Shown here: in pieces, positions 1-64,000 of the stretch
How positions within the stretch are numbered: position 1 is the stretch's first letter
How the letters are laid out: every line of letters begins with the position of its first letter
Assembly (NCBI GenBank): GCA_013297775.1
Contig: JAAFIL010000003.1
Location: 1-64,000, forward strand
Source: Bacteroidota bacterium
GTDB lineage: Bacteria; Bacteroidota; Bacteroidia; B-17B0; Aurantibacillaceae
DNA length: 64,000 bases
Reading direction: 5' to 3'
Notes under the pieces: generated by a model
What the model was told of the DNA's origin: nothing
The model's input: the letters and a program-made list of their open reading frames with translations, nothing else
Database searches by the model: none
Translations under genes and position numbers: made by a program

Positions 1-178
1 TAACCTAAGAGGCTGTCTAGATTCTATTTATTTGGAATGTTATAGGGTATTTTTTTATCAGGCGAGGCGCGTTTTGCAGGCCATAGCAGAGCCGCTACGG
101 TCAAAAAACGCAACGAAGCATGGTGAAAAAAGACATATAACAAATATTTTAAATAGAATCTAGACAGCCTCTAGGTTA
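1..178. repeat. Long imperfect palindrome (family A)
   Basis: Bases 1-29 are the reverse complement of 151-178 except for one extra base. Inner arms also pair: GTTATAGGGTATTTTTTTAT matches the complement of the segment near 130-145. The centre carries a small hairpin with GGCCATAG and GCTACGGT arms. No ORF is inside. It may continue upstream of the window. A MITE-like or REP-like element, or a structured RNA, are possible readings. Confidence 0.75.
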
Positions 179-222
179 AATGTTTATTTAAAAACCTATT
201 TATTACTTATCTTTAAAGTCGT

Positions 223-1788
223 ATGAACAAGAATAAACTTTTAGTAGTTGTAACCTTATTTTGCCTGGCGTTGATAACGCTTATTGCTGTTCAGGCTTAT
301 TGGCTACACAACGATTTTACGGCTGCCGGCGAAGTATTTCGACAAAATGTAAATAGAGCTTTGGCTTCAACGGCTCAAAAACTCGAACGTTTAGATACAG
401 CCTATACTTCAAAACGTATCAAACGCCGAAAACAAATTATTAAATTACCAACTACTTTGCTATCGTCTCAATCAAAAAATCCAAATGTTTTTAAAGTATT
501 TCTATCCGAAGAACTAAGTAGCGACAGTAACGGAGTCTCTACAAACCGCCTCACAACCAAAGAATATTCGACCGACTCGTTGCCCTTTGCGCTTAATTTT
601 TTTCCATTCGATTTAAAAAGTAAAAGTACAATTGATAACATAGACAAGGTTAAGCGCGATATTGTAACCGTTAGCCCAAGCGGGAACGATATTTTCGATG
701 AAACGACCTCCATTAACTTTTATAAAGACTATAAACAAAAAGTAGATACAGCATTACTAGACTCCATTCTAAAACATGAATTAAAAGTAATTGGCATCAC
801 GGCAAAATATAATTATAGATTGTTTTTAGGTCAGGTTAACCGAAGCAAGCTAGACGATTTAGAACAAGATATAGAAACCGACTCGCTTGGTACAATTCAC
901 CGCATCTCTTTATCGCCAAGCAATGTATTTGTACAACCCGAGTTTCTCGAAATCAATTTTCCTAATCAATCTCGCGCAGTTTTTAAAACCATGTGGGCAC
1001 TACTCGTTGTTTCAATACTCGTAATTGGTATGTTAGTTTTTTCATTTTATTATACCATAGCCAGTAACTTTAAACAAAAAAAACTGTCAGAAATTAAAAA
1101 CGATTTCATTAGTAACATGACCCACGAGTTTAAAACACCCATCTCCACCATTTCATTAGCCAGCGAAATGTTAAGCGACCAATCTATATCACAAACACCC
1201 GAAAAACAACAACGTTATTTAAAAATGATACGCGATGAAAACAAACGTTTAAGCGTATTAGTCGAAAGTATTTTACAAACCAGTATTTTAGACAGAGGAG
1301 AGTTTAAATTAAAACCCGTAGAAGTAGATGTGCATGATATTATCAATACAGCCATCAATAACACCGCTTTAATCATTTCGCAACGTAATGGTAAAATAGA
1401 AACCCATTTAACAGCCAAACAATTTAAACTACAAGCCGACAAGGTTCATCTTACCAATATTATTTTTAATTTAATAGATAATGCCATTAAATACACCAAA
1501 GAGGCCCCACTAATTAGTATCAAAACCCGCAACACCGACGAAGTTATTATCATTAGTGTGAAAGATAATGGCATAGGCATCAGCAAAGAAAATCAACGAA
1601 AAATATTTGATAAGTTTTACCGAGTACCTACGGGCAATGTACATAATGTGAAAGGATTTGGATTGGGTTTATCGTATGTGCAAGTAGTAGTCGAAAAACA
1701 CGGCGGTACCATTAGCGTTAGTAGCGAACTGGGTAAAGGCAGCGCATTTGAATTGCGATTACCTTTTGTTTTAAATCAAAACGGTTAA
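223..1788 (+). CDS. Membrane sensor histidine kinase
   Basis: Predicted inner-membrane two-component kinase of 521 residues. A membrane segment at about residues 5-25 and another at 257-280 bracket a periplasmic sensor region with no recognised fold. The cytoplasmic part has the HisKA H-box SNMTHEFKTPIS (His301), the N-box LIDNAIKYT, the G1 box DNGIGI, the F-box FDKFYRV and the G2 box GFGLGLSYV, so all catalytic boxes are intact. Autophosphorylation on His301 is expected. No response regulator lies next to it inside the window: the upstream side is a palindromic repeat and the downstream gene is convergent, so the partner is upstream of the window or elsewhere. The signal is unknown. Confidence 0.93.
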   Translation: MNKNKLLVVVTLFCLALITLIAVQAYWLHNDFTAAGEVFRQNVNRALASTAQKLERLDTAYTSKRIKRRKQIIKLPTTLLSSQSKNPNVFKVFLSEELSSDSNGVSTNRLTTKEYSTDSLPFALNFFPFDLKSKSTIDNIDKVKRDIVTVSPSGNDIFDETTSINFYKDYKQKVDTALLDSILKHELKVIGITAKYNYRLFLGQVNRSKLDDLEQDIETDSLGTIHRISLSPSNVFVQPEFLEINFPNQSRAVFKTMWALLVVSILVIGMLVFSFYYTIASNFKQKKLSEIKNDFISNMTHEFKTPISTISLASEMLSDQSISQTPEKQQRYLKMIRDENKRLSVLVESILQTSILDRGEFKLKPVEVDVHDIINTAINNTALIISQRNGKIETHLTAKQFKLQADKVHLTNIIFNLIDNAIKYTKEAPLISIKTRNTDEVIIISVKDNGIGISKENQRKIFDKFYRVPTGNVHNVKGFGLGLSYVQVVVEKHGGTISVSSELGKGSAFELRLPFVLNQNG

Positions 1789-1883
1789 TACTACTATTTC
1801 ATGTAACTCTTCTTTTGTGAATTGGCATTCTATACTTATCGAATGTATAAGGAAACTAATTCTATCAAAAAAGAACTTCTTAA

Positions 1884-1900
1884 AATGAGTACTACTCATT
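1884..1900. terminator. Short dyad at convergent gene ends
   Basis: AATGAGTA and TACTCATT are perfect inverted arms around one base and overlap the stop codon of the minus-strand gene. It lies between convergent genes, so it could help termination in both directions. The stem is short and has no clear U-tract, hence low confidence. Confidence 0.3.
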
Positions 1901-3076
1901 AAAATCAATTAAATCTTGAATATCCTTTAACTTTAATTGATTGGTTTTTAAATTAGCTTTCCGAATTTCACTGTTAGGTAATATTAAATTATTATCACCA
2001 GGGTCTATGCCATTATTCAAATCTATAGCTTCGTATAAATTATAATTTTTGCCAATGCTTTTAGAGTTACCAAATTTTAAAACCAAACCCACATTTAAAA
2101 AACCTGTAGATCCAATATTTTGCTCGTAAAATGTTTTTCGTAAGGGCAAACGTTTATACTTTGCATTCGCACGCTCGCTGTATAAAGTGATGTTATTACG
2201 TCCGCTTACACCACCCGCCACATAAAAGGAAAAAAGATTGCTTACCGCCACGTCTAACCTAAAGCCAACTAATACCTCGTAGCGTGTAAAATGAAACTGC
2301 CGATCCGTTCTTCCAAAATAAACGGAGTCCACATTAGAAAATAAAAACATACCTCCTTGAGGTCTGGCAAAAGCGTTTAACTTAACCTTTGAAGAAACTG
2401 GTACTTGAAAATTAATATTTCTTGGAAATTGAAAACTAAAGTTAACGCCATCTAGTTTCCCGATGCGTATCCCAAAAAAAGGCATGTACAAACGGTTACC
2501 CCATAAAAAAGATTTGGTAACACCCACACGCAAATTAAACCGTTCGCTAAAAAGATGACTGTACAGTAAAGTGCTAGCTAAACGCCAGTAATTGGCTCCT
2601 TTTAAGGTATTATCGCTAGTAACAAAAGGCGAAAATTCTGCAAAAAAAAGTCCCTTTTTACCAGTGTTGTGAATAAGTCGAAAACCCAGTCCTATTTTTG
2701 TGAGTTGGTGTTGTTGCAAACCATCAAACTGCGGCTGAAGCAACATAAAATTACCCGTTAATAAATAATGTGTATTGTCGTTAATCGTACTGTCTCTATT
2801 AAAATTATTAATGGTAGCAATGGGTGTGTAAAAAGATAAATTATACTGTTTAACACCATAATTCTTTAAACGCTTACTAATGGCATCGGTATCCGATAAG
2901 GCTTGTTTAGGTTTGCTAAAGGCATCCCATACAATGGCTGTCTGAAAAAAATGTTTTGGTGTTTTTACTTTTAAGCTATCGTAAGCGATTTGCGCCGTTG
3001 AACTCACATAAAAAAAAAGAAGACCTAAACTAAAGAGCGGTCGAAAAAGCAAACGGTATTTGAGATAGGCACTCAC
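1892..3076 (-). CDS. Outer-membrane beta-barrel-like protein
   Basis: A 394-residue protein with an N-terminal hydrophobic signal (about residues 8-28, ending near STAQ). The remainder alternates short amphipathic strands and turns rich in aromatic residues, as in outer-membrane barrels such as the DUF6268-like group; that family name is a guess. It is the last gene of a four-gene operon (sigma factor, membrane anti-sigma candidate, periplasmic helical protein, this gene) and its start overlaps the preceding stop by 4 bases, which suggests translational coupling. A role as an envelope component controlled by the upstream ECF sigma factor is inferred from position only. Confidence 0.75.
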   Translation of the reverse strand: MSAYLKYRLLFRPLFSLGLLFFYVSSTAQIAYDSLKVKTPKHFFQTAIVWDAFSKPKQALSDTDAISKRLKNYGVKQYNLSFYTPIATINNFNRDSTINDNTHYLLTGNFMLLQPQFDGLQQHQLTKIGLGFRLIHNTGKKGLFFAEFSPFVTSDNTLKGANYWRLASTLLYSHLFSERFNLRVGVTKSFLWGNRLYMPFFGIRIGKLDGVNFSFQFPRNINFQVPVSSKVKLNAFARPQGGMFLFSNVDSVYFGRTDRQFHFTRYEVLVGFRLDVAVSNLFSFYVAGGVSGRNNITLYSERANAKYKRLPLRKTFYEQNIGSTGFLNVGLVLKFGNSKSIGKNYNLYEAIDLNNGIDPGDNNLILPNSEIRKANLKTNQLKLKDIQDLIDFNE

Positions 3077-3489
3077 TTGTTGTTAACGGCTTCTAAAACT
3101 TTACGTTTAAATTCAAATTCAGCTTGTTTAAGCATGGCTAATTTTTTAACACCGATAATTGCTTTTAATTTCTCATTAAAAAGTTTTTCTAAATCCAATT
3201 CGGCTTGCCGCGTTTGAATTTCTAAATTGATAATTTCCTTGGCGCGTTCTTCCGAAAAATCAGCTGGTAAATTATTCATCGCTTGCCTATAATTTTTACG
3301 GATAGCTTTTTCCTTATCCAAAAAATCGTTGTAAAGAGGCCAAAAACTTTTACTTTCAGCATCGTTTAAATTTAATTTCTGCGTAATATATTCCACCTTC
3401 AGAGCTTCAACCTTCGGATTCTGAGCCAATCCGTTTACCACCAGCATTTGCAGGAACAACCCAATAACTATGTAATACCATTTTTTCAT
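3073..3489 (-). CDS. Periplasmic Spy/CpxP-like sensor protein
   Basis: 138 residues from the ATG at 3489, which sits one base after the upstream stop; a longer frame to 3522 would overlap that gene and add a non-signal N-terminus. A signal peptide (about residues 1-20, ending near GLAQ) precedes a charged all-helical body with the LNDAESKSFWPLYNDFL segment. Small proteins of this type in Bacteroidota are often named sensor of ECF-type sigma factor and resemble CpxP/Spy. The operon position behind a sigma factor and a membrane protein fits a periplasmic stress-sensing or chaperone role (inference). Confidence 0.8.
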   Translation of the reverse strand: MKKWYYIVIGLFLQMLVVNGLAQNPKVEALKVEYITQKLNLNDAESKSFWPLYNDFLDKEKAIRKNYRQAMNNLPADFSEERAKEIINLEIQTRQAELDLEKLFNEKLKAIIGVKKLAMLKQAEFEFKRKVLEAVNNK

Positions 3490-3490
3490 G

Positions 3491-4213
3491 TTACAAATCA
3501 TCCATTGCATCATCGGCTGCATTTAAAAGAACCGAATCCGTTGTGGTGGATTTCGTATTTTTTAAATCTTCTTCCTTTAGTTTTTCTTCGAGTGCTTTCA
3601 CGTTTACTAAATCATATAAATGCTCCTCATCAACCGATTGCAAATCGTTACTTTCGAGAATATCCTTTTTATCTATACACGCTAAAGTCCCACAATCTTC
3701 TTTGGTATTTTTAGTAACCGATAACGATTGAAATAACCAAATACCCAAAGCCCAAACCAATAAAGCGGCTATGCTATAACTAATCCGTCGCGTCCATAAA
3801 CCAATAACCCTTGCCTCACGTGGCTTTAAACCCTCTGCCGTATGTTCAAAATAAGTATCAGGAACCGCAAACACATTGGCTTTAGGCAATCCATCCAAAT
3901 GTGGATAAATAACTGTTGCCGTTTCAAAATAATGAGGAGGAATTAAAAAACCACTTTCCTCACCAAACCGATTCGTCAAATGTGGGTAGGGCAATAATTC
4001 GGTTTGGATACGTTGGTGTTCAAAATAATGATCAGGAATACAAAAACCAGTTTCTTTTTGCAGCGCGCTTAAAAAAGGATAAACCTTGTGTTCTTCTAAC
4101 CAAACTAACTTATTTAAAATAGTTCCCGACGAATCTGAAAAATAATCCTGTGGCATCGAAAAGCCATTAGGAGTATCTGATTCTGAGTTCATATCGGGTA
4201 TATTTTTATCCAT
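3491..4213 (-). CDS. Single-span membrane protein, candidate anti-sigma factor
   Basis: 240 residues from the ATG at 4213; an upstream TTG at 4240 is also in frame but less likely. A single membrane span lies near residues 137-157 (IAALLVWALGIWLFQ). The cytoplasmic N-terminal half holds four copies of a short motif of the form F-x-[IMV]-P-x-x-YF (GFSMPQDYF, GFCIPDHYF, GFLIPPHYF, VFAVPDTYF), spaced at roughly 30-40 residues. It lies 32 bases behind an ECF sigma gene and just ahead of a periplasmic sensor-like gene, the usual place for an anti-sigma factor. No known anti-sigma domain was recognised, so the function is inferred from context and topology. Confidence 0.75.
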   Translation of the reverse strand: MDKNIPDMNSESDTPNGFSMPQDYFSDSSGTILNKLVWLEEHKVYPFLSALQKETGFCIPDHYFEHQRIQTELLPYPHLTNRFGEESGFLIPPHYFETATVIYPHLDGLPKANVFAVPDTYFEHTAEGLKPREARVIGLWTRRISYSIAALLVWALGIWLFQSLSVTKNTKEDCGTLACIDKKDILESNDLQSVDEEHLYDLVNVKALEEKLKEEDLKNTKSTTTDSVLLNAADDAMDDL

Positions 4214-4245
4214 TTTTAAATTAGACTTAGGTTTTAGCAATAGGT

Positions 4246-4797
4246 TTAATGATGAGTAACTAAAAATTCTTCTATTTTTTTAGCAGCAATATGGTAACTG
4301 GCTTTCAAAGCTCCTACCGAAGTTTCTAGTACCGCACTCATTTGCTCATAAGGCATCTCGTCATAATAGCGCATATTAAATACCAAACGTTGTTTTTCGG
4401 GCAATTCTAAAATAGCTTGTTGCAATTTTAACTGAATCGTATCGCCTTTAAAATAATGATCCGACTCTAAACTTTTACTCAATTGGTATTCTATAGGATG
4501 AATACTTTGCGTATTTTCTTTTTGCTTTTTCCTTAAAAATCCCAACGCCTCATTCGTCGCAATGCGGTAAAGCCAAGTAAAAAGCGCACTATCGCCTTTA
4601 AAATTTTCTAATCCCTTCCAAATCTTAATAAACGTATTTTGAAGCACATCATCCGTATCATCGTGGTCAATAACAATTTTTCGGATATGCCAATACAAAC
4701 GCTGTTGGTACTTACTAATAAGCAAACTCAACGCTTCGTTCCGCGTATCAATTTGCCCATAGAGGGTAATAATGTGTAAATCGTCTGCCTTAGCCAC
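4246..4797 (-). CDS. ECF-type RNA polymerase sigma factor
   Basis: 183 residues. Region 2 is visible in the segment with YWHIRKIVIDHDDTDDVLQN followed by TFIKIWKGLENFKGD and LFTWLYRIATNEALGFLRK. Region 4 is the C-terminal LPEKQRLVFNMRYYDEMPYE segment followed by the helix-turn-helix ending SVGALKASYHIAAKKIEEFL. This is a standard group 4 (ECF) sigma factor. The start is GTG at 4797; no ATG lies nearby in frame. It is the first gene of the operon running to 1892, so the downstream membrane protein is the likely antagonist. Autoregulation is common in this family but no promoter could be assigned. Confidence 0.93.
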   Translation of the reverse strand: MAKADDLHIITLYGQIDTRNEALSLLISKYQQRLYWHIRKIVIDHDDTDDVLQNTFIKIWKGLENFKGDSALFTWLYRIATNEALGFLRKKQKENTQSIHPIEYQLSKSLESDHYFKGDTIQLKLQQAILELPEKQRLVFNMRYYDEMPYEQMSAVLETSVGALKASYHIAAKKIEEFLVTHH

Positions 4798-4900
4798 AAA
4801 AAATTGATAAGTACTTATTTGATGCGTCCTAAGGTAAAAGGTTTAATGCGAACTAAAAAATAATTCTAAACAGCGCTAAGATTTAAAAATAATAGCTTTT

Positions 4901-5086
4901 GTTTAACCGTAAATACCCCGTTGAAATCGCAGTGAAAGACAAAAGCTGCAAAGATATTTGGAAGCGTAAGTTCGAGGACTGTAAGAATAGCTAACGCTAT
5001 TTTGAAAACTGTAAAACCGAGTATTTCTAATGGCTGCAGCACGTTTTGTTTTGTAATAGATTTCAACAGGCTATTTGCAGTTTAAC
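4901..5086. repeat. Imperfect palindrome, divergent family B member
   Basis: Arms 4901-4928 and 5059-5086 match in 23 of 28 positions when inverted. Inside the arms the text GAAATCGCAGTGAAAGACAA and GTAATAGATTTC closely match the two clear family B copies near 21.8 kb and 62.7 kb, and the middle holds AATAGCTAACGCTATT, a central hairpin. A 66-codon frame on the minus strand here is a by-product. Together with the next element it fills most of the gene-free stretch 4798-5469. Confidence 0.7.
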
Positions 5087-5200
5087 CCACATTTAAAAAA
5101 AGAACCTTTAGAATAAAAACTATAGCATACTTCCAAATATTTAATTTAAGAGTTCGCACATCAAACCTCCTCAATAAACTTTATTCAATTTCATTACTAG

Positions 5201-5428
5201 TTTTTGGGCGTGCCCCCTCTCGTTAATTTGATGTTATACACTAAAACAATAGCTTATTATTTACTTAAAACACGACACTTAAAATTTAAAACCGGGGTCG
5301 GGCTCTCGGCTTTAGTCGCTCTATTTTTTGTGGCATTGCTGCGGTTCCGGTGGCTCCCGGTGGTCGCCTCCTCACGCGCGCAATCGCCAACAAAAAATTG
5401 TCGCTCGCTATCGCCTCCATCCCTCACG
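5201..5428. repeat. GC-rich degenerate repeat (GGGCGTGCCCC to CCCTCACG)
   Basis: A patch with strikingly higher GC than its surroundings. It begins TTGGGCGTGCCCCCTC, passes GGGTCGGGCTCTCGGCTTTA with an inner inverted pair (CTATTTTTTGTGGCATTG versus CAATCGCCAACAAAAAATTG), and ends ATCCCTCACG. From memory, text of this pattern is scattered through many Bacteroidota genomes; this was not checked by search. Small ORFs on both strands in this patch are not credible genes. Confidence 0.45.
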
Positions 5429-5469
5429 AAAAAAGAGGAAACACTACACAAATGAATAACTCATAACAA

Positions 5470-5781
5470 TCAAGCCGACTTTAACAGCAAACGTTCAACA
5501 CGCTCGCCTTTTAAAACATGACGTTCAATAATTTCTTTTACATCTTCCACCTTTACACCCACGTAAAACGTTCCATCAGGATAAATAGCTACCGTTGGTC
5601 CAAAATCGCAAATACCCAAACACCCACTCTTGTTGGCGCGGGCATTTAACTTTACTGGTAAATCTTTTAATTGCTTTTTAAACTCAGTTGTTAGTGCCAA
5701 CCCGTGAGCCGCACCACAACTTAAACGCTCGGCACCCGTGCGTTCGTTGGTACAAACAAAAACATGAATATCATAAACCAT
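5470..5781 (-). CDS. Thioredoxin-like [2Fe-2S] ferredoxin
   Basis: 103 residues from the ATG at 5781 (a TTG two codons upstream is less likely). Four cysteines are arranged as in thioredoxin-fold [2Fe-2S] proteins: FVCTNER near residue 10, LSCGAAHG near 22, and SGCLGICDFGP near 53-61. The C-terminal half with YPDGTFYVGV is typical of the family. It probably carries electrons as a small soluble protein; the partner enzyme is unknown. It stands alone, divergent from the SDR gene 45 bases away. Confidence 0.88.
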   Translation of the reverse strand: MVYDIHVFVCTNERTGAERLSCGAAHGLALTTEFKKQLKDLPVKLNARANKSGCLGICDFGPTVAIYPDGTFYVGVKVEDVKEIIERHVLKGERVERLLLKSA

Positions 5782-5826
5782 AAACAAATTTACATTTATT
5801 TTGTATGATAAAGTAAATCCCTTTCT

Positions 5827-6732
5827 ATGGCTACAATTTTAATTACTGGCATTAGTGGTCTTTTAGGAACAGTCCTTGCCAAACACCTACAAGCCACAGG
5901 GCATACCATAAAAGGTTTAGGAAGAAAAAGCAGCACACAAAATGGCATTCAAATCTATAAATGGGATATTGACGCAGGCGAAATTGACGAACGTGCATTT
6001 ACCGATATAGATTACCTTATACACCTTGCCGGGGCTGGCATTGCCGATAAACCTTGGACCTTAGAACGCCAACGCGAAATTATCGAATCGCGCACCAAAG
6101 GCATGGAACTATTAACAAAAAAATTATTGCGGCAACCCAATACCCTAAAAGCCTTTATTGGTGCTAGTGCCATTGGTGCCTACGGCTTAAAAACACGTCA
6201 ACAACCTTACACCGAAACCGAACGTGAAACCGACGACTTCTTCGGAAAAACCTGTCAACTGTGGGAAGATAGCTACACGCCTTTTCAACACGCGGGCATA
6301 CGCACCGTAATTACCCGCATCGGCGTTGTGCTGGCTAAAGAAGGCGGTGCTTATATAAAAATGAAAGGCCCTTTTCGTTTTGGTTTGGGTTCGCCACTTG
6401 GCAGTGGTAAACAATACATGCCCTATATACACATTAACGATGTTGTAGCTGCTATGGATTGGGCACTTTTTAACGAACACGTAAATGGCACTTACAATTT
6501 AGTGGGCAGCGAACACGTTACCAATGCTGCATTTAGTAAAGCCTTGGCCAAATCTTTAAACAAACCTTTTTTTATGCCTGCTGTGCCAACTTTTATTTTA
6601 AAACTAATCTTAGGCGATATGCACCAAATGGTTACCGAAGGCAGCCCCGTTAGTAATGCTAAACTCATCCATGCCGGTTTCAAATTAAAATTTCCTAATT
6701 TAGAGGCTGCCTTAACCGATTTGGCGCACTAA
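5827..6732 (+). CDS. TIGR01777-type NAD-dependent epimerase/SDR
   Basis: 301 residues of the extended SDR fold. The N-terminal nucleotide-binding motif is ITGISGLLGTVLAKHL, the DxAG-type motif is YLIHLAGAGIADKPW, and the segment LKAFIGASAIGAYG matches the TIGR01777 / SDR39U1 group. The substrate of this conserved group is not established. First gene of a compact trio: the O-methyltransferase starts 3 bases after its stop and miaA follows directly. Confidence 0.88.
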   Translation: MATILITGISGLLGTVLAKHLQATGHTIKGLGRKSSTQNGIQIYKWDIDAGEIDERAFTDIDYLIHLAGAGIADKPWTLERQREIIESRTKGMELLTKKLLRQPNTLKAFIGASAIGAYGLKTRQQPYTETERETDDFFGKTCQLWEDSYTPFQHAGIRTVITRIGVVLAKEGGAYIKMKGPFRFGLGSPLGSGKQYMPYIHINDVVAAMDWALFNEHVNGTYNLVGSEHVTNAAFSKALAKSLNKPFFMPAVPTFILKLILGDMHQMVTEGSPVSNAKLIHAGFKLKFPNLEAALTDLAH

Positions 6733-6735
6733 ATT

Positions 6736-7377
6736 ATGGAGTTTATACCCGGCGAACTATTACACTACTGCGAACGTTACAGCGAAGCAGAACCCCCTTT
6801 ACTTTACGAATTAAATCGTCAAACGCATCTACGCACCACACAGCCACGCATGTTAAGTGGGCATTTACAAGGGCGTTTCCTCAGTTTTCTTTCGCACCTC
6901 ATTCGCCCTCATTTTATACTCGAAATAGGCACATTTACCGGCTACTCGGCACTGTGTTTGGCCGAGGGCTTGGCACCCAATGGCACTTTACTAACCATAG
7001 ATCCAAATGCCGAAACTAATGTATTAGCGCAATCTTTTTTTAACCGATCGCCCTACGCCGCTGCCATTCAGCTAAAAGAAGCCCAAGCGTTAGATACCAT
7101 ACCAAGCCTTACCAAACCCATTGATCTCGTTTTTATTGATGCCGATAAAAAAAATTACATCGCTTATTACAATGCCATTATTGATAAAGTGCGCCCTGGC
7201 GGATTAATTATTGCCGACAACGTGTTGTGGAGTGGCAAAGTAGTATTACCCGAATTAGAAATGGACACCGACACGCGCTTACTACATGCTTTCAATCAAC
7301 AACTAAAAAACGATGCGCGCGTAAAAAGTTTAGTTTTACCTATCAGAGACGGGTTAATGGTTGTGCAAAAACAGTAA
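6736..7377 (+). CDS. O-methyltransferase, class I SAM-dependent
   Basis: 213 residues, the normal length for the catechol/caffeoyl-CoA O-methyltransferase-like family 3. Motif I is LEIGTFTGYSALCLAEGL, the metal and SAM segment is VFIDADKKNYIAYY, and IIADNVLWSGKVV follows as in the family. It is a soluble enzyme using SAM and usually a divalent metal; the substrate is not predictable (small catechols, or tRNA wobble hydroxyuridine for the TrmR branch). It is followed by miaA after one base, so a tRNA-modification role would fit the context, but this is weak. Confidence 0.85.
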   Translation: MEFIPGELLHYCERYSEAEPPLLYELNRQTHLRTTQPRMLSGHLQGRFLSFLSHLIRPHFILEIGTFTGYSALCLAEGLAPNGTLLTIDPNAETNVLAQSFFNRSPYAAAIQLKEAQALDTIPSLTKPIDLVFIDADKKNYIAYYNAIIDKVRPGGLIIADNVLWSGKVVLPELEMDTDTRLLHAFNQQLKNDARVKSLVLPIRDGLMVVQKQ

Positions 7378-7378
7378 C

Positions 7379-8287
7379 ATGTTAAACCTTAACGGATATG
7401 ATGTAATTGTGGTATTAGGGCCAACCGCCAGTGGTAAAACACGTTTTGCCTGCGAATTGGCGGCAACACATAACGGCGAAATCATTAGTGCCGACTCGCG
7501 CCAGGTTTACAAACGTCTAAACATAGGAACCGGAAAAGATTTAGACAGTTATGTCGTTAACGGAAAATCCATTCCTTACCATTTGATAGATATTGTTGAA
7601 CCCGACGCTCCTTTTTTTTTGCACCACTATCAAGAACTTTTATTTAACAGTATTGCTAATATTCGCCGAAACGGTAAACTACCCATTGTTTGCGGCGGAA
7701 CTGGGCTATACTTGAGTGCCCTTTACAAAACTTACGAACTAACCGCTGTACCCGAAAACGAATCACTTCGTCGAACTTTACAAACCTTAAGCAAAGAAGA
7801 ATTGTTGAAACGCTTACATCAATTCCCAAAGCCACACACACAACATATAGATACACATTCGGTTAAACGAATTATTAGAGGAATTGAAGTAGCCACCTAT
7901 TTACAAAGCCACCCAACACCCCCTAAAATTTGGCCAACTTATAACATTAAGTATTTAGGCATTCACGTTTCTAAAGAGGTTCGCATAAAACGTATCCGCC
8001 AACGCTTGCAAGAACGCCTTAAACAAGGCTTAATACAGGAAGTAGAAGAACTACTAGCAAGCGGTGTGAGTCACCAACGTTTACAATTTTTAGGATTAGA
8101 ATACAAATACTTATCGCACTACCTATTAGACCAATACACAGAAACAGAATGTATCAACCTTTTAGAAACAGCCATCATTCAATACGCCAAACGCCAAATG
8201 ACTTGGTTTCGTAAAATGGAAAAAGAAATAAATTTAGAGTGGATAGAACCAATGACAAACACATCGCAGTCAAATTCTACAAGTTGA
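7379..8287 (+). CDS. miaA: tRNA dimethylallyltransferase
   Basis: 302 residues from the ATG at 7379, one base after the upstream stop; a longer frame from 7361 overlaps the preceding gene. The P-loop GPTASGKT is at residues 13-20, followed by IISADSRQVYKRLNIGTGKD, the hallmark of MiaA, and the C-terminal QYAKRQMTWFRKM motif. It transfers a dimethylallyl group to N6 of A37 in tRNAs that read UNN codons, the first step of ms2i6A synthesis. Third gene of a compact operon. Confidence 0.96.
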   Translation: MLNLNGYDVIVVLGPTASGKTRFACELAATHNGEIISADSRQVYKRLNIGTGKDLDSYVVNGKSIPYHLIDIVEPDAPFFLHHYQELLFNSIANIRRNGKLPIVCGGTGLYLSALYKTYELTAVPENESLRRTLQTLSKEELLKRLHQFPKPHTQHIDTHSVKRIIRGIEVATYLQSHPTPPKIWPTYNIKYLGIHVSKEVRIKRIRQRLQERLKQGLIQEVEELLASGVSHQRLQFLGLEYKYLSHYLLDQYTETECINLLETAIIQYAKRQMTWFRKMEKEINLEWIEPMTNTSQSNSTS

Positions 8288-8394
8288 AATATAAAAATTT
8301 AAAAGAAGGTTGTTCTGTAAAATAATACCACTACTTAGAATAAAATAGTTCAACGAACTTTTTGAACTTAATAGGGGTTATGTCGAGCGAGTTA

Positions 8395-8557
8395 TACCAA
8401 TATCGGTTCTAAAAGATACAAGTTGAACCAGAATTATTTTTCTTTTAGGCGACGAAAAAATTAAAGGCGTAGCAAGGCCTACGGGTATAATTTTTGAGGA
8501 AGTATAAGAGAAAAAGAAACTTGGGCAACGTATCTTTTAGAAATGGTGTTGGTATTA
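8395..8557. repeat. Imperfect palindrome, family C copy 1
   Basis: TACCAA plus TTCTAAAAGATAC on the left is matched by the inverted complement at the right end. The middle is TTAAAGGCGTAGCAAGGCCTACGGGTATAA, a strong hairpin (GGCGTAG / CTACGGG). Near-identical copies lie at 30354-30515 (opposite orientation) and 62231-62390. It occupies the centre of the gene-free stretch 8288-8673; short flanking arms (GTCGAGCGAGTTATA, TATAACGAGTCGAG) also pair roughly. Nothing else was seen in that stretch. Confidence 0.85.
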
Positions 8558-8673
8558 AATCTAACTGGATTAAAATATAACGAGTCGAGGTACAAAAGCT
8601 ATCAATGAATTAGAATTTCAATATAAACTAAACCACATCCAATGGAATTAGAACACACGCTTAAATGTTTACT

Positions 8674-9573
8674 CTACTTCACCATGTTACCACGAATGTT
8701 AGCTAGTGCTTCAGTAATAGTTATTACTTGCTCGTCGGTAATGTTTACGGTACTTTTACTATTGTTAACAATTACCAATTGACCATTTACTTCTTTGGTT
8801 TCAGGCTCTTTGTACTCGTAGGTAATTTTGATGGTATCGTAAATCGCTTTCATCTTATCAAATTCAGCTACAATGCTAGCAAAATATTTATCTTGTTTAT
8901 ACGCATTTAAAATCACTAAAATATTATCGAGGTTAATTTTTTCGTAACCAATACGCTCTTTTAATTCTTTAGTTTTAACTTGCTTATTTACTTGTGTTGC
9001 AATGTATAAGCCCTCTAACCAAGCTCCCGATATCATAAGCACACTTAACTCGCCACGTTTTTGCTCGCGTAAAAACGCATCCATCTTATTAAAATTATCG
9101 GTACTCACGTACAACAACGAGTCGTAATTATTATTATTAGAAGCAAATCGTTTAAGCGTTTCAAAATCGAAAAATTGCCCCACTTTAATATCATCGGCTA
9201 AACCTTTAACTGTGCTTAAATAATTAACCGCCGAAAATGTTTTTTCATAAATATTAATATAACCCAAATCGGCACTATAAATGCCAATGTTTAAAGCCTT
9301 GCTATAATTGGTGTTATATTTACTGGCATTATCGGTCGTATTTAAAATGGCAGCATCGTAAGTTGCCCCATTGCTTTTCAAGAGGCTTGCCATTTCAACA
9401 GGGGTTGGAATGGATTGAATAATTCCATTAATGGTTTCTTCACTCACATCCACAGGTTTCAATGTCCCCGTTAAAGAGTCGTTAGTTTGAACTTTTTGTT
9501 CGAGCTTATCGTCGGACCCGCCGCAAGACGTTAAGAAAAGGGCTGGTAAAAGAACAAGTAGTATTTTTTTCAT
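8674..9573 (-). CDS. Lipoprotein of unknown function
   Basis: 299 residues from the ATG at 9573. A lipoprotein signal peptide ends in the lipobox LTSC at residues 15-18, followed by GGSDDKLEQK. The body is helical and charged, with DAAILNTTDNASKYNTNYSK and LGIYSADLGYINIYEK. No domain was recognised with confidence. It ends the minus-strand operon that starts at 15224 with a SiaB-type kinase, with a 43-base gap to the gene before it, so it may belong to the same envelope function as the large ABC transporter (inference). Confidence 0.8.
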   Translation of the reverse strand: MKKILLVLLPALFLTSCGGSDDKLEQKVQTNDSLTGTLKPVDVSEETINGIIQSIPTPVEMASLLKSNGATYDAAILNTTDNASKYNTNYSKALNIGIYSADLGYINIYEKTFSAVNYLSTVKGLADDIKVGQFFDFETLKRFASNNNNYDSLLYVSTDNFNKMDAFLREQKRGELSVLMISGAWLEGLYIATQVNKQVKTKELKERIGYEKINLDNILVILNAYKQDKYFASIVAEFDKMKAIYDTIKITYEYKEPETKEVNGQLVIVNNSKSTVNITDEQVITITEALANIRGNMVK

Positions 9574-9616
9574 TGTGTTAATATACAAGAGTTAATTAAA
9601 ATAGTGTGTTTATGAG

Positions 9617-10042
9617 TTAGTGTGTTCTTGAGAATCCTAAAACGTTTAAACCACAAGCATCGGACGAGTTCCCCTCATAAAACGACTCAATATAATATAC
9701 ACCCGTTGCACCACAAGGAAATGTGATAGAAGGATAAAACTTTTTTCGATTTTTGTTAGTGGCTATCAAATTTTTTTCTCTATCGTAAAGATTAACAATC
9801 ATGCGTGCTCCCTTTTTTTCGCTATCGCAAGCTAACACCATATACGTGCTGCCTTGGCTAAATACATAACTAAACTGGTTGGCTTTGCCTTCGATACAGG
9901 CACTGTTAACGTTAACCGATTTAATAAAAGTAAACTCTCCTAATTTTTTGCTACACTCGCCTTGAATACATTGTGCATTGAGCTTGGCGTTGAATCCTAG
10001 GACGAGGAACAAACTAACCGAAAGTTGAATTATTTTTTTCAT
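9617..10042 (-). CDS. Small secreted cysteine-containing protein
   Basis: 141 residues with a signal peptide (about 1-23, ending LNAQ) and six cysteines in the mature part, suggesting disulfides in the periplasm or outside the cell. The mature part is likely beta-rich (GVYYIESFYEGNSSDACGL). No family recognised. Its start lies one base after the stop of the giant ABC transporter gene, so the two are almost surely co-transcribed. Confidence 0.78.
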   Translation of the reverse strand: MKKIIQLSVSLFLVLGFNAKLNAQCIQGECSKKLGEFTFIKSVNVNSACIEGKANQFSYVFSQGSTYMVLACDSEKKGARMIVNLYDREKNLIATNKNRKKFYPSITFPCGATGVYYIESFYEGNSSDACGLNVLGFSRTH

Positions 10043-10043
10043 T

Positions 10044-13000
10044 TTATTTAGGTCTTTTAATATTTGTAATAAAGGTTGAGATTTTATTAAGAACCTCAGA
10101 ATACAAAATTATAAAAAAAATGAAGTTTAAGCCCCAAATGGCCAAAACATTAAACATAAAAGTATCGAGTTTTACACCAAAAAAATACTTTACAGGACTA
10201 AAAAAATGAGTCCGAAGGCTTATAAAACCCTTCTCTGGCTCGTTATAGCCCGCATTAAAATGCTGCGTAAAGCCTGTTTGATTGTTAATAAAAAATTTCT
10301 GCTTCGACAATTCGTTATTTACTTGCTCATCAATTGTTGGGTTGTAATACTCATCTTTAATGCGATTAAACTTAGCCTCGGCTTCGCTACTTTCTAAAAA
10401 TGAAGACACATACGTGTTTTTTTGTTTGTCTAAATCAGCAAATTTTTGCGAATATACTTTGTACAAAGCATTCCAATACGCTAACAACTCATCGGCCACC
10501 TTTTCGCTAAAATCAACCATGTTTAGTTTGGCTTTCAACGCAAACTTGGGGTTTTCCTTAATTTTTTCTAATTTCTCTAACTCTAAACTTAAAACTTTTA
10601 AATTGTCGAATAAATCACTTGTATTTTTATTCGTTAAAGCACTTTTACAATTGGTGGTCATTTGCAATAACTCGGGTATATAATAAATGGTTTTATAATT
10701 CAGTTGCCCCAAATCTTTATCGTAATCGTAAAATACGCGGTAATAATTATTGTGTTTGAATTGATTTAACATTAACCCTTCGTAAGCCCAGCGGCTAGCC
10801 ATTGCCTCCGATACCAGTGGTGCCTTGCTGCCATCGCCAATAATTCGGTTTAATTTATCGAACCGAAACATAGCCCCTCCTAAAATCATTTGCGGAATAA
10901 TTAACAAAGGAATAATGATATAAATGGTAACCGCCGAATTAAACAACGAACTAATAATTAAACCTAATAAATTGGCACAACACGACACGCTAAACAACAT
11001 GAGCCAATAGCTTAAATACATTCCTTTTATACCAATGATACTATTGCCAACAACAACAAACAATAAACTTTGAATAGCTGAAAGCGTGGTTAAAATAATA
11101 ATTTTAGATTGCAAGTAAGAAAACCAACTTAGGTTTAAGAATTTTTCGCGTTTTAAAATTTTTCGGTCTTTAAATATTTCTTCGGCACTTACCGTTAAGC
11201 CAATAAACAAAGCCACAATAATACTCATAAAAATATAAGCTGGTATATTTTCATTCTCGCGGTAAACATACGTTTCGCCTTTAACTTTGGCAATATAGCG
11301 TATCAAAAAAGCCAAGATAAATGCCAGTAGCGGGGCTTCCAATAAATTTAACAAAAGGTATTGTTTATTACTTAACTTACTAAACACATCGCGCTTAATA
11401 AATACGCCGAGTTGTTTCCATAAACTAGGCGTTGTATTTTCGGGTTGAGGGCGTTCAGGAAAATCTTTTTCAAACTTAATTTCAACTTTTTTCAAAAAAA
11501 GTTCGTTCCAGTTTTTAGGTAAAAATTTTCGCTTATCGGTAAAACTACCATACTCATCTACTTCTTTCGACTCAATGAGGTTAAACAATAATTCAGGATT
11601 TACATTTCCACAGGTATAGCATTCGCCCACATCGGCATTTAACTGATTGGTGGCTTCTTTAAAGTACATCACACCCTCAATCGGATTACCATAATAAATA
11701 GGTAAGCCTCCCACATCTAACAAAAATAGTTTATCAAACATTTTAAAAATATCTGATGAGGGTTGGTGAATAACAACAAAAATAAGTTTTCCTTTTTGGG
11801 TTAATTCCTTTAATAAATCCATCACGTTTTCGCTATCGCGCGACGATAAACCTGAGGTAGGCTCATCTACAAATAAGATAGCAGGCTCGCGTATTAACTC
11901 TAAAGCAATGTTAAGGCGTTTACGTTGCCCTCCACTAATTTTTTTGTTGAGCGGACTCCCCACAACAATGTCTTTAATTTCGTATAAACCCAAACTGTGC
12001 AACATTTTTGCAACCACACGGTGCAATTGCACGGCCGAATATTGTTTAAAACACAACTCGGCATTGTAATATAGATTTTGGTAAACGCTTAAATCTTCAA
12101 ATAATAAATCATCTTGTGCAATGTAACCAATTAATCCTTTAGCTAATTTTGGGTTATTTAAAACGCTTTCGCCATTAATTAAAATATCGCCCGAGCTAGG
12201 TTTTAAAAGCCCGCTTAACACATTTAATAAAGTAGTTTTACCCGCGCCACTTGCGCCCATAATACCAATAAGGTTTCCACTTTTCTCTTCAATGCTAATA
12301 TTTTTCAAACCCACTTTTCCATTCGGGAAACGGTACTCTAAGTTAGGGGCTTGAAACACCAATTTATTATAATCGTAACGCGAAGCGAAATTAGTAACCA
12401 CCTCGCTGTAATAAATGGTACCTCGTGGCAAGCGCAAATTACTACCCGGTGCTAACAAATAAACATAATTCGACTGAATAGGTAAACCATTTAAAAAGGC
12501 TTCGCTGCTGCCATTGTAGCGCAAAAAATAAATATCTACACTTTGAATTTTAATGATGCTGATAAACCCATTTAAACCTGGCGCACTAATGTGATTGGTG
12601 CCGCCTATATAATCGAGTGTTACTAATTTATTATCATCAATCACCAATAAATCAGACGATTCGTACGAATAGGGATCTTCACTTTCTAAAAAATGACGAA
12701 TCAATTTTTTCTCTGCTTCGTTGATATTAAATACATCCGAAACGGTATCAATAATTCCTAAGCGTTGAACGGTAAACCCTTTATCAGCCCGCAGCATCTC
12801 GAACAAACGGGTTAACACCACCACTTTTTGTTTTTGAACTAACGTCTTATTAATTTTTTTACAAATACCTAAAGTACGAACGCTATCTTTTACAGAAGTT
12901 AAACGTGGGCGTTTTTCTTTGGGTGCTTCGCCTTCTTTTGTTTCTGTAACTTCGGTTTTCTTATCTTCTTTTTCAATTAAAAACGTATCGTATAAACTTA

Positions 13001-13142
13001 GGTATTGCTCTACCTTTTCGATGTTAACTTGGTTCTTAAGAAATGAAGTAACAAAAAGTCGGTGTATGTCCGAAGAACCCGTATCCTGTTTAGAGATAAT
13101 GGCAAACAATTGCATTAAGGCTTTTAAAATTTCTTCACTCAT
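10044..13142 (-). CDS. ABC-2 type transporter, fused ATPase and permease
   Basis: 1032 residues. Residues 1-150 are helical and TerB-like in look; 160-265 are beta-rich with LNGLPIQSNYVYLLAPGS, resembling a degenerate FHA domain; 270-500 form an ABCG-like ATPase with Walker A GASGAGKT (296-303), signature ISGGQRKRL (402-410), Walker B AILFVDEPTSGL and the switch His in VVIHQPSSD. Membrane helices follow at about 590-830, then a soluble helical insertion and a last helix near 1000-1020. All ATPase motifs are intact. The start overlaps the stop of the SiaC-fusion gene (ATGA). The cargo is unknown. Location in the inner membrane is expected. The fusion with probable regulatory domains and the operon with SiaB/SiaC suggest phospho-dependent control (inference). 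Confidence 0.9.
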   Translation of the reverse strand: MSEEILKALMQLFAIISKQDTGSSDIHRLFVTSFLKNQVNIEKVEQYLSLYDTFLIEKEDKKTEVTETKEGEAPKEKRPRLTSVKDSVRTLGICKKINKTLVQKQKVVVLTRLFEMLRADKGFTVQRLGIIDTVSDVFNINEAEKKLIRHFLESEDPYSYESSDLLVIDDNKLVTLDYIGGTNHISAPGLNGFISIIKIQSVDIYFLRYNGSSEAFLNGLPIQSNYVYLLAPGSNLRLPRGTIYYSEVVTNFASRYDYNKLVFQAPNLEYRFPNGKVGLKNISIEEKSGNLIGIMGASGAGKTTLLNVLSGLLKPSSGDILINGESVLNNPKLAKGLIGYIAQDDLLFEDLSVYQNLYYNAELCFKQYSAVQLHRVVAKMLHSLGLYEIKDIVVGSPLNKKISGGQRKRLNIALELIREPAILFVDEPTSGLSSRDSENVMDLLKELTQKGKLIFVVIHQPSSDIFKMFDKLFLLDVGGLPIYYGNPIEGVMYFKEATNQLNADVGECYTCGNVNPELLFNLIESKEVDEYGSFTDKRKFLPKNWNELFLKKVEIKFEKDFPERPQPENTTPSLWKQLGVFIKRDVFSKLSNKQYLLLNLLEAPLLAFILAFLIRYIAKVKGETYVYRENENIPAYIFMSIIVALFIGLTVSAEEIFKDRKILKREKFLNLSWFSYLQSKIIILTTLSAIQSLLFVVVGNSIIGIKGMYLSYWLMLFSVSCCANLLGLIISSLFNSAVTIYIIIPLLIIPQMILGGAMFRFDKLNRIIGDGSKAPLVSEAMASRWAYEGLMLNQFKHNNYYRVFYDYDKDLGQLNYKTIYYIPELLQMTTNCKSALTNKNTSDLFDNLKVLSLELEKLEKIKENPKFALKAKLNMVDFSEKVADELLAYWNALYKVYSQKFADLDKQKNTYVSSFLESSEAEAKFNRIKDEYYNPTIDEQVNNELSKQKFFINNQTGFTQHFNAGYNEPEKGFISLRTHFFSPVKYFFGVKLDTFMFNVLAIWGLNFIFFIILYSEVLNKISTFITNIKRPK

Positions 13143-14272
13143 AGTACTTCATCGCTTTCAGCTAAGATGGTAATAGGGTAATCTAAAATAAGCGCATAAT
13201 TTTTAATGGTATGATACATTTCTTCATCTTGTTCATCGTAAGTCCACGTAACACTAGGTTTAAAATGAGTTGAGTCGAAACTTAAAATCTTTTTCAATAA
13301 ACCCAACAATAATTTAGATGAAGAAGTATTGTAATAAGAAATATTTATGAATACGTTTAAAGTAGAGGGGTTAGAAGATAAATAATAATCTATCCACGCA
13401 TTAATCGAATCAAAAAATGCAAACGGATTTTCGGGATACATTCGCCCTTTTATAATTAACGAGTTATTAGATTTGTTTAACTCTACAAAAGGTGTTTTAG
13501 TAGTGGGTTCAAATTTTAAATCTTCAAACTTATAGGTTCGAAACAAATGCTCGGCAATTGTTTCAAAATGAATAGAAGTGTTTTCGAGTAATAAATGTCC
13601 TAAATGCAGCAATTGATACGCTCTAGCACTTTCAATAACATTGGCATTAAAAAAATAATTATTTTGAGAACCGTAATATTTAAACAACAACAAACCTCCA
13701 ATATTTTTAAACAATAAATACCCTTGCATCATAGGCACAAGAATATGTTTTTTATCTAACAACGCATCTTGCCGGCTTAAAGGTGTAGAAGAAATAATAA
13801 CTGTATTTTCATCAAAATCGCGAGCCGATAAATCTATGTAAGAAAAATACTTGAGCTGTTGAAAATCGTTTAAACGTAAATTAAACACCGCATTAACCGT
13901 ATCTAAAGCTTCGTTGTAGTGGTGGCTGGCAATGTCTCCAATTCTGAACTGCTCTATAAGTAAATGCAAAAACGAAAGTTTCTCAAAATAATTCGCCTTT
14001 TGATTTATCTTTTGTGCCAAGCGCACTAAACGCACCGACTCGGATACAGGAAACTCAATGCTTTGACCAATGTAATCGCTCTGAATAAACGATAAATTAA
14101 CCTCTACATCTAAGTGAGCTAAATAACTATTAATCGTTTCAACGTCATCCGTATAATTCCGAAGATTTATGGCCAAGTATTGCTTTTTCAACGACAAATT
14201 TTTTCGATTGAGCTTAGCGGCCGAAGCATAAAGATCAATAAACGTAAGTAATGTGTCGGAGGCAAAGGCCAT
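13139..14272 (-). CDS. Protein with C-terminal SiaC-like domain
   Basis: 377 residues. The C-terminal 110 residues align by eye with the stand-alone SiaC in the next gene: SLIIKGRMYPENPFAFFDSI matches SLVLSGRSLPEDAASFYGPL, and SYYNTSSSKLLL (Thr near 316) matches EYFNTASSKMLL, the segment carrying the phospho-threonine in SiaC. The N-terminal 250 residues are of unknown fold, helical with LSFLHLLIEQFRIGDIASHH. The gene sits 17 bases behind siaC and overlaps the ABC transporter start by 4 bases, so it may link the phospho-switch to the transporter (inference). Confidence 0.8.
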   Translation of the reverse strand: MAFASDTLLTFIDLYASAAKLNRKNLSLKKQYLAINLRNYTDDVETINSYLAHLDVEVNLSFIQSDYIGQSIEFPVSESVRLVRLAQKINQKANYFEKLSFLHLLIEQFRIGDIASHHYNEALDTVNAVFNLRLNDFQQLKYFSYIDLSARDFDENTVIISSTPLSRQDALLDKKHILVPMMQGYLLFKNIGGLLLFKYYGSQNNYFFNANVIESARAYQLLHLGHLLLENTSIHFETIAEHLFRTYKFEDLKFEPTTKTPFVELNKSNNSLIIKGRMYPENPFAFFDSINAWIDYYLSSNPSTLNVFINISYYNTSSSKLLLGLLKKILSFDSTHFKPSVTWTYDEQDEEMYHTIKNYALILDYPITILAESDEVL

Positions 14273-14289
14273 AATGGAATAGTACTTAA

Positions 14290-14664
14290 CTAATAAGCTA
14301 ACATTTCGAATTTAATTTCTACTAACTCGGCATACTCTTCGCCAGCCTCTTGCATATCGTCATCTCCATCGGGATAGTACCAACGAACACTAGCACTTCC
14401 GCCATTTTGATCAATGTTCTCTAATTTATTAAAAATATCGAGCAACATTTTTGAAGAAGCAGTATTAAAATACTCTAGCTTCATATCAAAAACAAGTTTA
14501 GTACTAGCATTTGTTTTACCGTAATTCTCAATCCACTCTAATAATGGACCGTAAAAACTAGCAGCATCTTCGGGTAATGAGCGTCCGCTTAATACTAAAG
14601 AGCCGGTTGCGTTGAAACTTACTTCTGGGGTATCGTCTGTTTCTTTAATCGTTAGATTTTCCAT
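14290..14664 (-). CDS. SiaC-family regulatory phosphoprotein (DUF1987)
   Basis: 124 residues, the full length of the family. The conserved EYFNTASSK segment places a threonine at residue 68, the same number as the phosphorylated Thr68 of Pseudomonas aeruginosa SiaC. In that system SiaB phosphorylates SiaC, SiaA removes the phosphate, and free SiaC binds and activates the diguanylate cyclase SiaD. No GGDEF protein is encoded in this window, so the output here must differ or be elsewhere. It lies 11 bases behind a siaB-type gene and ahead of a SiaC-fusion gene. Confidence 0.9.
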   Translation of the reverse strand: MENLTIKETDDTPEVSFNATGSLVLSGRSLPEDAASFYGPLLEWIENYGKTNASTKLVFDMKLEYFNTASSKMLLDIFNKLENIDQNGGSASVRWYYPDGDDDMQEAGEEYAELVEIKFEMLAY

Positions 14665-14675
14665 GTGATATATGA

Positions 14676-15224
14676 CTACTTATTTTTAGATATTTTAATT
14701 AAAAGTGAATAAAAATTACAATTAGGAATGCCGCCGTCAGCAAAATCATAAACTAATTTTTCGCCCGACTTGCGCGCCACATCTACCAATCCTAAACCAG
14801 CACCGCCTTTGTCCGATAAACCATAGGCATTGCTAACAATGGTTTTATGCAATTGTTTTAATCCTTCTTTGTCTAATTGATTAATGGCTTCGAGTTTACT
14901 TTTAAGTACTGGAATATTATCGTTAGCAATGTAATTTCCGGTGGTGATAAAATAATGCGTGTCATCCATCCCAATCATAAATATAGCTTCTTTAATAGTT
15001 GTGTTGGCTTGCTCGCCATGCTTACATATATTTTGAAGACATTCAACCATCACGTTAAATATTTTACGTTTCACCGTTTGATCTTCTCCAAAATTATCTA
15101 AGTTTCGCTCGGTCATTGCTAAAACTGATTTGGCAATCTCTTGCGTAAACTCGCCTTGATACACCAACATAATTTTGTTCTGCTGCACAACATTAAACGT
15201 ATCGTAAATAAACCGCGTATTCAT
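14676..15224 (-). CDS. SiaB-family protein kinase (copy 1)
   Basis: 182 residues with a HATPase-like fold: the N-box region FNVMVECLQNICKHG and the G-box DKGGAGLGLVDVARKSG. SiaB proteins are anti-sigma-kinase-like enzymes that phosphorylate SiaC on threonine. It is strongly similar by eye to the second copy at 19936-20481 (shared KIMLVYxGEFTQ, VFNVMVECLQN and KGGAGLGL segments). First gene of the minus-strand operon siaB, siaC, SiaC-fusion, ABC transporter, secreted protein, lipoprotein. The divergent region 15225-15482 should hold its promoter; none was assigned. Confidence 0.9.
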   Translation of the reverse strand: MNTRFIYDTFNVVQQNKIMLVYQGEFTQEIAKSVLAMTERNLDNFGEDQTVKRKIFNVMVECLQNICKHGEQANTTIKEAIFMIGMDDTHYFITTGNYIANDNIPVLKSKLEAINQLDKEGLKQLHKTIVSNAYGLSDKGGAGLGLVDVARKSGEKLVYDFADGGIPNCNFYSLLIKISKNK

Positions 15225-15482
15225 AAAGTAACAATCTAAGAATTATATTTAAAACGTACGAAAATAAATAAAAAAACACGGATTACCTTACTTTTTTGTA
15301 AATACTCGTGTATATACTATAATTGCGCATAAATCACATCCACTAATTATACAGCGTATTTTAGAGGATTAAATTTTTCATTCTAAATTAAATCCCATTC
15401 ATAGGAAATTTAATAGGGTTCGTATTAATTTTTTAGTAAAATTGTAAACACTTAGTATATTTAGCCTATCTATAATTTATAC

Positions 15483-16322
15483 ATGTTTTTTAATAAAGAT
15501 ACAGAATTGAGTTTGTTGAATATTAAACGTTTTCAAGGTTTCTTGTTTGAAAAATACCATTATGACTTTCGCGATTACGCCTTATCGTCTTTCAAAAGAA
15601 GAATAGAACATGTCCTAACTTTTTTTAAAGCCAATAATTTAGAAGAGCTTATCAATCGGATGGATTCACAAAGCGACTTGGCCGAAAAAGTAGTTAAAGA
15701 AATTACCGTTAACACCACCGAAATGTTTCGCGACCCTTCGTTTTGGCGTAAACTGCGCGATGAAGTGTTGCCTCAGTTTAAAGACACGCCCTCTATTCGG
15801 ATTTGGCATGCCGCTTGCTCATCGGGCGAAGAAGTTTACTCGATGTGTATTTTACTCAAAGAAATGGGTCTGTTAGAAAAATCTAAAATTTTTGCTACCG
15901 ATATTAATTCCGAAGTAATAACGACCGCTAAAACTGGCATTTACCCGGCGCGCAGCCTCGAAGTAGCACGCAGTAACTTCGACCGCTTTGGTTCAAAAAA
16001 TAGATTAGAACACTACTATAAATTATCGTTCGATAGCTTATTCATTAAATACGACGAACAGTTGATTAAAAACGTAAACTTTAAAAATCATAATCTTGCC
16101 AGCGAAGAAAGTTTTTCTAAATTTGATATTATACTTTGCCGCAACGTTATGATTTATTTTAACTTCGATTTACAAGATAGAGTAATGAATACGTTAAGTA
16201 ATAGTTTATACAGAGGCGGCTATTTAGCAGTAGGATCAAAAGAAACCATTGCGTGGTGCAATGCCGCCCGCGATTTTAACCCGCTCTCCATTGAAGAAAA
16301 AATTTATAAAAAACTGGTTTAG
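15483..16322 (+). CDS. CheR-type protein-glutamate methyltransferase
   Basis: 279 residues, usual CheR length. An N-terminal helical domain (FLFEKYHYDFRDYALSSFKR) is followed by TVNTTEMFRDPSFWRKL, the SAM motif RIWHAACSSGEEVYSM, LLEKSKIFATDINSEVI and DIILCRNVMIYFN, all diagnostic for CheR. It methylates glutamates on signalling proteins with SAM. It opens the plus-strand operon cheR, cheB, GAF protein, phosphatase, siaB. No methyl-accepting chemotaxis receptor or CheA/CheW is present in the window, so the substrate is probably not a classical receptor system (inference). Confidence 0.93.
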   Translation: MFFNKDTELSLLNIKRFQGFLFEKYHYDFRDYALSSFKRRIEHVLTFFKANNLEELINRMDSQSDLAEKVVKEITVNTTEMFRDPSFWRKLRDEVLPQFKDTPSIRIWHAACSSGEEVYSMCILLKEMGLLEKSKIFATDINSEVITTAKTGIYPARSLEVARSNFDRFGSKNRLEHYYKLSFDSLFIKYDEQLIKNVNFKNHNLASEESFSKFDIILCRNVMIYFNFDLQDRVMNTLSNSLYRGGYLAVGSKETIAWCNAARDFNPLSIEEKIYKKLV

Positions 16323-16333
16323 CACTATAGGTT

Positions 16334-16903
16334 GTGGAAAACTTTAAAATTATTGTGATAGGTGGTTCCGCAGGTAGCTTTCAAGTAGTTACAAAAATAT
16401 TAGCCGCTCTGCCTAAAACATTCGATATTCCCATCGTTTTATGTTTACATCGCTTAAAACACGTGCGCTCTGGCTTTGAAGAGGTTCTCAATAAAAAAAG
16501 TACTTTAAAAGTGGTTGAACCCGAAGACAAAACTAAAATTCAAAAAGGCTTTGTTTACCTTGCGCCCTCCAATTATCACCTCTACGCCGAAATAAACGGA
16601 AGCCTTTCGCTCTCTACCGAAGAAGCAGTTTCCTTCTCGCGCCCTTCGATTGATTTAACCTTTGATACGTTTTCGTATGCCTACCGAAATAAAATGCTTG
16701 GTATTATTTTATCGGGAGCCAACCGCGATGGGCTTAACGGTTGCATTATGGCCAAATCGCGCGGTGCCACATTAATTGCACAATCGCTCGATGAAGCACA
16801 AATTAGCACCATGCCCGAGTCTATTATTAATCAAAACCTCTGTTCGTTTATTCTTAAAAGCGACGATATAATTAAAAAAATGATAGCTTTGACCATAAAA
16901 TGA
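16334..16903 (+). CDS. CheB-type methylesterase domain, no receiver
   Basis: 189 residues, the catalytic domain of CheB alone. The start is GTG at 16334. The three catalytic positions are visible: Ser in VIGGSAGSFQ, His in VLCLHRLKH and Asp in LSGANRDGLNG (where usual CheB has a TGMGxDG-like text). The N-terminal phospho-receiver that normally controls CheB is absent. It removes methyl or amide groups from glutamate side chains. It overlaps the GAF gene by 4 bases and follows cheR by 11 bases, so it acts with that CheR. Confidence 0.9.
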   Translation: MENFKIIVIGGSAGSFQVVTKILAALPKTFDIPIVLCLHRLKHVRSGFEEVLNKKSTLKVVEPEDKTKIQKGFVYLAPSNYHLYAEINGSLSLSTEEAVSFSRPSIDLTFDTFSYAYRNKMLGIILSGANRDGLNGCIMAKSRGATLIAQSLDEAQISTMPESIINQNLCSFILKSDDIIKKMIALTIK

Positions 16904-17328
16904 GTAAAACAAATCTTCAACATACATTTTGGGAACTTGCCAATCAGTTAAATGCCGTTCAAGCCGTGCTTTATACGTCTAATAAAGTCAGCAACGAATC
17001 TGCCAAAATTTATTCGTTCGCCGAAGGCTTTGCATACATTCCTACCGAAAACGAACAACCTATTTATGCTTATGGCGAAGGTTTAATTGGACAAGTAGCT
17101 AAAGATAAACGCTTCCTGTTTATTGACGATATTCCCGAAGGTTATTTAAAAGTTAACTCTGGTTTAGGAGCCGCTTACCCCAATCACATTTTAGTTTATC
17201 CAATTGTAAAAGATGCCCAAACCGAAGCGGTTATAGAACTGGCCACCTTTGTAAAATTGGAAGAACAAATGCTTAATTTATTAAAACTTGCCGAGCCTAA
17301 ATTGCTTGCCGCTATCCATTCTTCGTAA
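16900..17328 (+). CDS. Stand-alone GAF-domain protein
   Basis: 142 residues. The text YGEGLIGQVAKDKRFLFIDD with the following IPEGYLKVNSGLG matches, by eye, the GAF segment in the phosphatase that follows (SGQGLVGQAVIEQAQMYRTE and IPDNYVTITSGLLG). GAF domains bind small ligands or mediate dimerisation. Its ATG overlaps the cheB stop. A soluble sensor subunit of the downstream phosphatase is a reasonable guess; the ligand is unknown. Confidence 0.85.
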   Translation: MSKTNLQHTFWELANQLNAVQAVLYTSNKVSNESAKIYSFAEGFAYIPTENEQPIYAYGEGLIGQVAKDKRFLFIDDIPEGYLKVNSGLGAAYPNHILVYPIVKDAQTEAVIELATFVKLEEQMLNLLKLAEPKLLAAIHSS

Positions 17329-17335
17329 CTTACAC

Positions 17336-19933
17336 ATGGAACAAATAAAAAAAATTCAACGTTACCCAGTTATTATTGCCACTTTAATTTTGGGTTTATG
17401 TTTTCCTGTTATTGCTTTACTCATTATTTCGTTTAGCACCAATATACCCATTGGCAGCGAGTTAATTAAAGTAGCTATTCAAAATAATTTATTCTTAATC
17501 ATTTTACTCGCGCCAGTTATTTTACCATTACTTTCTTATTTTTTTATCACTTACTTTTCCAAACGGGTTAACACCGTTATTGATGAACGCAACAATCAAA
17601 TTCAAATCGTACAAAAAGTATCCGACTTTGCCGATGCCATTGGGAAAGGAAACTTTAATCACGAAATAGGCTTAAACACTACCGACGATGCGCTTGTTAA
17701 CTCACTAATTGAAATGCGCAACAACATTAAAGCTACCGCCGAGCAAGAAGAAGAACGCCGCTTTATTGTGAATGGGCTTTCGGAAGTGGGCGATTTGTTG
17801 CGCTCTTACTCTAATTTAAAAGAACTAGGCGAAGCATTAACCGTTTACCTCTCGCGCAAAACCAACTCCATCCAATGCGCTTTCTACTTGGTAAACGAAG
17901 CCGAAAAAGGACAACGCGACGATATTGAACTAATTGCTTCTTATGCTTACAGTCGAAAAAAATATTTAAAAGGAGCGTTTAAATCGGGGCAAGGTTTAGT
18001 AGGGCAAGCCGTTATTGAGCAAGCACAAATGTACCGCACCGAAATTCCAGATAACTACGTTACCATTACCTCTGGCCTATTGGGCGATAAACGACCGAAA
18101 GCTATTTTAATTACGCCACTCATTACTAACGAAAAGGCTTATGGTGCAGTAGAAATGGCATCACTACACCCGATAAGTAAGTTACACCGCGATTTTTTAG
18201 CACAAATTAGCGACATCATTGCCCGCACCATTTTTAATGTAACCGTTAGCGAACGCACCCTGCGCCTCTTAAACGAATCGCAGCAAATGAGTGGGGAGTT
18301 AAGCGAACAACGCACGCAATTACTATTAAACGCCGAGGAAATGGAACGCGCGCGCCTCGACCTCGAAAAAAGTAATACCGAACTCGAATTACAAATTACC
18401 GAAGTTAACAATGCGCAAAAACGTCAAAATGCTTTACTAGAGCGGTCTTCCGAAATTATTACCATCATTGATCATAACCGAGTTATCAAATACCAATCGC
18501 CCTCTGTAAAAGTTATATTAGGCTACGATGCCGAAGAAAATATAGGCATGTTACACACCACCCATGTTGTAGAACAAGATGTCAATGAATTTGAAAAAGT
18601 ATTTCATTTAGCCTTGAACACCCCAAATGAAATGCCCGTTATTCAATTTCGTTACCTTAAAAGCAATGGCGACCAAGTGTGGATAGAATCAACCTTCACT
18701 AACTTATTGCACGATGCGTCGGTAAAAGGTATCGTGATGAACTCGCGCGATATAACCATACGCCGCCTAGCCGAGCAAGAACAACGCTTGCGTGGTCAAA
18801 TGCAATCACTTTCCGAAAACTCGCACGACTTAATTGTGCGTTTGGGAATGGACAAAAAAATCTATTACTGTAATCCCATTATTCAAAAAATGACAGGATT
18901 ATCTGAAAAAAGCATCATCAATAAACTATACTTAGCTACCGAATTACCCCTTTATTTAAGCGATGCCTTCAACCGAATTCTTGACCATGTTACGGAATTT
19001 GACAACGCTGTTAACCGCGAAGAAAGTTTCATTACACGTCAGGACGAAAAAATTTATGCCTTTAACGGCATTCCAGAACGTAACCAAGACGGCGAAGTAG
19101 TAACCGTTTTAATTGTGGCACACGACATTACCATTCAAAAGAAAATCGAAGAAGAAATTAGTAATAAAAATAAAAGCATTACCGAAAGCATTAACTACTC
19201 GTACCGAATTCAAAACTCGTTAATGCCCACTCAAAAAACACTTCAACACTTTTTCCCGCAATCGTTTGTCTTTTATAAAAGTAAAGACATTGTAAGCGGC
19301 GATTTTCCTTACATCTATCAAAAAGGCGACTCAGTTTTTGTAGCAGCCGTAGATTGTACTGGGCATGGTGTACCAGGTGCCTTGATGAGTTTTATTGGTT
19401 ACTTCACCCTAAATCAAATCATGAGCGAAACGCACGAATACAGTGCCGCCGAAGTATTAGACACCTTGCACGAACGGGTGCAAAAAACATTAAAGCAAGA
19501 TACAGGCGATAGCGAAGCCCGCGACGGAATGGATATTGCTTTATGTAAAATAAATCGTAAAACCAACAGTGTAGAGTTTGCTGGTGCCCACCGACCACTT
19601 TATATTTATACGCAAGGCGAATTACAAGAGGTAAAAGGCGACCGCTACCCAATTGCGGGTATGTACTATAAAAACCGACAAGCTTTTGTTAACCACACCC
19701 TAACGCTTAAAAACGGCGATGCAATTTTCTTTAACACCGACGGCCTACCCGACCAATTTGGTGGTCCCGATGGCAAACAAAAATTTATGAGCAAACGCAT
19801 CAAAACACTAATTTCAGAAAATGCACATCAAGATAGTGTAGCTCTTAGCGAATTATTTATAAACGCCTTCGATAACTGGAAAGGTAAACATAAACAAATG
19901 GATGATGTTTTATTAATAGGAATTAAATTTTAA
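17336..19933 (+). CDS. Membrane SpoIIE/PP2C phosphatase with GAF and PAS
   Basis: 865 residues from the ATG at 17336; a longer frame from 17288 would overlap the GAF gene. Two membrane helices (about 10-32 and 50-74), a HAMP-like linker (75-135), GAF (150-305), a coiled coil, PAS domains at about 360-475 and 485-605, and a SpoIIE/PP2C phosphatase (615-865). Metal-binding acidic residues are visible in SGDF, AAVDCTGHGVPGALMS, GMDIALC, NTDGLPDQFG and DDVLL. It fills the role of SiaA in the SiaABC switch, dephosphorylating SiaC, but with a richer sensory part than SiaA. The siaB copy 2 gene starts 2 bases after its stop. Confidence 0.92.
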   Translation: MEQIKKIQRYPVIIATLILGLCFPVIALLIISFSTNIPIGSELIKVAIQNNLFLIILLAPVILPLLSYFFITYFSKRVNTVIDERNNQIQIVQKVSDFADAIGKGNFNHEIGLNTTDDALVNSLIEMRNNIKATAEQEEERRFIVNGLSEVGDLLRSYSNLKELGEALTVYLSRKTNSIQCAFYLVNEAEKGQRDDIELIASYAYSRKKYLKGAFKSGQGLVGQAVIEQAQMYRTEIPDNYVTITSGLLGDKRPKAILITPLITNEKAYGAVEMASLHPISKLHRDFLAQISDIIARTIFNVTVSERTLRLLNESQQMSGELSEQRTQLLLNAEEMERARLDLEKSNTELELQITEVNNAQKRQNALLERSSEIITIIDHNRVIKYQSPSVKVILGYDAEENIGMLHTTHVVEQDVNEFEKVFHLALNTPNEMPVIQFRYLKSNGDQVWIESTFTNLLHDASVKGIVMNSRDITIRRLAEQEQRLRGQMQSLSENSHDLIVRLGMDKKIYYCNPIIQKMTGLSEKSIINKLYLATELPLYLSDAFNRILDHVTEFDNAVNREESFITRQDEKIYAFNGIPERNQDGEVVTVLIVAHDITIQKKIEEEISNKNKSITESINYSYRIQNSLMPTQKTLQHFFPQSFVFYKSKDIVSGDFPYIYQKGDSVFVAAVDCTGHGVPGALMSFIGYFTLNQIMSETHEYSAAEVLDTLHERVQKTLKQDTGDSEARDGMDIALCKINRKTNSVEFAGAHRPLYIYTQGELQEVKGDRYPIAGMYYKNRQAFVNHTLTLKNGDAIFFNTDGLPDQFGGPDGKQKFMSKRIKTLISENAHQDSVALSELFINAFDNWKGKHKQMDDVLLIGIKF

Positions 19934-19935
19934 CT

Positions 19936-20481
19936 ATGGATTTTGTAAAACGCTTGCATGAAATCATGCTCAACAATAAAATAATGTTAGTGTACGAAGG
20001 TGAATTTACACAAGACATTATGAAATCGGTTTTATCTATGACCGAAAAAAATTTAGATAGCATGAAAGAAGAAGGTGCTATTAAACGTAAAGTATTTAAC
20101 GTGATGGTAGAGTGCCTCCAAAACATTGTGAAACATTCGGAAGATAGACCAGAAGAATACACCACTGCCGTTTTTTTTATTGGTATAAAAGCAGGCGACT
20201 ATTTTATTTGCACGGGCAACTTAATAGAGTCAGAACACGTTCCGGTTTTAACGGCCAAACTCGATCAAATTAATAGTTTAGATAAAGAAGGACTAAAAAT
20301 TTTACAAAAAGATTTAATCACAAGTGGTGCACTTAACGAAAAAGGCGGTGCTGGCTTAGGTCTTATTGACATTGCCCGTAAATCGGGTCAAAAACTCGAT
20401 TACAGTTTTGACGATGCTGGAAACAATCAACACTTCTATTCTTTATACATTACCATTCCGCGAGCCAAGGCAGAGGCTTAA
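19936..20481 (+). CDS. SiaB-family protein kinase (copy 2)
   Basis: 181 residues with the same signature as copy 1: NKIMLVYEGEFTQDIMKSVL, VFNVMVECLQNIVKHSED and NEKGGAGLGLIDIARKSG. It ends the plus-strand operon right behind the PP2C phosphatase, so kinase and phosphatase are made together. It may phosphorylate the SiaC protein or the SiaC-fusion encoded by the divergent operon. Which kinase serves which substrate cannot be told from sequence. Confidence 0.9.
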   Translation: MDFVKRLHEIMLNNKIMLVYEGEFTQDIMKSVLSMTEKNLDSMKEEGAIKRKVFNVMVECLQNIVKHSEDRPEEYTTAVFFIGIKAGDYFICTGNLIESEHVPVLTAKLDQINSLDKEGLKILQKDLITSGALNEKGGAGLGLIDIARKSGQKLDYSFDDAGNNQHFYSLYITIPRAKAEA

Positions 20482-20753
20482 ACTCTACTCTACAAACGGA
20501 TAGTGCTGAAGAACTAGTAGCAGTTTACAAAGTAAAATTTGTTTACAATACCAAATGGTTTTATTATGAATCAACTTATTATAAAGCCTTAGCAAAATTT
20601 GTCTCAAATACCAACTAACTATTTCAACTTAACGAAAACAGCATTAATTTTTACCAAAAGATTGGACTAAAAAATAGTTGCTTCCCACATAGCTTAACGC
20701 ACAGTAGTTAATAAAAGCAATAATAATTTGTTTAATATCCGTTTTCAAAATTT

Positions 20754-20967
20754 AATTTCCGCCTCTGCGAACTTTGCGCCTTTGCGTGCTATTTACAGTG
20801 TAATCTATTATTTAACCGAGTTATAGATTTTATTCTAAAAACACGCTTTCTTGAAATTTTAATTTCCGCCTCTGCGAACTTTGCGCCTTTGCGTGCTACT
20901 TTTAGCGTAATCTATTATTTAACCGAGTTATAGATTTTATTCTAAAAACACGCTTTCTTAAAATTTG
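20754..20967. repeat. Two tandem 107-bp units
   Basis: Two adjoining copies, 20754-20860 and 20861-20967, nearly identical over AATTTCCGCCTCTGCGAACT, TTGCGCCTTTGCGTGCTA and the AT-rich tail TTATAGATTTTATTCTAAAA plus ACACGCTTTCTT. Divergent pieces of the same unit occur near 22110-22160, 28905-28950, 34648-34757 (reverse), 52070-52170, 54301-54540 and 62395-62575. They lie between convergent genes. The rest of the gene-free stretch 20482-21006 shows nothing recognisable. Confidence 0.9.
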
Positions 20968-21006
20968 GTAGAATTGAAATCGAGAGTACGGGGCAGCAAA
21001 ACCTCG

Positions 21007-21648
21007 CTAAACAACCGTTTCTTTACTCGCTATCAAAATTGTATGTGTTTCTAATTGGCCTTCTGCTTTTTTATAATCTACCTTAAATACTCTTAATATT
21101 TTGAAGTTATTTCTTTGAAGTTGCTCAGTCAGGTCGTTTAAATTATAAAAATAAAAATAAGTCCTGTTGCCATTGCTTCCAACTTGAAAATCAGATTTTT
21201 GAGAGTCTCCTTCCACAAAACTTATATAAATTAGCCCGTTCGTATTCAATAAATGGTAACAGTCAGAAATAATTTTTTGGCTGTCGAGAGGCGATAAATA
21301 AGGTAAACAAAATCCACAAATTATTCCATCGTACGTTGTTTCTAACTCCAAAATTTTTCTACTATCCATAATGGCAAAACGTGCAGTTGGATTATTTTTT
21401 TTAGCCAGTTCAACCATATTGGGCGCAATGTCAATTCCAAAAATAGAAAAATCAGGACGTTTAGATAAGAGGTATTTGGTGATGTTTCCAGGCCCACAAC
21501 CCACATCTAATAGTTTGGCTTTATGGTTAAGAATTGAACTACAAATAAAATTATAGGTGTCATTGTACAAGTCCAAATCCATAAACTTATCTTGATAGAG
21601 TTGAGCCACTTTATTCCAAGTTTCAAACGTTTCTTCGTACTTATCCAT
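21007..21648 (-). CDS. Class I SAM-dependent methyltransferase
   Basis: 213 residues from the ATG at 21648; an in-frame TTG at 21669 is less likely. Motif I is KLLDVGCGPGNITKYLL, motif II FGIDIAPNMVELAKK, and YDGIICGFCLPYLSP and LIYISFVEGDSQ follow in the order of ubiquinone/small-molecule methyltransferases. The substrate cannot be predicted. It stands alone between repeat-rich spacers, convergent to the Sia operon. Confidence 0.85.
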   Translation of the reverse strand: MDKYEETFETWNKVAQLYQDKFMDLDLYNDTYNFICSSILNHKAKLLDVGCGPGNITKYLLSKRPDFSIFGIDIAPNMVELAKKNNPTARFAIMDSRKILELETTYDGIICGFCLPYLSPLDSQKIISDCYHLLNTNGLIYISFVEGDSQKSDFQVGSNGNRTYFYFYNLNDLTEQLQRNNFKILRVFKVDYKKAEGQLETHTILIASKETVV

Positions 21649-21747
21649 GAGCGTATTGTTTCGTATCAATAACCTTTACTAACAAATATACAGATATAAT
21701 AAACTCAAAATTTTCTCACCAGTCATTAGATGGGCACAACTGATTTA

Positions 21748-21902
21748 AACCGAGATTATGCAATAGAAATCGTAGTGAGAGGCGAAAGCCCAATAAAACA
21801 GGCGCTTTTTCGACTGAGGCATAGAGTTGCTATGGTGAAGGAGAAAAAGTGACGAAGTTTACTGTTTTGAAGGGATTTCGGCTCGTAATAGATTTCTATT
21901 GA
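21748..21902. repeat. Imperfect palindrome, family B copy 1
   Basis: Begins CCGAGATTATGCAATAGAAATC and runs through GAGGCGAAAGCCCAATAAAA to GTAATAGATTTCTATT; the last part of the right arm is replaced by the start of the family D repeat. The full copy is at 62625-62777. The central hairpin is GGCATAGAGTTGCTATGGT. It fills part of the gene-free stretch 21649-22265. Confidence 0.85.
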
Positions 21903-21904
21903 TA

Positions 21905-22160
21905 ATTCCATCTAACTCATTTTTTAAGCGGTTCTTAATTTCTTCTCTTTTCCCCTCATCCTTGTTTGAGCGTTAGCGGAAACGAGGATGTGCTAAACGG
22001 GCGTTTGTAACGCCCACACCATCACTTTATCTGCGTTACAAACGCAGCTCTCAAACGTCCTCGTTACGCTTCGCTAAACAAGGACGAGATAAGGGTTCAA
22101 GTATTTTTACAGAGTTAGCTATTTTATTCTAAAGACCCTCTTTCTTAAAATCTCGGTTAA
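21905..22160. repeat. Composite repeat family D, copy 1
   Basis: Nearly identical to 28698-28950 in the same orientation. It contains an inverted pair of about 28 bases (TCCTTGTTTGAGCGTTAGCG with AAACGAGGA, versus TCCTCGTTACGCTTCGCTAA with ACAAGGA), inner inverted GTTTGTAACGC and GCGTTACAAAC, and ends with a fragment of the 107-bp unit tail (TTTTATTCTAAAGACCCTCT). Two copies flank the RND efflux operon. Confidence 0.88.
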
Positions 22161-22244
22161 ACTAATCCGCAGCCTTCATTTGTGAAAAAACGTCAAATCT
22201 ACTTTTTTAAACATAGAAATAAAAAAACACGTTGAAATAAAAAC

Positions 22245-22252
22245 TAGCTTTG
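22245..22252 (+). promoter_or_regulatory. Candidate -7 box TAGCTTTG
   Basis: TAGCTTTG fits the Bacteroidota -7 consensus TAnnTTTG and ends 13 bases ahead of the ATG of the small gene at 22266. No convincing -33 TTG at the expected distance. Confidence 0.4.
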
Positions 22253-22265
22253 CATCATCTTAAAA

Positions 22266-22598
22266 ATGGGTAAACGTTTTAATATTTTAAACCTCTTTCA
22301 AACTGGGCTATTCACCTTAGTATTCGTGTCTTTATTAGGGTTTACATTGCTCCCATCCTTGCAAATGGTTGTATCTACTAAAGCGGAAACCAATTACACT
22401 AATTCTGAATGGGCAGAGTCTGAAAACAAAAAAGCAGAAGAAGATAATACTTCTGAATATGCAGACAAATGGTTAGAACATCCCGTGCGCTTAAATACTT
22501 CATTACAAAAAATAAGTTCACCTTATTTCAATAAATTCTATTTTTTACCCGCCGCCCCTAATGCGGGTGTAGTAAGCCCTCCGCCAAAGTACTCCTAG
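22266..22598 (+). CDS. Small protein with N-terminal membrane segment
   Basis: 110 residues: a hydrophobic stretch at about 10-36 (LFTLVFVSLLGFTLLPSL), then an acidic, Asn/Glu-rich hydrophilic part and a Pro-rich end (VVSPPPKYS). No family recognised. It precedes the RND efflux operon by about 175 bases and has a candidate -7 box, so it is probably real and may be exported or membrane-anchored. Function unknown. Confidence 0.6.
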   Translation: MGKRFNILNLFQTGLFTLVFVSLLGFTLLPSLQMVVSTKAETNYTNSEWAESENKKAEEDNTSEYADKWLEHPVRLNTSLQKISSPYFNKFYFLPAAPNAGVVSPPPKYS

Positions 22599-22774
22599 TT
22601 TTAGCACCTCCATACTAAATAGTAAATCATTTTAAACATTAAGTGTCAACCATTTCTTCATTTGAGTGTTTATTTTTTAAGATCTACTATTTAATTAGTT
22701 ACCACTGTTCCTATTCATTTAATCATTTTTAAACCCGTCAAATTATTTGACAAACTCTATAATAGATTATCAAC

Positions 22775-23899
22775 GTGAAAAAAATACTTTTTATCAGTTC
22801 ATGCATTGGCTTACTTTTTATGAGTGCTTGCAGCAACACCGAATCCAATAACGCCGAACAAGATACCTATCCCGTTACCACCATTATTAAAGTAGATACG
22901 TTTACCTATTCGGATTATGTAACCGAAATTCATGCGCTTCAAAACGTAGAAGTAAGAGCACGCGTGAAAGGCTACCTCGAAAAAGTTCATTGCGATGAAG
23001 GTGCTCATGTAAAAACCAATCAACTGCTTTTTTCAATTAATAACCGCGAGTATGCCGAAGAACTCTCCAAAGCTAAAGCCCTTTGTAAACAAGCCGCTAC
23101 CGATGTTAATGCCGCTGGTTTAGAATTAAAAAATATATTACAACTTGCCGAAAAAAAAATTGTGTCGGCTACTGAAGTCGAACTGGCTCAAAACAAATTA
23201 GAAGCACAAAAAGCTAAGTTAGAGGAAGCACAAGCTAATCAATCCTCGGCGCAATTGAGGCTATCTAACACCGAAGTGCGCGCCCCGTTTGATGGCGTTA
23301 TCAATCGCATTCCTTCTAAAATTGGAAGTTTAATAGATGAAGGTACTTTGCTAACTACTATTTCAGAATACCACCAACTGTTTGCTTATTTCGATGTGTC
23401 GGAAAAAGAATACCTTAACTATGCTCGTAACTTAAAAACAGATAGTGCCGAGTCGAAAATTGTAAGTCTTATTTTAGCAGATGGAACAGAGCATTTGCAA
23501 AAAGGAGTGATAGAAACCGTTGAAGGCGTTATTGATGCCAACACCGGAAACATTGCCTTTAGAGCCCGTTTCGATAACCCAGACAAACTTATTAAACACG
23601 GTGCAAGCGGAAAAATACGCTTACGAAAAAAATACAAAGGTGCAATTATAGTACCTCAAAAATCAACATTTGAATTGCAAGATAAATTATACGTTTACGT
23701 GATAGATAGTACGAACACGGTTAAACTTCGTCAAATCGAAACCAGTTACCGCTTGCCACATTTATTTATTGTTTCGCAAGGTTTAAAAGCAGGCGAACGC
23801 GTGTTGTTCGAGGGCATCCAAACCGTTAAAGCCGACTCGCGCATTCAAGTGAAAGAAATACCAATGCTATCTATCATCAAAAAATTGGCTTCTAAATAA
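22775..23899 (+). CDS. RND efflux periplasmic adaptor lipoprotein
   Basis: 374 residues. The signal peptide ends in lipobox MSAC at residues 16-19. The barrel-sandwich (lipoyl) halves are visible in VRARVKGYLEKVHCDEGAHV and TEVRAPFDGVINRIPSKIGS, separated by a coiled-coil hairpin of about 85 residues; the membrane-proximal part follows with IIVPQKSTFELQDKLYVYV. It bridges the inner-membrane pump and outer-membrane channel of a tripartite efflux system. First of three contiguous efflux genes; the pump starts 8 bases after its stop. Confidence 0.94.
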   Translation: MKKILFISSCIGLLFMSACSNTESNNAEQDTYPVTTIIKVDTFTYSDYVTEIHALQNVEVRARVKGYLEKVHCDEGAHVKTNQLLFSINNREYAEELSKAKALCKQAATDVNAAGLELKNILQLAEKKIVSATEVELAQNKLEAQKAKLEEAQANQSSAQLRLSNTEVRAPFDGVINRIPSKIGSLIDEGTLLTTISEYHQLFAYFDVSEKEYLNYARNLKTDSAESKIVSLILADGTEHLQKGVIETVEGVIDANTGNIAFRARFDNPDKLIKHGASGKIRLRKKYKGAIIVPQKSTFELQDKLYVYVIDSTNTVKLRQIETSYRLPHLFIVSQGLKAGERVLFEGIQTVKADSRIQVKEIPMLSIIKKLASK

Positions 23900-23907
23900 A
23901 AGAAATT

Positions 23908-26900
23908 ATGTTTAAAAAATTTATAGAACGCCCCGTTTTATCCTTGGTAATTTCCTTATTTATTACGCTTTTGGGCGTGTTGGCAATGACTGGATTACCC
24001 GTTACGCAATACCCCGACATTGCGCCCCCCGCTGTTGCTGTAACTACTAAATACACGGGAGCCAATGCCGAAGTGTGTGCCAAAGCAGTTGTAACCCCGC
24101 TCGAACGTGCTATTAACGGGGTGCCGGGTATGGCTTACATGACTTCCGTTTCGGGTAACGATGGCACCAGTATTATTCAAGTTTATTTTAAAGTTGGAAC
24201 CGATCCAGATTTAGCTGCTGTAAATGTTCAAAACAGGGTGGCAACTGTGTTAGATGAATTACCCGAAGAGGTTATCAAAGCAGGGGTTTCAACTGAAAAG
24301 GAAGTAAACAGTATGCTCATGTACTTAAACCTGGTTAGTAAAGATACTTCTATTGATGAAAAATTTATTTACAATTTTGCAGACATAAATGTATTAGCCG
24401 AACTAAAACGTATTGATGGCGTAGGTTTTGCCGATATTATGGGGCAACGCGAATACGCCATGCGGGTGTGGCTAAAACCAACCAAATTAGATGCTTACGA
24501 AATTTCGGCCGAAGATATAATCACAGCCTTACGGGCGCAAAATATAGAAGCAGCCCCAGGTAAAATTGGCGAAAGTTCGGGGCGCAAATCGCAATCGCTA
24601 CAATACGTGTTGCGCTACACGGGCAAACTCACACAAAAAGAACAATACGAAAATTTAGTTGTAAAAGTAACCGACAGCGGCGAAATGCTGCGCCTCCGAG
24701 ATGTGGCAGATATTGAATTTGGTTCGCTCGATTACGATGTGCTATCTAAAGAAAATGGAAACCCATCGGCCGCTATCGTGTTAAAGCAACGCCCTGGCTC
24801 CAATGCCAGCGAAGTTATTCAAAATATAAAATCACGATTAGAATTTTTAAAAGCAACAACGTTTCCTCCAGGTATGGATTATACCATTAGTTACGATGTA
24901 TCGCGGTTCTTAGATGCTTCCATTCACGAGGTAATTAAAACCTTGCTCGAAGCGTTTTTATTAGTGGCGTTGGTGGTATTTGTGTTTCTGCAAGATTGGC
25001 GTTCAACGCTTATACCCGTATTAGCAGTACCCGTTTCGTTAATAGGAACATTTGCGTTTATGCAATTATTTGGTTTCTCTATAAACCTGTTAACGTTGTT
25101 TGCATTGGTATTGGCCATTGGTATTGTGGTAGATAATGCCATTGTAGTCGTAGAAGCCGTTCATGCCAAAATGGAAGAGAAAGATTGTAGTCCGCGCGAA
25201 GCAAGTATCGAAGCCATGCGCGAGATGGGTACAGCTATTGTTGCCATCACGCTTGTAATGTCCGCCGTGTTTATTCCCGTTGCTTTTTTATCGGGCCCCG
25301 TTGGTGTGTTCTATCGGCAGTTTTCCATTACGATGGCTATCTCCATTGTTATTTCAGGTATTAACGCACTTACGCTTACACCTGCCTTGTGTGCGCTAAT
25401 GCTCAAAAGCCCGCACCACCAAAAAGCATCAAAAAATATACTCACCCGATTTTTTGATGCGTTTAATCGAGGGTACAATGCCATTTCAGGAAAATACCAA
25501 ACTATTTTATCGCTATTTATTAATCGCCGCATGGTTACAATTGCACTCATCGTTGTGTTTTGTTTAGCCACTTGGGGTGTAGGAAAGTTTTTACCAACAG
25601 GCTTTATTCCTACCGAAGACCAAGGTACCATTTATGTAAATGTTACCACACCTGTTGGAGCCACGCTAGAACGCACCGAAGCCGTTATGGGCGAAATAGA
25701 TAAAGTAGCTCAAACACTCGAAGAGGTAGAATCATCATCGAGTTTGGCAGGCTTTAGTATGATGACCGACGGCTCGGGTGCCTCTTTTGGTATGAGTACC
25801 ATTAGCTTAAAACCTTGGAAAGACCGCACCAAAACGGCTAATGCCATCATTGATATTTTACAACAAAAAACCCGCTATATTAAAGATGCGGATATACAAT
25901 TTTTTCCACCACCTGCTGTGCCAGGCTTTGGTAATGCCAGTGGTTTCGAGTTGCGCTTACTCGATAAAACAGGTTCAGGAAATTTACAACAAACATTTTC
26001 GGTTACCACAGCCTTTATGGAAGCCGTAAAAAAACGAAAAGAAGTGAAATCTATTTTCACCAGTTTTAATCCTACGTTTCCGCAATACCTAATTCACATA
26101 GACCAAGATGTGGCGGCTAAAAAAGGCATTTCGGTTGATAACGCCATGAGTAATTTGCAAACACTAATGGGAAGTTATTATGCCACTAATTTTATACGCT
26201 TTGGTCAAATGTATAAAGTAATGTTGCAAGCCGACCCTAAATACAGAGCGCAACCCGAAGATATTTTACGCTTACGTGTAAAAAATAAAAATGGAGAAAT
26301 GGTGCCTTATGCCTTGTTTAGTCGCATCGAAAGGGTATATGGTCCCGAGCAATTAACACGTTACAACATGTACATTTCAGCCATGTTAAACGGCGAAGCG
26401 GCAAAAGGGTATAGCAGTGGCGATGCCATAAAAGCCATTGAAGAAGAAGCCAAGCAACATTTACCAAAAGGCTTCGCGTTCGAATGGTCGGGTATGACGC
26501 GCGAAGAAATTGAGTCGGGCAATCAAGTGGTGTTTATTTTTAGTATTTGTTTACTCTTTGTCTATTTACTACTTGCGGCACAATACGAAAGTTTTTTATT
26601 ACCACTTCCTGTTTTGTTATCCTTACCCGTTGGTATATTTGGTTCATTGTTTTTACTTTACGTTACTGGTTTAGAAAACAACATCTATGCACAAGTAGCC
26701 ATGGTCATGTTGATTGGCTTGCTCGGTAAAAATGCCATTCTAATTGTAGAATACGCTGTGCTAAAACAAAAACAAGGTTTATCGCCTTTAAAAGCAGCGT
26801 TAGAAGGGGCAACTGCACGTTTACGCCCTATCTTAATGACTTCTTTCGCATTTATTGCCGGCCTAATTCCTTTAATGTTAGCCTCAGGGGCTGGTGCTAT

Positions 26901-27066
26901 TGGTAACAAAACCATTGGAACGGCTGCCGCTGGTGGCATGTTATTTGGAACTTTATTTGGCGTATTAATTATTCCAGGCTTATATGTATTGTGTGTGCGT
27001 GAAAAAAAACAAAAAAATAATTCAAAAAAAATTGAAGAAACTGAGGCAATTTATGACAAAGCTTAA
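23908..27066 (+). CDS. RND efflux pump, HAE1/AcrB type
   Basis: 1052 residues, full length for the family, with twelve predicted membrane helices and two large periplasmic loops. N-terminal FIERPVLSLVISLFITLLGV, the duplicated halves and GLLGKNAILIVEYAV (the AcrB Lys940 position) are typical. In helix 4 the text is VVDNAIVVVE: Asp409 is followed by Asn410, where AcrB has two aspartates (407/408) in the proton relay. It exports hydrophobic compounds with proton motive force; substrate unknown. Overlaps the outer-membrane channel gene by 14 bases. Confidence 0.95.
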   Translation: MFKKFIERPVLSLVISLFITLLGVLAMTGLPVTQYPDIAPPAVAVTTKYTGANAEVCAKAVVTPLERAINGVPGMAYMTSVSGNDGTSIIQVYFKVGTDPDLAAVNVQNRVATVLDELPEEVIKAGVSTEKEVNSMLMYLNLVSKDTSIDEKFIYNFADINVLAELKRIDGVGFADIMGQREYAMRVWLKPTKLDAYEISAEDIITALRAQNIEAAPGKIGESSGRKSQSLQYVLRYTGKLTQKEQYENLVVKVTDSGEMLRLRDVADIEFGSLDYDVLSKENGNPSAAIVLKQRPGSNASEVIQNIKSRLEFLKATTFPPGMDYTISYDVSRFLDASIHEVIKTLLEAFLLVALVVFVFLQDWRSTLIPVLAVPVSLIGTFAFMQLFGFSINLLTLFALVLAIGIVVDNAIVVVEAVHAKMEEKDCSPREASIEAMREMGTAIVAITLVMSAVFIPVAFLSGPVGVFYRQFSITMAISIVISGINALTLTPALCALMLKSPHHQKASKNILTRFFDAFNRGYNAISGKYQTILSLFINRRMVTIALIVVFCLATWGVGKFLPTGFIPTEDQGTIYVNVTTPVGATLERTEAVMGEIDKVAQTLEEVESSSSLAGFSMMTDGSGASFGMSTISLKPWKDRTKTANAIIDILQQKTRYIKDADIQFFPPPAVPGFGNASGFELRLLDKTGSGNLQQTFSVTTAFMEAVKKRKEVKSIFTSFNPTFPQYLIHIDQDVAAKKGISVDNAMSNLQTLMGSYYATNFIRFGQMYKVMLQADPKYRAQPEDILRLRVKNKNGEMVPYALFSRIERVYGPEQLTRYNMYISAMLNGEAAKGYSSGDAIKAIEEEAKQHLPKGFAFEWSGMTREEIESGNQVVFIFSICLLFVYLLLAAQYESFLLPLPVLLSLPVGIFGSLFLLYVTGLENNIYAQVAMVMLIGLLGKNAILIVEYAVLKQKQGLSPLKAALEGATARLRPILMTSFAFIAGLIPLMLASGAGAIGNKTIGTAAAGGMLFGTLFGVLIIPGLYVLCVREKKQKNNSKKIEETEAIYDKA

Positions 27067-28489
27067 TTTTATTTTTATTCTATCGGCTTTGCTTGGCGTT
27101 TATAGCTGCAAAACAACGGCCATTCAAACCGAGGCATCACTTAAACCCTTACCCAGTGCCTATGTTGTAAGCGATACTTCTAAAAGTAAACCCTTAGCAG
27201 CTTGGCGAGATGTTTTCTTTGATGCCAATTTAAGAACCTTAATTGATAGCGCACTAAAACATAATTTTGATTTAAGAATTGCACTTCAAAAAATTGAGAT
27301 GGCCAAAGCAGGTTTACGTTTAAACAAAGGCATACGATTGCCCGAAGTAGGCGTAGGAGCAGCAGCAGGTGTTCGTCGGTTTGGCGACTACACCATGGAT
27401 GGCGTTGGAAATTTTGATACCCGTTTCTCGCCCAACTTAAACGATAAACAGCGTATTCCAAATCCCCTACCCGATTATTTTGTAGGGTTTCAAGCCACTT
27501 GGGAAATAGACATTTGGGGTAAACTAAAAACTAAAAAACGAGCGGCCGCCGAGCGTTACTTAGCCTCGCAATATGGCAAAGATGCTGTAATTACGAGCCT
27601 CATTGCCGAAGTAGCTTCGGCTTATTTCGAATTAATGGCGTTGGATGCTGAACTACAAATTGTAAAAGATAATATTAGTTTACAACAATCGGCTTTAGAT
27701 TTGGTAACCGCGCAAAAGCAAGCGGGTAAAGCCAACGAACTGGGTATTGAAATGCAGAATGCGCAATTATTAAATGCACGAGCCATTCAAACCGAAGTGC
27801 AACAACTTATTATTGAAACCGAAAGTAAACTTAATTTTTTGTGTGGTACTTATCCAAAGCGTGTGCAACGCGACAGTTCGGTTTTACTACAATTTACAAT
27901 ACCTGCATTGGCGGTGGGTGTGCCCTCCGATTTATTAAAAAACAGACCTGATATACGACAAGCCGAAAACGAACTATTGGCTAGCAAAGCCGATGTTAAA
28001 ACAGCACGCTTGGCTTTTTACCCGAGCCTAACCATTAATGCCAGCTTGGGTTTACAAGCCTTTAATGCCATGTTACTACCCGAGTTGCCTGCATCGTTAG
28101 CTTACAATACATTAGGAGGTTTAGCCGCCCCTTTATTGAACCGCCGACAATTAAAAGCCAATTTAATGGCCACTCAATCGGAGCAAAAGCAAGCGTATAT
28201 TCACTACGAAAAAATGATTGTGAATGGTTTTCGTGAAGTATTTGTAGCACTCAATGGCATTCGAAATGGGCAAGCCATGTTCGACTTAAAAAAAGAACAA
28301 GTTGCCATCTTAAAAAAATCGGTTAATACCTCTACCGATTTGTTTATGGCAGGTAAAGCCAATTATTTAGAAGTGATTGTATCGCAACAAAATACCTTGA
28401 ATGCACAAATTGAACTTACTGTGTTTTACAAACGTCAAAATCAATCTTTAATAAATTTATACCGAACATTAGGCGGAGGTTGGCAATAA
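27053..28489 (+). CDS. TolC-like outer-membrane efflux lipoprotein
   Basis: 478 residues from the ATG at 27053; the longer frame from 26984 has a Lys-rich non-signal start. Lipoprotein signal with lipobox VYSC near residue 18. Two OEP repeats are visible, with AAWRDVFFDANLRTLIDSAL, DLRIALQKIEMAKAGLRL, RPDIRQAENELLASKADVK and YPSLTINASLGLQ. It is the outer-membrane duct of the NodT/CusC type for the pump encoded just upstream. Confidence 0.95.
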   Translation: MTKLNFIFILSALLGVYSCKTTAIQTEASLKPLPSAYVVSDTSKSKPLAAWRDVFFDANLRTLIDSALKHNFDLRIALQKIEMAKAGLRLNKGIRLPEVGVGAAAGVRRFGDYTMDGVGNFDTRFSPNLNDKQRIPNPLPDYFVGFQATWEIDIWGKLKTKKRAAAERYLASQYGKDAVITSLIAEVASAYFELMALDAELQIVKDNISLQQSALDLVTAQKQAGKANELGIEMQNAQLLNARAIQTEVQQLIIETESKLNFLCGTYPKRVQRDSSVLLQFTIPALAVGVPSDLLKNRPDIRQAENELLASKADVKTARLAFYPSLTINASLGLQAFNAMLLPELPASLAYNTLGGLAAPLLNRRQLKANLMATQSEQKQAYIHYEKMIVNGFREVFVALNGIRNGQAMFDLKKEQVAILKKSVNTSTDLFMAGKANYLEVIVSQQNTLNAQIELTVFYKRQNQSLINLYRTLGGGWQ

Positions 28490-28697
28490 TACTGAATACC
28501 AATTTGATTTATCATTGACATCAAAGGTAAGACTTCCTTTTAACCCTAAAGACAGTTCAAAGGAGTAAGCTGTCTGCGATTAAGTATCTGTAAGGATTTC
28601 AAGGTAAATCATTTGTAAGAAATCCTAACAGTTACTAAATCGGAGCTTGTCCGCACCAAGACAGATAGTTCGCCAAAAAATTTGGCTTCTACTGTCT

Positions 28698-28950
28698 ATT
28701 CCATCTAACTCTTTTTTTAAGCGGTTCTTAATTTCTCTTTTCCCCTCGTCCTTGTTTGAGCGTTAGCGGAAACGAGGATGTGTTAAACGGGCGTTTGTAA
28801 CGCCCACACCATCACTTTATCTGCGTTACAAACGCAGCTCTCAAACGTCCTCGTTACGCTTCGCTAAACAAGGACGAGATAAGGGTTCAAGTATTTTTAT
28901 AGAGTTAGCGATTTTATTCTAAAGACCCTCTTTCTTAAAATTACGGTTTA
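28698..28950. repeat. Composite repeat family D, copy 2
   Basis: Near-identical to 21905-22160 and in the same orientation, with small differences only (for example CTTCTCTTTT against CTCTTTT). It contains the same nested palindromes and the same fragment of the 107-bp unit tail. It lies just after the efflux operon. The stretch 28490-28697 before it shows nothing recognisable. Confidence 0.88.
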
Positions 28951-28978
28951 AAAAACTCAAAATTTAACATTTATATAC

Positions 28979-29010
28979 TTGACAAACGCTAATTTAGAAT
29001 AGTATATTTG
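28979..29010 (+). promoter_or_regulatory. Candidate promoter TTG-N21-TATATTTG
   Basis: TTGACA at 28979 and TATATTTG at 29003-29010 match the Bacteroidota -33/-7 pattern (TTG, spacer, TAnnTTTG). Transcription would begin near 29016, about 165 bases before queA, implying a long leader or a separate small RNA. Confidence 0.6.
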
Positions 29011-29015
29011 CGCCC

Positions 29016-29181
29016 GAATTAATCCCGTAAGATTATGTAATTGGTTTAATCGCAGAGAGGTAGAACGAGACCCAATCTGCAAGTATTAAGCACTAGTCCA
29101 TTTCGCTATTTTATACGGTGTTTATTGGGATTACTTCAAAAGCCGTTGGCCTTACAGCCAGCATTAAAAATTGCTTTGTAA
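29016..29181 (+). ncRNA. Possible structured leader or small RNA before queA
   Basis: No ORF. Possible pairings are TAATCCC (29020-29026) with GGGATTA (29127-29133), GCAGA (29052-29056) with TCTGC (29076-29080), and TGGC/GCCA at 29147-29160. No known RNA family was recognised: it does not look like tRNA, tmRNA, SRP RNA or RNase P RNA. A riboswitch-like leader of queA is a guess. Confidence 0.35.
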
Positions 29182-30231
29182 ATGAAATTATCCATGTTTA
29201 AGTTTAACCTGCCAAAGGAGTTATTGGCAGAGTATCCAGCTAAAAACCGCGAAGATGCCCGTTTAATGGTGGTTGAGCGCGCTACTGGAAAAATCCTCCA
29301 CAAAAAGTTTAAAGATATATTAAGCTATTTTGACGATGGAGATGTACTTATGTTAAACGACACCAAAGTATTTCCTGCCCGAATGTATGGCAATAAAGAA
29401 AAAACAGGTGCTAAAATTGAAGTGTTTTTACTGCGCGAGTTAAATGCCGAAAGTAGGCTGTGGGATGTATTAGTTGATCCGGCAAGAAAAATACGCATTG
29501 GTAATAAATTATACTTTGGCGAAAACGATAACTTAGTAGCCGAAGTTATTGACAACACCACTTCGCGCGGGCGTACTTTGCGCTTTTTATACGATGGCAG
29601 CTACGAAGAGTTCCGCAAGGTGCTATACGATTTGGGTGAAACCCCTTTGCCTAAATACATTAAACGTACCGCCGAAGAATCGGATATTGAACGTTACCAA
29701 ACTGTTTATGCTAAAAACGAAGGAGCTGTGGCAGCACCAACAGCGGGTTTGCATTTTAGCCGCGAGTTATTAAAAAAATTAGAAATAAAAGGTGTGCAAT
29801 TTGCCCCATTAACCTTACACGTTGGCTTAGGCACATTTCGTATGGTAGAAGTTGAAGACCTTACCAAACATAAAATGGAAAGCGAAGAAATTTTGATTTC
29901 GAGCGATACCTGCAAAATAGTTAACTCAGCAAAAGATAAAAAGAAAAAAGTATGTGCCGTTGGAACGACTGTTATGCGTGCTATCGAAAGTTCGGTTTCT
30001 ACAACAGGACATCTTAACCCTTATGTTGGTTGGACCAATAAATTTATTTTCCCTCCTTACGATTTTAGCGTGGCCAATTGTATGGTTACCAATTTCCACA
30101 TGCCCGAAAGCACTTTACTTATGATGGTTTCGGCTTTTGGTGGTTACGATTTAATTATGAAAGCCTACAAAGAAGCCATTAAAGAAAAATACCGTTTCTA
30201 TTCGTATGGCGATGCTATGCTTATTTTATAA
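29182..30231 (+). CDS. queA: tRNA preQ1(34) S-adenosylmethionine ribosyltransferase-isomerase
   Basis: 349 residues, full length. Signature text includes [20 protein letters not shown] near the start, [30 protein letters not shown] and [20 protein letters not shown]. QueA transfers the ribosyl group of SAM to preQ1 at tRNA position 34 and rearranges it to epoxyqueuosine. It is a soluble single gene with its own predicted promoter upstream and a strong terminator downstream. Confidence 0.97.
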
Positions 30232-30250
30232 AAACTAATTCACGAAATAA

Positions 30251-30287
30251 AAAAGGGATAAAGCCAAAAACTTTATCCCTTTTTTTA
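30251..30287 (+). terminator. Rho-independent terminator of queA
   Basis: An 11-bp perfect stem AAGGGATAAAG / CTTTATCCCTT around a CCAAAAA loop, followed by TTTTT. It lies 20 bases after the queA stop. Confidence 0.9.
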
Positions 30288-30353
30288 TTGAGTTAGAATT
30301 TAGCATCACACCTCATTCACTTTCTCCTTTGCTAACTTTGAATCTTGGTGTAA

Positions 30354-30515
30354 TACCAACATCATTTCTAAAAGATACGTTGACCCAGTTTCTTTTTTTC
30401 TCTTATACTTCCTCAAAAATTATACCCGTAGGCCTTGCTACGCCTATAATTTTTTCGTCGCCTAAAAGAAAAATAAATCTGGTTCAACTTGTATCTTTTA
30501 GAACCGATATTGGTA
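30354..30515. repeat. Imperfect palindrome, family C copy 2 (inverted)
   Basis: Reverse-complement orientation of the element at 8395-8557: starts TACCAACATCATTTCTAAAA, has ATACCCGTAGGCCTTGCTACGCC in the middle and ends AAGATAC-type arms with TATTGGTA. It sits between the terminators of two convergent genes in the gene-free stretch 30232-30646. Confidence 0.85.
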
Positions 30516-30593
30516 TAACATTTCTACTTTATAGCCGAGTTTTATAACCAGATTGTAACTTTTAATCTCAAAACACGAGTAAAGTAAACATCA

Positions 30594-30629
30594 TAAAAAA
30601 TCCCGAATCGATAGAAACGGGATTTTTAT
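30594..30629 (-). terminator. Terminator of the L25 gene
   Basis: AAAAATCCCG and CGGGATTTTT are a perfect 10-bp inverted pair 18 bases downstream of the L25 stop, with a T-run on the minus strand. Confidence 0.82.
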
Positions 30630-30646
30630 AAATGAGTATCAACAAC

Positions 30647-31273
30647 TTATTTTTTAGCGGGTGCAGCTTTGGCCGGAGCCGCTTTAGCTGGAGCACCTTT
30701 AGCTGGTGTTGCTGCTTCTTCAGTAACTACGTTACGCGTTGTTTGAACGCTTATTACCGAAATATTTTTTGGATGCAGTAAGGTTAAACCCTCTAACTGA
30801 ATATCGCCAATAGAAATAGATTTACCAATACTTAATTTTTCGATATTCAAATCAATAGATTCAGGTAATTTACTAACCAAACCTCTTACTTTAATTTTAC
30901 GGATTTTTAAAACCAATTTACCACCTGCTTTCACACCTTCCGACTGACCAATAGTTTTTACTGGAATTTGAACGGTAACGGGTTTGGTTTCGTCCACCAA
31001 TAAAAAATCAGCATGAATTAATTTATCGGTAATTTTATGATATTGTGCTTCTTGTAAAACCGTTTTATAGGTTTTGCCTTCAACCGCTATTTCTACTAAA
31101 TTGGTATTAGGTGTAAAAATAATATTTTTAAAATTTCGTTCATCGGTACTAAAGTGAATTTGCTCACCTGCACCATAAATAACGCAAGGTACGTGTCCGC
31201 TTCTGCGTAACGCTGTTGCGTTTACTTTCCCTACGTTCGCTCTAAGCGAACCGCTCAATGTAACTGTTTTCAT
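30647..31273 (-). CDS. rplY: 50S ribosomal protein L25 (Ctc type)
   Basis: 208 residues of the long L25/Ctc form. The N-terminal L25 domain has LRANVGKVNATALRRSGHVP and CVIYGAGEQIHFSTDE; the C-terminal TL5-like domain follows, and the protein ends in an Ala/Pro/Lys-rich tail with repeated PAKAA. It binds 5S rRNA. It is followed by a terminator; prs lies upstream on the same strand with an 81-base gap, an arrangement common in Bacteroidota. Confidence 0.95.
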   Translation of the reverse strand: MKTVTLSGSLRANVGKVNATALRRSGHVPCVIYGAGEQIHFSTDERNFKNIIFTPNTNLVEIAVEGKTYKTVLQEAQYHKITDKLIHADFLLVDETKPVTVQIPVKTIGQSEGVKAGGKLVLKIRKIKVRGLVSKLPESIDLNIEKLSIGKSISIGDIQLEGLTLLHPKNISVISVQTTRNVVTEEAATPAKGAPAKAAPAKAAPAKK

Positions 31274-31354
31274 GTTTTATTTTTTTTGTGGAGCAAGTCT
31301 CAATCCCGTTTTTAAAACTTCGCTCCGATTTATAGATATACTATACGGGTTTAA

Positions 31355-32287
31355 TTATACAATAAAATTACTGCTGATGCTTTCGTAGTTTTGAACGCTA
31401 TTAATCACCTTCGCAAATAAATCAGCTACACTTAATACTTTAATTTTAGGGCTGCTGAGCGTTTGCGGAATGGTATCGGTTACAATCAACTCTGTTAAAC
31501 GGCTATTCGTAATATTGTCGAATGCTTTACCGCTTAAAACAGCATGGCTACAAATGGCGCGTACACTTAGGGCACCACGTTCCAACATCATGTCCGCAGC
31601 TTTGCACAAAGTGCCACCCGTATCTACCAAATCATCAACTAACACAATGTTTCGTCCTTCAATTTCACCAATGGCAGTAATCGTTTCAACTACATTGGCT
31701 TTGGCGCGTTGCTTATAACAAATAACCATCTCGGCTTTTAAATGCTTGGCGTAGGCGTTGGCACGTTTACTCCCGCCCATGTCTGGGGCAGCAATGGTTA
31801 AATTGGGTAAATTTAAATTTTGAATATAAGGTAAAAAGATAGTGCTGGCATACAAATGATCAACAGGTACATTAAAAAATCCTTGAATTTGATCGGCATG
31901 TAAATCCATTGTCATTACACGCGTTGCACCAGCGGCAGCCAACATATCGGCCACTAATTTTGCACCAATGGCTACACGCGGTTGATCTTTGCGATCTTGA
32001 CGAGCATATCCAAAATAAGGCATAACAGCCACAATATGACGGGCACTAGCTCGTTTAGCAGCATCTATCATCAACAGCAATTCCATCAAATTATCAGCAG
32101 GCGGCATGGTACTTTGAATGATGTAAACGCTTTGCCCCCGAATACTTTCTTCGTAAGAAACCTGCAGTTCGCCATCGCTAAAGCGGTAATGCTGCATCTT
32201 TCCTAAAGGCTTAGGATAAGCGTCCGCAATTTTTTGCGCTAAGCCCTCTGAGGCAATTCCCGAAAATAAACGAACTTCTGATTCCAT
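31355..32287 (-). CDS. prs: Ribose-phosphate pyrophosphokinase
   Basis: 310 residues, the usual length. Hallmarks: QHYRFSDGELQVSYEESIRG, YFGYARQDRKDQPR (ATP site), MTMDLHADQIQGFF and the PRPP loop NIVLVDDLVDTGGTL. It makes PRPP from ribose 5-phosphate and ATP for nucleotide, His and Trp synthesis. Located upstream of rplY, likely the same transcript. Confidence 0.97.
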   Translation of the reverse strand: MESEVRLFSGIASEGLAQKIADAYPKPLGKMQHYRFSDGELQVSYEESIRGQSVYIIQSTMPPADNLMELLLMIDAAKRASARHIVAVMPYFGYARQDRKDQPRVAIGAKLVADMLAAAGATRVMTMDLHADQIQGFFNVPVDHLYASTIFLPYIQNLNLPNLTIAAPDMGGSKRANAYAKHLKAEMVICYKQRAKANVVETITAIGEIEGRNIVLVDDLVDTGGTLCKAADMMLERGALSVRAICSHAVLSGKAFDNITNSRLTELIVTDTIPQTLSSPKIKVLSVADLFAKVINSVQNYESISSNFIV

Positions 32288-32763
32288 AACCTGAAAATGG
32301 GCTGCAAATGTAAGTAATTTTATTGGGTTATACCAATTGCGTGTATAAAATAATCCGTTTCGCTACTAGGAAATTTTTTACCACTTGCAACGAAAATGCA
32401 GGGATAACAGAAACTACAGCGCGTATTTTAAGTAAGAAAAAGCGTAATTTTTGACTAGGATTAATCTATTTGTTTTGTTAGTGCCAAAAATACCCTCTTT
32501 TTAGTTTTTAAAACTATATTATTGAAAACGTTTGTAATTTTAAAATTATAAAAATCAGGTCAATAAAATAAAAATGAAACAACTTAATGCTTTTAAATAT
32601 TGAAAAAATAAGAGCAAACAGAGAGAATAGGTGTACTCAAAACCCATTACTCTAGTCTAAATAGTTTTTAGTCGAATACTTAACTTACTTTATCCAAAAA
32701 GCATTACTTTTAAGAAACGTTTTATTTTTTACTACGTTAAATAGATATATAATTTTAAATAAT
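32288..32763. other. Gene-free stretch, nothing recognised
   Basis: AT-rich spacer between divergent genes prs and the small protein at 32764. It must hold two promoters, but no clear TAnnTTTG box with a -33 TTG was found. A weak self-pairing segment near 32340-32460 might be a decayed palindromic element. Confidence 0.5.
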
Positions 32764-33057
32764 ATGGAAGTTCTTATGCAAAACTTTGAGTTAGTTGAAA
32801 AAGAGAAAATAGAGGCCATGCGGTTTCCTCCAGTGGAGGTTTTAGAAAACGAGATGCTTAAAAATGAACGTTTACAAAATTTGAATAGAGCTTTAAGTTT
32901 AGGAAACTTGGAACACAGTAAAATTAAAATTTACTTTGAAGACGAGCAAGGTCATAAAATTGTTGAAACGACCGTTTGGGGTGTAACCGATAAACGTATC
33001 ATTTTAAAGCAAGGCGTGGTTATCCCTATCCACCGGGTACATGCTGTGCAAATTTAA
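32764..33057 (+). CDS. Conserved small protein of unknown function
   Basis: 97 residues, soluble and charged. The C-terminal half is beta-rich with HKIVETTVWGVTDKRIILKQ followed by GVVIPIHRVHAVQI, text I associate with a small conserved Bacteroidota protein of unknown role (memory only). The start may be the second ATG five codons in. It stands 206 bases ahead of the NtrC-type regulator. Confidence 0.8.
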   Translation: MEVLMQNFELVEKEKIEAMRFPPVEVLENEMLKNERLQNLNRALSLGNLEHSKIKIYFEDEQGHKIVETTVWGVTDKRIILKQGVVIPIHRVHAVQI

Positions 33058-33245
33058 ACGTCATTTTTACTTTTTGATTACAACAAGCCGATAACCAAAT
33101 TAAACTCTCAAACGCCTCTAACCCTTTAATTTTATGTTCGTGCCGCTTGAACAGGTATTTCCTATTCAAGAAGTCTCATTTCTTTTATTGACAAGTTGGT
33201 TTCGGTTTATTTACAGCGATACTAGTTCAGTTTCTACTTTTTTTT

Positions 33246-33253
33246 TAGCTTTG
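33246..33253 (+). promoter_or_regulatory. Candidate -7 box TAGCTTTG
   Basis: TAGCTTTG fits TAnnTTTG and ends 10 bases before the ATG of the NtrC-type regulator, implying a very short 5' leader. No good -33 TTG at the expected spacing. Confidence 0.4.
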
Positions 33254-33263
33254 AAGCTCAAAT

Positions 33264-34646
33264 ATGGCAAAACAAGCAGCAACACTTTTAATTATTGATG
33301 ATGACGATGATATACTTATCTCAGCTAAACTTTTTTTAAAACAACATTTTGCGTTGGTCGTTACTTGTAACTCGCCTCGCGAAATGAATGCGCTCTTGAG
33401 CGACCACAAACCCGATTTAATTTTATTAGACATGAACTATCGTAAAGGCATTAACGATGGTAAAGAGGGATTATATTGGTTACGCCATATTTTAGAAATT
33501 GATGCCAACCACCAAGTTATTTTAATGACCGCATTCGGCGATGTAGAACTAGCCGTGAATGCTTTAAAAACAGGAGCTAGAGATTTTATCCTAAAACCTT
33601 GGAACAACGATAAATTATTAGCAACACTTCAAACTACTTTAGATTCGGGCGTGCCTAAAGCACACGGTAACGCCTCTGGAGGCACTGCAAGCGCTTCATC
33701 AAAAAATAAAGTCCCTGGCTTCGATGAATTAGTGGGCGAGTCTGAGTCGTTAAAAGATGTGTTTAAAATTATTGAGAAAGCAGCCCCAACCGAAGCCAAT
33801 ATTTTAATTTTAGGCGAAAACGGTACAGGTAAACAAGTGGTGGCGCGTCAAATTCATAAACACTCCGACCGAGCCAAACAAGTTTTTTTACACGTTGATT
33901 TAGGATCGTTAAGCGAAAATTTATTTGAAAGTGAATTGTTTGGGTATGCCAAAGGTGCCTTTACCGATGCCAAAGAAGATAAAGCCGGACGCTTTGAAGA
34001 GGCAAATGGTGGTACCCTTTTTTTAGATGAGATTGGCAACTTAACGTTACCGCTGCAAGCCAAATTATTAACGGTTTTACAAAACCGTTCCGTTACTCGC
34101 CTAGGCGAAAATAAACCACGCTCAGTTGATATTCGTTTAATAACGGCAACCAATGCAAACGTTAACGAACTCATTGCTAAAAATGAATTTCGACAAGATT
34201 TATATTTTCGTGTTAATACCATGGAAATAAATTTGCCACCGTTACGCGCACGTAAAGGGGATGTGGGCTTACTTTCGGAGTATTACCTTTTGACCTACAA
34301 AGAAAAATATAAAAAACCACAAGCTACATTTTCAAAAGCTGTATTAACTGCTTTCGAAAACTATTCGTGGCCTGGCAACATTCGCGAATTACAACATGTA
34401 GTTGAACGCGCCATTATTATGAGCGATGGTAACGAAATTGGCGTTGGCGATATTCAATTGAGTAATGCGAAATCTTTATCGCAAACCGAAACTGCTTTGC
34501 CCGAAACCGTTGATTTGGAAACCATGGAAAGAAATTTGGTAAAACGTGCCATAGATAAGTATCAAGGTAATATCTCGAAAGCCGCAGCCGAGTTGGGTTT
34601 AACCCGCGCAGCACTTTACCGACGAATGGAAAAATTTGGACTTTAA
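33264..34646 (+). CDS. NtrC-family sigma-54-dependent response regulator
   Basis: 460 residues in three domains. Receiver (1-125) with acidic pocket DDDDD at 12-16, phospho-acceptor Asp56 in LILLDMNYRKG, and Lys111. AAA+ domain (155-390) with Walker A GENGTGKQ (184-191), the sigma-54 loop as GAFTDA (231-236), a common Bacteroidota variant of GAFTGA, and Walker B TLFLDEIGN. A Fis-type helix-turn-helix ends the protein (NISKAAAELGLTRAALYRRM). It activates sigma-54 promoters when phosphorylated. No histidine kinase gene is adjacent. Confidence 0.95.
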   Translation: MAKQAATLLIIDDDDDILISAKLFLKQHFALVVTCNSPREMNALLSDHKPDLILLDMNYRKGINDGKEGLYWLRHILEIDANHQVILMTAFGDVELAVNALKTGARDFILKPWNNDKLLATLQTTLDSGVPKAHGNASGGTASASSKNKVPGFDELVGESESLKDVFKIIEKAAPTEANILILGENGTGKQVVARQIHKHSDRAKQVFLHVDLGSLSENLFESELFGYAKGAFTDAKEDKAGRFEEANGGTLFLDEIGNLTLPLQAKLLTVLQNRSVTRLGENKPRSVDIRLITATNANVNELIAKNEFRQDLYFRVNTMEINLPPLRARKGDVGLLSEYYLLTYKEKYKKPQATFSKAVLTAFENYSWPGNIRELQHVVERAIIMSDGNEIGVGDIQLSNAKSLSQTETALPETVDLETMERNLVKRAIDKYQGNISKAAAELGLTRAALYRRMEKFGL

Positions 34647-34647
34647 C

Positions 34648-34757
34648 CGTAATTTCAAGAAAGAGGAACTTTAGAAGAAAGTATATAACTCAATTAAATA
34701 ATAGATTGCACTAAAGATAGCACGCAGAGTTCGTAAAGATGGAAACTAAATCTTGAA
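34648..34757 (-). repeat. Divergent copy of the 107-bp unit (reverse)
   Basis: Reads AAGAAAGAGGAACTTTAGAA, TATAACTCAATTAAATAATAGATT, TAGCACGCAGAGTTCG and GATGGAAA, the reverse complement of the unit at 20754-20967 with the AAGGCGCA part lost. Confidence 0.65.
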
Positions 34758-34897
34758 AAAAGGTTTGCTTCAAGTCAAATTGGTAGTATTCATAACCTGA
34801 ACTAAAAAGTTGCTAAAGTAAGTTGTTATAATTCTTAACCTATATTAATTTTCATTTGCAGGGTTTTAATTAAGTTTGTTCTATAAAATGAAACGTT

Positions 34898-36043
34898 ATG
34901 AATGAACCCTTAGCACGCCGCAGTTTTTTATCGCGCTTATCCTTTGCCCTTACTTCGGCTGTTGTAGCACCTGCGCTCAGTTTTTCAAATACTTTTAAAA
35001 AATCATTAACTACACCTTTAGCTATGAATCCTATTCTTTCCATTACTCCTCTTGGCTTTCAATGGGAAACCGCCGACCCCTTTTTATTTTGTGTACACCA
35101 CGAAGATAAATTTCCAAAAGGAAACCCCACCATGGGACCCGATGCCACCTATTTTAAAGGTCGCCACATTGGCGATGACTTTATTATTAAAGACGGCTTT
35201 CGCATGTATCATGGTAAAACCGTTCCGGGTTTCCCTGGGCATCCGCACCGTGGCTTTGAAACCATTACTGTTGTTAGGCAAGGCTTTGTGGACCACGCCG
35301 ATTCTTTAGGTGCTGCGGGGCGTTACGGCAATGGCGATGTGCAGTGGATGACTGCGGGCAAAGGCGTGCAACACTCTGAAATGTTTCCGCTTTTAAGCCA
35401 AGAAAAAGAAAACCCAATGGAGTTGTTTCAAATTTGGCTAAACTTACCCAAGAAAAATAAAATGGTAGAACCTCATTTTAAAATGCTTTGGCGCGAGGCC
35501 ATTCCGAATCTTAACGTAAAAGATGCCAGTGGCAAAACGGTTAAAATAGAACTCATTGCGGGTAGTTTAAATCATCAAAAAGCGGCCAGTCCTCCGCCCG
35601 ACTCTTGGGCAGCCGACTCTACTAACGAAGTACTTATTTTAAATATTAAAATGCAAGCAGGTGCCAATTGGGTGTTGCCTAAAGCCTCAAAGGGCGTTAA
35701 CCGCATGTTGTATTTTTACGAGGGCGATAACCTCAACATTGCCAATCAAACCATAGATAAATACAGTGGTGTAAAAGTAATACCCGAATTAGATTTAGCC
35801 ATTACGGCGGGTTCTAAAGAAGTAAGTATTTTAGTGTTACAAGGCAAACCCATTGGCGAAACAGTAATGCAATACGGTCCATTTGTGATGAATACCAAAG
35901 AAGAAATTAATCAAGCATTTGAAGATTACCACAAAACGCAATTTGGCGGTTGGCCTTGGCCTAAATACGATCAAGTGCATGCACGCACCAAAACTCGTTT
36001 TGCAAAACATGCCGACGGACAAGAAGAAGTTAAACCTGTTTAA
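34898..36043 (+). CDS. Pirin-family protein with Tat-like leader
   Basis: 381 residues. The N-terminus has a twin-arginine-like leader ARRSFLSRLSFALTSAVVAP followed by ALSFS, unusual for pirins, which are mostly cytosolic. The pirin core carries the metal ligands in HPHRGFETITVVRQG and GKGVQHSEMF (three His and one Glu), and a second cupin follows with PPPDSWAADSTNEVLILNI. Pirins bind iron and some act as quercetin dioxygenases. Export to the periplasm is inferred from the leader. An NAD(P)-binding gene follows 11 bases later. Confidence 0.9.
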   Translation: MNEPLARRSFLSRLSFALTSAVVAPALSFSNTFKKSLTTPLAMNPILSITPLGFQWETADPFLFCVHHEDKFPKGNPTMGPDATYFKGRHIGDDFIIKDGFRMYHGKTVPGFPGHPHRGFETITVVRQGFVDHADSLGAAGRYGNGDVQWMTAGKGVQHSEMFPLLSQEKENPMELFQIWLNLPKKNKMVEPHFKMLWREAIPNLNVKDASGKTVKIELIAGSLNHQKAASPPPDSWAADSTNEVLILNIKMQAGANWVLPKASKGVNRMLYFYEGDNLNIANQTIDKYSGVKVIPELDLAITAGSKEVSILVLQGKPIGETVMQYGPFVMNTKEEINQAFEDYHKTQFGGWPWPKYDQVHARTKTRFAKHADGQEEVKPV

Positions 36044-36054
36044 ACAACAAAGCG

Positions 36055-36696
36055 ATGGTTGCTATAATTTTTGGTGCTTCGGGTTTAATCGGTTCCTCAC
36101 TTTTAGAAATGTGCTTGCAAAACGAACGCTTCACCGAAGTTCGTGCATTTGGACGGCGTGCCTTGCCCCTGCAACATGCCAAACTTAAACAATACACTTG
36201 TACTTTAGAAACATTAGCACAGGTTGAACACGAATTAAAAGGCTATGTTGTTTTTAATTGCTTGGGCACTACTATAAAAATAGCGGGTTCACAAGCCGAA
36301 CAGTATAAAATAGATTGCACCTATCCCATAAAAATTGCTGAACTAGCAAACACAAATCAAGTAAACTTAATGATTAGTGTAAGCAGTGTTGGCGCCGCAT
36401 CTACTGGTAATTTTTACTTACGCACTAAATTCGATATGGAAGAAGGCGTTAAAAAATATTTTGGTAACAGCGCTTACTTTATGCGCCCTTCATTACTTAC
36501 AGGCGCGCGGCAATCTTTCCGCTTAGGTGAAAAATTAGGCCAAGCTGCCTTTTACCTTCTCAACTTTTTAATGATAGGATCGCTGCGCCAATACCGATCT
36601 ATTTCATCAAAATACGTTGCCAACGCCATGTTGAATGCCGCTTTGAAACCCAATCAAAAAACAGTTTGGTATTTTGATGATATGCTAAATGTTTAA
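36055..36696 (+). CDS. NAD(P)H-binding SDR-like protein
   Basis: 213 residues. Rossmann motif VAIIFGASGLIGSSLLEMCL at the start, then VVFNCLGTTIKIAGS, MISVSSVGAAST and a Tyr/Lys region with FYLRTKFDMEEGV, and SAYFMRPSLLTGAR. This is the atypical SDR group near HTATIP2/TIP30 and YbjT-like oxidoreductases. Substrate unknown. Likely co-transcribed with the pirin gene. Confidence 0.87.
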   Translation: MVAIIFGASGLIGSSLLEMCLQNERFTEVRAFGRRALPLQHAKLKQYTCTLETLAQVEHELKGYVVFNCLGTTIKIAGSQAEQYKIDCTYPIKIAELANTNQVNLMISVSSVGAASTGNFYLRTKFDMEEGVKKYFGNSAYFMRPSLLTGARQSFRLGEKLGQAAFYLLNFLMIGSLRQYRSISSKYVANAMLNAALKPNQKTVWYFDDMLNV

Positions 36697-36741
36697 CCGT
36701 AATTCCAAGAACATTTTATTTAGAAAGAAACATTCCAGTTT

Positions 36742-36905
36742 ATTGAATCTTTTCCGTGAGTGGTGGGAGCGGCAGCCCAATGCCGACCTTTGCTAGGTTT
36801 TGTGCGAGTTGCGGTGGCTGAGGCACGAAGACCCCCGCAACCGCAACAAAAGCAGTAAAGGGCAAATTGGCTAAAGCGGACAACACGACCCCCAAGTATA
36901 ACATT
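36742..36905. repeat. GC-rich degenerate repeat, second copy type
   Basis: A GC-rich island in AT-rich spacer. Read on the minus strand it starts TTGGGGGTCGTGTTGTCCGC and ends CCGCTCCCACCACTCACGG, loosely like the patch at 5201-5428, and holds an inner inverted pair around GTTGCGGT / CCGCAAC. It lies in the gene-free stretch 36697-37107. A 64-codon frame inside it is not credible. Confidence 0.4.
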
Positions 36906-37027
36906 ACGCCTCAAAAACTAATTTTATTACTTAGACTATTTTACTTTTATAAACTCTATAGGGGGCACGGCATTAGCTTATTAATTAATGAGAGGCACTA
37001 AGCATTTTAGTGAATTAAACAATTCCT

Positions 37028-37047
37028 TATCCCCTAAAATAGGGATA
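37028..37047. promoter_or_regulatory. Dyad upstream of caspase gene 1
   Basis: TATCCCCTAAAATAGGGATA: TATCCC and GGGATA are perfect inverted arms. The same layout, CCCCN5TAGGGATA followed after about ten bases by GTTTTCAA, occurs upstream of the second caspase gene (41134-41168). It resembles sites of NarL/LuxR-type regulators, one of which is encoded between the two caspase genes. Confidence 0.6.
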
Positions 37048-37090
37048 TAAAAACACGTTTTCAAGGATAGAGAATACACTTGTACCCAAC

Positions 37091-37098
37091 TACATTTG
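37091..37098 (+). promoter_or_regulatory. Candidate -7 box TACATTTG
   Basis: TACATTTG fits TAnnTTTG, lies 43 bases after the dyad and 9 bases before the ATG at 37108. The expected start point gives a nearly leaderless mRNA. Confidence 0.5.
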
Positions 37099-37107
37099 CG
37101 ATATTAT

Positions 37108-37911
37108 ATGCCTAAAGGACTATCGCTTCATATCGGAATTAATGAATTAAAAAAAGGACCTTACCGTTCGGAAGGCTATTTGCGAGCTCCCGAAAACGAT
37201 GCGCGCGCCATGGCAGGTATGGCGGTTATGGAAGGCTACCAATGCCCAATTATTTTATTAACCGAGCAAGCTACACGTCAAAATATTTTATCACATTTAG
37301 ATAAGTGCATTCAAACATTACAAGCTGGAGATTCATTTTTACTTAGCTTTTCGGGACACGGCGGGCAAATTGAAGATACTAATGGCGATGAAGTAGATTC
37401 TAAAGATGAAACGTGGTGCCTCTACGATGGGCCGCTGATAGACGATGAACTCCTAGATAAATGGTACGCCTTTAAAGATGACGTTCAAATCATCGTGGTT
37501 TCAAATAGTTGCCACAGCCGAACCGCTATTCGTGTTTGGAACGATAATACAACTTTTTATAATACTAGAGGTGAAACGACAGATTATTACGATAGAGAAA
37601 TTATCATCAATGATCAAACTGTTTTAAGTAAGCACTTAACCGATGCTAAAATAAAAGCCAACATCATTCACCTATCGGCCTGCGACGATAAGCAACAGGC
37701 TCGCGATGGCGATTACTATTCGAGATACACCGACTTACTTTTAAAACATTGGAACTATGGTCGCTTTGAAGGTAGCTACGCCGAGTTAACACAAAAGATT
37801 GCGCAGGAGAGCGGTTACTTACAAGAAGCCGATTTTAGAACCTACAGTCAAATGAATAAAAACGTTCAAAACTACCCTGCTTTTAAACTCAATAAAAATA
37901 TTAACCCCTAA
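37108..37911 (+). CDS. Caspase-like protease (metacaspase type), no. 1
   Basis: 267 residues from the ATG at 37108 (an in-frame TTG is 4 codons upstream). Peptidase C14 fold: LHIGINELKK, catalytic His84 in FSGHGG and catalytic Cys135 in VSNSCHSRTA, the metacaspase version of the active site. A second conserved strand is IIHLSACDDKQQARDG. No other domain is attached. Such proteases cut after basic or acidic residues and often act in bacterial conflict or cell-death systems. It starts a long same-strand gene run and is followed after 11 bases by a small gene of unknown role. Confidence 0.9.
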   Translation: MPKGLSLHIGINELKKGPYRSEGYLRAPENDARAMAGMAVMEGYQCPIILLTEQATRQNILSHLDKCIQTLQAGDSFLLSFSGHGGQIEDTNGDEVDSKDETWCLYDGPLIDDELLDKWYAFKDDVQIIVVSNSCHSRTAIRVWNDNTTFYNTRGETTDYYDREIIINDQTVLSKHLTDAKIKANIIHLSACDDKQQARDGDYYSRYTDLLLKHWNYGRFEGSYAELTQKIAQESGYLQEADFRTYSQMNKNVQNYPAFKLNKNINP

Positions 37912-37922
37912 AATAAAAAACC

Positions 37923-38282
37923 ATGCAAATCGGAAAACCACAAGTACACCTTAGTAAAAACAATTCCACTAACGTTTACACCATTCATGTTATTACTTGG
38001 ATGGACAATACGCAATTTGAACCTGATGGCAACGAAACACTTCCATCAAATGCCAGCAATGGTATTTACACCATTAACCTAAAGCTCAAAAAAAATGCTG
38101 ACCGTCCGAATTTGAATCTCTTAACGCCTATCATTCATACGTTGGTATTAAGCGGTGTTGCATTAAGCGATGATGCACCACAATTAGAAATTAAAATTAA
38201 AAACACTACAACAGGAAATGTTGTTGGGCGGCGGAGAACGCACAAAGACGACTCGGACGACTCGGGTATGCCTACACCCTAA
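37923..38282 (+). CDS. Small protein of unknown function beside caspase 1
   Basis: 119 residues, no signal peptide. Likely beta-rich first 90 residues (VYTIHVITWMDNTQFEP, IYTINLKLKKN), then a basic and acidic tail with GRRRTHKDDSDDSG. No family recognised. It starts 11 bases after the caspase stop and has the CCCCTAAAA text 18 bases before its ATG. A partner or substrate of the caspase is possible, from position only. Confidence 0.7.
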   Translation: MQIGKPQVHLSKNNSTNVYTIHVITWMDNTQFEPDGNETLPSNASNGIYTINLKLKKNADRPNLNLLTPIIHTLVLSGVALSDDAPQLEIKIKNTTTGNVVGRRRTHKDDSDDSGMPTP

Positions 38283-38335
38283 CAAACTTACAAATACATA
38301 TAGGAGGTAAGGCTCTTATTATTATTTTTATACTT

Positions 38336-40372
38336 ATGAAAACCTCCTTTACTAACATAACCCAATTACTCACACTATTTATGGTGCTTGTTTTGCACAA
38401 TAGGCATTCGGCTAAGTGCGATACTTGCACCATAGATGTATTAAACCAAGACGCGTGGAACTTACGAAATCAGAATTTAGAACTAGCCAAACAAAAGGCA
38501 TTAGAGGCCATCAAAGCATCTGAAAGTATCCATTACATTCGGGGTTTATCTTATAGTTACAATGTACTTGGGCACTACTATAAAGTAAAAAGTAATTACG
38601 ACTCTGCCGAATTTTTCTATCAAAAAAGTTTAGCGATACGTCAACAACTAAACGACACTATTACTATTGCTAGCTCCTACCGAAACATCATGAGTATTTA
38701 TAAACTAAAAGGGCAATTAACGCAAGCTGTAGAAGTAGGATTGATTGCCATTCAATTACTAACACCTAAACTTCACCAGGCAAATGCCGAAAAGGAAAAA
38801 GCACGGGTTCAAAATAACTTATCGGCTTTGTATTTAAAAATGGGGAGTTACGAATCAGCCATCAAGAATGCTTTAGAAGCCAAACAAATTTTTATCAAAC
38901 ACAAAGAAGAAGAAGGATTGGCCTCGATTACCATCACACTCGGTAACATTTATGAAGAACAAAAAGAATACACCAATGCCATTTCTCAATTTGAAGAAGC
39001 CATTCAATTGCATCAAGCCTCAAATAACAAACGCGAACTTGCAAAAGCTTATAATGGTTTAGGAAATGTTTATTACGCGATGGCAGAATACAACATGGCA
39101 CTCCAGAACTATCAACAAAGTTTAACTATTCGAGAAACCAATTCTTATACCGACGATATAGCTGGTTCGTATTATAGTATGGGTATTATTTACGAGTCTA
39201 TTGAACAGCCCAACTTAGCTTATACCTACTACATTAAAAGTTTAAACTATGCGCAAAAAGCTGGAAACAACCAAGGCATTTACGAAACGTTTAGCGCACT
39301 TGGTAGCCTAATGCGTCAACAAAAAAAATTCGATTCTGCTTTTATCTATTTACGAGAAGCTCTGCAACTCACCAACTCTGCGGGTGCTTTACCCGAACGC
39401 TTGGCTCTGCTGCAAGAAATTTCAAAGACGCACAAACAAAACGGTAACAATGACTCTGCACTTATTTATACAGAGTACTACACTCAACTTAACGACTCTT
39501 TACACGAAATTTTAAGAAGTGCCATTAAACAAGAGTCCACCATTAAAGAACGTGAATACGATCTTAAACTTACTAAAGAAAAAAATAAAACACAGCTTTA
39601 TATCATTGCGGGTTTAACGCTAAGTCTATTGTTGGTTCTAACGGTACTTTTCTATTTATACCGTAGCTCCAAATCAAATAAACGTTTGCGTCAACTCAAA
39701 GATATTATTAAAGAACAAGAACTACTGGCTTTAGATGCCATGCTCGAAGGGCAAGAACGCGAAAGAAAACGCCTCTCACTCGAATTACACGATACCATTG
39801 GAAGTATTTTAGCAGCTACAAAATTTGCATTCAAGTCTATGGAAAATAATCTTGAAAAATTAGTAACCGAAAATAAAGTACAATATCAAAAGATTAACAC
39901 CATGTTAGATGAAGCCATGGATAGCGTTCGGAAAATTTCGCATGAAATGGCTGAAGGTATCGTACTCGAAAAAGGAATTGAAGGGGCTTTAAAACAACTT
40001 TGCGAACGTTTAGAAATTCCAGGTAAACTTTCTATAGCCGTTAACACGTATGGCTTTAACGAAAAAGTGGATTCAAACATTGAGCTTAATTTGTACCGCG
40101 CTGTTCAAGAATTACTCACCAATATTTTAAAACACGCGCAAGCCAACACCGTTGTTATTCAGCTTACCAAAAGCGATAAAACCATTAACCTCATGGTAGA
40201 AGACGATGGTAAAGGTTTTCAACCACAAACCATAAGTGATAAAACAGGTATTGGCCTCTCTAACATTGATAATCGCGTAAAAAAATTAAACGGTAAATGG
40301 AATATAGATTCAGGAAAAGGAAAAGGCACTACCGTTATTATTGACATACCTTTAAACAACGAAATAATTTAA
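38336..40372 (+). CDS. TPR-containing sensor histidine kinase
   Basis: 678 residues. Signal sequence (about 1-28), a run of tetratricopeptide repeats (about 35-390, e.g. ELAKAYNGLGNVYYAMAEYN), a membrane helix near 415-440 (YIIAGLTLSLLLVLTVLF), a coiled linker, then a HisKA_3 box RKRLSLELHDTIGSILAATK and a HATPase with QELLTNILKHAQA, VEDDGKGF and TGIGLSNIDNRV. This is the NarX/DesK type of kinase with an extracytoplasmic TPR sensor, common in Bacteroidota. Its partner regulator starts 3 bases after its stop. Confidence 0.94.
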   Translation: MKTSFTNITQLLTLFMVLVLHNRHSAKCDTCTIDVLNQDAWNLRNQNLELAKQKALEAIKASESIHYIRGLSYSYNVLGHYYKVKSNYDSAEFFYQKSLAIRQQLNDTITIASSYRNIMSIYKLKGQLTQAVEVGLIAIQLLTPKLHQANAEKEKARVQNNLSALYLKMGSYESAIKNALEAKQIFIKHKEEEGLASITITLGNIYEEQKEYTNAISQFEEAIQLHQASNNKRELAKAYNGLGNVYYAMAEYNMALQNYQQSLTIRETNSYTDDIAGSYYSMGIIYESIEQPNLAYTYYIKSLNYAQKAGNNQGIYETFSALGSLMRQQKKFDSAFIYLREALQLTNSAGALPERLALLQEISKTHKQNGNNDSALIYTEYYTQLNDSLHEILRSAIKQESTIKEREYDLKLTKEKNKTQLYIIAGLTLSLLLVLTVLFYLYRSSKSNKRLRQLKDIIKEQELLALDAMLEGQERERKRLSLELHDTIGSILAATKFAFKSMENNLEKLVTENKVQYQKINTMLDEAMDSVRKISHEMAEGIVLEKGIEGALKQLCERLEIPGKLSIAVNTYGFNEKVDSNIELNLYRAVQELLTNILKHAQANTVVIQLTKSDKTINLMVEDDGKGFQPQTISDKTGIGLSNIDNRVKKLNGKWNIDSGKGKGTTVIIDIPLNNEII

Positions 40373-40375
40373 AAC

Positions 40376-41038
40376 ATGGAAACTAAAAAACAAATTACAG
40401 TATTAATAGCCGACGATCATAAAATGATGTTAGATGGTTTACGATCGCTACTCAACCAAGAAAAAGATATACACATTGTTGGCGAAGCCATGAATGGAAA
40501 TCAGGTAATGGATATTTTAGCATTTAACCAAGTAGATATTGCCATACTCGATATTAGTATGCCCGATATGGATGGTTACGATACCGTTATTAACATGCGT
40601 AAAAAATACCCGCAAGTAAAAGTCTTAGTGTTAAGTTTACACAAAGATGAACGACACGTAGGTAAATTAGTGAAAAGTGGCGTAGCGGGCTATATTGTTA
40701 AAGAAAGAGGAAGTGAAGAATTGGTAAATGCCATTCGCACCATTGCTAATGGTAAAGAATATTTTGATAAAGAAGTAATGGAAATAAGCCTAAGGGCTTT
40801 AAAAAATAAAAGTACAACAGGCGATACCATTGTAAAATTTACACCTCGCGAATTAGAAGTATTAGATTTAATTGCCGAGGGTTTAAGCAGTAAAGAAATT
40901 GGAAATATTCTACATATAGCCGAAAGTACCGTAGAAACCAATCGTAAAAACTTACTTGCTAAACTCGATTTACCCAACTCTAAACACCTCTTAAAATATG
41001 CCATCGAACAAGGGTATGGCAAATCGCGTTTAAAATAA
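40376..41038 (+). CDS. NarL/LuxR-family response regulator
   Basis: 220 residues. Receiver with IADDHKMMLDGL, phospho-acceptor Asp in VDIAILDISMPDMDG, and conserved Lys in GYIVKERGSEE. C-terminal LuxR helix-turn-helix with TPRELEVLDLIAEGLSSKEI and HIAESTVETNRKNLLAKLDL. It pairs with the TPR kinase just upstream. NarL-type regulators bind inverted heptamers; the dyads before both caspase genes are candidate targets (inference). Confidence 0.95.
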   Translation: METKKQITVLIADDHKMMLDGLRSLLNQEKDIHIVGEAMNGNQVMDILAFNQVDIAILDISMPDMDGYDTVINMRKKYPQVKVLVLSLHKDERHVGKLVKSGVAGYIVKERGSEELVNAIRTIANGKEYFDKEVMEISLRALKNKSTTGDTIVKFTPRELEVLDLIAEGLSSKEIGNILHIAESTVETNRKNLLAKLDLPNSKHLLKYAIEQGYGKSRLK

Positions 41039-41133
41039 ATTACCTTTTAGACAATACCTTTTTCATTTTTATAGAGTTGATAAGCCTCTCAAAAAAGAGC
41101 TACACTTGCTATGACCTATATGAATGAATACCT

Positions 41134-41168
41134 CCCCACTAGTAGGGATAAAAAAATCAGGTTTTCAA
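41134..41168. promoter_or_regulatory. Dyad upstream of caspase gene 2
   Basis: CCCCACTAGTAGGGATA (a near palindrome centred on ACTAGT), then an A-run and GTTTTCAA at 41161-41168. The order and spacing match the region 37031-37064 upstream of caspase gene 1 to within one base. Confidence 0.6.
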
Positions 41169-41216
41169 CTAGTTAAAATCATTAAAACCAATGATAAAGA
41201 TGCTAATCGCTTCACC

Positions 41217-41224
41217 TAATTTTG
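41217..41224 (+). promoter_or_regulatory. Candidate -7 box TAATTTTG
   Basis: TAATTTTG fits TAnnTTTG, 67 bases after the dyad, giving a leader of about 75 bases before the ATG at 41307. No clear -33 TTG. Confidence 0.4.
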
Positions 41225-41306
41225 TAAGCATCAAACATTCACAAAAACAAATTCACAAAAAAGAAATAAACTTCTCCAATTGACCTATCACTCTAAACTA
41301 AATAAA

Positions 41307-42278
41307 ATGAGAAAAGCTGTTGTAATAGGAATAAATGAGTACCCTAAAAACCCCTTGAGTGCCTGTGTAAACGATGCACAAGCCATAGGGAAACTGCTTG
41401 AAAAAAATGGAGATGGAAGTCCTAATTTTGACGTATCGGTTTATACAGATATTAAAACAAAATCAGAATTAACGCAACTAATACTAGACTTATTTAATGA
41501 AGCCAATGAGATTTCACTTTTATATTTTGCTGGACACGGTGCAAAAAATGAGTTAGATACTTATATTGTAACACCCGATGCCGAGTACTTAAACCTAGGT
41601 CTTTCTTCGACCGAGTTATTAAAAATAGCGAATAAGAGTAAAAGTAAAAATAGAATTATACTATTAGATTGTTGCAACTCGGGCGGTATTGGCACCACTA
41701 ATATTTTGGGCGATAACCTTAGTATCATTAGTTCGGGACTAACATTTTTAACCGCTAGTAAATCAGATGAAAGTGCTAAAGAAACGATTAATGGACATGG
41801 TGTATTTACTAACTTACTGTTGCAAGCCTTAGAGGGTGGAGCCGCTGATATAGGCGGGAACATAACCCCTGGAGGTGTATATGCGTACATTGATCAAGCG
41901 TTAGGTAAACAAGAGCAACGACCTGTTTTTAGAGCCGACATAACAGAATTTATTTCACTCCGAAAAATAAATCCACAGGTTGATTTAGAAACGCTCAAAA
42001 AAATTATCGCCTACTTTCCACAAGAAAATTTTGCGTATCCGCTTGATCCATCTTACGAATTTACGAATAACCCAACTATTAAACACGAAATAAAAGAACC
42101 TTATGCTTCAGATGTAAATGTAGAAGTTCTAAAAAATTTACAAAAGTACTACAGCGTTGGTTTGGTAATACCCGAAGATGAATCCAATTTATACTCGTCC
42201 GCAATGAAATCGAAACGTTGCCAACTCACACATTTAGGTAAACATTACTGGCACCTCATTAAAAAAAATAAACTCTAA
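41307..42278 (+). CDS. Caspase-like protease (peptidase C14), no. 2
   Basis: 323 residues from the ATG at 41307 (an in-frame TTG at 41280 is less likely). Caspase fold at 1-225: KAVVIGINEYPKNPLSACVN, catalytic His77 in LLYFAGHGAKNE and catalytic Cys123 in IILLDCCNSGG, and FLTASKSDESAKE. The C-terminal 90 residues (LKNLQKYYSVGLVIPEDESN, LTHLGKHYWHLI) look like a small helical or winged-helix module that could bind a partner or substrate. It differs clearly from caspase 1 in active-site text. It follows the two-component pair and has its own dyad and -7 box. Confidence 0.9.
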   Translation: MRKAVVIGINEYPKNPLSACVNDAQAIGKLLEKNGDGSPNFDVSVYTDIKTKSELTQLILDLFNEANEISLLYFAGHGAKNELDTYIVTPDAEYLNLGLSSTELLKIANKSKSKNRIILLDCCNSGGIGTTNILGDNLSIISSGLTFLTASKSDESAKETINGHGVFTNLLLQALEGGAADIGGNITPGGVYAYIDQALGKQEQRPVFRADITEFISLRKINPQVDLETLKKIIAYFPQENFAYPLDPSYEFTNNPTIKHEIKEPYASDVNVEVLKNLQKYYSVGLVIPEDESNLYSSAMKSKRCQLTHLGKHYWHLIKKNKL

Positions 42279-42497
42279 AATGTATATGAAAAAAATAATC
42301 AAAACTAAAGCCATCCTAAACAAAAAATACTCTGAAAACAATAGCTGAAACGTTACCAGAAAACTAAGTATAAACTTAACCTACATCAAAAATAAAACGA
42401 TACATAGTAAAGCTAAAGTAATGGAAAGGTTTAATTCGATACGCTTAAACGAAAGGATGCTTAATAAACTTTTCAACTTAAACTATACAATTATAAA

Positions 42498-43493
42498 ATG
42501 CTAGAAAACTTTTTACATAGCGATCGGTTAGCAACCTTGCCCGAGTTCAACTATCTTTTAAATACACTCTTCAAAGAGACATTTAAAATCGCAGAAACAG
42601 AACTTCAAGCGCATTGTAAAAATTTCTCGCTTAATTTTGCCTACGCCTTCGAAAACACATTACATTACTTAATAGCTATTGACGTACTCGAAAAAAATTC
42701 GCAAAATCAAATTTCAAAAAGATTAACGAATACGTCCACTTCAACCAGTAATCCCAAGCATTTATCGCATCACTTACTCAATAAAACCATTACCTATTTA
42801 GCTAAAGAAAATTTGCTAAATAACTTACCCATTGAAAGCGTTAGTAAAAATGAAAATGGCAGCAATGACCTTCGTTTAAATACCGAACATCAATATTACT
42901 TATTTATTAAATCGCTTTTGCTTAATCTTAATTTAGCCACACCTCATAAAACTCAAAACACTATGCTTATACTCCCTAACCTTAATAAAATGCTTCTACT
43001 TAATAAAATCAATAAAGAAAAAAATAAAGCAGCCAATAAAACAAAACGAAATAAATCAAATCCTAAGAAAAAATTTTTTGTGTCTTATGCAAGTCCAGAT
43101 CTGGACTATAAAAACGAATTAAAAAAGCACTTCAAAGTATTGATTGATAAAAACTTGATGGAGTACTGGGATGGGAAAGCCATTTTACCTGGTGAAGCAT
43201 GGGATGAGAAAATAAAAGAACACTTAGAAAAAGCCGACGTTATACTCCTATTGATAAGTGTTGATTTTCTAAACTCAGAATACATCAATAATGTAGAACT
43301 TAAACGTGCCATGGAAAGGTATCAAAACGGAGAGGTTACCATTATTCCCATTCTTGTAAGAACTTGCGATTTTGAAAGTCATTACCTAAATAACCTCCAC
43401 GCTTTACCCGAAGGTAAGAAGCCTATTGATACATGGCCGAATAAAGACGAAGCATACGTTAACATCATTAACCATATAAAAACAATCCTTTAA
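42498..43493 (+). CDS. TIR-domain protein
   Basis: 331 residues. The C-terminal TIR domain begins at about 194 with KKFFVSYASPDLDYKNELKK, followed by LMEYWDGKAILPGEAWDEKI and ADVILLLISVDFLNSEY. Glu267 in NNVELKRAMER sits where TIR NADases have their catalytic glutamate, so NAD cleavage is possible. Residues 1-150 form a helical domain of unknown type (LEKNSQNQISKRLTNTS) that may be the adaptor part; a Lys-rich linker joins them. TIR proteins are widespread as anti-phage effectors or adaptors. A 219-base spacer with no credible gene separates it from caspase 2. Confidence 0.9.
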   Translation: MLENFLHSDRLATLPEFNYLLNTLFKETFKIAETELQAHCKNFSLNFAYAFENTLHYLIAIDVLEKNSQNQISKRLTNTSTSTSNPKHLSHHLLNKTITYLAKENLLNNLPIESVSKNENGSNDLRLNTEHQYYLFIKSLLLNLNLATPHKTQNTMLILPNLNKMLLLNKINKEKNKAANKTKRNKSNPKKKFFVSYASPDLDYKNELKKHFKVLIDKNLMEYWDGKAILPGEAWDEKIKEHLEKADVILLLISVDFLNSEYINNVELKRAMERYQNGEVTIIPILVRTCDFESHYLNNLHALPEGKKPIDTWPNKDEAYVNIINHIKTIL

Positions 43494-43503
43494 TTTTTTT
43501 AAA

Positions 43504-44124
43504 ATGTTGAGCAATTGGATTCATAAACAAATCATCAAAAGTATTATACTATGGGATTGGTTGGTAATAGCACTTACAAAACGCCAACTACAACTTACTA
43601 CCTTCACATTAAAAGAATCGTTTATTCGTTCGGGAGCCAACTACACTGTGTGTTGGCGCGTGAAAGGTTGTTATAAAATTATAGTAAACGAAACTACTAT
43701 CTTAACGGGGCGTAGTGCGCAATTGGTACTAAAACATCAAGCGAAAAACACGCATTTAACTATTCATTTTTTTGGGATTAAAAATACCGTTAAAAAAACC
43801 ATTCCACTTCCAATACTCGAACTTAGTAACGAAACTAATTTTACTTACAAAGATAAAATTTTGAAACCCGTTAATACCCTGCTTCCAAAACTTAATAGCA
43901 ACGCCCTGCCAAATCGTTTAAATTTCATAACACCATTGGCAACCATTAAACTACAAAAGCAACTAACCATTCAACTACCGATTCTACAAACGATTCAACT
44001 GCCGCTTTACAATCCTATCCGTAATACGCCCACAACTTCAAATCTTTACTACTATAAAAAAACAATGTTGCCATCATCAAATACAAATTATCAAAATAAT
44101 CTAGCCATACAACTCAATAACTAA
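43504..44124 (+). CDS. Unknown protein between TIR and DUF4407 genes
   Basis: 206 residues. The first 30 residues are amphipathic and Trp-rich (MLSNWIHKQIIKSIILWDWL), not a classical signal. A beta-rich part follows (YTVCWRVKGCYKIIVNET, ILTGRSAQLVLKHQAKN), then a low-complexity Asn/Thr/Leu/Pro tail. No family recognised. It starts 10 bases after the TIR stop. A role as membrane-associated adaptor is only a guess. Confidence 0.65.
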   Translation: MLSNWIHKQIIKSIILWDWLVIALTKRQLQLTTFTLKESFIRSGANYTVCWRVKGCYKIIVNETTILTGRSAQLVLKHQAKNTHLTIHFFGIKNTVKKTIPLPILELSNETNFTYKDKILKPVNTLLPKLNSNALPNRLNFITPLATIKLQKQLTIQLPILQTIQLPLYNPIRNTPTTSNLYYYKKTMLPSSNTNYQNNLAIQLNN

Positions 44125-44142
44125 AAAATAAATCCCCACCCC

Positions 44143-45363
44143 ATGAAAAGAAATTTTTACGAAACACCTACACCCTCTGTCATTATGCGCTTCTTTTGGA
44201 AAGCTGCTGGTGCCGACCGTTATATCTTAGAGCGGGTAACCTACTCTGACCAAATTAAATACATGTGTTTAGGAGGTATTATTTTTGCAACGGGTCTAAT
44301 GGCGGCCTTAGCTGGTGGATACGCCTTTTATACCATCTTTGAACCCAAAGGCTCTTCGCTCGATACACAACTTCACATTCCTACTTGCTTGTTATCCATT
44401 GTATTTGGGCTGTTTTGGGGTGGAATGATTTTTAACCTCGACCGATTTATCATATCAAGTACTGGCAAAGGCGATGGCACCGAAGCCATTACTTGGAACG
44501 AATTAAAAACAGCTCTCCCGCGTTTACTAATGGGGGCTATCATTGCTTTAACCATTTCTAAACCTGTAGAAATACGCATGTTTAAATCGGAGATTGACGT
44601 AGAATTACACAACGCACAAATGCAAAAACAATCCGAATACTTAGGACGGATAGATTCGATTTATGCTGGACGTATCGAAAACGAAAAACAAAAAGTACTG
44701 AAATGGGAAAAAGAAATTAGACAACGTCAAGAAGAATATACCAATCTACAAGCATTGTATAATAAAGAAATGGCGGGGCAAAACGGCGGCGATAGAGGCG
44801 AAGGACCACAAGCAAAAAAAATCGAAATCCAATTAAAGAAATTAGAAGCCGAAGTAAAAGCAATTGAAACGCGTAACCTGCCATTGATTAATGAAAGCTA
44901 TGCCAACCTTAAAAAATTTGAAACCAATAAACAAAACGAAATTCAAAATAGTGAATTAGTAGCAGGTGGCTTAGATGGCTTGCTCGAACGTATCAAACTA
45001 GCGCATCAAATTTCAGGTCCTTGGATTTCGCTTTTTATAACTCTACTATTTATGGCCATTGAACTAACACCGATGTTCTTTAAACTAATGCTTACCAAAA
45101 CACCTTACGATTATTTAGAAGAAAATATTAAAGAGTTAATGAAAGCCGAAGAAGGTATTTTAATAGAGTATAATTTTTACCAAGATAAAAATGGTCAACA
45201 AAAAGATGCCGTCATTCACATTGCCAAAGAAAAATTGAGTGCAGAGCAAAAGGCCATTCTAAAAGCTGAAAAGGAGTTAACCGAGTATGCGATTGATAAA
45301 TATACCGAACAACTTAAACAAAAAATAAATACAAGTCCCGACTCATACATTCAATCGAACTAA
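44143..45363 (+). CDS. DUF4407 membrane protein
   Basis: 406 residues. Membrane helices at about 40-63, 82-105, 126-145 and 286-308 bracket a long coiled coil (about 150-270, e.g. EKWEKEIRQRQEEYTNLQ-like text). Conserved DUF4407 features include FFWKAAGADRYILERV near the start, GLFWGGMIFNLDRFII and ALTISKPVEIRMFKSEI. The family has no proven role; it is often found in conflict-type gene clusters in Bacteroidota, which fits here. The predicted layout places a helical stalk outside the cytoplasm or between membranes. Confidence 0.9.
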   Translation: MKRNFYETPTPSVIMRFFWKAAGADRYILERVTYSDQIKYMCLGGIIFATGLMAALAGGYAFYTIFEPKGSSLDTQLHIPTCLLSIVFGLFWGGMIFNLDRFIISSTGKGDGTEAITWNELKTALPRLLMGAIIALTISKPVEIRMFKSEIDVELHNAQMQKQSEYLGRIDSIYAGRIENEKQKVLKWEKEIRQRQEEYTNLQALYNKEMAGQNGGDRGEGPQAKKIEIQLKKLEAEVKAIETRNLPLINESYANLKKFETNKQNEIQNSELVAGGLDGLLERIKLAHQISGPWISLFITLLFMAIELTPMFFKLMLTKTPYDYLEENIKELMKAEEGILIEYNFYQDKNGQQKDAVIHIAKEKLSAEQKAILKAEKELTEYAIDKYTEQLKQKINTSPDSYIQSN

Positions 45364-45370
45364 TAGATAG

Positions 45371-46285
45371 ATGAACGTTTCCTACTTATATAAATTAACT
45401 GGCTTAGATATACAATTAATTAAGCGATGCAACAGCGATGCAGCTCACAAACTATTACCTATTACAATAGCAATTCCTTTAGTATTTACCATTTACCTCA
45501 TTAGTTTCCTACTTGCGTTTAGCCAATTACTGCGCTACTCCATTAGCAGTATTTTAGCTGCACTCTTAATGAGTTTTATCTTCACAAATATATATCGCTT
45601 CTTATTACTTATTTTACTTTCAACCAAAACAAATCATCACAAAATAAAACAACAACAAATCGTTATTACATTTATAGCCGTTGCCATCTTAGCCTTCATA
45701 GCCAGCTTACCCATTGCCGTTTCATTATACAATACCACCTTACAAACCGATGTAAACGTATATAAACAGCAATTAGGCGCACAGCAGACACAAACCATTA
45801 GCTATAACTACCATCAACAAACTCAAAAACTAAAATACCTTTTCAAAACTACGCATGATGTAGATAGCTTTCAAAACATTCAAAATGCGAAACAAGCACA
45901 GGCCCTTGCAAATATGACTAAACTTGTTAATCAATCAAACTATTATCTAAAGCGAATCCATTTACTTTCGTCAAAACATCCGTTTAGCTTTTCAATTTTC
46001 TTACTTGGCCTTTTAGTGTTCATGCGCCCTGTCTATTCTATTATCAAATTAAACGCACACCCTTATTTTAATCACAAACACCACTTAGAACATCGGCTCA
46101 TAACCTTAAATTACTACGCCTTCCTAAAAAAATATTCACGGGCATTTAAAACACACTATGGCAAAGAAATTAGCTATTACGAGTCATACAGTAACCCACC
46201 GTATAATACTTTAAGAAAAGAAGACACACGATCTTTTGAACCCGCCGAAGTACTCTTAAAAAACCTATACTATGGCCACACATAA
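45371..46285 (+). CDS. DUF4407-like membrane protein, divergent second copy
   Basis: 304 residues. Same layout as the gene before it but shorter: an N-terminal LYKLTGLDIQLIKRCNSDAA segment like the DUF4407 start, paired helices near 28-80, a third near 95-120 (IAVAILAFIASLPIAVSLYN), a Gln-rich helical stalk, and a last helix near 205-222. The coiled coil is much reduced. It begins 7 bases after the first copy, so a hetero-oligomer of the two is plausible. Homology to DUF4407 is judged by layout and the N-terminal text only. Confidence 0.7.
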   Translation: MNVSYLYKLTGLDIQLIKRCNSDAAHKLLPITIAIPLVFTIYLISFLLAFSQLLRYSISSILAALLMSFIFTNIYRFLLLILLSTKTNHHKIKQQQIVITFIAVAILAFIASLPIAVSLYNTTLQTDVNVYKQQLGAQQTQTISYNYHQQTQKLKYLFKTTHDVDSFQNIQNAKQAQALANMTKLVNQSNYYLKRIHLLSSKHPFSFSIFLLGLLVFMRPVYSIIKLNAHPYFNHKHHLEHRLITLNYYAFLKKYSRAFKTHYGKEISYYESYSNPPYNTLRKEDTRSFEPAEVLLKNLYYGHT

Positions 46286-47660
46286 ATACAACATCGAACA
46301 TATCGAAAAACGGACGTATTTAAAAGGTCGCTTTAAAGGTAAATATAGCGGTTCGATAGATACCTTTAAATCGGATGCCAAAACTGAACACTATTATGAT
46401 TTAGTAATTACAGAAGGCGAAATTTTTACCACGCAAGATTCCATTAAAACTTGGCCCAATGAAACGGGCTTTCGCGAATTTGAAAACAGTACTACCCTTC
46501 AGTTAAAACCTCCTGGTGAATTAAAAGTAAGCCTTCGCTACTTAGATGATACGGAACGCTATTTTAAAATTTCGATGAACGAATTAAAATTAGTGAACTG
46601 CATACTTAGTAAACAAGTTTATACTAAAGATGAAGTTCTCGGTTACATCGAAGGCGATGTATCGGGCTACATCCTTCATCAAGAGAGTGTTATTAATGAA
46701 ATAGAATCAACTCCGCCGCATCAAAGCGAAATACCAACAGAACCTCCTATTACCAAAGCAAAGAAAATAATTACCACGACTCCTCCTAAAAAAAAGCATT
46801 CACGGTTAACCCCAGCCATACTGCTAAGAGGTAGTTTAGGTTTATTGATTTTGATAGTATCTATACTTCAATTATTAAGAAGTGGTATCCATTGGTTACC
46901 ACTTGCCTTGTGTTTTATTGCCTTTTGTATGCTTTTACCCTTTGCGTTACACTCCTTGTTTTCGAGTGTATTTAAACATGCTTTAAGTAATAGATGGAAA
47001 CGCATCTTATATGTTTTGCTGCCTTTAATCCTATTAGCGGTCTTAGTAATTTACTATACAAGCTATGTACTAAAAAAAGAATGGATAGCTACTAACGAAT
47101 CCTTAGAGCAGAAAAAAGAAAAAGAAATAGCCCAACAGAAACGTTTAGACTCGCTGCATTATTACCTAGGAGAAAGTAAAAAATTATATGAAGTTGATTC
47201 GATACAAGCCGCACTCGCTATGTTGCAAAAGGCTCAAGGCTTTGCAGAAACGCAGGATATATCTAAAATAAATGCCCACGCAAATACCATAGACTCTAGT
47301 GTAGCCAAGCGTTTTTTAAGTAAAAAGAATTATGAACAGGCCTTAAACTTTTATAATAAATTAATACAACGTGAAGCGAACCAAGCCATTTACCTTTACG
47401 ATAGAGCCTTATGTTATATTAAAACTGGAGACCGTAAAGCCGCAGTTGCCGATCTTAAAATAGCCATAACCCAAGGAAATAAAGTTGCTGAAAAACTTTA
47501 TAACAAAATAAATCCTGAAAAAAAACGCTTAATAGGATACATTACACGTTGCTGCGATGGCACCGAATCGAGTGCCAAAGGACGTGGTGCTTGCTCGCAT
47601 CACGGTGGTGTATGCGACTGGAATGAACCCGTTTACGAAACCTACCGCGAATTTGATTAA
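46272..47660 (+). CDS. Membrane protein with TPR and C-terminal Cys/His module
   Basis: 462 residues. Residues 1-150 are a beta-rich soluble domain (GRFKGKYSGSIDTFKSDAKT); then two to three membrane helices at about 178-265; then TPR-like helices (LGESKKLYEVDSIQAALAML, AIYLYDRALCYIKTGDRKAA); and a C-terminal module TRCCDGTESSAKGRGACSHH with GGVCDW that resembles DUF3761. The same GACSxHGGV text is in the 65-residue protein at 48769. It overlaps the preceding gene by 14 bases. Function unknown. Confidence 0.75.
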   Translation: MATHKYNIEHIEKRTYLKGRFKGKYSGSIDTFKSDAKTEHYYDLVITEGEIFTTQDSIKTWPNETGFREFENSTTLQLKPPGELKVSLRYLDDTERYFKISMNELKLVNCILSKQVYTKDEVLGYIEGDVSGYILHQESVINEIESTPPHQSEIPTEPPITKAKKIITTTPPKKKHSRLTPAILLRGSLGLLILIVSILQLLRSGIHWLPLALCFIAFCMLLPFALHSLFSSVFKHALSNRWKRILYVLLPLILLAVLVIYYTSYVLKKEWIATNESLEQKKEKEIAQQKRLDSLHYYLGESKKLYEVDSIQAALAMLQKAQGFAETQDISKINAHANTIDSSVAKRFLSKKNYEQALNFYNKLIQREANQAIYLYDRALCYIKTGDRKAAVADLKIAITQGNKVAEKLYNKINPEKKRLIGYITRCCDGTESSAKGRGACSHHGGVCDWNEPVYETYREFD

Positions 47661-47689
47661 CAAAATAATAACCCCTAAAAAAATAAAAC

Positions 47690-48136
47690 ATGAACAACTC
47701 ACTACTATTAGAAAACGAAACCATCCTCAACAAAACCGAAGATGACGGTGTCATTTTAACCAATTACAGAATAAGGCAAAATTTTGGAACGCAAAAGCAT
47801 CCACAATTTATCTCTATTCACCTCAAAAAAATAAGTTCCGTCGAACTGTATTACAAAGAAACGGTGCTTTGGCTCATCTTAGGAATTGTATTATTAGCCT
47901 TTGGGCTTATTACTTTTCTGTCTTATAGGGTAGAGCCTGGCGCAATAGGTATTGTTTTAGGAGGTTTGTTTCTTTTGTTATACTACTTGAGTAAACGTTA
48001 CCTCATGCGCATTTGCTCCGATGGTGGCAGCCACATTGCCATTCAAATAAAAGGCATCAAAGCCGATAGAATACAAAACTTTGTCATGCAATTAGAGCAA
48101 GCTAAAAATAATCTACATCTACTTAAAAAATATTAA
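47690..48136 (+). CDS. PH-like domain with membrane hairpin
   Basis: 148 residues. The N-terminal part (DDGVILTNYRIRQNFGTQ, FISIHLKKISSVELYYKE) reads like the first strands of a bacterial PH domain; two membrane helices follow at about 60-98 (LWLILGIVLLAFGLITFL), then RICSDGGSHIAIQIKGIKAD and a helix. This layout is typical of small bPH2-like proteins. CCCCTAAAA text lies 18 bases before its ATG. Role unknown. Confidence 0.7.
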   Translation: MNNSLLLENETILNKTEDDGVILTNYRIRQNFGTQKHPQFISIHLKKISSVELYYKETVLWLILGIVLLAFGLITFLSYRVEPGAIGIVLGGLFLLLYYLSKRYLMRICSDGGSHIAIQIKGIKADRIQNFVMQLEQAKNNLHLLKKY

Positions 48137-48154
48137 CCCCCTAAAAATAAAATC

Positions 48155-48532
48155 ATGAGTTTACTATCCAATTTATTAGGCAATGCTACCGAGGTTGATC
48201 GTAGCGAATTAGAAAAAGAATTTAATGCCATTCTTTTTGAAACAGAAATTATTGAAAGTGCATTTAAAATTTTTCGCGACAAATGGGTCTTTACCAACAA
48301 ACGACTCATTATGCTGGATGTGCAAGGAATAACAGGTAGCAAAAAAGAGTACCACAGTTTACCTTATAAATCCATTACACATTTTTTAATAGAAACCGCT
48401 GGCACTTTAGACATGGATTGTGAAATCGAACTATGGGTATCGGGCTATAACAAACCATTCAAAAAAGAATTAAAAAAAGGGATTGATATTATAAAACTTC
48501 AACGCACGTTGGCCAGTTACATTTGCCGATGA
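48155..48532 (+). CDS. Bacterial PH-domain protein (YvbH-like, bPH_1)
   Basis: 125 residues, soluble. The text IESAFKIFRDKWVFTNKRLI followed by MLDVQGITGSKKEYHSLPYK and DCEIELWVSGYNKPFKKELK is characteristic of the bPH_1 family. Such PH folds form ring oligomers; the function is unproven. Starts 18 bases after the previous gene, again with a CCCCTAAAA text before the ATG. Confidence 0.88.
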   Translation: MSLLSNLLGNATEVDRSELEKEFNAILFETEIIESAFKIFRDKWVFTNKRLIMLDVQGITGSKKEYHSLPYKSITHFLIETAGTLDMDCEIELWVSGYNKPFKKELKKGIDIIKLQRTLASYICR

Positions 48533-48585
48533 ACACACCTTTTAAAAATGAATCACTCAACTATAACTAACCAATACCAATTACT

Positions 48586-48765
48586 ATGAAAAAAATAATT
48601 CTCTTTTTAATGCTGCTATCGGCTAAAACGTTTTTCGGGCAAACGCATACACGCAAAACAAGAAGCGACAAAGGAAAAACACATTCACATACAACAAGCT
48701 ATGAGATAAAAAAAGCCCTCCAACCAAAAACAACCAAAACAACCAAAACAACTAAAAAAAAGTAA
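48586..48765 (+). CDS. Small basic secreted protein, 59 residues
   Basis: ATG at 48586 to TAA at 48763-48765. A signal peptide (MKKIILFLMLLSAKTFFGQ) is followed by a very basic mature part rich in Lys, Thr and His (HTRKTRSDKGKTHSHTTS) ending in a TTK repeat. It lies 53 bases after the PH gene and 3 bases before the next small lipoprotein gene, which supports it as real. No family recognised; similar short T/K-rich secreted peptides occur in Bacteroidota. Confidence 0.6.
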   Translation: MKKIILFLMLLSAKTFFGQTHTRKTRSDKGKTHSHTTSYEIKKALQPKTTKTTKTTKKK

Positions 48766-48768
48766 CAC

Positions 48769-48966
48769 ATGAAAAAATATATTGTAATCGCTTTAGCATG
48801 CTTAAGTTTAGCATGTATCCAATGTAAAAAAAAGAAAAAAAGCTGTTCAAGTGTTAGAACGGGTGCCGTTTGTGTTGACAATACAACATCAACCGCAACG
48901 GGCAACGGTGCTTGTTCGGGACATGGCGGTGTAAAAGAATGGAAAACCCAACAAGTGTGTAATTAA
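48769..48966 (+). CDS. Small lipoprotein with DUF3761-like Cys/His module
   Basis: 65 residues. Hydrophobic leader MKKYIVIALACLSLACIQCK with a possible lipobox LSLAC, a Lys-run, then AVCVDNTTSTATGNGACSGH and GGVKEW. The C-terminal text matches the end of the 462-residue protein at 46272 and the DUF3761 pattern. Probably periplasmic, with disulfides. Function unknown. Confidence 0.75.
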   Translation: MKKYIVIALACLSLACIQCKKKKKSCSSVRTGAVCVDNTTSTATGNGACSGHGGVKEWKTQQVCN

Positions 48967-48986
48967 CTCTCAAACCTTACTCGTTT

Positions 48987-49664
48987 ATGGCAACCGAAGA
49001 AGAAGAAAAAAAAGAGAATTTAAGTTTCCTTAATTTTCTCATTTTACTACTTTCCATTTATGTACTAATTGCACTGTTAGCCGATACTCTTTTTAAACTC
49101 CCGCCTGAAACTTCCAAACTACTCAATTACATCGACAACAGTATTTGTATAGTATTCCTTTTTGATTTCGTGGTACGATTTAAAAAAGCCGAAAACAAAT
49201 TAGCATTTATGAAATGGGGATGGATTGATTTAATTGCGAGTATCCCTACTTTCGATTTTATGCGTTCGGGTAGGCTTTTAAGAGTTATTCGGTTAATAAG
49301 ACTTATCCGCGCATTTCGGTCAACACGACATATTGTGCAGCACGTCTTTAAAAATAAAATACAAGGCACTTTAACATCGGTTGCTATCATTGCAGTGCTT
49401 ATGGTTTTATTTTCTTCGGTTGCCATTCTGCAATTTGAAACGGATCCTAACAGTAATATAAAAACAGCCGAAGATGCCATTTGGTGGTCCTATGTTACAA
49501 TTACAACCGTTGGGTATGGCGATAAATACCCTGTTACAACCGAAGGTAGAATAATTGCTGCGCTTTTAATGACTGTTGGCGTTGGGCTTTTCGGAACCTT
49601 TACGGCCTTCACTTCTTCTTGGTTTGTAAAAAGTAACACACAAATACCCGAAAAAAAAGAGTAA
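48987..49664 (+). CDS. Voltage-gated-type potassium channel
   Basis: 225 residues with six membrane helices. S4-like helix with regularly spaced arginines (SGRLLRVIRLIRLIRAFRS), pore helix DAIWWSYVTITTVGYGDKYP containing the K+ filter TVGYGD, and an S6 helix (IIAALLMTVGVGLFGTFTAF). This is a Kv-like ion transporter family member with no cytoplasmic ligand domain. It closes the long caspase/TIR gene run, 20 bases after the small lipoprotein; as the last gene it could act as a membrane-depolarising effector or as an ordinary channel. Confidence 0.92.
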   Translation: MATEEEEKKENLSFLNFLILLLSIYVLIALLADTLFKLPPETSKLLNYIDNSICIVFLFDFVVRFKKAENKLAFMKWGWIDLIASIPTFDFMRSGRLLRVIRLIRLIRAFRSTRHIVQHVFKNKIQGTLTSVAIIAVLMVLFSSVAILQFETDPNSNIKTAEDAIWWSYVTITTVGYGDKYPVTTEGRIIAALLMTVGVGLFGTFTAFTSSWFVKSNTQIPEKKE

Positions 49665-49715
49665 AGGTAAACTTCTAAAAAAATCACTTTTGCGCAGTTG
49701 CTGTTACACAAAATT

Positions 49716-49742
49716 ATGGCTATTGTAAATTACAATAGCCAT
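49716..49742. terminator. Perfect 13-bp inverted repeat between convergent genes
   Basis: ATGGCTATTGTAA, one base, then TTACAATAGCCAT. It sits between the convergent K+ channel and DNA methyltransferase genes. There is no long U-tract, so it may be a bidirectional terminator of modest strength or a protein site. Confidence 0.45.
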
Positions 49743-49942
49743 GATTAACTAATTATAAAAGGTAGCCAAAGAACTTCTTGCAATCCCTTAAATTATCTCC
49801 TCTTGAATCCAACATTTAATCCATCTTTTCCTTTGCGAACATTTTCGGAGCTTGGCGTGTTGGCAGATTATTGACACAAAACTGTTATACGGCTCACTAA
49901 ACCCGCCATTACGCCAAACCTCTGTTAGTTGTTGGGCTTTGT

Positions 49943-50887
49943 TCATTCTTGATACATAAGTTTTAATTGTCCAACCGTGATTTGCTTGTTTTGTTTTTTA
50001 TCGCTTATATATTCGTTAATACAATTTGCAACATACTCGCCAAGCTTAACAGGAACCGCATTTCCAATAATTTGTTCTAAATCAGTTTTGGTACCATTGA
50101 AAATAAAGTCTTTAGGAAATGTTTGAATTAAACTTCTTTCTTTTGTTGTTAGTGGTCTTAACTTGTTAGAAATTTCAACTGGGTCGCCTTCGTGTTTTGT
50201 ATAACCTTTAGGAATTGGTCTGTTAACACCACGAATAGTTGGACTTGGTTCATAAATACTGAAAATGCCCCGTCTTGCATAACTTCTTGGGTGACGGTAA
50301 TAATACTCAACTCCCAATGATTTACCGAAATAATCAAACAAAGTCATTTCCTTACTGGATAAATTTTTGTTGAAATAGGGAATTAGAAAATTATCGGTTG
50401 AGTACTTATGTCCAACCAAGAAAAAACGTTTTCTTGATTGTGGTACACCACAAAACCTTGCATCCAATACTTGATAAGAAATACCGTAACCTGCTTGTTT
50501 AAAAATCTTTATTGCATCTTTTAATATATGACTTTTGGTAATTCTTTCAACGTTTTCCATTACAAACCACTCAGGTTTAGCCGCCACTACAATGTTAGTA
50601 TAGGAAATTGTTAAGTCTGCTCTACCCCTTGTTTCATCACGTTTTCCTGCACTTGAAAAATCTTGACAGGGTGGACCACCAATAATCATTTTCGGTTTTA
50701 AGCTCTTAACAAATTCAAGACCTTCTTCACTACCTAAATCAGTGTCGTAAATTGGATGATTAAAATTTCCTCTATAAACTTTTACTGCTGGTTCCCATTT
50801 ATCAAATGCAGCTAAGATTTCAAAACCTGCATTTTGAAACCCTAGCGACAAACCGCCACAACCTGAAAATAAATCTACTGTTTCCAT
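49943..50887 (-). CDS. DNA cytosine-5 methyltransferase (HindVP-type system)
   Basis: 314 residues with all main C5 motifs: I DLFSGCGGLSLGFQNAGF, IV IIGGPPCQDFSSAGKR with catalytic Cys74, VI FVMENVERI, VIII FCGVPQSRKRFFLVG, and X IGNAVPVKLGEYV. It methylates C5 of cytosine in a specific site. The preceding restriction-type gene ends TAATG over its ATG, so the two form one operon. If the nuclease is HindVP-like the site may be GRCGYC (family knowledge, not shown by sequence). Confidence 0.95.
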   Translation of the reverse strand: METVDLFSGCGGLSLGFQNAGFEILAAFDKWEPAVKVYRGNFNHPIYDTDLGSEEGLEFVKSLKPKMIIGGPPCQDFSSAGKRDETRGRADLTISYTNIVVAAKPEWFVMENVERITKSHILKDAIKIFKQAGYGISYQVLDARFCGVPQSRKRFFLVGHKYSTDNFLIPYFNKNLSSKEMTLFDYFGKSLGVEYYYRHPRSYARRGIFSIYEPSPTIRGVNRPIPKGYTKHEGDPVEISNKLRPLTTKERSLIQTFPKDFIFNGTKTDLEQIIGNAVPVKLGEYVANCINEYISDKKQNKQITVGQLKLMYQE

Positions 50888-51960
50888 TATGTAAATAGTT
50901 CAGGTGAGCTGTAAATAATTGCATCAAACCGTCTTTCAGGACTCAACAAATTTTGACCTCCATCAAGAATGATTTTTTTGATGTCTTTCTTTTCAATCCT
51001 TGGTTTGGTTAATTCAGTACAAGCCATATACTTATGTGTAACACGTCCGCTAACCGCAAAAGCTTTGTCGTTTTTTGTGTTGTAGGACAGTTCGTCTATG
51101 ATTTTGTGATGATTAATTTATCCTTGTTTAGCGAAATCATAAAGCATTTTGAACAACCAAATAATTGTTCTTATCTGTCTTGTGATTTTGTTATTCTCAG
51201 AAAGTTCTCCACGTGCAACATTAACAAAAAGTTGTGTGAAAGCAAAATTGCTCCACACAAAAACATCTAAACAATTATTTGAAAGCTTGGGCGATTTTCC
51301 GCTCGTTTTCCAAATAGGTTGTAACAAAATCGGCTCTTGTTTTCCCAAAACAGAAAGTACTATTTTGTCTATGGCAAAAATCATATCTGGAATATAAGCC
51401 CATACTGAAGTTCCATGTGTCCAATCTTTTATCTTGTCAAACTTATTTCCCAATAATTGAATAAGCTGTTCTCGATTATCTTTAAAATTTTCTGCAATAC
51501 TGCAAGCCAAATAAACAATCGTATCGGGTCTTATTACAATTTCACAGCCATAATTTTCTTCGCTTAAATAACAAGTTGAATTGTCGGGTATAGCGGTGAG
51601 CTTTACTTCAATCGGTCGCAAAACTTGTCCGTTGCTTCTTGATTGAGTAACCAAGTCAACTCTTGGCAAAGTTCCGATAACTAACTGTTGATATGGTGTA
51701 TATTGACTTTCAAAGGAGAAAAATAAATCGTCCGAGATTGGCTTTATGCCATATAGTTTTTCAGCCGTAATCTTACCGTGTTTAACTTTGAGCTCTTTGT
51801 CAAGAAATATATAAATACTGTCTAAGTTTTTTGAAGCCATAAAGTTTGTCAAACTCGCAGGGAATGAAGAGTTAAATTGATTCTTACCCCAAGTGTCGGC
51901 TTGGACAAAGTCCCTGTTTGAATATTTTACTCCGTAAAGTCCAGGTTTTTGATTTACCAT
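50887..51960 (-). pseudogene. HindVP-like type II restriction endonuclease with internal stop
   Basis: The frame from 51960 codes 280 residues to a TAA at 51118-51120, then continues in the same frame for 76 more sense codons to a TAA that shares its last A with the methyltransferase ATG (50887). The nuclease core is visible upstream of the stop: LPRVDLVTQSRSNGQVLRPI followed by EVKLTAIPD (PD-(D/E)xK type). The part after the stop reads as normal protein (INHHKIIDELSYNTKNDKAF, LDGGQNLLSPERRFDAIIY). The undisturbed protein would be 357 residues. One base change (for example AAA to TAA) explains the break. A truncated active protein, read-through or a sequencing error are alternatives. Confidence 0.85.
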
Positions 51961-52280
51961 TCTGCTCTCTATAACTAGATTTCAAATTTACTCCAATTAT
52001 CCGTTTCTAGCTTCGAAGTTGGTCGAAGTTGTCAACGAATTATTGTCTATTGTCAGTCGTCGTTTTTTAGCCTTGCACCTAACTTTTCACCTCTGCGTGC
52101 CATTCCCATCTTACACACAAAACCACCAATCAAATAATCACTTTTATTCCAAACAACACTTTCCTTTAGCAATGCTCGACTTCTAACAAAACTTAGCGCA
52201 AAAAAACATCGCAACCAAGCACCACAAAAAAACTTACTTACAATGCGTCTATTCTATATCCCTGTTATACCTTGTATTCG
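51961..52280. other. Gene-free stretch with a decayed repeat
   Basis: Contains CCTTGCACCTAACTTTTCAC with CTCTGCGTGCC near 52070-52107, a decayed copy of the repeat with the GCGCCTTTGCGTGC core, and an AT-rich part. No gene seen; promoter of the restriction operon should be at its left end. Confidence 0.5.
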
Positions 52281-54200
52281 TTAACCCTTTGTCTCGTCAG
52301 TAGCTCCACCCATCTTCTTGCTTCTGTCCATAATTCCATCTAACAACTGCAAGCCCAACAAGCCATTAATAGGCCCATTTTGCCCATCGCCATTGCCTGT
52401 AATCAATACCTCTGGAATAATTTTTATACGCTCTTTACCAATTTGTTCGGTTACTTTTAATTTGGTAAAATTATCACCACCCATTGCCTCAACACTTAAC
52501 TTATACGACTCCGCATTCGACTTACCAATTGCTAAAATTTTATCGGCTTCGGCCTTACCCGTTACCGTAATTTTTTCGGCATCGGCATTTGCTAAGGCTT
52601 TAATCTTTTCCGCTTCGGCATTAGCCGCTAATTTGGTACGCTCTGCTTCGGCTGCCGCAATCACTTTTAAACGATCGGCTTCGGCATTACTACTAATTTT
52701 TACACCTTGTGCTTCGCCTGTTGCTTTCTTCACGGCGGCATCGGCAATCCGTTCGCTAATCCACACACCTTGATCGGCCTTCACAATTTCCTTTTGCATA
52801 TCTGCAACAGCCGTTTCTTTTTCTAAAGCTTGACGGGTAACCTCAGCTTTTTTTTGCGTTTCAAAAGTTGTATTTTGTTCTTCCGCAATTTTACGATCAG
52901 TTAGTGTTTTCATTAAGCTATCTGGAGGCACAATATCGCCTATCAAAGTATCAACGCCATTAACGTTGTATTGATCCAATACTTCGCTAATGCGTTTCTT
53001 AGCGGCATCTTGGCGTTCTTTCCGACTACTCAAAAACGCAATCACATCGCTATCTTGTGCCGAGTTACGAAAATAATTACCAATGGTAGGCTCTAATACC
53101 TGACCCACTAAATTGACCATATTCCCAAAACGTGCAATTACCTTTGGTGCTTCGTTAGTAGGAATATGAATGATTTGGCTCACATCTAAATTAAACGGAA
53201 ACCCATCTTTACTGCGCACCGTAATCGTACTCAAATGTTTATCCAATTGATGCGCCTCACTTCGTGCATTGGCCCAATTTAAAACCAAGTTGGTGGTTGG
53301 TACCGACTCTACCCGCATAATATAAGTGTTAATGGGATATTTCCCTGGTCCTAAAGGCTCGGCCCACACACCCTTTTCGCCTTTGCTAACAATATTACCA
53401 TGTTTAAATTCAATCCCACTCAAATCCTTTCCTTCCTTACCAACATAACTAATAACCACGCCCACACAACCAATGGGTATCTCCGTCATTTTAATTTGTT
53501 CAACCGATGCAAACCAAGGATTTAAATAATAACTACCCGCTAAAATAACTTGTGGCTGCAAACCTTTGTTACCTCCCGAAGATAAAAACGCATCCGTATC
53601 TTGAAAATTATTATGACTTTCTATTGTTTTACCAGCAATGTTGCCCTCCTCTATGGGGCTACCATCCAAAGTAGTTACAATACCCACCATATTTTCATTA
53701 ACGGTAAACATATCCACCGTATAAATTTCAAACAGAAACGTATTGATGCGATAAGTACCCGCAGTAATGTAAGCACTTTGACGACCCTTGCTCCCACCTT
53801 TACTTAAAAACGCTTCGGCATCTTGGTAACTATCGCAAGGCACTTTACGCGCTAAAATACGACCCGTTTCTAATTCCTTACCATCTTTGGCCACCAACAA
53901 GCCAATTTTACCTTGCGGAATAACCGTTAAAGCCTGCAAGGTTATTTCAAATTGCCAAATCCATTTCCAAAAATAAATACCAGGGGCTAACGATTGTGCC
54001 TGAAACCCCGACTCACCCTCGGTGGCAATAATGCGCCCGGGTGGCAACTCCGCTTTTCCAAACAACACAAACTTTTTGGTTACCAAACCAATCTTATCTT
54101 CGGGTACAATAATAATTCCAAACAACCGAAAAATAAGTTTGTAAAATACGATTAATAAAACGGGAATAATAATCCACCAATACGCTAAAACACTTTCCAT
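52281..54200 (-). CDS. SPFH/flotillin-like membrane protein with triplicated modules
   Basis: 639 residues from the ATG at 54200 (a TTG at 54239 is less likely). An N-terminal membrane helix (YWWIIIPVLLIVFYKLIFRL) is followed by three tandem beta modules, each starting with a GxVxx-type strand and ending in a turn such as AGTYRINTF, AGSYYLNPW or PGKYPINTY, then an SPFH core (STITVRSKDGFPFNLDVSQI) and a long Ala/Glu-rich coiled coil (AEAERTKLAANAEAEKIKAL). It is longer than ordinary flotillin because of the added modules. It probably forms large oligomers at the inner membrane. No partner gene (NfeD) is adjacent. Confidence 0.87.
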   Translation of the reverse strand: MESVLAYWWIIIPVLLIVFYKLIFRLFGIIIVPEDKIGLVTKKFVLFGKAELPPGRIIATEGESGFQAQSLAPGIYFWKWIWQFEITLQALTVIPQGKIGLLVAKDGKELETGRILARKVPCDSYQDAEAFLSKGGSKGRQSAYITAGTYRINTFLFEIYTVDMFTVNENMVGIVTTLDGSPIEEGNIAGKTIESHNNFQDTDAFLSSGGNKGLQPQVILAGSYYLNPWFASVEQIKMTEIPIGCVGVVISYVGKEGKDLSGIEFKHGNIVSKGEKGVWAEPLGPGKYPINTYIMRVESVPTTNLVLNWANARSEAHQLDKHLSTITVRSKDGFPFNLDVSQIIHIPTNEAPKVIARFGNMVNLVGQVLEPTIGNYFRNSAQDSDVIAFLSSRKERQDAAKKRISEVLDQYNVNGVDTLIGDIVPPDSLMKTLTDRKIAEEQNTTFETQKKAEVTRQALEKETAVADMQKEIVKADQGVWISERIADAAVKKATGEAQGVKISSNAEADRLKVIAAAEAERTKLAANAEAEKIKALANADAEKITVTGKAEADKILAIGKSNAESYKLSVEAMGGDNFTKLKVTEQIGKERIKIIPEVLITGNGDGQNGPINGLLGLQLLDGIMDRSKKMGGATDETKG

Positions 54201-54300
54201 AAATTGTTTTTTAATTTGTAAATGTATAGTACTAAACAATACTCACACGCTCTTTTTGTGAACAGCCCTTTGAGTTTATAAACAAAATCCAACTACAAAC

Positions 54301-54540
54301 ACACCTCTTCCTTTGCGCTCTTTGCGCCTTTGCGTGCCACTTCCAAACTTCAATTAAACTATAAATACACCTCTTCCTTTGCGCCCTTTGCGCCTTTGCG
54401 TGCCACTTCCAAACTTCAATTAAACTATAAATACACCTCTTCCTTTGCGCCCTATGCACCTTTGCGTGCCACTTCCAAACTTCAATTAAACTATAACACC
54501 CCTCTTCCTTTGCGCTCTTTGCGCGTGCCACATACGCAAC
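54301..54540. repeat. Tandem repeat, four units of about 66 bp
   Basis: Units start at 54301, 54367, 54433 and about 54498 with ACACCTCTTCCTTTGCGC, then CTTTGCGCCTTTGCGTGCCA and CTTCCAAACTTCAATTAAACTATAAAT; the fourth is partial. The core GCGCCTTTGCGTGC is shared with the 107-bp units at 20754. An in-frame reading on the minus strand with repeated WKWHAKAQRAQRKR is not a real protein. It fills the gene-free stretch 54201-54593. Confidence 0.92.
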
Positions 54541-54593
54541 AAAATCCATAAGTTATAGCTTAATTCTAAAGCAAGGCTTGCTTCAAACTTAGA

Positions 54594-56843
54594 TTAAAAA
54601 TCACTTCGTAATAAAGTAACATGCCCAAAGTGTTGTTCACGTTTTTTAGATACCACATTACGAAACGTAATGCGCCACACGTAAACATCTTGTTTACACA
54701 AGCTACCACCTAACTTCCCATTCCAACCCCGTTCAATATCATTCGATTGAAAAATAAATTCACCCCAACGATCAAAAATTTCAAAATTATACTCTTCCAC
54801 CCCAATAATAGAAGGCATAAAAATATCGTTCAAATTATCACCATTAGGCGTAAACGTATTAGGTATCCAAAAGCGAAACTCAGGTAAAATAATAATTTCA
54901 CGAGTAGTCGAGTCGCGGCATCCGAACGCATTACTAACTTTTTGATTCACTAAATAAGTGCCATACTTGCGGTAAGTGTGGTAACTGTTGGCTAAACTGC
55001 TGCCAAATCCATCGCCGTAATCGTATTCCCAAAAGGCAACATCGGGTGTAGATTGATTGGTGAATAAAATCTCAGCATCAAAAATACTAACAACGGTTGG
55101 GGTAGCCACAAAGCTGGCTTTGGGTGTAGGCGAAACGGTAATGGTGTTAATACTAAAAAAACTACTATCTATACATAAACTTGTTGTAATAGCAGTTAAA
55201 GTCACCGAGTAAACACCAGCGGGACTAAATACTTTACTGGGTTCATATTCGGTACTCGAAGTACCGTCGTTAAATTTCCAAACATAACGCATGGGCAAGT
55301 CGCCGCTGCTGCCGTTGCTAAAAGCCACGGTGGCGGGGTCGCACAGGCGGGTAGGAAAATTTTTAATTTTGGCCTCGGGAGGTTTAATAACCCTAATAGT
55401 ATCTATAAACGAATCCACACAAGTGGTTTGTTTACCAAATAGTTTAATAAAATATTTACCGGGCTGATTAAAACTCACATTGGTTACCGTTAGCGAAGGT
55501 GAAACAGAAGGCGTGGCAGCGGCACCAAAATTCCAAGTAAACGAACTGGCCGCGCTGTAAACCCCTTGTACGGTAAAATTAAACGCATTGCCTTTTAAAC
55601 ATTGCCTAGCCGCGGGCGGAAAATTAATATCGAGTACTGGATAAATCGAAAAAATATTTTTACTAGTATCTGCGCAAGGCTTGCCTGGGTTAGCAATTAG
55701 CGTTACTTCATATTTTCCCGTATCTTGATAAGTGTAAGAAGGATTAGTCGTATTCGAAGTATCATTATTAATAGGTAAAACACCAAAATCCCATTTAAAA
55801 GTATTAGCCCCCACACTTTGATTGACAAAATTAACCGAAAACCCTTCGCACAAATCCACCTGTGGTTTAATCACACTCACCACGGTTACACTACAACTCA
55901 CCACATTAAATTGAAAATCGCGGTAGTGCGTCCCTATCAATTGGTTATTTCTAAACTCTTGCACACACACACACACTACCCATTGCCCAAGCGTGCTGGG
56001 TTTACCATTTAAAAAACCAGTAGTAGAATTAATAGTAATCGGTGCTGTAAGTAAAGAAGCCATAGGCGATACACCCGTAAACGTAGAAGTATAAGCTACA
56101 AAAGGAAAAGGTGGAGGCGGCGCAACTTGAGGGCAAGCAATAGGAGGCGATGGACATGAAGTGTTGGGTGGATTGGGCGAGGAATTAACCACGGGACAAC
56201 AACCATCTAAACCATTAAACGCTGGGCAAAACGAATACACCAATTGATCGCCATCGGGGTCTATTGCCGCATGGTCGAAAGCAATGTTTAACCCTTGGCA
56301 AACAAAAATAGGCGGAAATTTTTTAAATCGAGGCGAAGAATTATTTAGAGTTTCATCACTCCCATTAACGTGCGTGTAATAAGTAGAACCTGTTCCCCCA
56401 GGATTTACGAGGTTTAAAATAGTATTATTGCGGCAACACCTTTGGTAAATAACATCGTATCCACCTGCAATAGGCGGTAAATTAAGTGTGAAGGTATATA
56501 TCCCTTCTTCAACGCATACATTGTTGGGGGTAATAATACAAGGGCTATTAATGCTTGGAGGAATGTTGGTGATAACAGGTGCGCCAATATCGAACGAGCC
56601 AAAAAGTACAGAGCCATTGGTTTGATAAACCGTAATAATAGCAGGGGCAATTCCACCACCCGAATTGGGCAAACCATCAAAAGGCGGCACACCATTAAAA
56701 CAATCGCGGTAAACTTTTAAAGTGATTCGGTAACTATTGCCACTTAGCTTATCGTAAATCATTTCGCCACCAACTATATGCGTTGCCAAACTCACGCAAC
56801 ACAAATGCAAACACAAGATTAAATATAAAAAACGCTTATTCAA
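54594..56843 (-). CDS. Type IX secreted protein with PKD domains, type B sorting
   Basis: About 749 residues if started at the TTG at 56843, which gives a clean signal peptide (NKRFLYLILCLHLCCVSLA); a GTG at 56930 would add 29 residues. After THIVGGEMIYDKLSGNSYRI come a cadherin/Ig-like front part and at least three PKD domains (FKWDFGVLPINND, FTWNFGAAATPS, YVWKFNDGTSST, WEYDYGDGFGSS). The C-terminus has the gliding motility-associated / type B sorting text IPNTFTPNGDNLNDIFMP and FEIFDRWGEFIFQS. Exported by type IX secretion to the cell surface; function probably adhesive. Confidence 0.9.
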   Translation of the reverse strand: MNKRFLYLILCLHLCCVSLATHIVGGEMIYDKLSGNSYRITLKVYRDCFNGVPPFDGLPNSGGGIAPAIITVYQTNGSVLFGSFDIGAPVITNIPPSINSPCIITPNNVCVEEGIYTFTLNLPPIAGGYDVIYQRCCRNNTILNLVNPGGTGSTYYTHVNGSDETLNNSSPRFKKFPPIFVCQGLNIAFDHAAIDPDGDQLVYSFCPAFNGLDGCCPVVNSSPNPPNTSCPSPPIACPQVAPPPPFPFVAYTSTFTGVSPMASLLTAPITINSTTGFLNGKPSTLGQWVVCVCVQEFRNNQLIGTHYRDFQFNVVSCSVTVVSVIKPQVDLCEGFSVNFVNQSVGANTFKWDFGVLPINNDTSNTTNPSYTYQDTGKYEVTLIANPGKPCADTSKNIFSIYPVLDINFPPAARQCLKGNAFNFTVQGVYSAASSFTWNFGAAATPSVSPSLTVTNVSFNQPGKYFIKLFGKQTTCVDSFIDTIRVIKPPEAKIKNFPTRLCDPATVAFSNGSSGDLPMRYVWKFNDGTSSTEYEPSKVFSPAGVYSVTLTAITTSLCIDSSFFSINTITVSPTPKASFVATPTVVSIFDAEILFTNQSTPDVAFWEYDYGDGFGSSLANSYHTYRKYGTYLVNQKVSNAFGCRDSTTREIIILPEFRFWIPNTFTPNGDNLNDIFMPSIIGVEEYNFEIFDRWGEFIFQSNDIERGWNGKLGGSLCKQDVYVWRITFRNVVSKKREQHFGHVTLLRSDF

Positions 56844-56980
56844 GTTAAAGATTAAAATTACAAAAAAATAACTTCGCTTTTTTTTAAATGAGGTGTTAAA
56901 ATTGGCTTCGTTATCAAATAAATCAAACACTTACACGTTTTAATTGTTTTAAGAGTATAAAAAATGTTTATCAAAATGTT

Positions 56981-56988
56981 TATATTTG
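56981..56988 (+). promoter_or_regulatory. Candidate -7 box TATATTTG
   Basis: TATATTTG ends 8 bases before the ATG at 56997; the predicted transcript would be nearly leaderless. No exact -33 TTG at the usual distance. Confidence 0.5.
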
Positions 56989-56996
56989 ACTAACGT

Positions 56997-59234
56997 ATGC
57001 GGTATTTCCTTCTTCTTCTTCTTATTCATTTGTGCAGTGCGTTTTGTTGCCAAGCGCAATTACCCATTGGGCGCGATACATTTAGCGTTTACGAAAACGG
57101 TAAATTATTAAGAATGCCATTGGCTGGTGGGCTAAACTTTTGCAATTTCTCAGCCTTAGATATTAATCAAGATGGAATAAACGATGTAGTAGCCTACGAT
57201 AAAACAACCAACAATGCGTATGGCCGTTACAAAGGGTTTATCAAAAAAGGGAACTCTGGTCAAGCTATTTATGAAAGTGCAGGGGAGTTAAATACACGGT
57301 TTCCGAGAGTTGACAATTGGTCCATTTTAAGAGATTACAATGGCGATGGAAAACAAGATATTTTTGCATCTTACTTCGGCGGCATACAAGTTTTTAAAAA
57401 TATTTCTACACTAAACTCAGGTTTAACCTTCTCATTGGTAACCATACAAGTACTCAGTAATTACAATCCACCCAATCCTAATGCAGTAGCCAACTTATTA
57501 GTGAGTTCAGTTTCTGTGCCGGCCATTGCCGATATTGATGGCGACGGCGACTTAGACATATTGACTTTCTCCCAAAATGGCATTATGATCGAATATCATA
57601 AAAACCAAAGTAAAGAACTATATGGCCATGCCGACAGTTTAGTGTTTAATTTATCGAATGCCTGTTGGGGGCGCATTAGCGAAAATAATTGTGTGATGCA
57701 ATTTAACCAATGTCCCGCAAGGCCTTTACCCAACGAATTAGAAGATGTGGAACAAACGCTTCACGCTGGCTCGTGCTTAATGTGTTTCGATCGCAATAAC
57801 GACGGCGACCAAGATTTAATTTTAGGAGATATCAGTTGCAACAGCATCATTTACGCCGAAAATACTGGAAACGCCGCCAGTGCGCACTTAACAGACACCA
57901 CACGGATGTTTCCAAACTATCCTAATAAAAATAATACACAACGGATTCGTTTTAATTCTTTTCCATGCGTTTATAACCTAGATGTAGATGGCGATAACCT
58001 CAACGATTTAATTGCGTCACCTAATACCAATGGCCTCAACTTCAAAAGCGTGTGGTATTACAAGAATAATGGCACCCTAACAAATCCCAATTTTCAATTT
58101 ATAAAAGACAATCTATTTCAAGATGAGATGATAGATTTAGGGCAAGGATTTAATCCCACTTATTTAGATGTGGACAACGACGGCAAAAAAGATTTAATTA
58201 TTGGGAATAATGGATACTACTTGGTGAATGGCACAAAAGCGCAATTAGCTTTGTATCGAAACGTAGGTACCCTTAGTCAGCCCGCTTTCTCGCTGGTTAC
58301 AAGAGATTACGCTGCCCTTAGCACCAAAAATTATTTAACCATTTCGCCAACTACTGGCGATATAGATGCCGATGGCGATATAGATTTGTTGTATTGCGAT
58401 AATTATGGCACCTTACATTGGGCCGAAAATACGGCGGGTGCTGGCAATACTTGTAATTTTTCGATTATTAGAACCAATCCCTTTAACGTTAACACCATTT
58501 CGAGCGAAGGCTATCCGCAATTAATAGACATGGACTTAGACGGTAAACTTGATGTGATGATTGGTATGCGAAATGGAAACATTGCGTATTACCGAAACAC
58601 AGGTACCACTAGTGTTCCAGCCTTTTCGTTAGTAACCAACACTTTCGGAAACATTGATTGTGAAGGTTCTATTTTAAGGTATTTAAACGAAGGGTATGCT
58701 GCTCCATTTTTTTACCGCGAAAACAACCAATTAAAACTCTTACTCGGCAATGTTGAAGGCCGATTGTTTTTATACAACATAGCCACCAATTTAAGTTCGG
58801 TGGTGTTAGTGGCTTCAAATCTTAACAACATTAACGAAGGCGAACAAGCTACACCCTTGTACGAAGATATTGATGGCGATGGAAAACGAGATTTACTGCT
58901 CGGAAATTTTAGTGGCGGGCTCAGTTATTTCTCCTCCAAAAAATCAGCAATTGGTTTAGAAGAACAGCAACTTAAAAAAGGATTGTTTTCCTCGATTTAT
59001 CCCAACCCAACAACAACAATACTGGTGGTTCAACTGCAAAACAATGCCTTCACTAGCGCACAGGTCGAAGTTTTAAATACAATGGGGCAAATTCTTAAAT
59101 CCGAAGCACTGCCAAGCATGGAAACCACACTCGAATTAAATGAACTGCCTGTGGGTATTTATTTTGTAAAAGTAAAAGCCAAACAGCAAGGGCAATGGAT
59201 TCAACAAACGCATAAATTAATTAAGCAAGAATGA
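56997..59234 (+). CDS. FG-GAP/VCBS repeat protein, type A sorting domain
   Basis: 745 residues with a signal peptide (about 1-20, ending CCQAQ). Many VCBS/FG-GAP calcium-binding motifs are visible, such as DINQDGINDVVAYD, DYNGDGKQDIFAS, DIDGDGDLDILTF, DVDNDGKKDLIIGN and DMDLDGKLDVMIG, building a beta-propeller. The C-terminal type IX sorting domain has YPNPTTTILVVQLQ and LPVGIYFVKVKAKQQG. A secreted or surface protein. First gene of a plus-strand operon ending with kdnB. Confidence 0.92.
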   Translation: MRYFLLLLLIHLCSAFCCQAQLPIGRDTFSVYENGKLLRMPLAGGLNFCNFSALDINQDGINDVVAYDKTTNNAYGRYKGFIKKGNSGQAIYESAGELNTRFPRVDNWSILRDYNGDGKQDIFASYFGGIQVFKNISTLNSGLTFSLVTIQVLSNYNPPNPNAVANLLVSSVSVPAIADIDGDGDLDILTFSQNGIMIEYHKNQSKELYGHADSLVFNLSNACWGRISENNCVMQFNQCPARPLPNELEDVEQTLHAGSCLMCFDRNNDGDQDLILGDISCNSIIYAENTGNAASAHLTDTTRMFPNYPNKNNTQRIRFNSFPCVYNLDVDGDNLNDLIASPNTNGLNFKSVWYYKNNGTLTNPNFQFIKDNLFQDEMIDLGQGFNPTYLDVDNDGKKDLIIGNNGYYLVNGTKAQLALYRNVGTLSQPAFSLVTRDYAALSTKNYLTISPTTGDIDADGDIDLLYCDNYGTLHWAENTAGAGNTCNFSIIRTNPFNVNTISSEGYPQLIDMDLDGKLDVMIGMRNGNIAYYRNTGTTSVPAFSLVTNTFGNIDCEGSILRYLNEGYAAPFFYRENNQLKLLLGNVEGRLFLYNIATNLSSVVLVASNLNNINEGEQATPLYEDIDGDGKRDLLLGNFSGGLSYFSSKKSAIGLEEQQLKKGLFSSIYPNPTTTILVVQLQNNAFTSAQVEVLNTMGQILKSEALPSMETTLELNELPVGIYFVKVKAKQQGQWIQQTHKLIKQE

Positions 59235-60691
59235 GGCGAAACATTCTAGTTTTATTACTACCTATTTTAATTGGTATTTTTTGCACTTGTAGAAAAGATA
59301 CAGGAAAAGTATCAGTTGGGGATTATCCTCCAGAAATAAGCCGTATTATCACAAACCGTTGTGCTACTGCGGGCTGCCATAACGGTGCTAGTTTTGAGGC
59401 AGCGAGTAATTTAAACTTGAGTTCGTGGGATGCACTTTTTCAAGGTGGAAAAAGTGGTGCAGCCGTAATTCCATTTCAATCTAAGTTTTCAACTTTATTT
59501 ACATTTTGTAACACCTATCCCGATTTGGGTAACATTAATGTTCCTACCATGCCGTTAAATGGTTCGCCACTCGCGCGCAGCGAGGTAGAAACCTTAAAGA
59601 ATTGGATAGATAGAGGGGCACCCAACCTCAATGGCGAAATTAAGTTTGAACAGCCGCCAAACCGTCGTAAACTTTATGTAGTTAACCAAGGCTGCGATGT
59701 TGTAACCGTTATTGATGCGGCAACCCGATTGCCCATACGCTACATCGAAGTAGGTGTAAACCCCTCGGTTATTGAGTCGCCACACTCGGTAAAAGTTTCT
59801 GGAGATGGTCAATACTGGTACGTTATTTTTTTAGCTAATTCTATTATTCAAAAATTTAGGTGCAGTGATGATGTGTTGGTAGGGCAAGCCAACCTATTTA
59901 TGCCAGGGCAACCCGCCAACACCATTAATAAAGATTGGAATACACTTGTTATAACCAAAGACAGTAAAAAAGCCTTTTGCGCATCTTATAATGCCAATGG
60001 CCAAGTGGCTGTTATTGATTTAGAAAACATGCGCTGCATTCGCGTGCAAGGTGGCTTTACAGTACCACACGGTATTTGCTTAAACGCCACAGAAGACAAA
60101 GTTTATATTACCCGTCAAATTGGTAATTTTATTTATGCAAGCGATACCGCATTCGCTAATCCCGTTACGCTTTCGCTCGAAAACGGAGTGGCACCTAACC
60201 CAACGCCTAAGCTAGACCCACACGAAATTTTATTAGCCCCCAATCAACAAGATTTATTAATTACCTGCCAAAAATCTAATGAACTGCGGGTTTTTAGCAT
60301 TGCTCAAAATTCCGTTACGCAGGTTGTAAACGTTGCCATCTATCCACAAGAAATGCAAGTTTATCAAAACAAAGTTTATATTTCTTTTCCTTATGATTCG
60401 GCAACGGTTGCTGGTGCGCACGGTTTAATACAAAGGGTAGATTTAGCAACCTATGGCATCGAAACTACACAGGCAGGCTTTCAACCACATGGATTTGCTA
60501 TTGACCCCGCTACCAATATTTTGTATGCGGCCAGTCGTAATTTATTAACGCAAGGCCCAGCACCACATCACACCAGCGTTTGCAGCGGTAGAAATGGTTT
60601 TTTAAGTTTTATTAATTTAACTACATTCACCGAACAAAGACGACGCGTTGAATTGTCGGTTGACCCTTATTATGTATTTTTACGCCCCTGA
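59231..60691 (+). CDS. Beta-propeller protein with cytochrome-like N-terminal segment
   Basis: 486 residues. Lipoprotein-like leader (LVLLLPILIGIFCTC). Residues 30-140 resemble the cytochrome-c-like domain of Planctomycete/Bacteroidota proteins: NRCATAGCHNGASFE has a C-x4-CH spacing rather than C-x2-CH, then a long gap to VPTMPLNGSPLARSEVETLK with NWIDRGAP. Residues 145-486 are a YncE-like seven-bladed propeller (LYVVNQGCDVVTVIDAATRL, VAVIDLENMRCIRV). Heme binding is uncertain. Overlaps the preceding gene by 4 bases. Confidence 0.87.
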   Translation: MRRNILVLLLPILIGIFCTCRKDTGKVSVGDYPPEISRIITNRCATAGCHNGASFEAASNLNLSSWDALFQGGKSGAAVIPFQSKFSTLFTFCNTYPDLGNINVPTMPLNGSPLARSEVETLKNWIDRGAPNLNGEIKFEQPPNRRKLYVVNQGCDVVTVIDAATRLPIRYIEVGVNPSVIESPHSVKVSGDGQYWYVIFLANSIIQKFRCSDDVLVGQANLFMPGQPANTINKDWNTLVITKDSKKAFCASYNANGQVAVIDLENMRCIRVQGGFTVPHGICLNATEDKVYITRQIGNFIYASDTAFANPVTLSLENGVAPNPTPKLDPHEILLAPNQQDLLITCQKSNELRVFSIAQNSVTQVVNVAIYPQEMQVYQNKVYISFPYDSATVAGAHGLIQRVDLATYGIETTQAGFQPHGFAIDPATNILYAASRNLLTQGPAPHHTSVCSGRNGFLSFINLTTFTEQRRRVELSVDPYYVFLRP

Positions 60692-61113
60692 TGGAATTAA
60701 ACGAAATATTGGCCTTACAGCCGCTCTTATTATTTGACGGCGAATGTGGCTTCTGCAATAAAAGCATACAATTTTATTTGCAACGCGAGAAACGCCCACA
60801 CTTAAAATTTATTTCATTGCAATCGCCAACGGCTAAACAGCTCACCGATTACTTTGAAATAGACACTACCAAAACCGACAGCGTTATTCTCATTAGAGGT
60901 AACCAAGCTTTCATTAAATCGTGTGCCGCCTTGCGCGTAACCACTTACATGAAAGGCTTGTGGCCTGCGTTAATGGTGTTTATAATTATTCCACCATTTA
61001 TTCGCAATGGGGTATATGATTGGATTGCCAAACGCCGCATGAAATGGTTTGGACGCATTGAACACTGCGCTCTGTTAAAACAAGAAGATCGTAAACGCTT
61101 CATAGATTTATAA
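60691..61113 (+). CDS. DCC-family thiol-disulfide oxidoreductase-like protein (DUF393)
   Basis: 140 residues. The family motif LLFDGECGFCNKSIQFYLQR holds the two cysteines of the thioredoxin-like site near residues 22-25, and LKFISLQSPTAKQL follows as in other members. A membrane-contacting hydrophobic stretch lies near residues 88-105. Its ATG shares one base with the preceding stop. Redox role presumed; substrate unknown. Confidence 0.9.
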   Translation: MELNEILALQPLLLFDGECGFCNKSIQFYLQREKRPHLKFISLQSPTAKQLTDYFEIDTTKTDSVILIRGNQAFIKSCAALRVTTYMKGLWPALMVFIIIPPFIRNGVYDWIAKRRMKWFGRIEHCALLKQEDRKRFIDL

Positions 61114-61125
61114 TACTAGAAAAGT

Positions 61126-62208
61126 ATGACACACAAGAATTTTAAAAACATTGATAAGGTAACGTATGGTCGAAGAGCTTTCGCGCAGTTGGCCGAAACT
61201 GTAGCCCCTGTTCGTAAAGAAAACAAAGGCTATTTTGTTTATGTGATTGATAATTATTTTAAAGGAAAACCATTAAGTACCCAATTACAAAACTTACCCG
61301 AAGATTTAATTTATTTTATAGATGTAGATCCCTATGAACCTACCACCCAACAAATAGATACGTTGCGCGATGAAATTTTGCAAACAAAAGGCTTACCAAG
61401 TGGCGTTATTGGTATTGGTGGCGGAAGCATTATGGATATAGCCAAAGCCTTATCGTTAATGCTTACTAACCCTGGCTCTTCTACTTTGTATCAAGGCTTA
61501 AACTTAATTAAACAAGCGGGGGTTTACCACTTGGGTGTGCCAACCATTAGCGGAACTGGTGCCGAGGTAAGCATGACTGCCGTTTTAACTGGACCCGAAA
61601 AAAAATTAGGTTTAAAATGCGATTGGACGGTGTTTAACCAAGTTATTTTAGACCCCGAACTTATTGCCTCGGTGCCAAGAGATTGGTGGTTTTATACAGG
61701 CATGGATACTTACATCCATTGCATCGAATCAGAAACAGGGATTCGTAACAATGCGTTTAGTTTAGCTTATGGCGAGCAAGCCCTAAAGTTATGCCGCGAA
61801 GTTTATTTAGGCTCTAAAGCTGGGCAAACCCCAGAGAACGACGATAAGTTAATGGTAGCCTCTTTAATGGGCGGTTTAAGTTTAACCTATAGCGAAGTAG
61901 GCGTTTGCCACGCGTTAAGCTATGGCCTTTCAAAAATTTTAGGAACACGGCATTGTTATGCCAATTGCCTTATCTTTCAACACCTCGGCGATATTTATAA
62001 AAAGGGACACAGCGAGTTTATGGAAATGATTGCCACACATCAAATTGTTTTACCTCAACATTTAAGTAAAGATTGGGATGAAGAAACAATAACGAAAATG
62101 GCAACCGTAAGTTATAATTTACCATTTATGTGGCATCATGCCTTTGGCGATAACTATAAAGAAATAGCCACACTCGATTACATTAAAGATTTATTTAGAC
62201 GACTCTAA
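61126..62208 (+). CDS. kdnB: 3-deoxy-D-manno-octulosonate 8-oxidase
   Basis: 360 residues, an iron-containing alcohol dehydrogenase. NAD/metal text includes GVIGIGGGSIMDIAKALSLM, LGVPTISGTGAEVSMTAVLT, WFYTGMDTYIHCIESETG and VCHALSYGLSKILGTRHCYA. The whole protein reads very close to Shewanella KdnB as I recall it. KdnB oxidises C8 of Kdo; KdnA then aminates it to 8-amino-Kdo, used in lipopolysaccharide. KdnA is not in this window. It follows the DCC gene by 12 bases. Confidence 0.88.
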   Translation: MTHKNFKNIDKVTYGRRAFAQLAETVAPVRKENKGYFVYVIDNYFKGKPLSTQLQNLPEDLIYFIDVDPYEPTTQQIDTLRDEILQTKGLPSGVIGIGGGSIMDIAKALSLMLTNPGSSTLYQGLNLIKQAGVYHLGVPTISGTGAEVSMTAVLTGPEKKLGLKCDWTVFNQVILDPELIASVPRDWWFYTGMDTYIHCIESETGIRNNAFSLAYGEQALKLCREVYLGSKAGQTPENDDKLMVASLMGGLSLTYSEVGVCHALSYGLSKILGTRHCYANCLIFQHLGDIYKKGHSEFMEMIATHQIVLPQHLSKDWDEETITKMATVSYNLPFMWHHAFGDNYKEIATLDYIKDLFRRL

Positions 62209-62230
62209 GCCTTATCTGGCAAGGGATTTA

Positions 62231-62390
62231 TACGAATATCGGTTCTAAAAGATACAAGTTGAACCAGAATTATTTTTCTTTTAGGCGACGAAAAAATTAT
62301 AGGCGTAGCAAGGCCTACGGGTATAATTTTTGAGGAAGTATAAGTGAAAAAGAAACTGGGTCAACGTATCTTTTAGAAATGATGTTGGTA
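62231..62390. repeat. Imperfect palindrome, family C copy 3
   Basis: Nearly the same as 8395-8557 and in the same orientation: AATATCGGTTCTAAAAGATA, GGCGTAGCAAGGCCTACGGG and CGTATCTTTTAGAAATGATG. Lies just after kdnB in the gene-free stretch 62209-62881. Between it and the next palindrome (62395-62575) are decayed pieces of the 107-bp unit. Confidence 0.87.
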
Positions 62391-62624
62391 TTATCATACT
62401 AAATTTCGAGGAGGGGAAACTTTAGAGCCAAATCTATAATCAGATTAAAAAATTAGTAGATAAGATGAGAGGTTACAATTCGTAGTTAAAGATCTTTTTT
62501 TGACAATCTTAACAAGGATTTTTTAGTACATTATTTTTAATTCATTTCCCCCTTTGCGAGCTTTACGCCTGAGCGTATCAAACTTTATGGACAAAGTCTT
62601 TGGTCCAAATATGATTTTTCTAAA

Positions 62625-62777
62625 CCGAGATTATGCAATAGGAATCGTAGTGAGAGTCGAAAGCCCAATAAAACAGGTACTTTTTCGACTGAGGCATAGT
62701 GCTTCTATGGTGAAGGAGAAAAGTGACTGTTTTGAAGGGATTTCGGCTCGTAATAGATTTCTATTGCATAATCTCGG
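62625..62777. repeat. Imperfect palindrome, family B copy 2
   Basis: The most complete family B copy: CCGAGATTATGCAATAGGAATC at the left end is matched by GATTTCTATTGCATAATCTCGG at the right, 21 of 22 positions. The centre is GGCATAGTGCTTCTATGGTG. A 75-codon frame crossing it is not a gene. Confidence 0.9.
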
Positions 62778-62805
62778 ATAAAGCAAGGTTTTTTCAGAAC
62801 TAGCC

Positions 62806-62841
62806 TATAACTTAACTAATAAATAGATTAGTTAAGTTATA
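62806..62841. terminator. Perfect 15-bp hairpin between convergent genes
   Basis: TATAACTTAACTAAT, loop AAATAG, then ATTAGTTAAGTTATA. It lies between convergent kdnB and the SlyD-like gene, 41 bases from the latter's stop. No U-tract, so a terminator role is likely but not proven. Confidence 0.5.
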
Positions 62842-62881
62842 TGGAATGCCTCATAAAAATTTACACTAACACTACTAACTA

Positions 62882-63394
62882 TTAATGGTGATGCCCACCA
62901 GCCCCATGCACATGCCCATGATCCAATTCTTCGGATGTGGCTTCGCGCACATCGAGTACTTCGCCCACAAAATGTAATTCATGGCCGGCTAATGGATGGT
63001 TAAAATCCATGCGCACTTGCTCGTCGCTTACTTCTAAAACTATTCCCATTAATTGATTACCTTCTGCATCGTTCATAGGCACTTCTTCGCCCACACGAAT
63101 GCGTTCTGCATCAAATTGACCTTCAATTTCAAATGCTTTTCGCGGAATGTTTACAATATAATCTTCTTCCACTAATCCATAAGCATGTTCGGCAGCTATT
63201 TTAAAATCGAAGGGATGTCCTTTTTCTTTCCCTTCTAAAACACTTTCAAATTGCGGTAACACCTCACCGTAACCACATAAAAACACATAAGGCTGTTCTG
63301 TACTGGTTTGTTCTACGAGTTGTTCGGCTTCGCCATCAATGGAAGTGCTCAGGTGATAATTCACACTCACAACCCTGTTTTTTGTGATTTTCAT
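62882..63394 (-). CDS. FKBP-type peptidyl-prolyl isomerase, SlyD-like
   Basis: 170 residues. FKBP core with YVFLCGYGEVLPQFESVLEG and FDFKIAAEHAYGLVEEDYIV; an inserted flap (IRVGEEVPMNDAEGNQLM) and NHPLAGHELHFVGEVLDVRE are typical of SlyD. The C-terminus ends in a His-rich tail (HGHVHGAGGHHH), probably a metal-binding site. It catalyses proline isomerisation and may serve in metallochaperone work. It lies 23 bases after the dehydrogenase gene that runs off the window end. Confidence 0.92.
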   Translation of the reverse strand: MKITKNRVVSVNYHLSTSIDGEAEQLVEQTSTEQPYVFLCGYGEVLPQFESVLEGKEKGHPFDFKIAAEHAYGLVEEDYIVNIPRKAFEIEGQFDAERIRVGEEVPMNDAEGNQLMGIVLEVSDEQVRMDFNHPLAGHELHFVGEVLDVREATSEELDHGHVHGAGGHHH

Positions 63395-63417
63395 GATATT
63401 TTGTTTTTACTATTTTA

Positions 63418-64000
63418 TTAAAAATCGAATTTAATACCTTGCGCTAAAGGCAAGTTGCTTCCATAATTAACGGTATTGGTTTGGCGGCGCATATAGGCTT
63501 TCCAAGCATCTGAGCCACTTTCGCGACCACCACCTGTTTCTTTCTCGCCACCAAAAGCACCGCCTATTTCGGCACCGCTAGTACCTATGTTGACATTGGC
63601 AATGCCACAATCGCTACCCGATGCGCTCATAAACAATTCGGCTTCGCGCACATTGAGCGTCATAATAGCACTCGATAAACCTTGCGGCACTCCATTTTGC
63701 ATGGCAATGGCTTCCTCCAAAGTTTTATACTTCATTAAATACAACACGGGTGCAAACGTTTCGTGTTGAACAATTTCCATATCGTTGCGAGCCTCTGCAA
63801 TGGCGGGTTTCACATAACAACCACTCTCATACCCTCTACCATCTAACACACCACCGGGTACAATAATTTTACCACCTTCGGCAATCACACGTTCTAACGC
63901 ATTTTGATACGCTTTCACTGCATCCTTATCAATTAAAGGCCCTACGTGATTGCGCTCATCTAACGGATTACCAATTTTTAATTGGCCATACGCTTTTACC
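63418..64000 (-). CDS. Aldehyde dehydrogenase, ALDH7-like, C-terminal part
   Basis: Only the C-terminal 194 residues are in the window; the frame is open through 64000. The text [60 protein letters not shown] and [19 protein letters not shown] is that of antiquitin-type (alpha-aminoadipic semialdehyde) dehydrogenases. The catalytic Cys lies upstream of the window edge. Probable role in lysine breakdown; pathway genes are not visible here. Confidence 0.9.

Follow-up and report, generated by a model that had tools for sequence, protein, structure and literature searches.

A Sia-type phospho-switch in Bacteroidia with an ABC exporter as its candidate output

Analysis of a 64,000-nucleotide stretch of Bacteroidota DNA, here called the window, suggests that a Sia-type phospho-switch probably has an ABC exporter as its output. 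The switch itself is already known, and it is the proposed exporter output that is new and that our comparisons support. In Pseudomonas, according to the account in PMC8457831, unphosphorylated SiaC binds SiaD, and phosphorylation of its Thr68 by SiaB blocks this binding; the same source (eLife 2021, PMC8457831) puts forward the idea that members of DUF1987 act as modulators of adjacent proteins. The original prediction had named the transporter as a candidate new output of the switch, a proposal now backed by the co-presence of SiaC and transporter across genomes, by their adjacency in 49 of 145 loci, by the homology of a SiaC fusion protein to the N-terminal head of the transporter, and by the scarcity of GGDEF domains; of these, the adjacency and the fusion weigh most.

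The locus comprises two back-to-back gene rows, one on the minus and one on the plus strand, in a genome of 4.35 Mb. Reading outward from the 258-base divergent intergenic region between them (15225..15482), the minus-strand row begins with the first copy of a SiaB family kinase (14676..15224; Pfam, NCBIfam and alignment), in which Glu61 is kept. It is followed by SiaC (14290..14664; Pfam and alignment), a 124-aa protein with Thr68 in the motif Y-F-N-T-A-S-S-K, by a 377-aa SiaC fusion (13139..14272), which combines homology to the transporter head with a SiaC domain, and by the 1032-aa ABC transporter (10044..13142; Pfam domains). Residues 1-264 of the transporter (12351..13142, minus strand), TerB-like helices and then an FHA-like beta domain, form the head that we propose as the SiaC docking site. 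The row ends with a small secreted protein of 141 aa without a Pfam match (9617..10042) and a lipoprotein (8674..9588), whose open reading frame starts with TTG and in which an ATG at about position 9573 gives MKKILLVLLPALFLTSCGG with a lipobox-like Cys. The plus-strand row encodes a CheR-type methyltransferase (15483..16322; Pfam), a protein that has a CheB methylesterase domain but no receiver domain (16334..16903; Pfam), a stand-alone GAF domain protein (16900..17328; Pfam), a SiaA-like phosphatase with a GAF, two PAS and a SpoIIE/PP2C domain (about 17336..19933; Pfam and NCBIfam), whose hydrophobic stretches near the N-terminus were judged by eye to be membrane spans, and the second copy of the SiaB family kinase, with its catalytic Glu kept (19936..20481; NCBIfam and alignment). 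Gene content and positions agree with the original prediction, and the identities are borne out by Pfam and NCBIfam. Since the gaps inside each row are only -4 to +28 bases, and the rows lie 258 bases apart, each row looks like one transcription unit. TAnnTTTG is a promoter motif of Bacteroidota; no copy was found on either strand of the 258-base divergent region. Just beyond the locus, at positions 22775-27066 of the window, RND efflux-type genes were recognized by eye, encoding a membrane-fusion protein and a 1052-aa inner-membrane pump.

As for the switch proteins, the residues on which the known system depends (SiaC Thr68, SiaB Glu61 and the SiaA active-site residues) have been defined in PMC7647112 and PMC8457831. 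SiaC matches PF09345 with 134.5 bits (cut-off 24.5), and its Thr68 aligns with the N-T-S motif of the Pseudomonas SiaC structure 6kko; of 92 aligned rows, 87 have T at this position, 4 have S and one has P. The two SiaB copies match NF038262 with 148.2 and 160.8 bits (cut-off 85), and Glu61 is kept in both as well as in 88 of 89 aligned rows. The phosphatase domain aligns with the SiaA structure 6k4e at an E value of 6.3e-34, including the acidic Asp/Gly active-site motifs; read by eye, this alignment contains a counterpart for each of the six active-site residues that PMC7647112 names for SiaA. With Thr68, Glu61 and the PP2C active-site residues all present, the predicted identity of the genes as a SiaABC phospho-switch holds, and the switch looks functional to judge by the catalytic residues kept in SiaA, SiaB and SiaC. 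All three proteins fall below the NCBIfam equivalog cut-offs (SiaA 164 bits against 700, SiaC 87.6 against 150, and neither SiaB copy reaching the 225 of NF038264), which makes them members of the families rather than orthologues of proven function. Pairing of SiaB kinases seems to be a recurring theme. Two SiaB domains occur in one 380-aa protein at L069/L167 (same contig) and at L070, which fits the two SiaB genes of the window acting as a pair. Double-SiaB fusion proteins of 366-380 aa were noted at L069, L070 and L167 and also at L200, L202 and L203, and tandem SiaB genes at L247, L073, L080 and L169.

The transporter belongs to a family that we found, by requiring full-length or almost full-length relatives with E up to 1e-60, in 114 of 198 genomes of the class Bacteroidia. 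It consists of a TerB-like and FHA-like N-terminus (about residues 1-260), an ABC ATPase (279-430), an ABC2 membrane domain (577-795) and a long C-terminal stretch. It had been called "giant", and its 1032 residues are confirmed, but this size is ordinary in the family, in which 121 of 131 complete-looking relatives have open frames of 990-1090 aa (median 1026 aa). Between the ATPase and the membrane domain, at residues 508 and 511 (columns C14 and C17 of the transporter alignment A1, built from 26 of 100 fetched class loci, L067 among them, and having 27 rows with the window), lies an almost invariant E-C-x-x-C-G-N-V-N-P-E motif, which is possibly a metal or redox site.

The first part of the head is a TerB-like domain, family-wide, by both sequence and fold. 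With a limit of E 0.01, PF05099 (TerB) is recognized in 62 of 69 family members, the best match having an E of 5.3e-12; the window's own head segment gives no match within this limit and reaches 12 bits in a Pfam scan. In structural comparison, this part resembles the TerB-like structures 2h5n (VIA Z 9.6, rmsd 3.5 over 115 residues) and 2ou3 (Z 7.9). The second part resembles FHA domains, with a best Foldseek E of 9.1e-3 and VIA Z values up to 7.5 (rmsd 4.1 over 90 residues), where a Z below 8 may reflect a common arrangement; against the FHA-2 domain of Rv1747 (6cah), Z is 6.3 with an rmsd of 6.1 over 82 aligned residues. The order of FHA-like, ABC and ABC2 membrane domains is that of FHA-ABC transporters. 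The canonical phosphothreonine pocket of FHA domains includes an Arg, a Ser-x-x-His and an Asn-Gly motif. The Arg and Ser-x-x-His are not conserved in the 69 rows of the head alignment (A2, from 72 usable heads, with L171, L172, L232 and L240 left out), and the remnant of the pocket is Asn-Gly only (N218 in 69/69 and G219 in 63/69 rows). A phylum-wide search with the head found it in 8 of 247 genomes, 6 of them in Bacteroidia, a result from which little is drawn, as this sample is biased towards genomes of high completeness and has members in common with the class sample. The same Bacteroidota-type transporter was also seen on a contig filed as Candidatus Planktophila lacus, an actinobacterium (L170), which is probably a mislabelled or mixed metagenome bin.

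The best clue to the output, and the strongest link at the sequence level, is the fusion, which appears to be a switch protein joined to the part of the transporter that we propose as its docking site. Its residues 1-245 share homology with the head of the transporter (an hhalign comparison over 215 columns gave an E of 9.8e-15), and a phmmer search with this N-terminus retrieves transporter N-termini with E values from 3e-10 for a relative to 9e-4, the window's own transporter scoring 7e-6. Residues 255-369 form a SiaC domain with its own N-T-S motif, at Thr316. The fusion occurs in 2 of 198 class genomes and 2 of 87 family genomes. In the second genome that has it (G041), it is intact and 62% identical, the transporter there being 86% identical. 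It is absent at E 1e-30 from the other 85 family genomes, and also from the other SiaC proteins in the fetched loci, where 2 of 104 SiaC frames exceed 180 aa. Being known in two genomes, the fusion is a lineage-specific addition and no general part of the system; it is probably an adaptor or a competing transporter subunit.

SiaC and the transporter tend to occur in the same genomes. SiaC is present in 123 of the 198 class genomes. The transporter accompanies it in 112 of these and is missing from 11; 2 further genomes have a transporter without SiaC, and 73 lack both. At the family level the corresponding numbers are 39 families with both, 1 with the transporter only and 3 with SiaC only. Related genomes in which transporter and Sia genes never co-occur had been named as evidence that would speak against the prediction; instead, 112 of 114 transporter genomes have SiaC. 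No positive association is seen for PF03441, which served as a control family (70/57/53/18 of 198 genomes). Shared presence may partly follow lineage, and it counts as support only, since one control family cannot rule out lineage effects. The same genomes are poor in GGDEF domains, which were matched in 6 of 198 (4 over the cut-off) and nowhere in the whole genome from which the window comes. This rules out a diguanylate cyclase as the output in that genome and extends to the whole genome the earlier remark that no such gene lies at the locus; nor was a GGDEF partner found that could take the SiaC signal in its place. Within the sensitivity of the model, the rarity of GGDEF makes a c-di-GMP output impossible for most SiaC genes of the class, and since SiaC is found in 123 genomes and GGDEF in 6, another output must exist.

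A survey of gene neighbourhoods, as the original prediction had proposed, shows that SiaC and the transporter are also linked on the chromosome. Of 145 transporter loci, 49 have SiaC at a distance of up to 1.5 kb, where 1.2 would be expected from the number of SiaC matches in each genome and the size of that genome; 20,000 simulations that treated loci as independent gave at most 7 linked loci. Since loci of related genomes are not independent, the ratio weighs more than the probability. The 145 loci are every transporter place found (146 rows, with two G183:C95 pieces merged), and linkage is seen in 45 of the 121 that have at least 1.5 kb of sequence on both sides. Among the 49 linked loci, 30 are convergent (tail-to-tail), 18 have SiaC upstream in the same direction and 1 has it downstream, so the commonest layout is not one of co-transcription. 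On a tree of 101 transporters, the same-direction layout requires at least 6 changes; the window transporter is placed, with full support, in a group of 15 rows, 10 of which have SiaC upstream. By the same 1.5-kb measure, SiaA neighbours the transporter in only 8 of 145 loci. In the 16 genomes with a transporter and a single SiaC, the two are linked within 1.5 kb in 7 and unlinked in 9.

Along with the convergent layout, the 9 unlinked genomes and the rarity of the fusion, further findings count against the link. There is no SiaC within 1.5 kb in 96 of the 145 transporter loci, including that of a paralogue in the window's own genome (L086, G000:C42), which is adjoined by its own lipoprotein and two small proteins and has no Sia genes within the fetched 19 kb; this is probably an older, more widespread form. 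Four further SiaC genes of the same genome have no transporter of this family nearby, which implies that SiaC has several clients, of which the transporter may be one. Their contexts include SiaA with two SiaB, SiaB only, and polysaccharide-type genes. In the last of these (L250:9581-9958, G000:C1) and in a counterpart in G041 (L251:9736-10107), SiaC ends a row that by eye resembles sugar or polysaccharide biosynthesis, with asparagine synthase-, epimerase- and glycosyltransferase-type genes, and at L250 a 1330-aa SiaA-like phosphatase follows SiaC.

Many of the closer relatives have the parts in a single operon. We compared named loci, taken as the 80 best among the matches listed, ranked by similarity to the window transporter, a ranking that favours the window's subfamily; at least 9 of their transporters are identical to one of the 145 class loci, and one (L211) has no head match and was left unclassed. 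They come mainly from metagenome-assembled Bacteroidota, with Fulvivirga, Mangrovivirga, Cesiribacter, Nafulsella and Chryseosolibacter as cultured genera. In 43 of these 80, abc is directly preceded by a siaC gene of the same orientation, accompanied by SiaB in 38, SiaA in 34, CheR in 28, CheB in 27, and the lipoprotein and the secreted protein in 40 each; 34 of the 80, some at contig ends, have no SiaC within 6 kb. The genes cheR, cheB, siaA, siaB, siaC and abc share one locus in 26 of the 80, mostly as one operon, and the order cheB-gaf-siaA-siaB-siaC-abc-lipoprotein-secreted forms a single row in many named relatives; Nafulsella turpanensis (L203) and Chryseosolibacter histidini (L231) are cultured examples with the single operon. 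In the window and in G041, these parts are divided between two divergent rows. The two divergent operons of the original prediction are thus real in the window, but the pair is a rearranged version of what many relatives have as a single operon.

These relatives retain the CheR/CheB pair in their operon. No match to MCP (PF00015) or CheW (PF01584) was found in the window's own genome, the controls being positive in 7 of 14 genomes each. With no MCP or CheW to act on, CheR and CheB may, at a guess, methylate the sensor phosphatase; the pair may have been taken over for the methylation of a target that is not a chemoreceptor.

The lipoprotein and the secreted protein form a core module with the transporter, since 114 and 94 of the 145 loci, respectively, have them no more than 1.5 kb away from it. 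The neighbouring lipoproteins belong to one family (alignment A3, from 60 lipoproteins, with L172 and L173 left out). The window lipoprotein is helical, and its AlphaFold model is confident (pLDDT 88.0). No Foldseek match had an E value below 0.9; VIA scored highest with a helical protein of de novo type (Z 8.2) and gave a Z of 5.2 for an imelysin-like protein. No function was drawn from these structure matches. The recurring gene families near the transporter include no convincing cargo.

Taken together, the parts, their catalytic residues, the conserved linkage and the homology between fusion and head, all read from sequence, suggest a mechanism in which we infer the binding, its polarity, the direction of export, the role of CheR/CheB and the cargo. 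The SiaA-like membrane phosphatase, with its GAF and PAS domains, and the SiaB kinases would set the phosphorylation of SiaC at Thr68, with CheR/CheB and the GAF protein perhaps tuning the sensor phosphatase. By analogy with SiaC and SiaD in Pseudomonas, unphosphorylated SiaC would bind its target and phospho-SiaC would release it. The target would be the TerB-like/FHA-like head, and binding would switch the ATPase-driven export of a substrate, with the lipoprotein and the small secreted protein as partners. The second SiaC domain, carried on a copy of the head, would serve in this lineage as an adaptor or competing subunit. More tentatively, and with confidence that falls somewhat short of even, the whole may be a class-wide Bacteroidia system in which SiaC docks on the TerB/FHA-like head and gates the ABC exporter, CheR/CheB adapt the phosphatase, and the fusion is a lineage-specific adaptor.

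The same observations might also arise if the Sia genes and the transporter merely shared a regulon or a stress, with SiaC acting elsewhere (e.g., on a STAS-binding regulator) and the transporter only co-regulated. The convergent arrangement of 30 of the 49 linked loci is in keeping with this, as is the location of the other SiaC genes of the genome away from the transporter. We nevertheless regard it as unlikely, because the fusion combines a copy of the transporter head with a SiaC domain and because siaC immediately precedes abc, in the same direction, in 43 of the 80 best named loci. Transporters can also feed sensor systems, as in BceAB-type modules, and a phosphatase with GAF and PAS sensor domains would suit a transporter acting upstream of the switch, moving or sensing the phosphatase's ligand while SiaC reports elsewhere. 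That the link runs via SiaC and a cytoplasmic head and not via the sensor, with SiaA near the transporter in 8 of 145 loci and SiaC in 49, makes this a distinctly improbable arrangement.

A reversal of polarity, in which the FHA-like domain of the transporter captures phospho-SiaC and phosphorylation switches the transporter by recruitment, would find a precedent in Rv1747, described in PMC5549992 as an FHA-ABC transporter under phosphothreonine partner control, whose FHA I domain captures phospho-Thr237 of Rv2623 (PMC5549992). The second part of the head aligns with FHA structures, including Rv1747 FHA-2 (6cah). We marked this reading down to a slim chance since the canonical pocket residues, Arg and Ser-x-x-His, are not conserved in 69 rows; in addition, SiaC Thr68 sits at the start of a folded helix and not in a peptide. 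An exporter switched by unphosphorylated SiaC is the reading that we prefer.

SiaC (DUF1987) is widespread. The only worked-out SiaC output that we found in the open-licence literature is the Pseudomonas diguanylate cyclase SiaD, and our search of open-licence papers, which is no proof of absence, found none linking SiaC to an ABC transporter. The conserved transporter and its candidate docking head, together with a natural fusion of SiaC to that head, offer a directly testable answer to the question of SiaC output. If true, it would extend current knowledge to a partner switch that controls an ABC exporter directly and post-translationally, and would make an exporter the usual Sia output in a group mostly without c-di-GMP cyclases, a system previously undescribed.

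Among the closest known systems, SiaABCD of Pseudomonas aeruginosa, as described in PMC7647112 and PMC8457831, shares the SpoIIE/PP2C phosphatase SiaA, SiaB with Glu61, and SiaC with Thr68 in N-T-(S/A). In contrast to it, the window has no diguanylate cyclase SiaD but an ABC transporter in its place, and it adds a second SiaB, the head-SiaC fusion and the CheR, CheB and GAF genes. Rv1747/PknF of Mycobacterium tuberculosis, according to PMC5549992 and PMC3908365, resembles the locus in that ABC and membrane domains follow an N-terminus of the FHA type, control works through phosphothreonine and a kinase gene lies in the same operon. The head in the window differs in combining a TerB-like with a degenerate FHA-like domain, and the kinase, SiaB, is accompanied by a separate SiaC carrier, a phosphatase, and lipoprotein and secreted partners. 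In partner switches of the RsbU/RsbW/RsbV type (see also PMC11619594), the usual output is a sigma factor. There, too, a phosphatase, a kinase and a STAS-like phospho-carrier set the output, whereas the window locus contains no sigma factor. SLC26/SulP transporters likewise have a STAS-like domain attached to a transporter, but the account in PMC8256260 places STAS within the SulP carrier itself, whereas in the window SiaC is separate and phosphorylatable and the transporter is of the ABC type.
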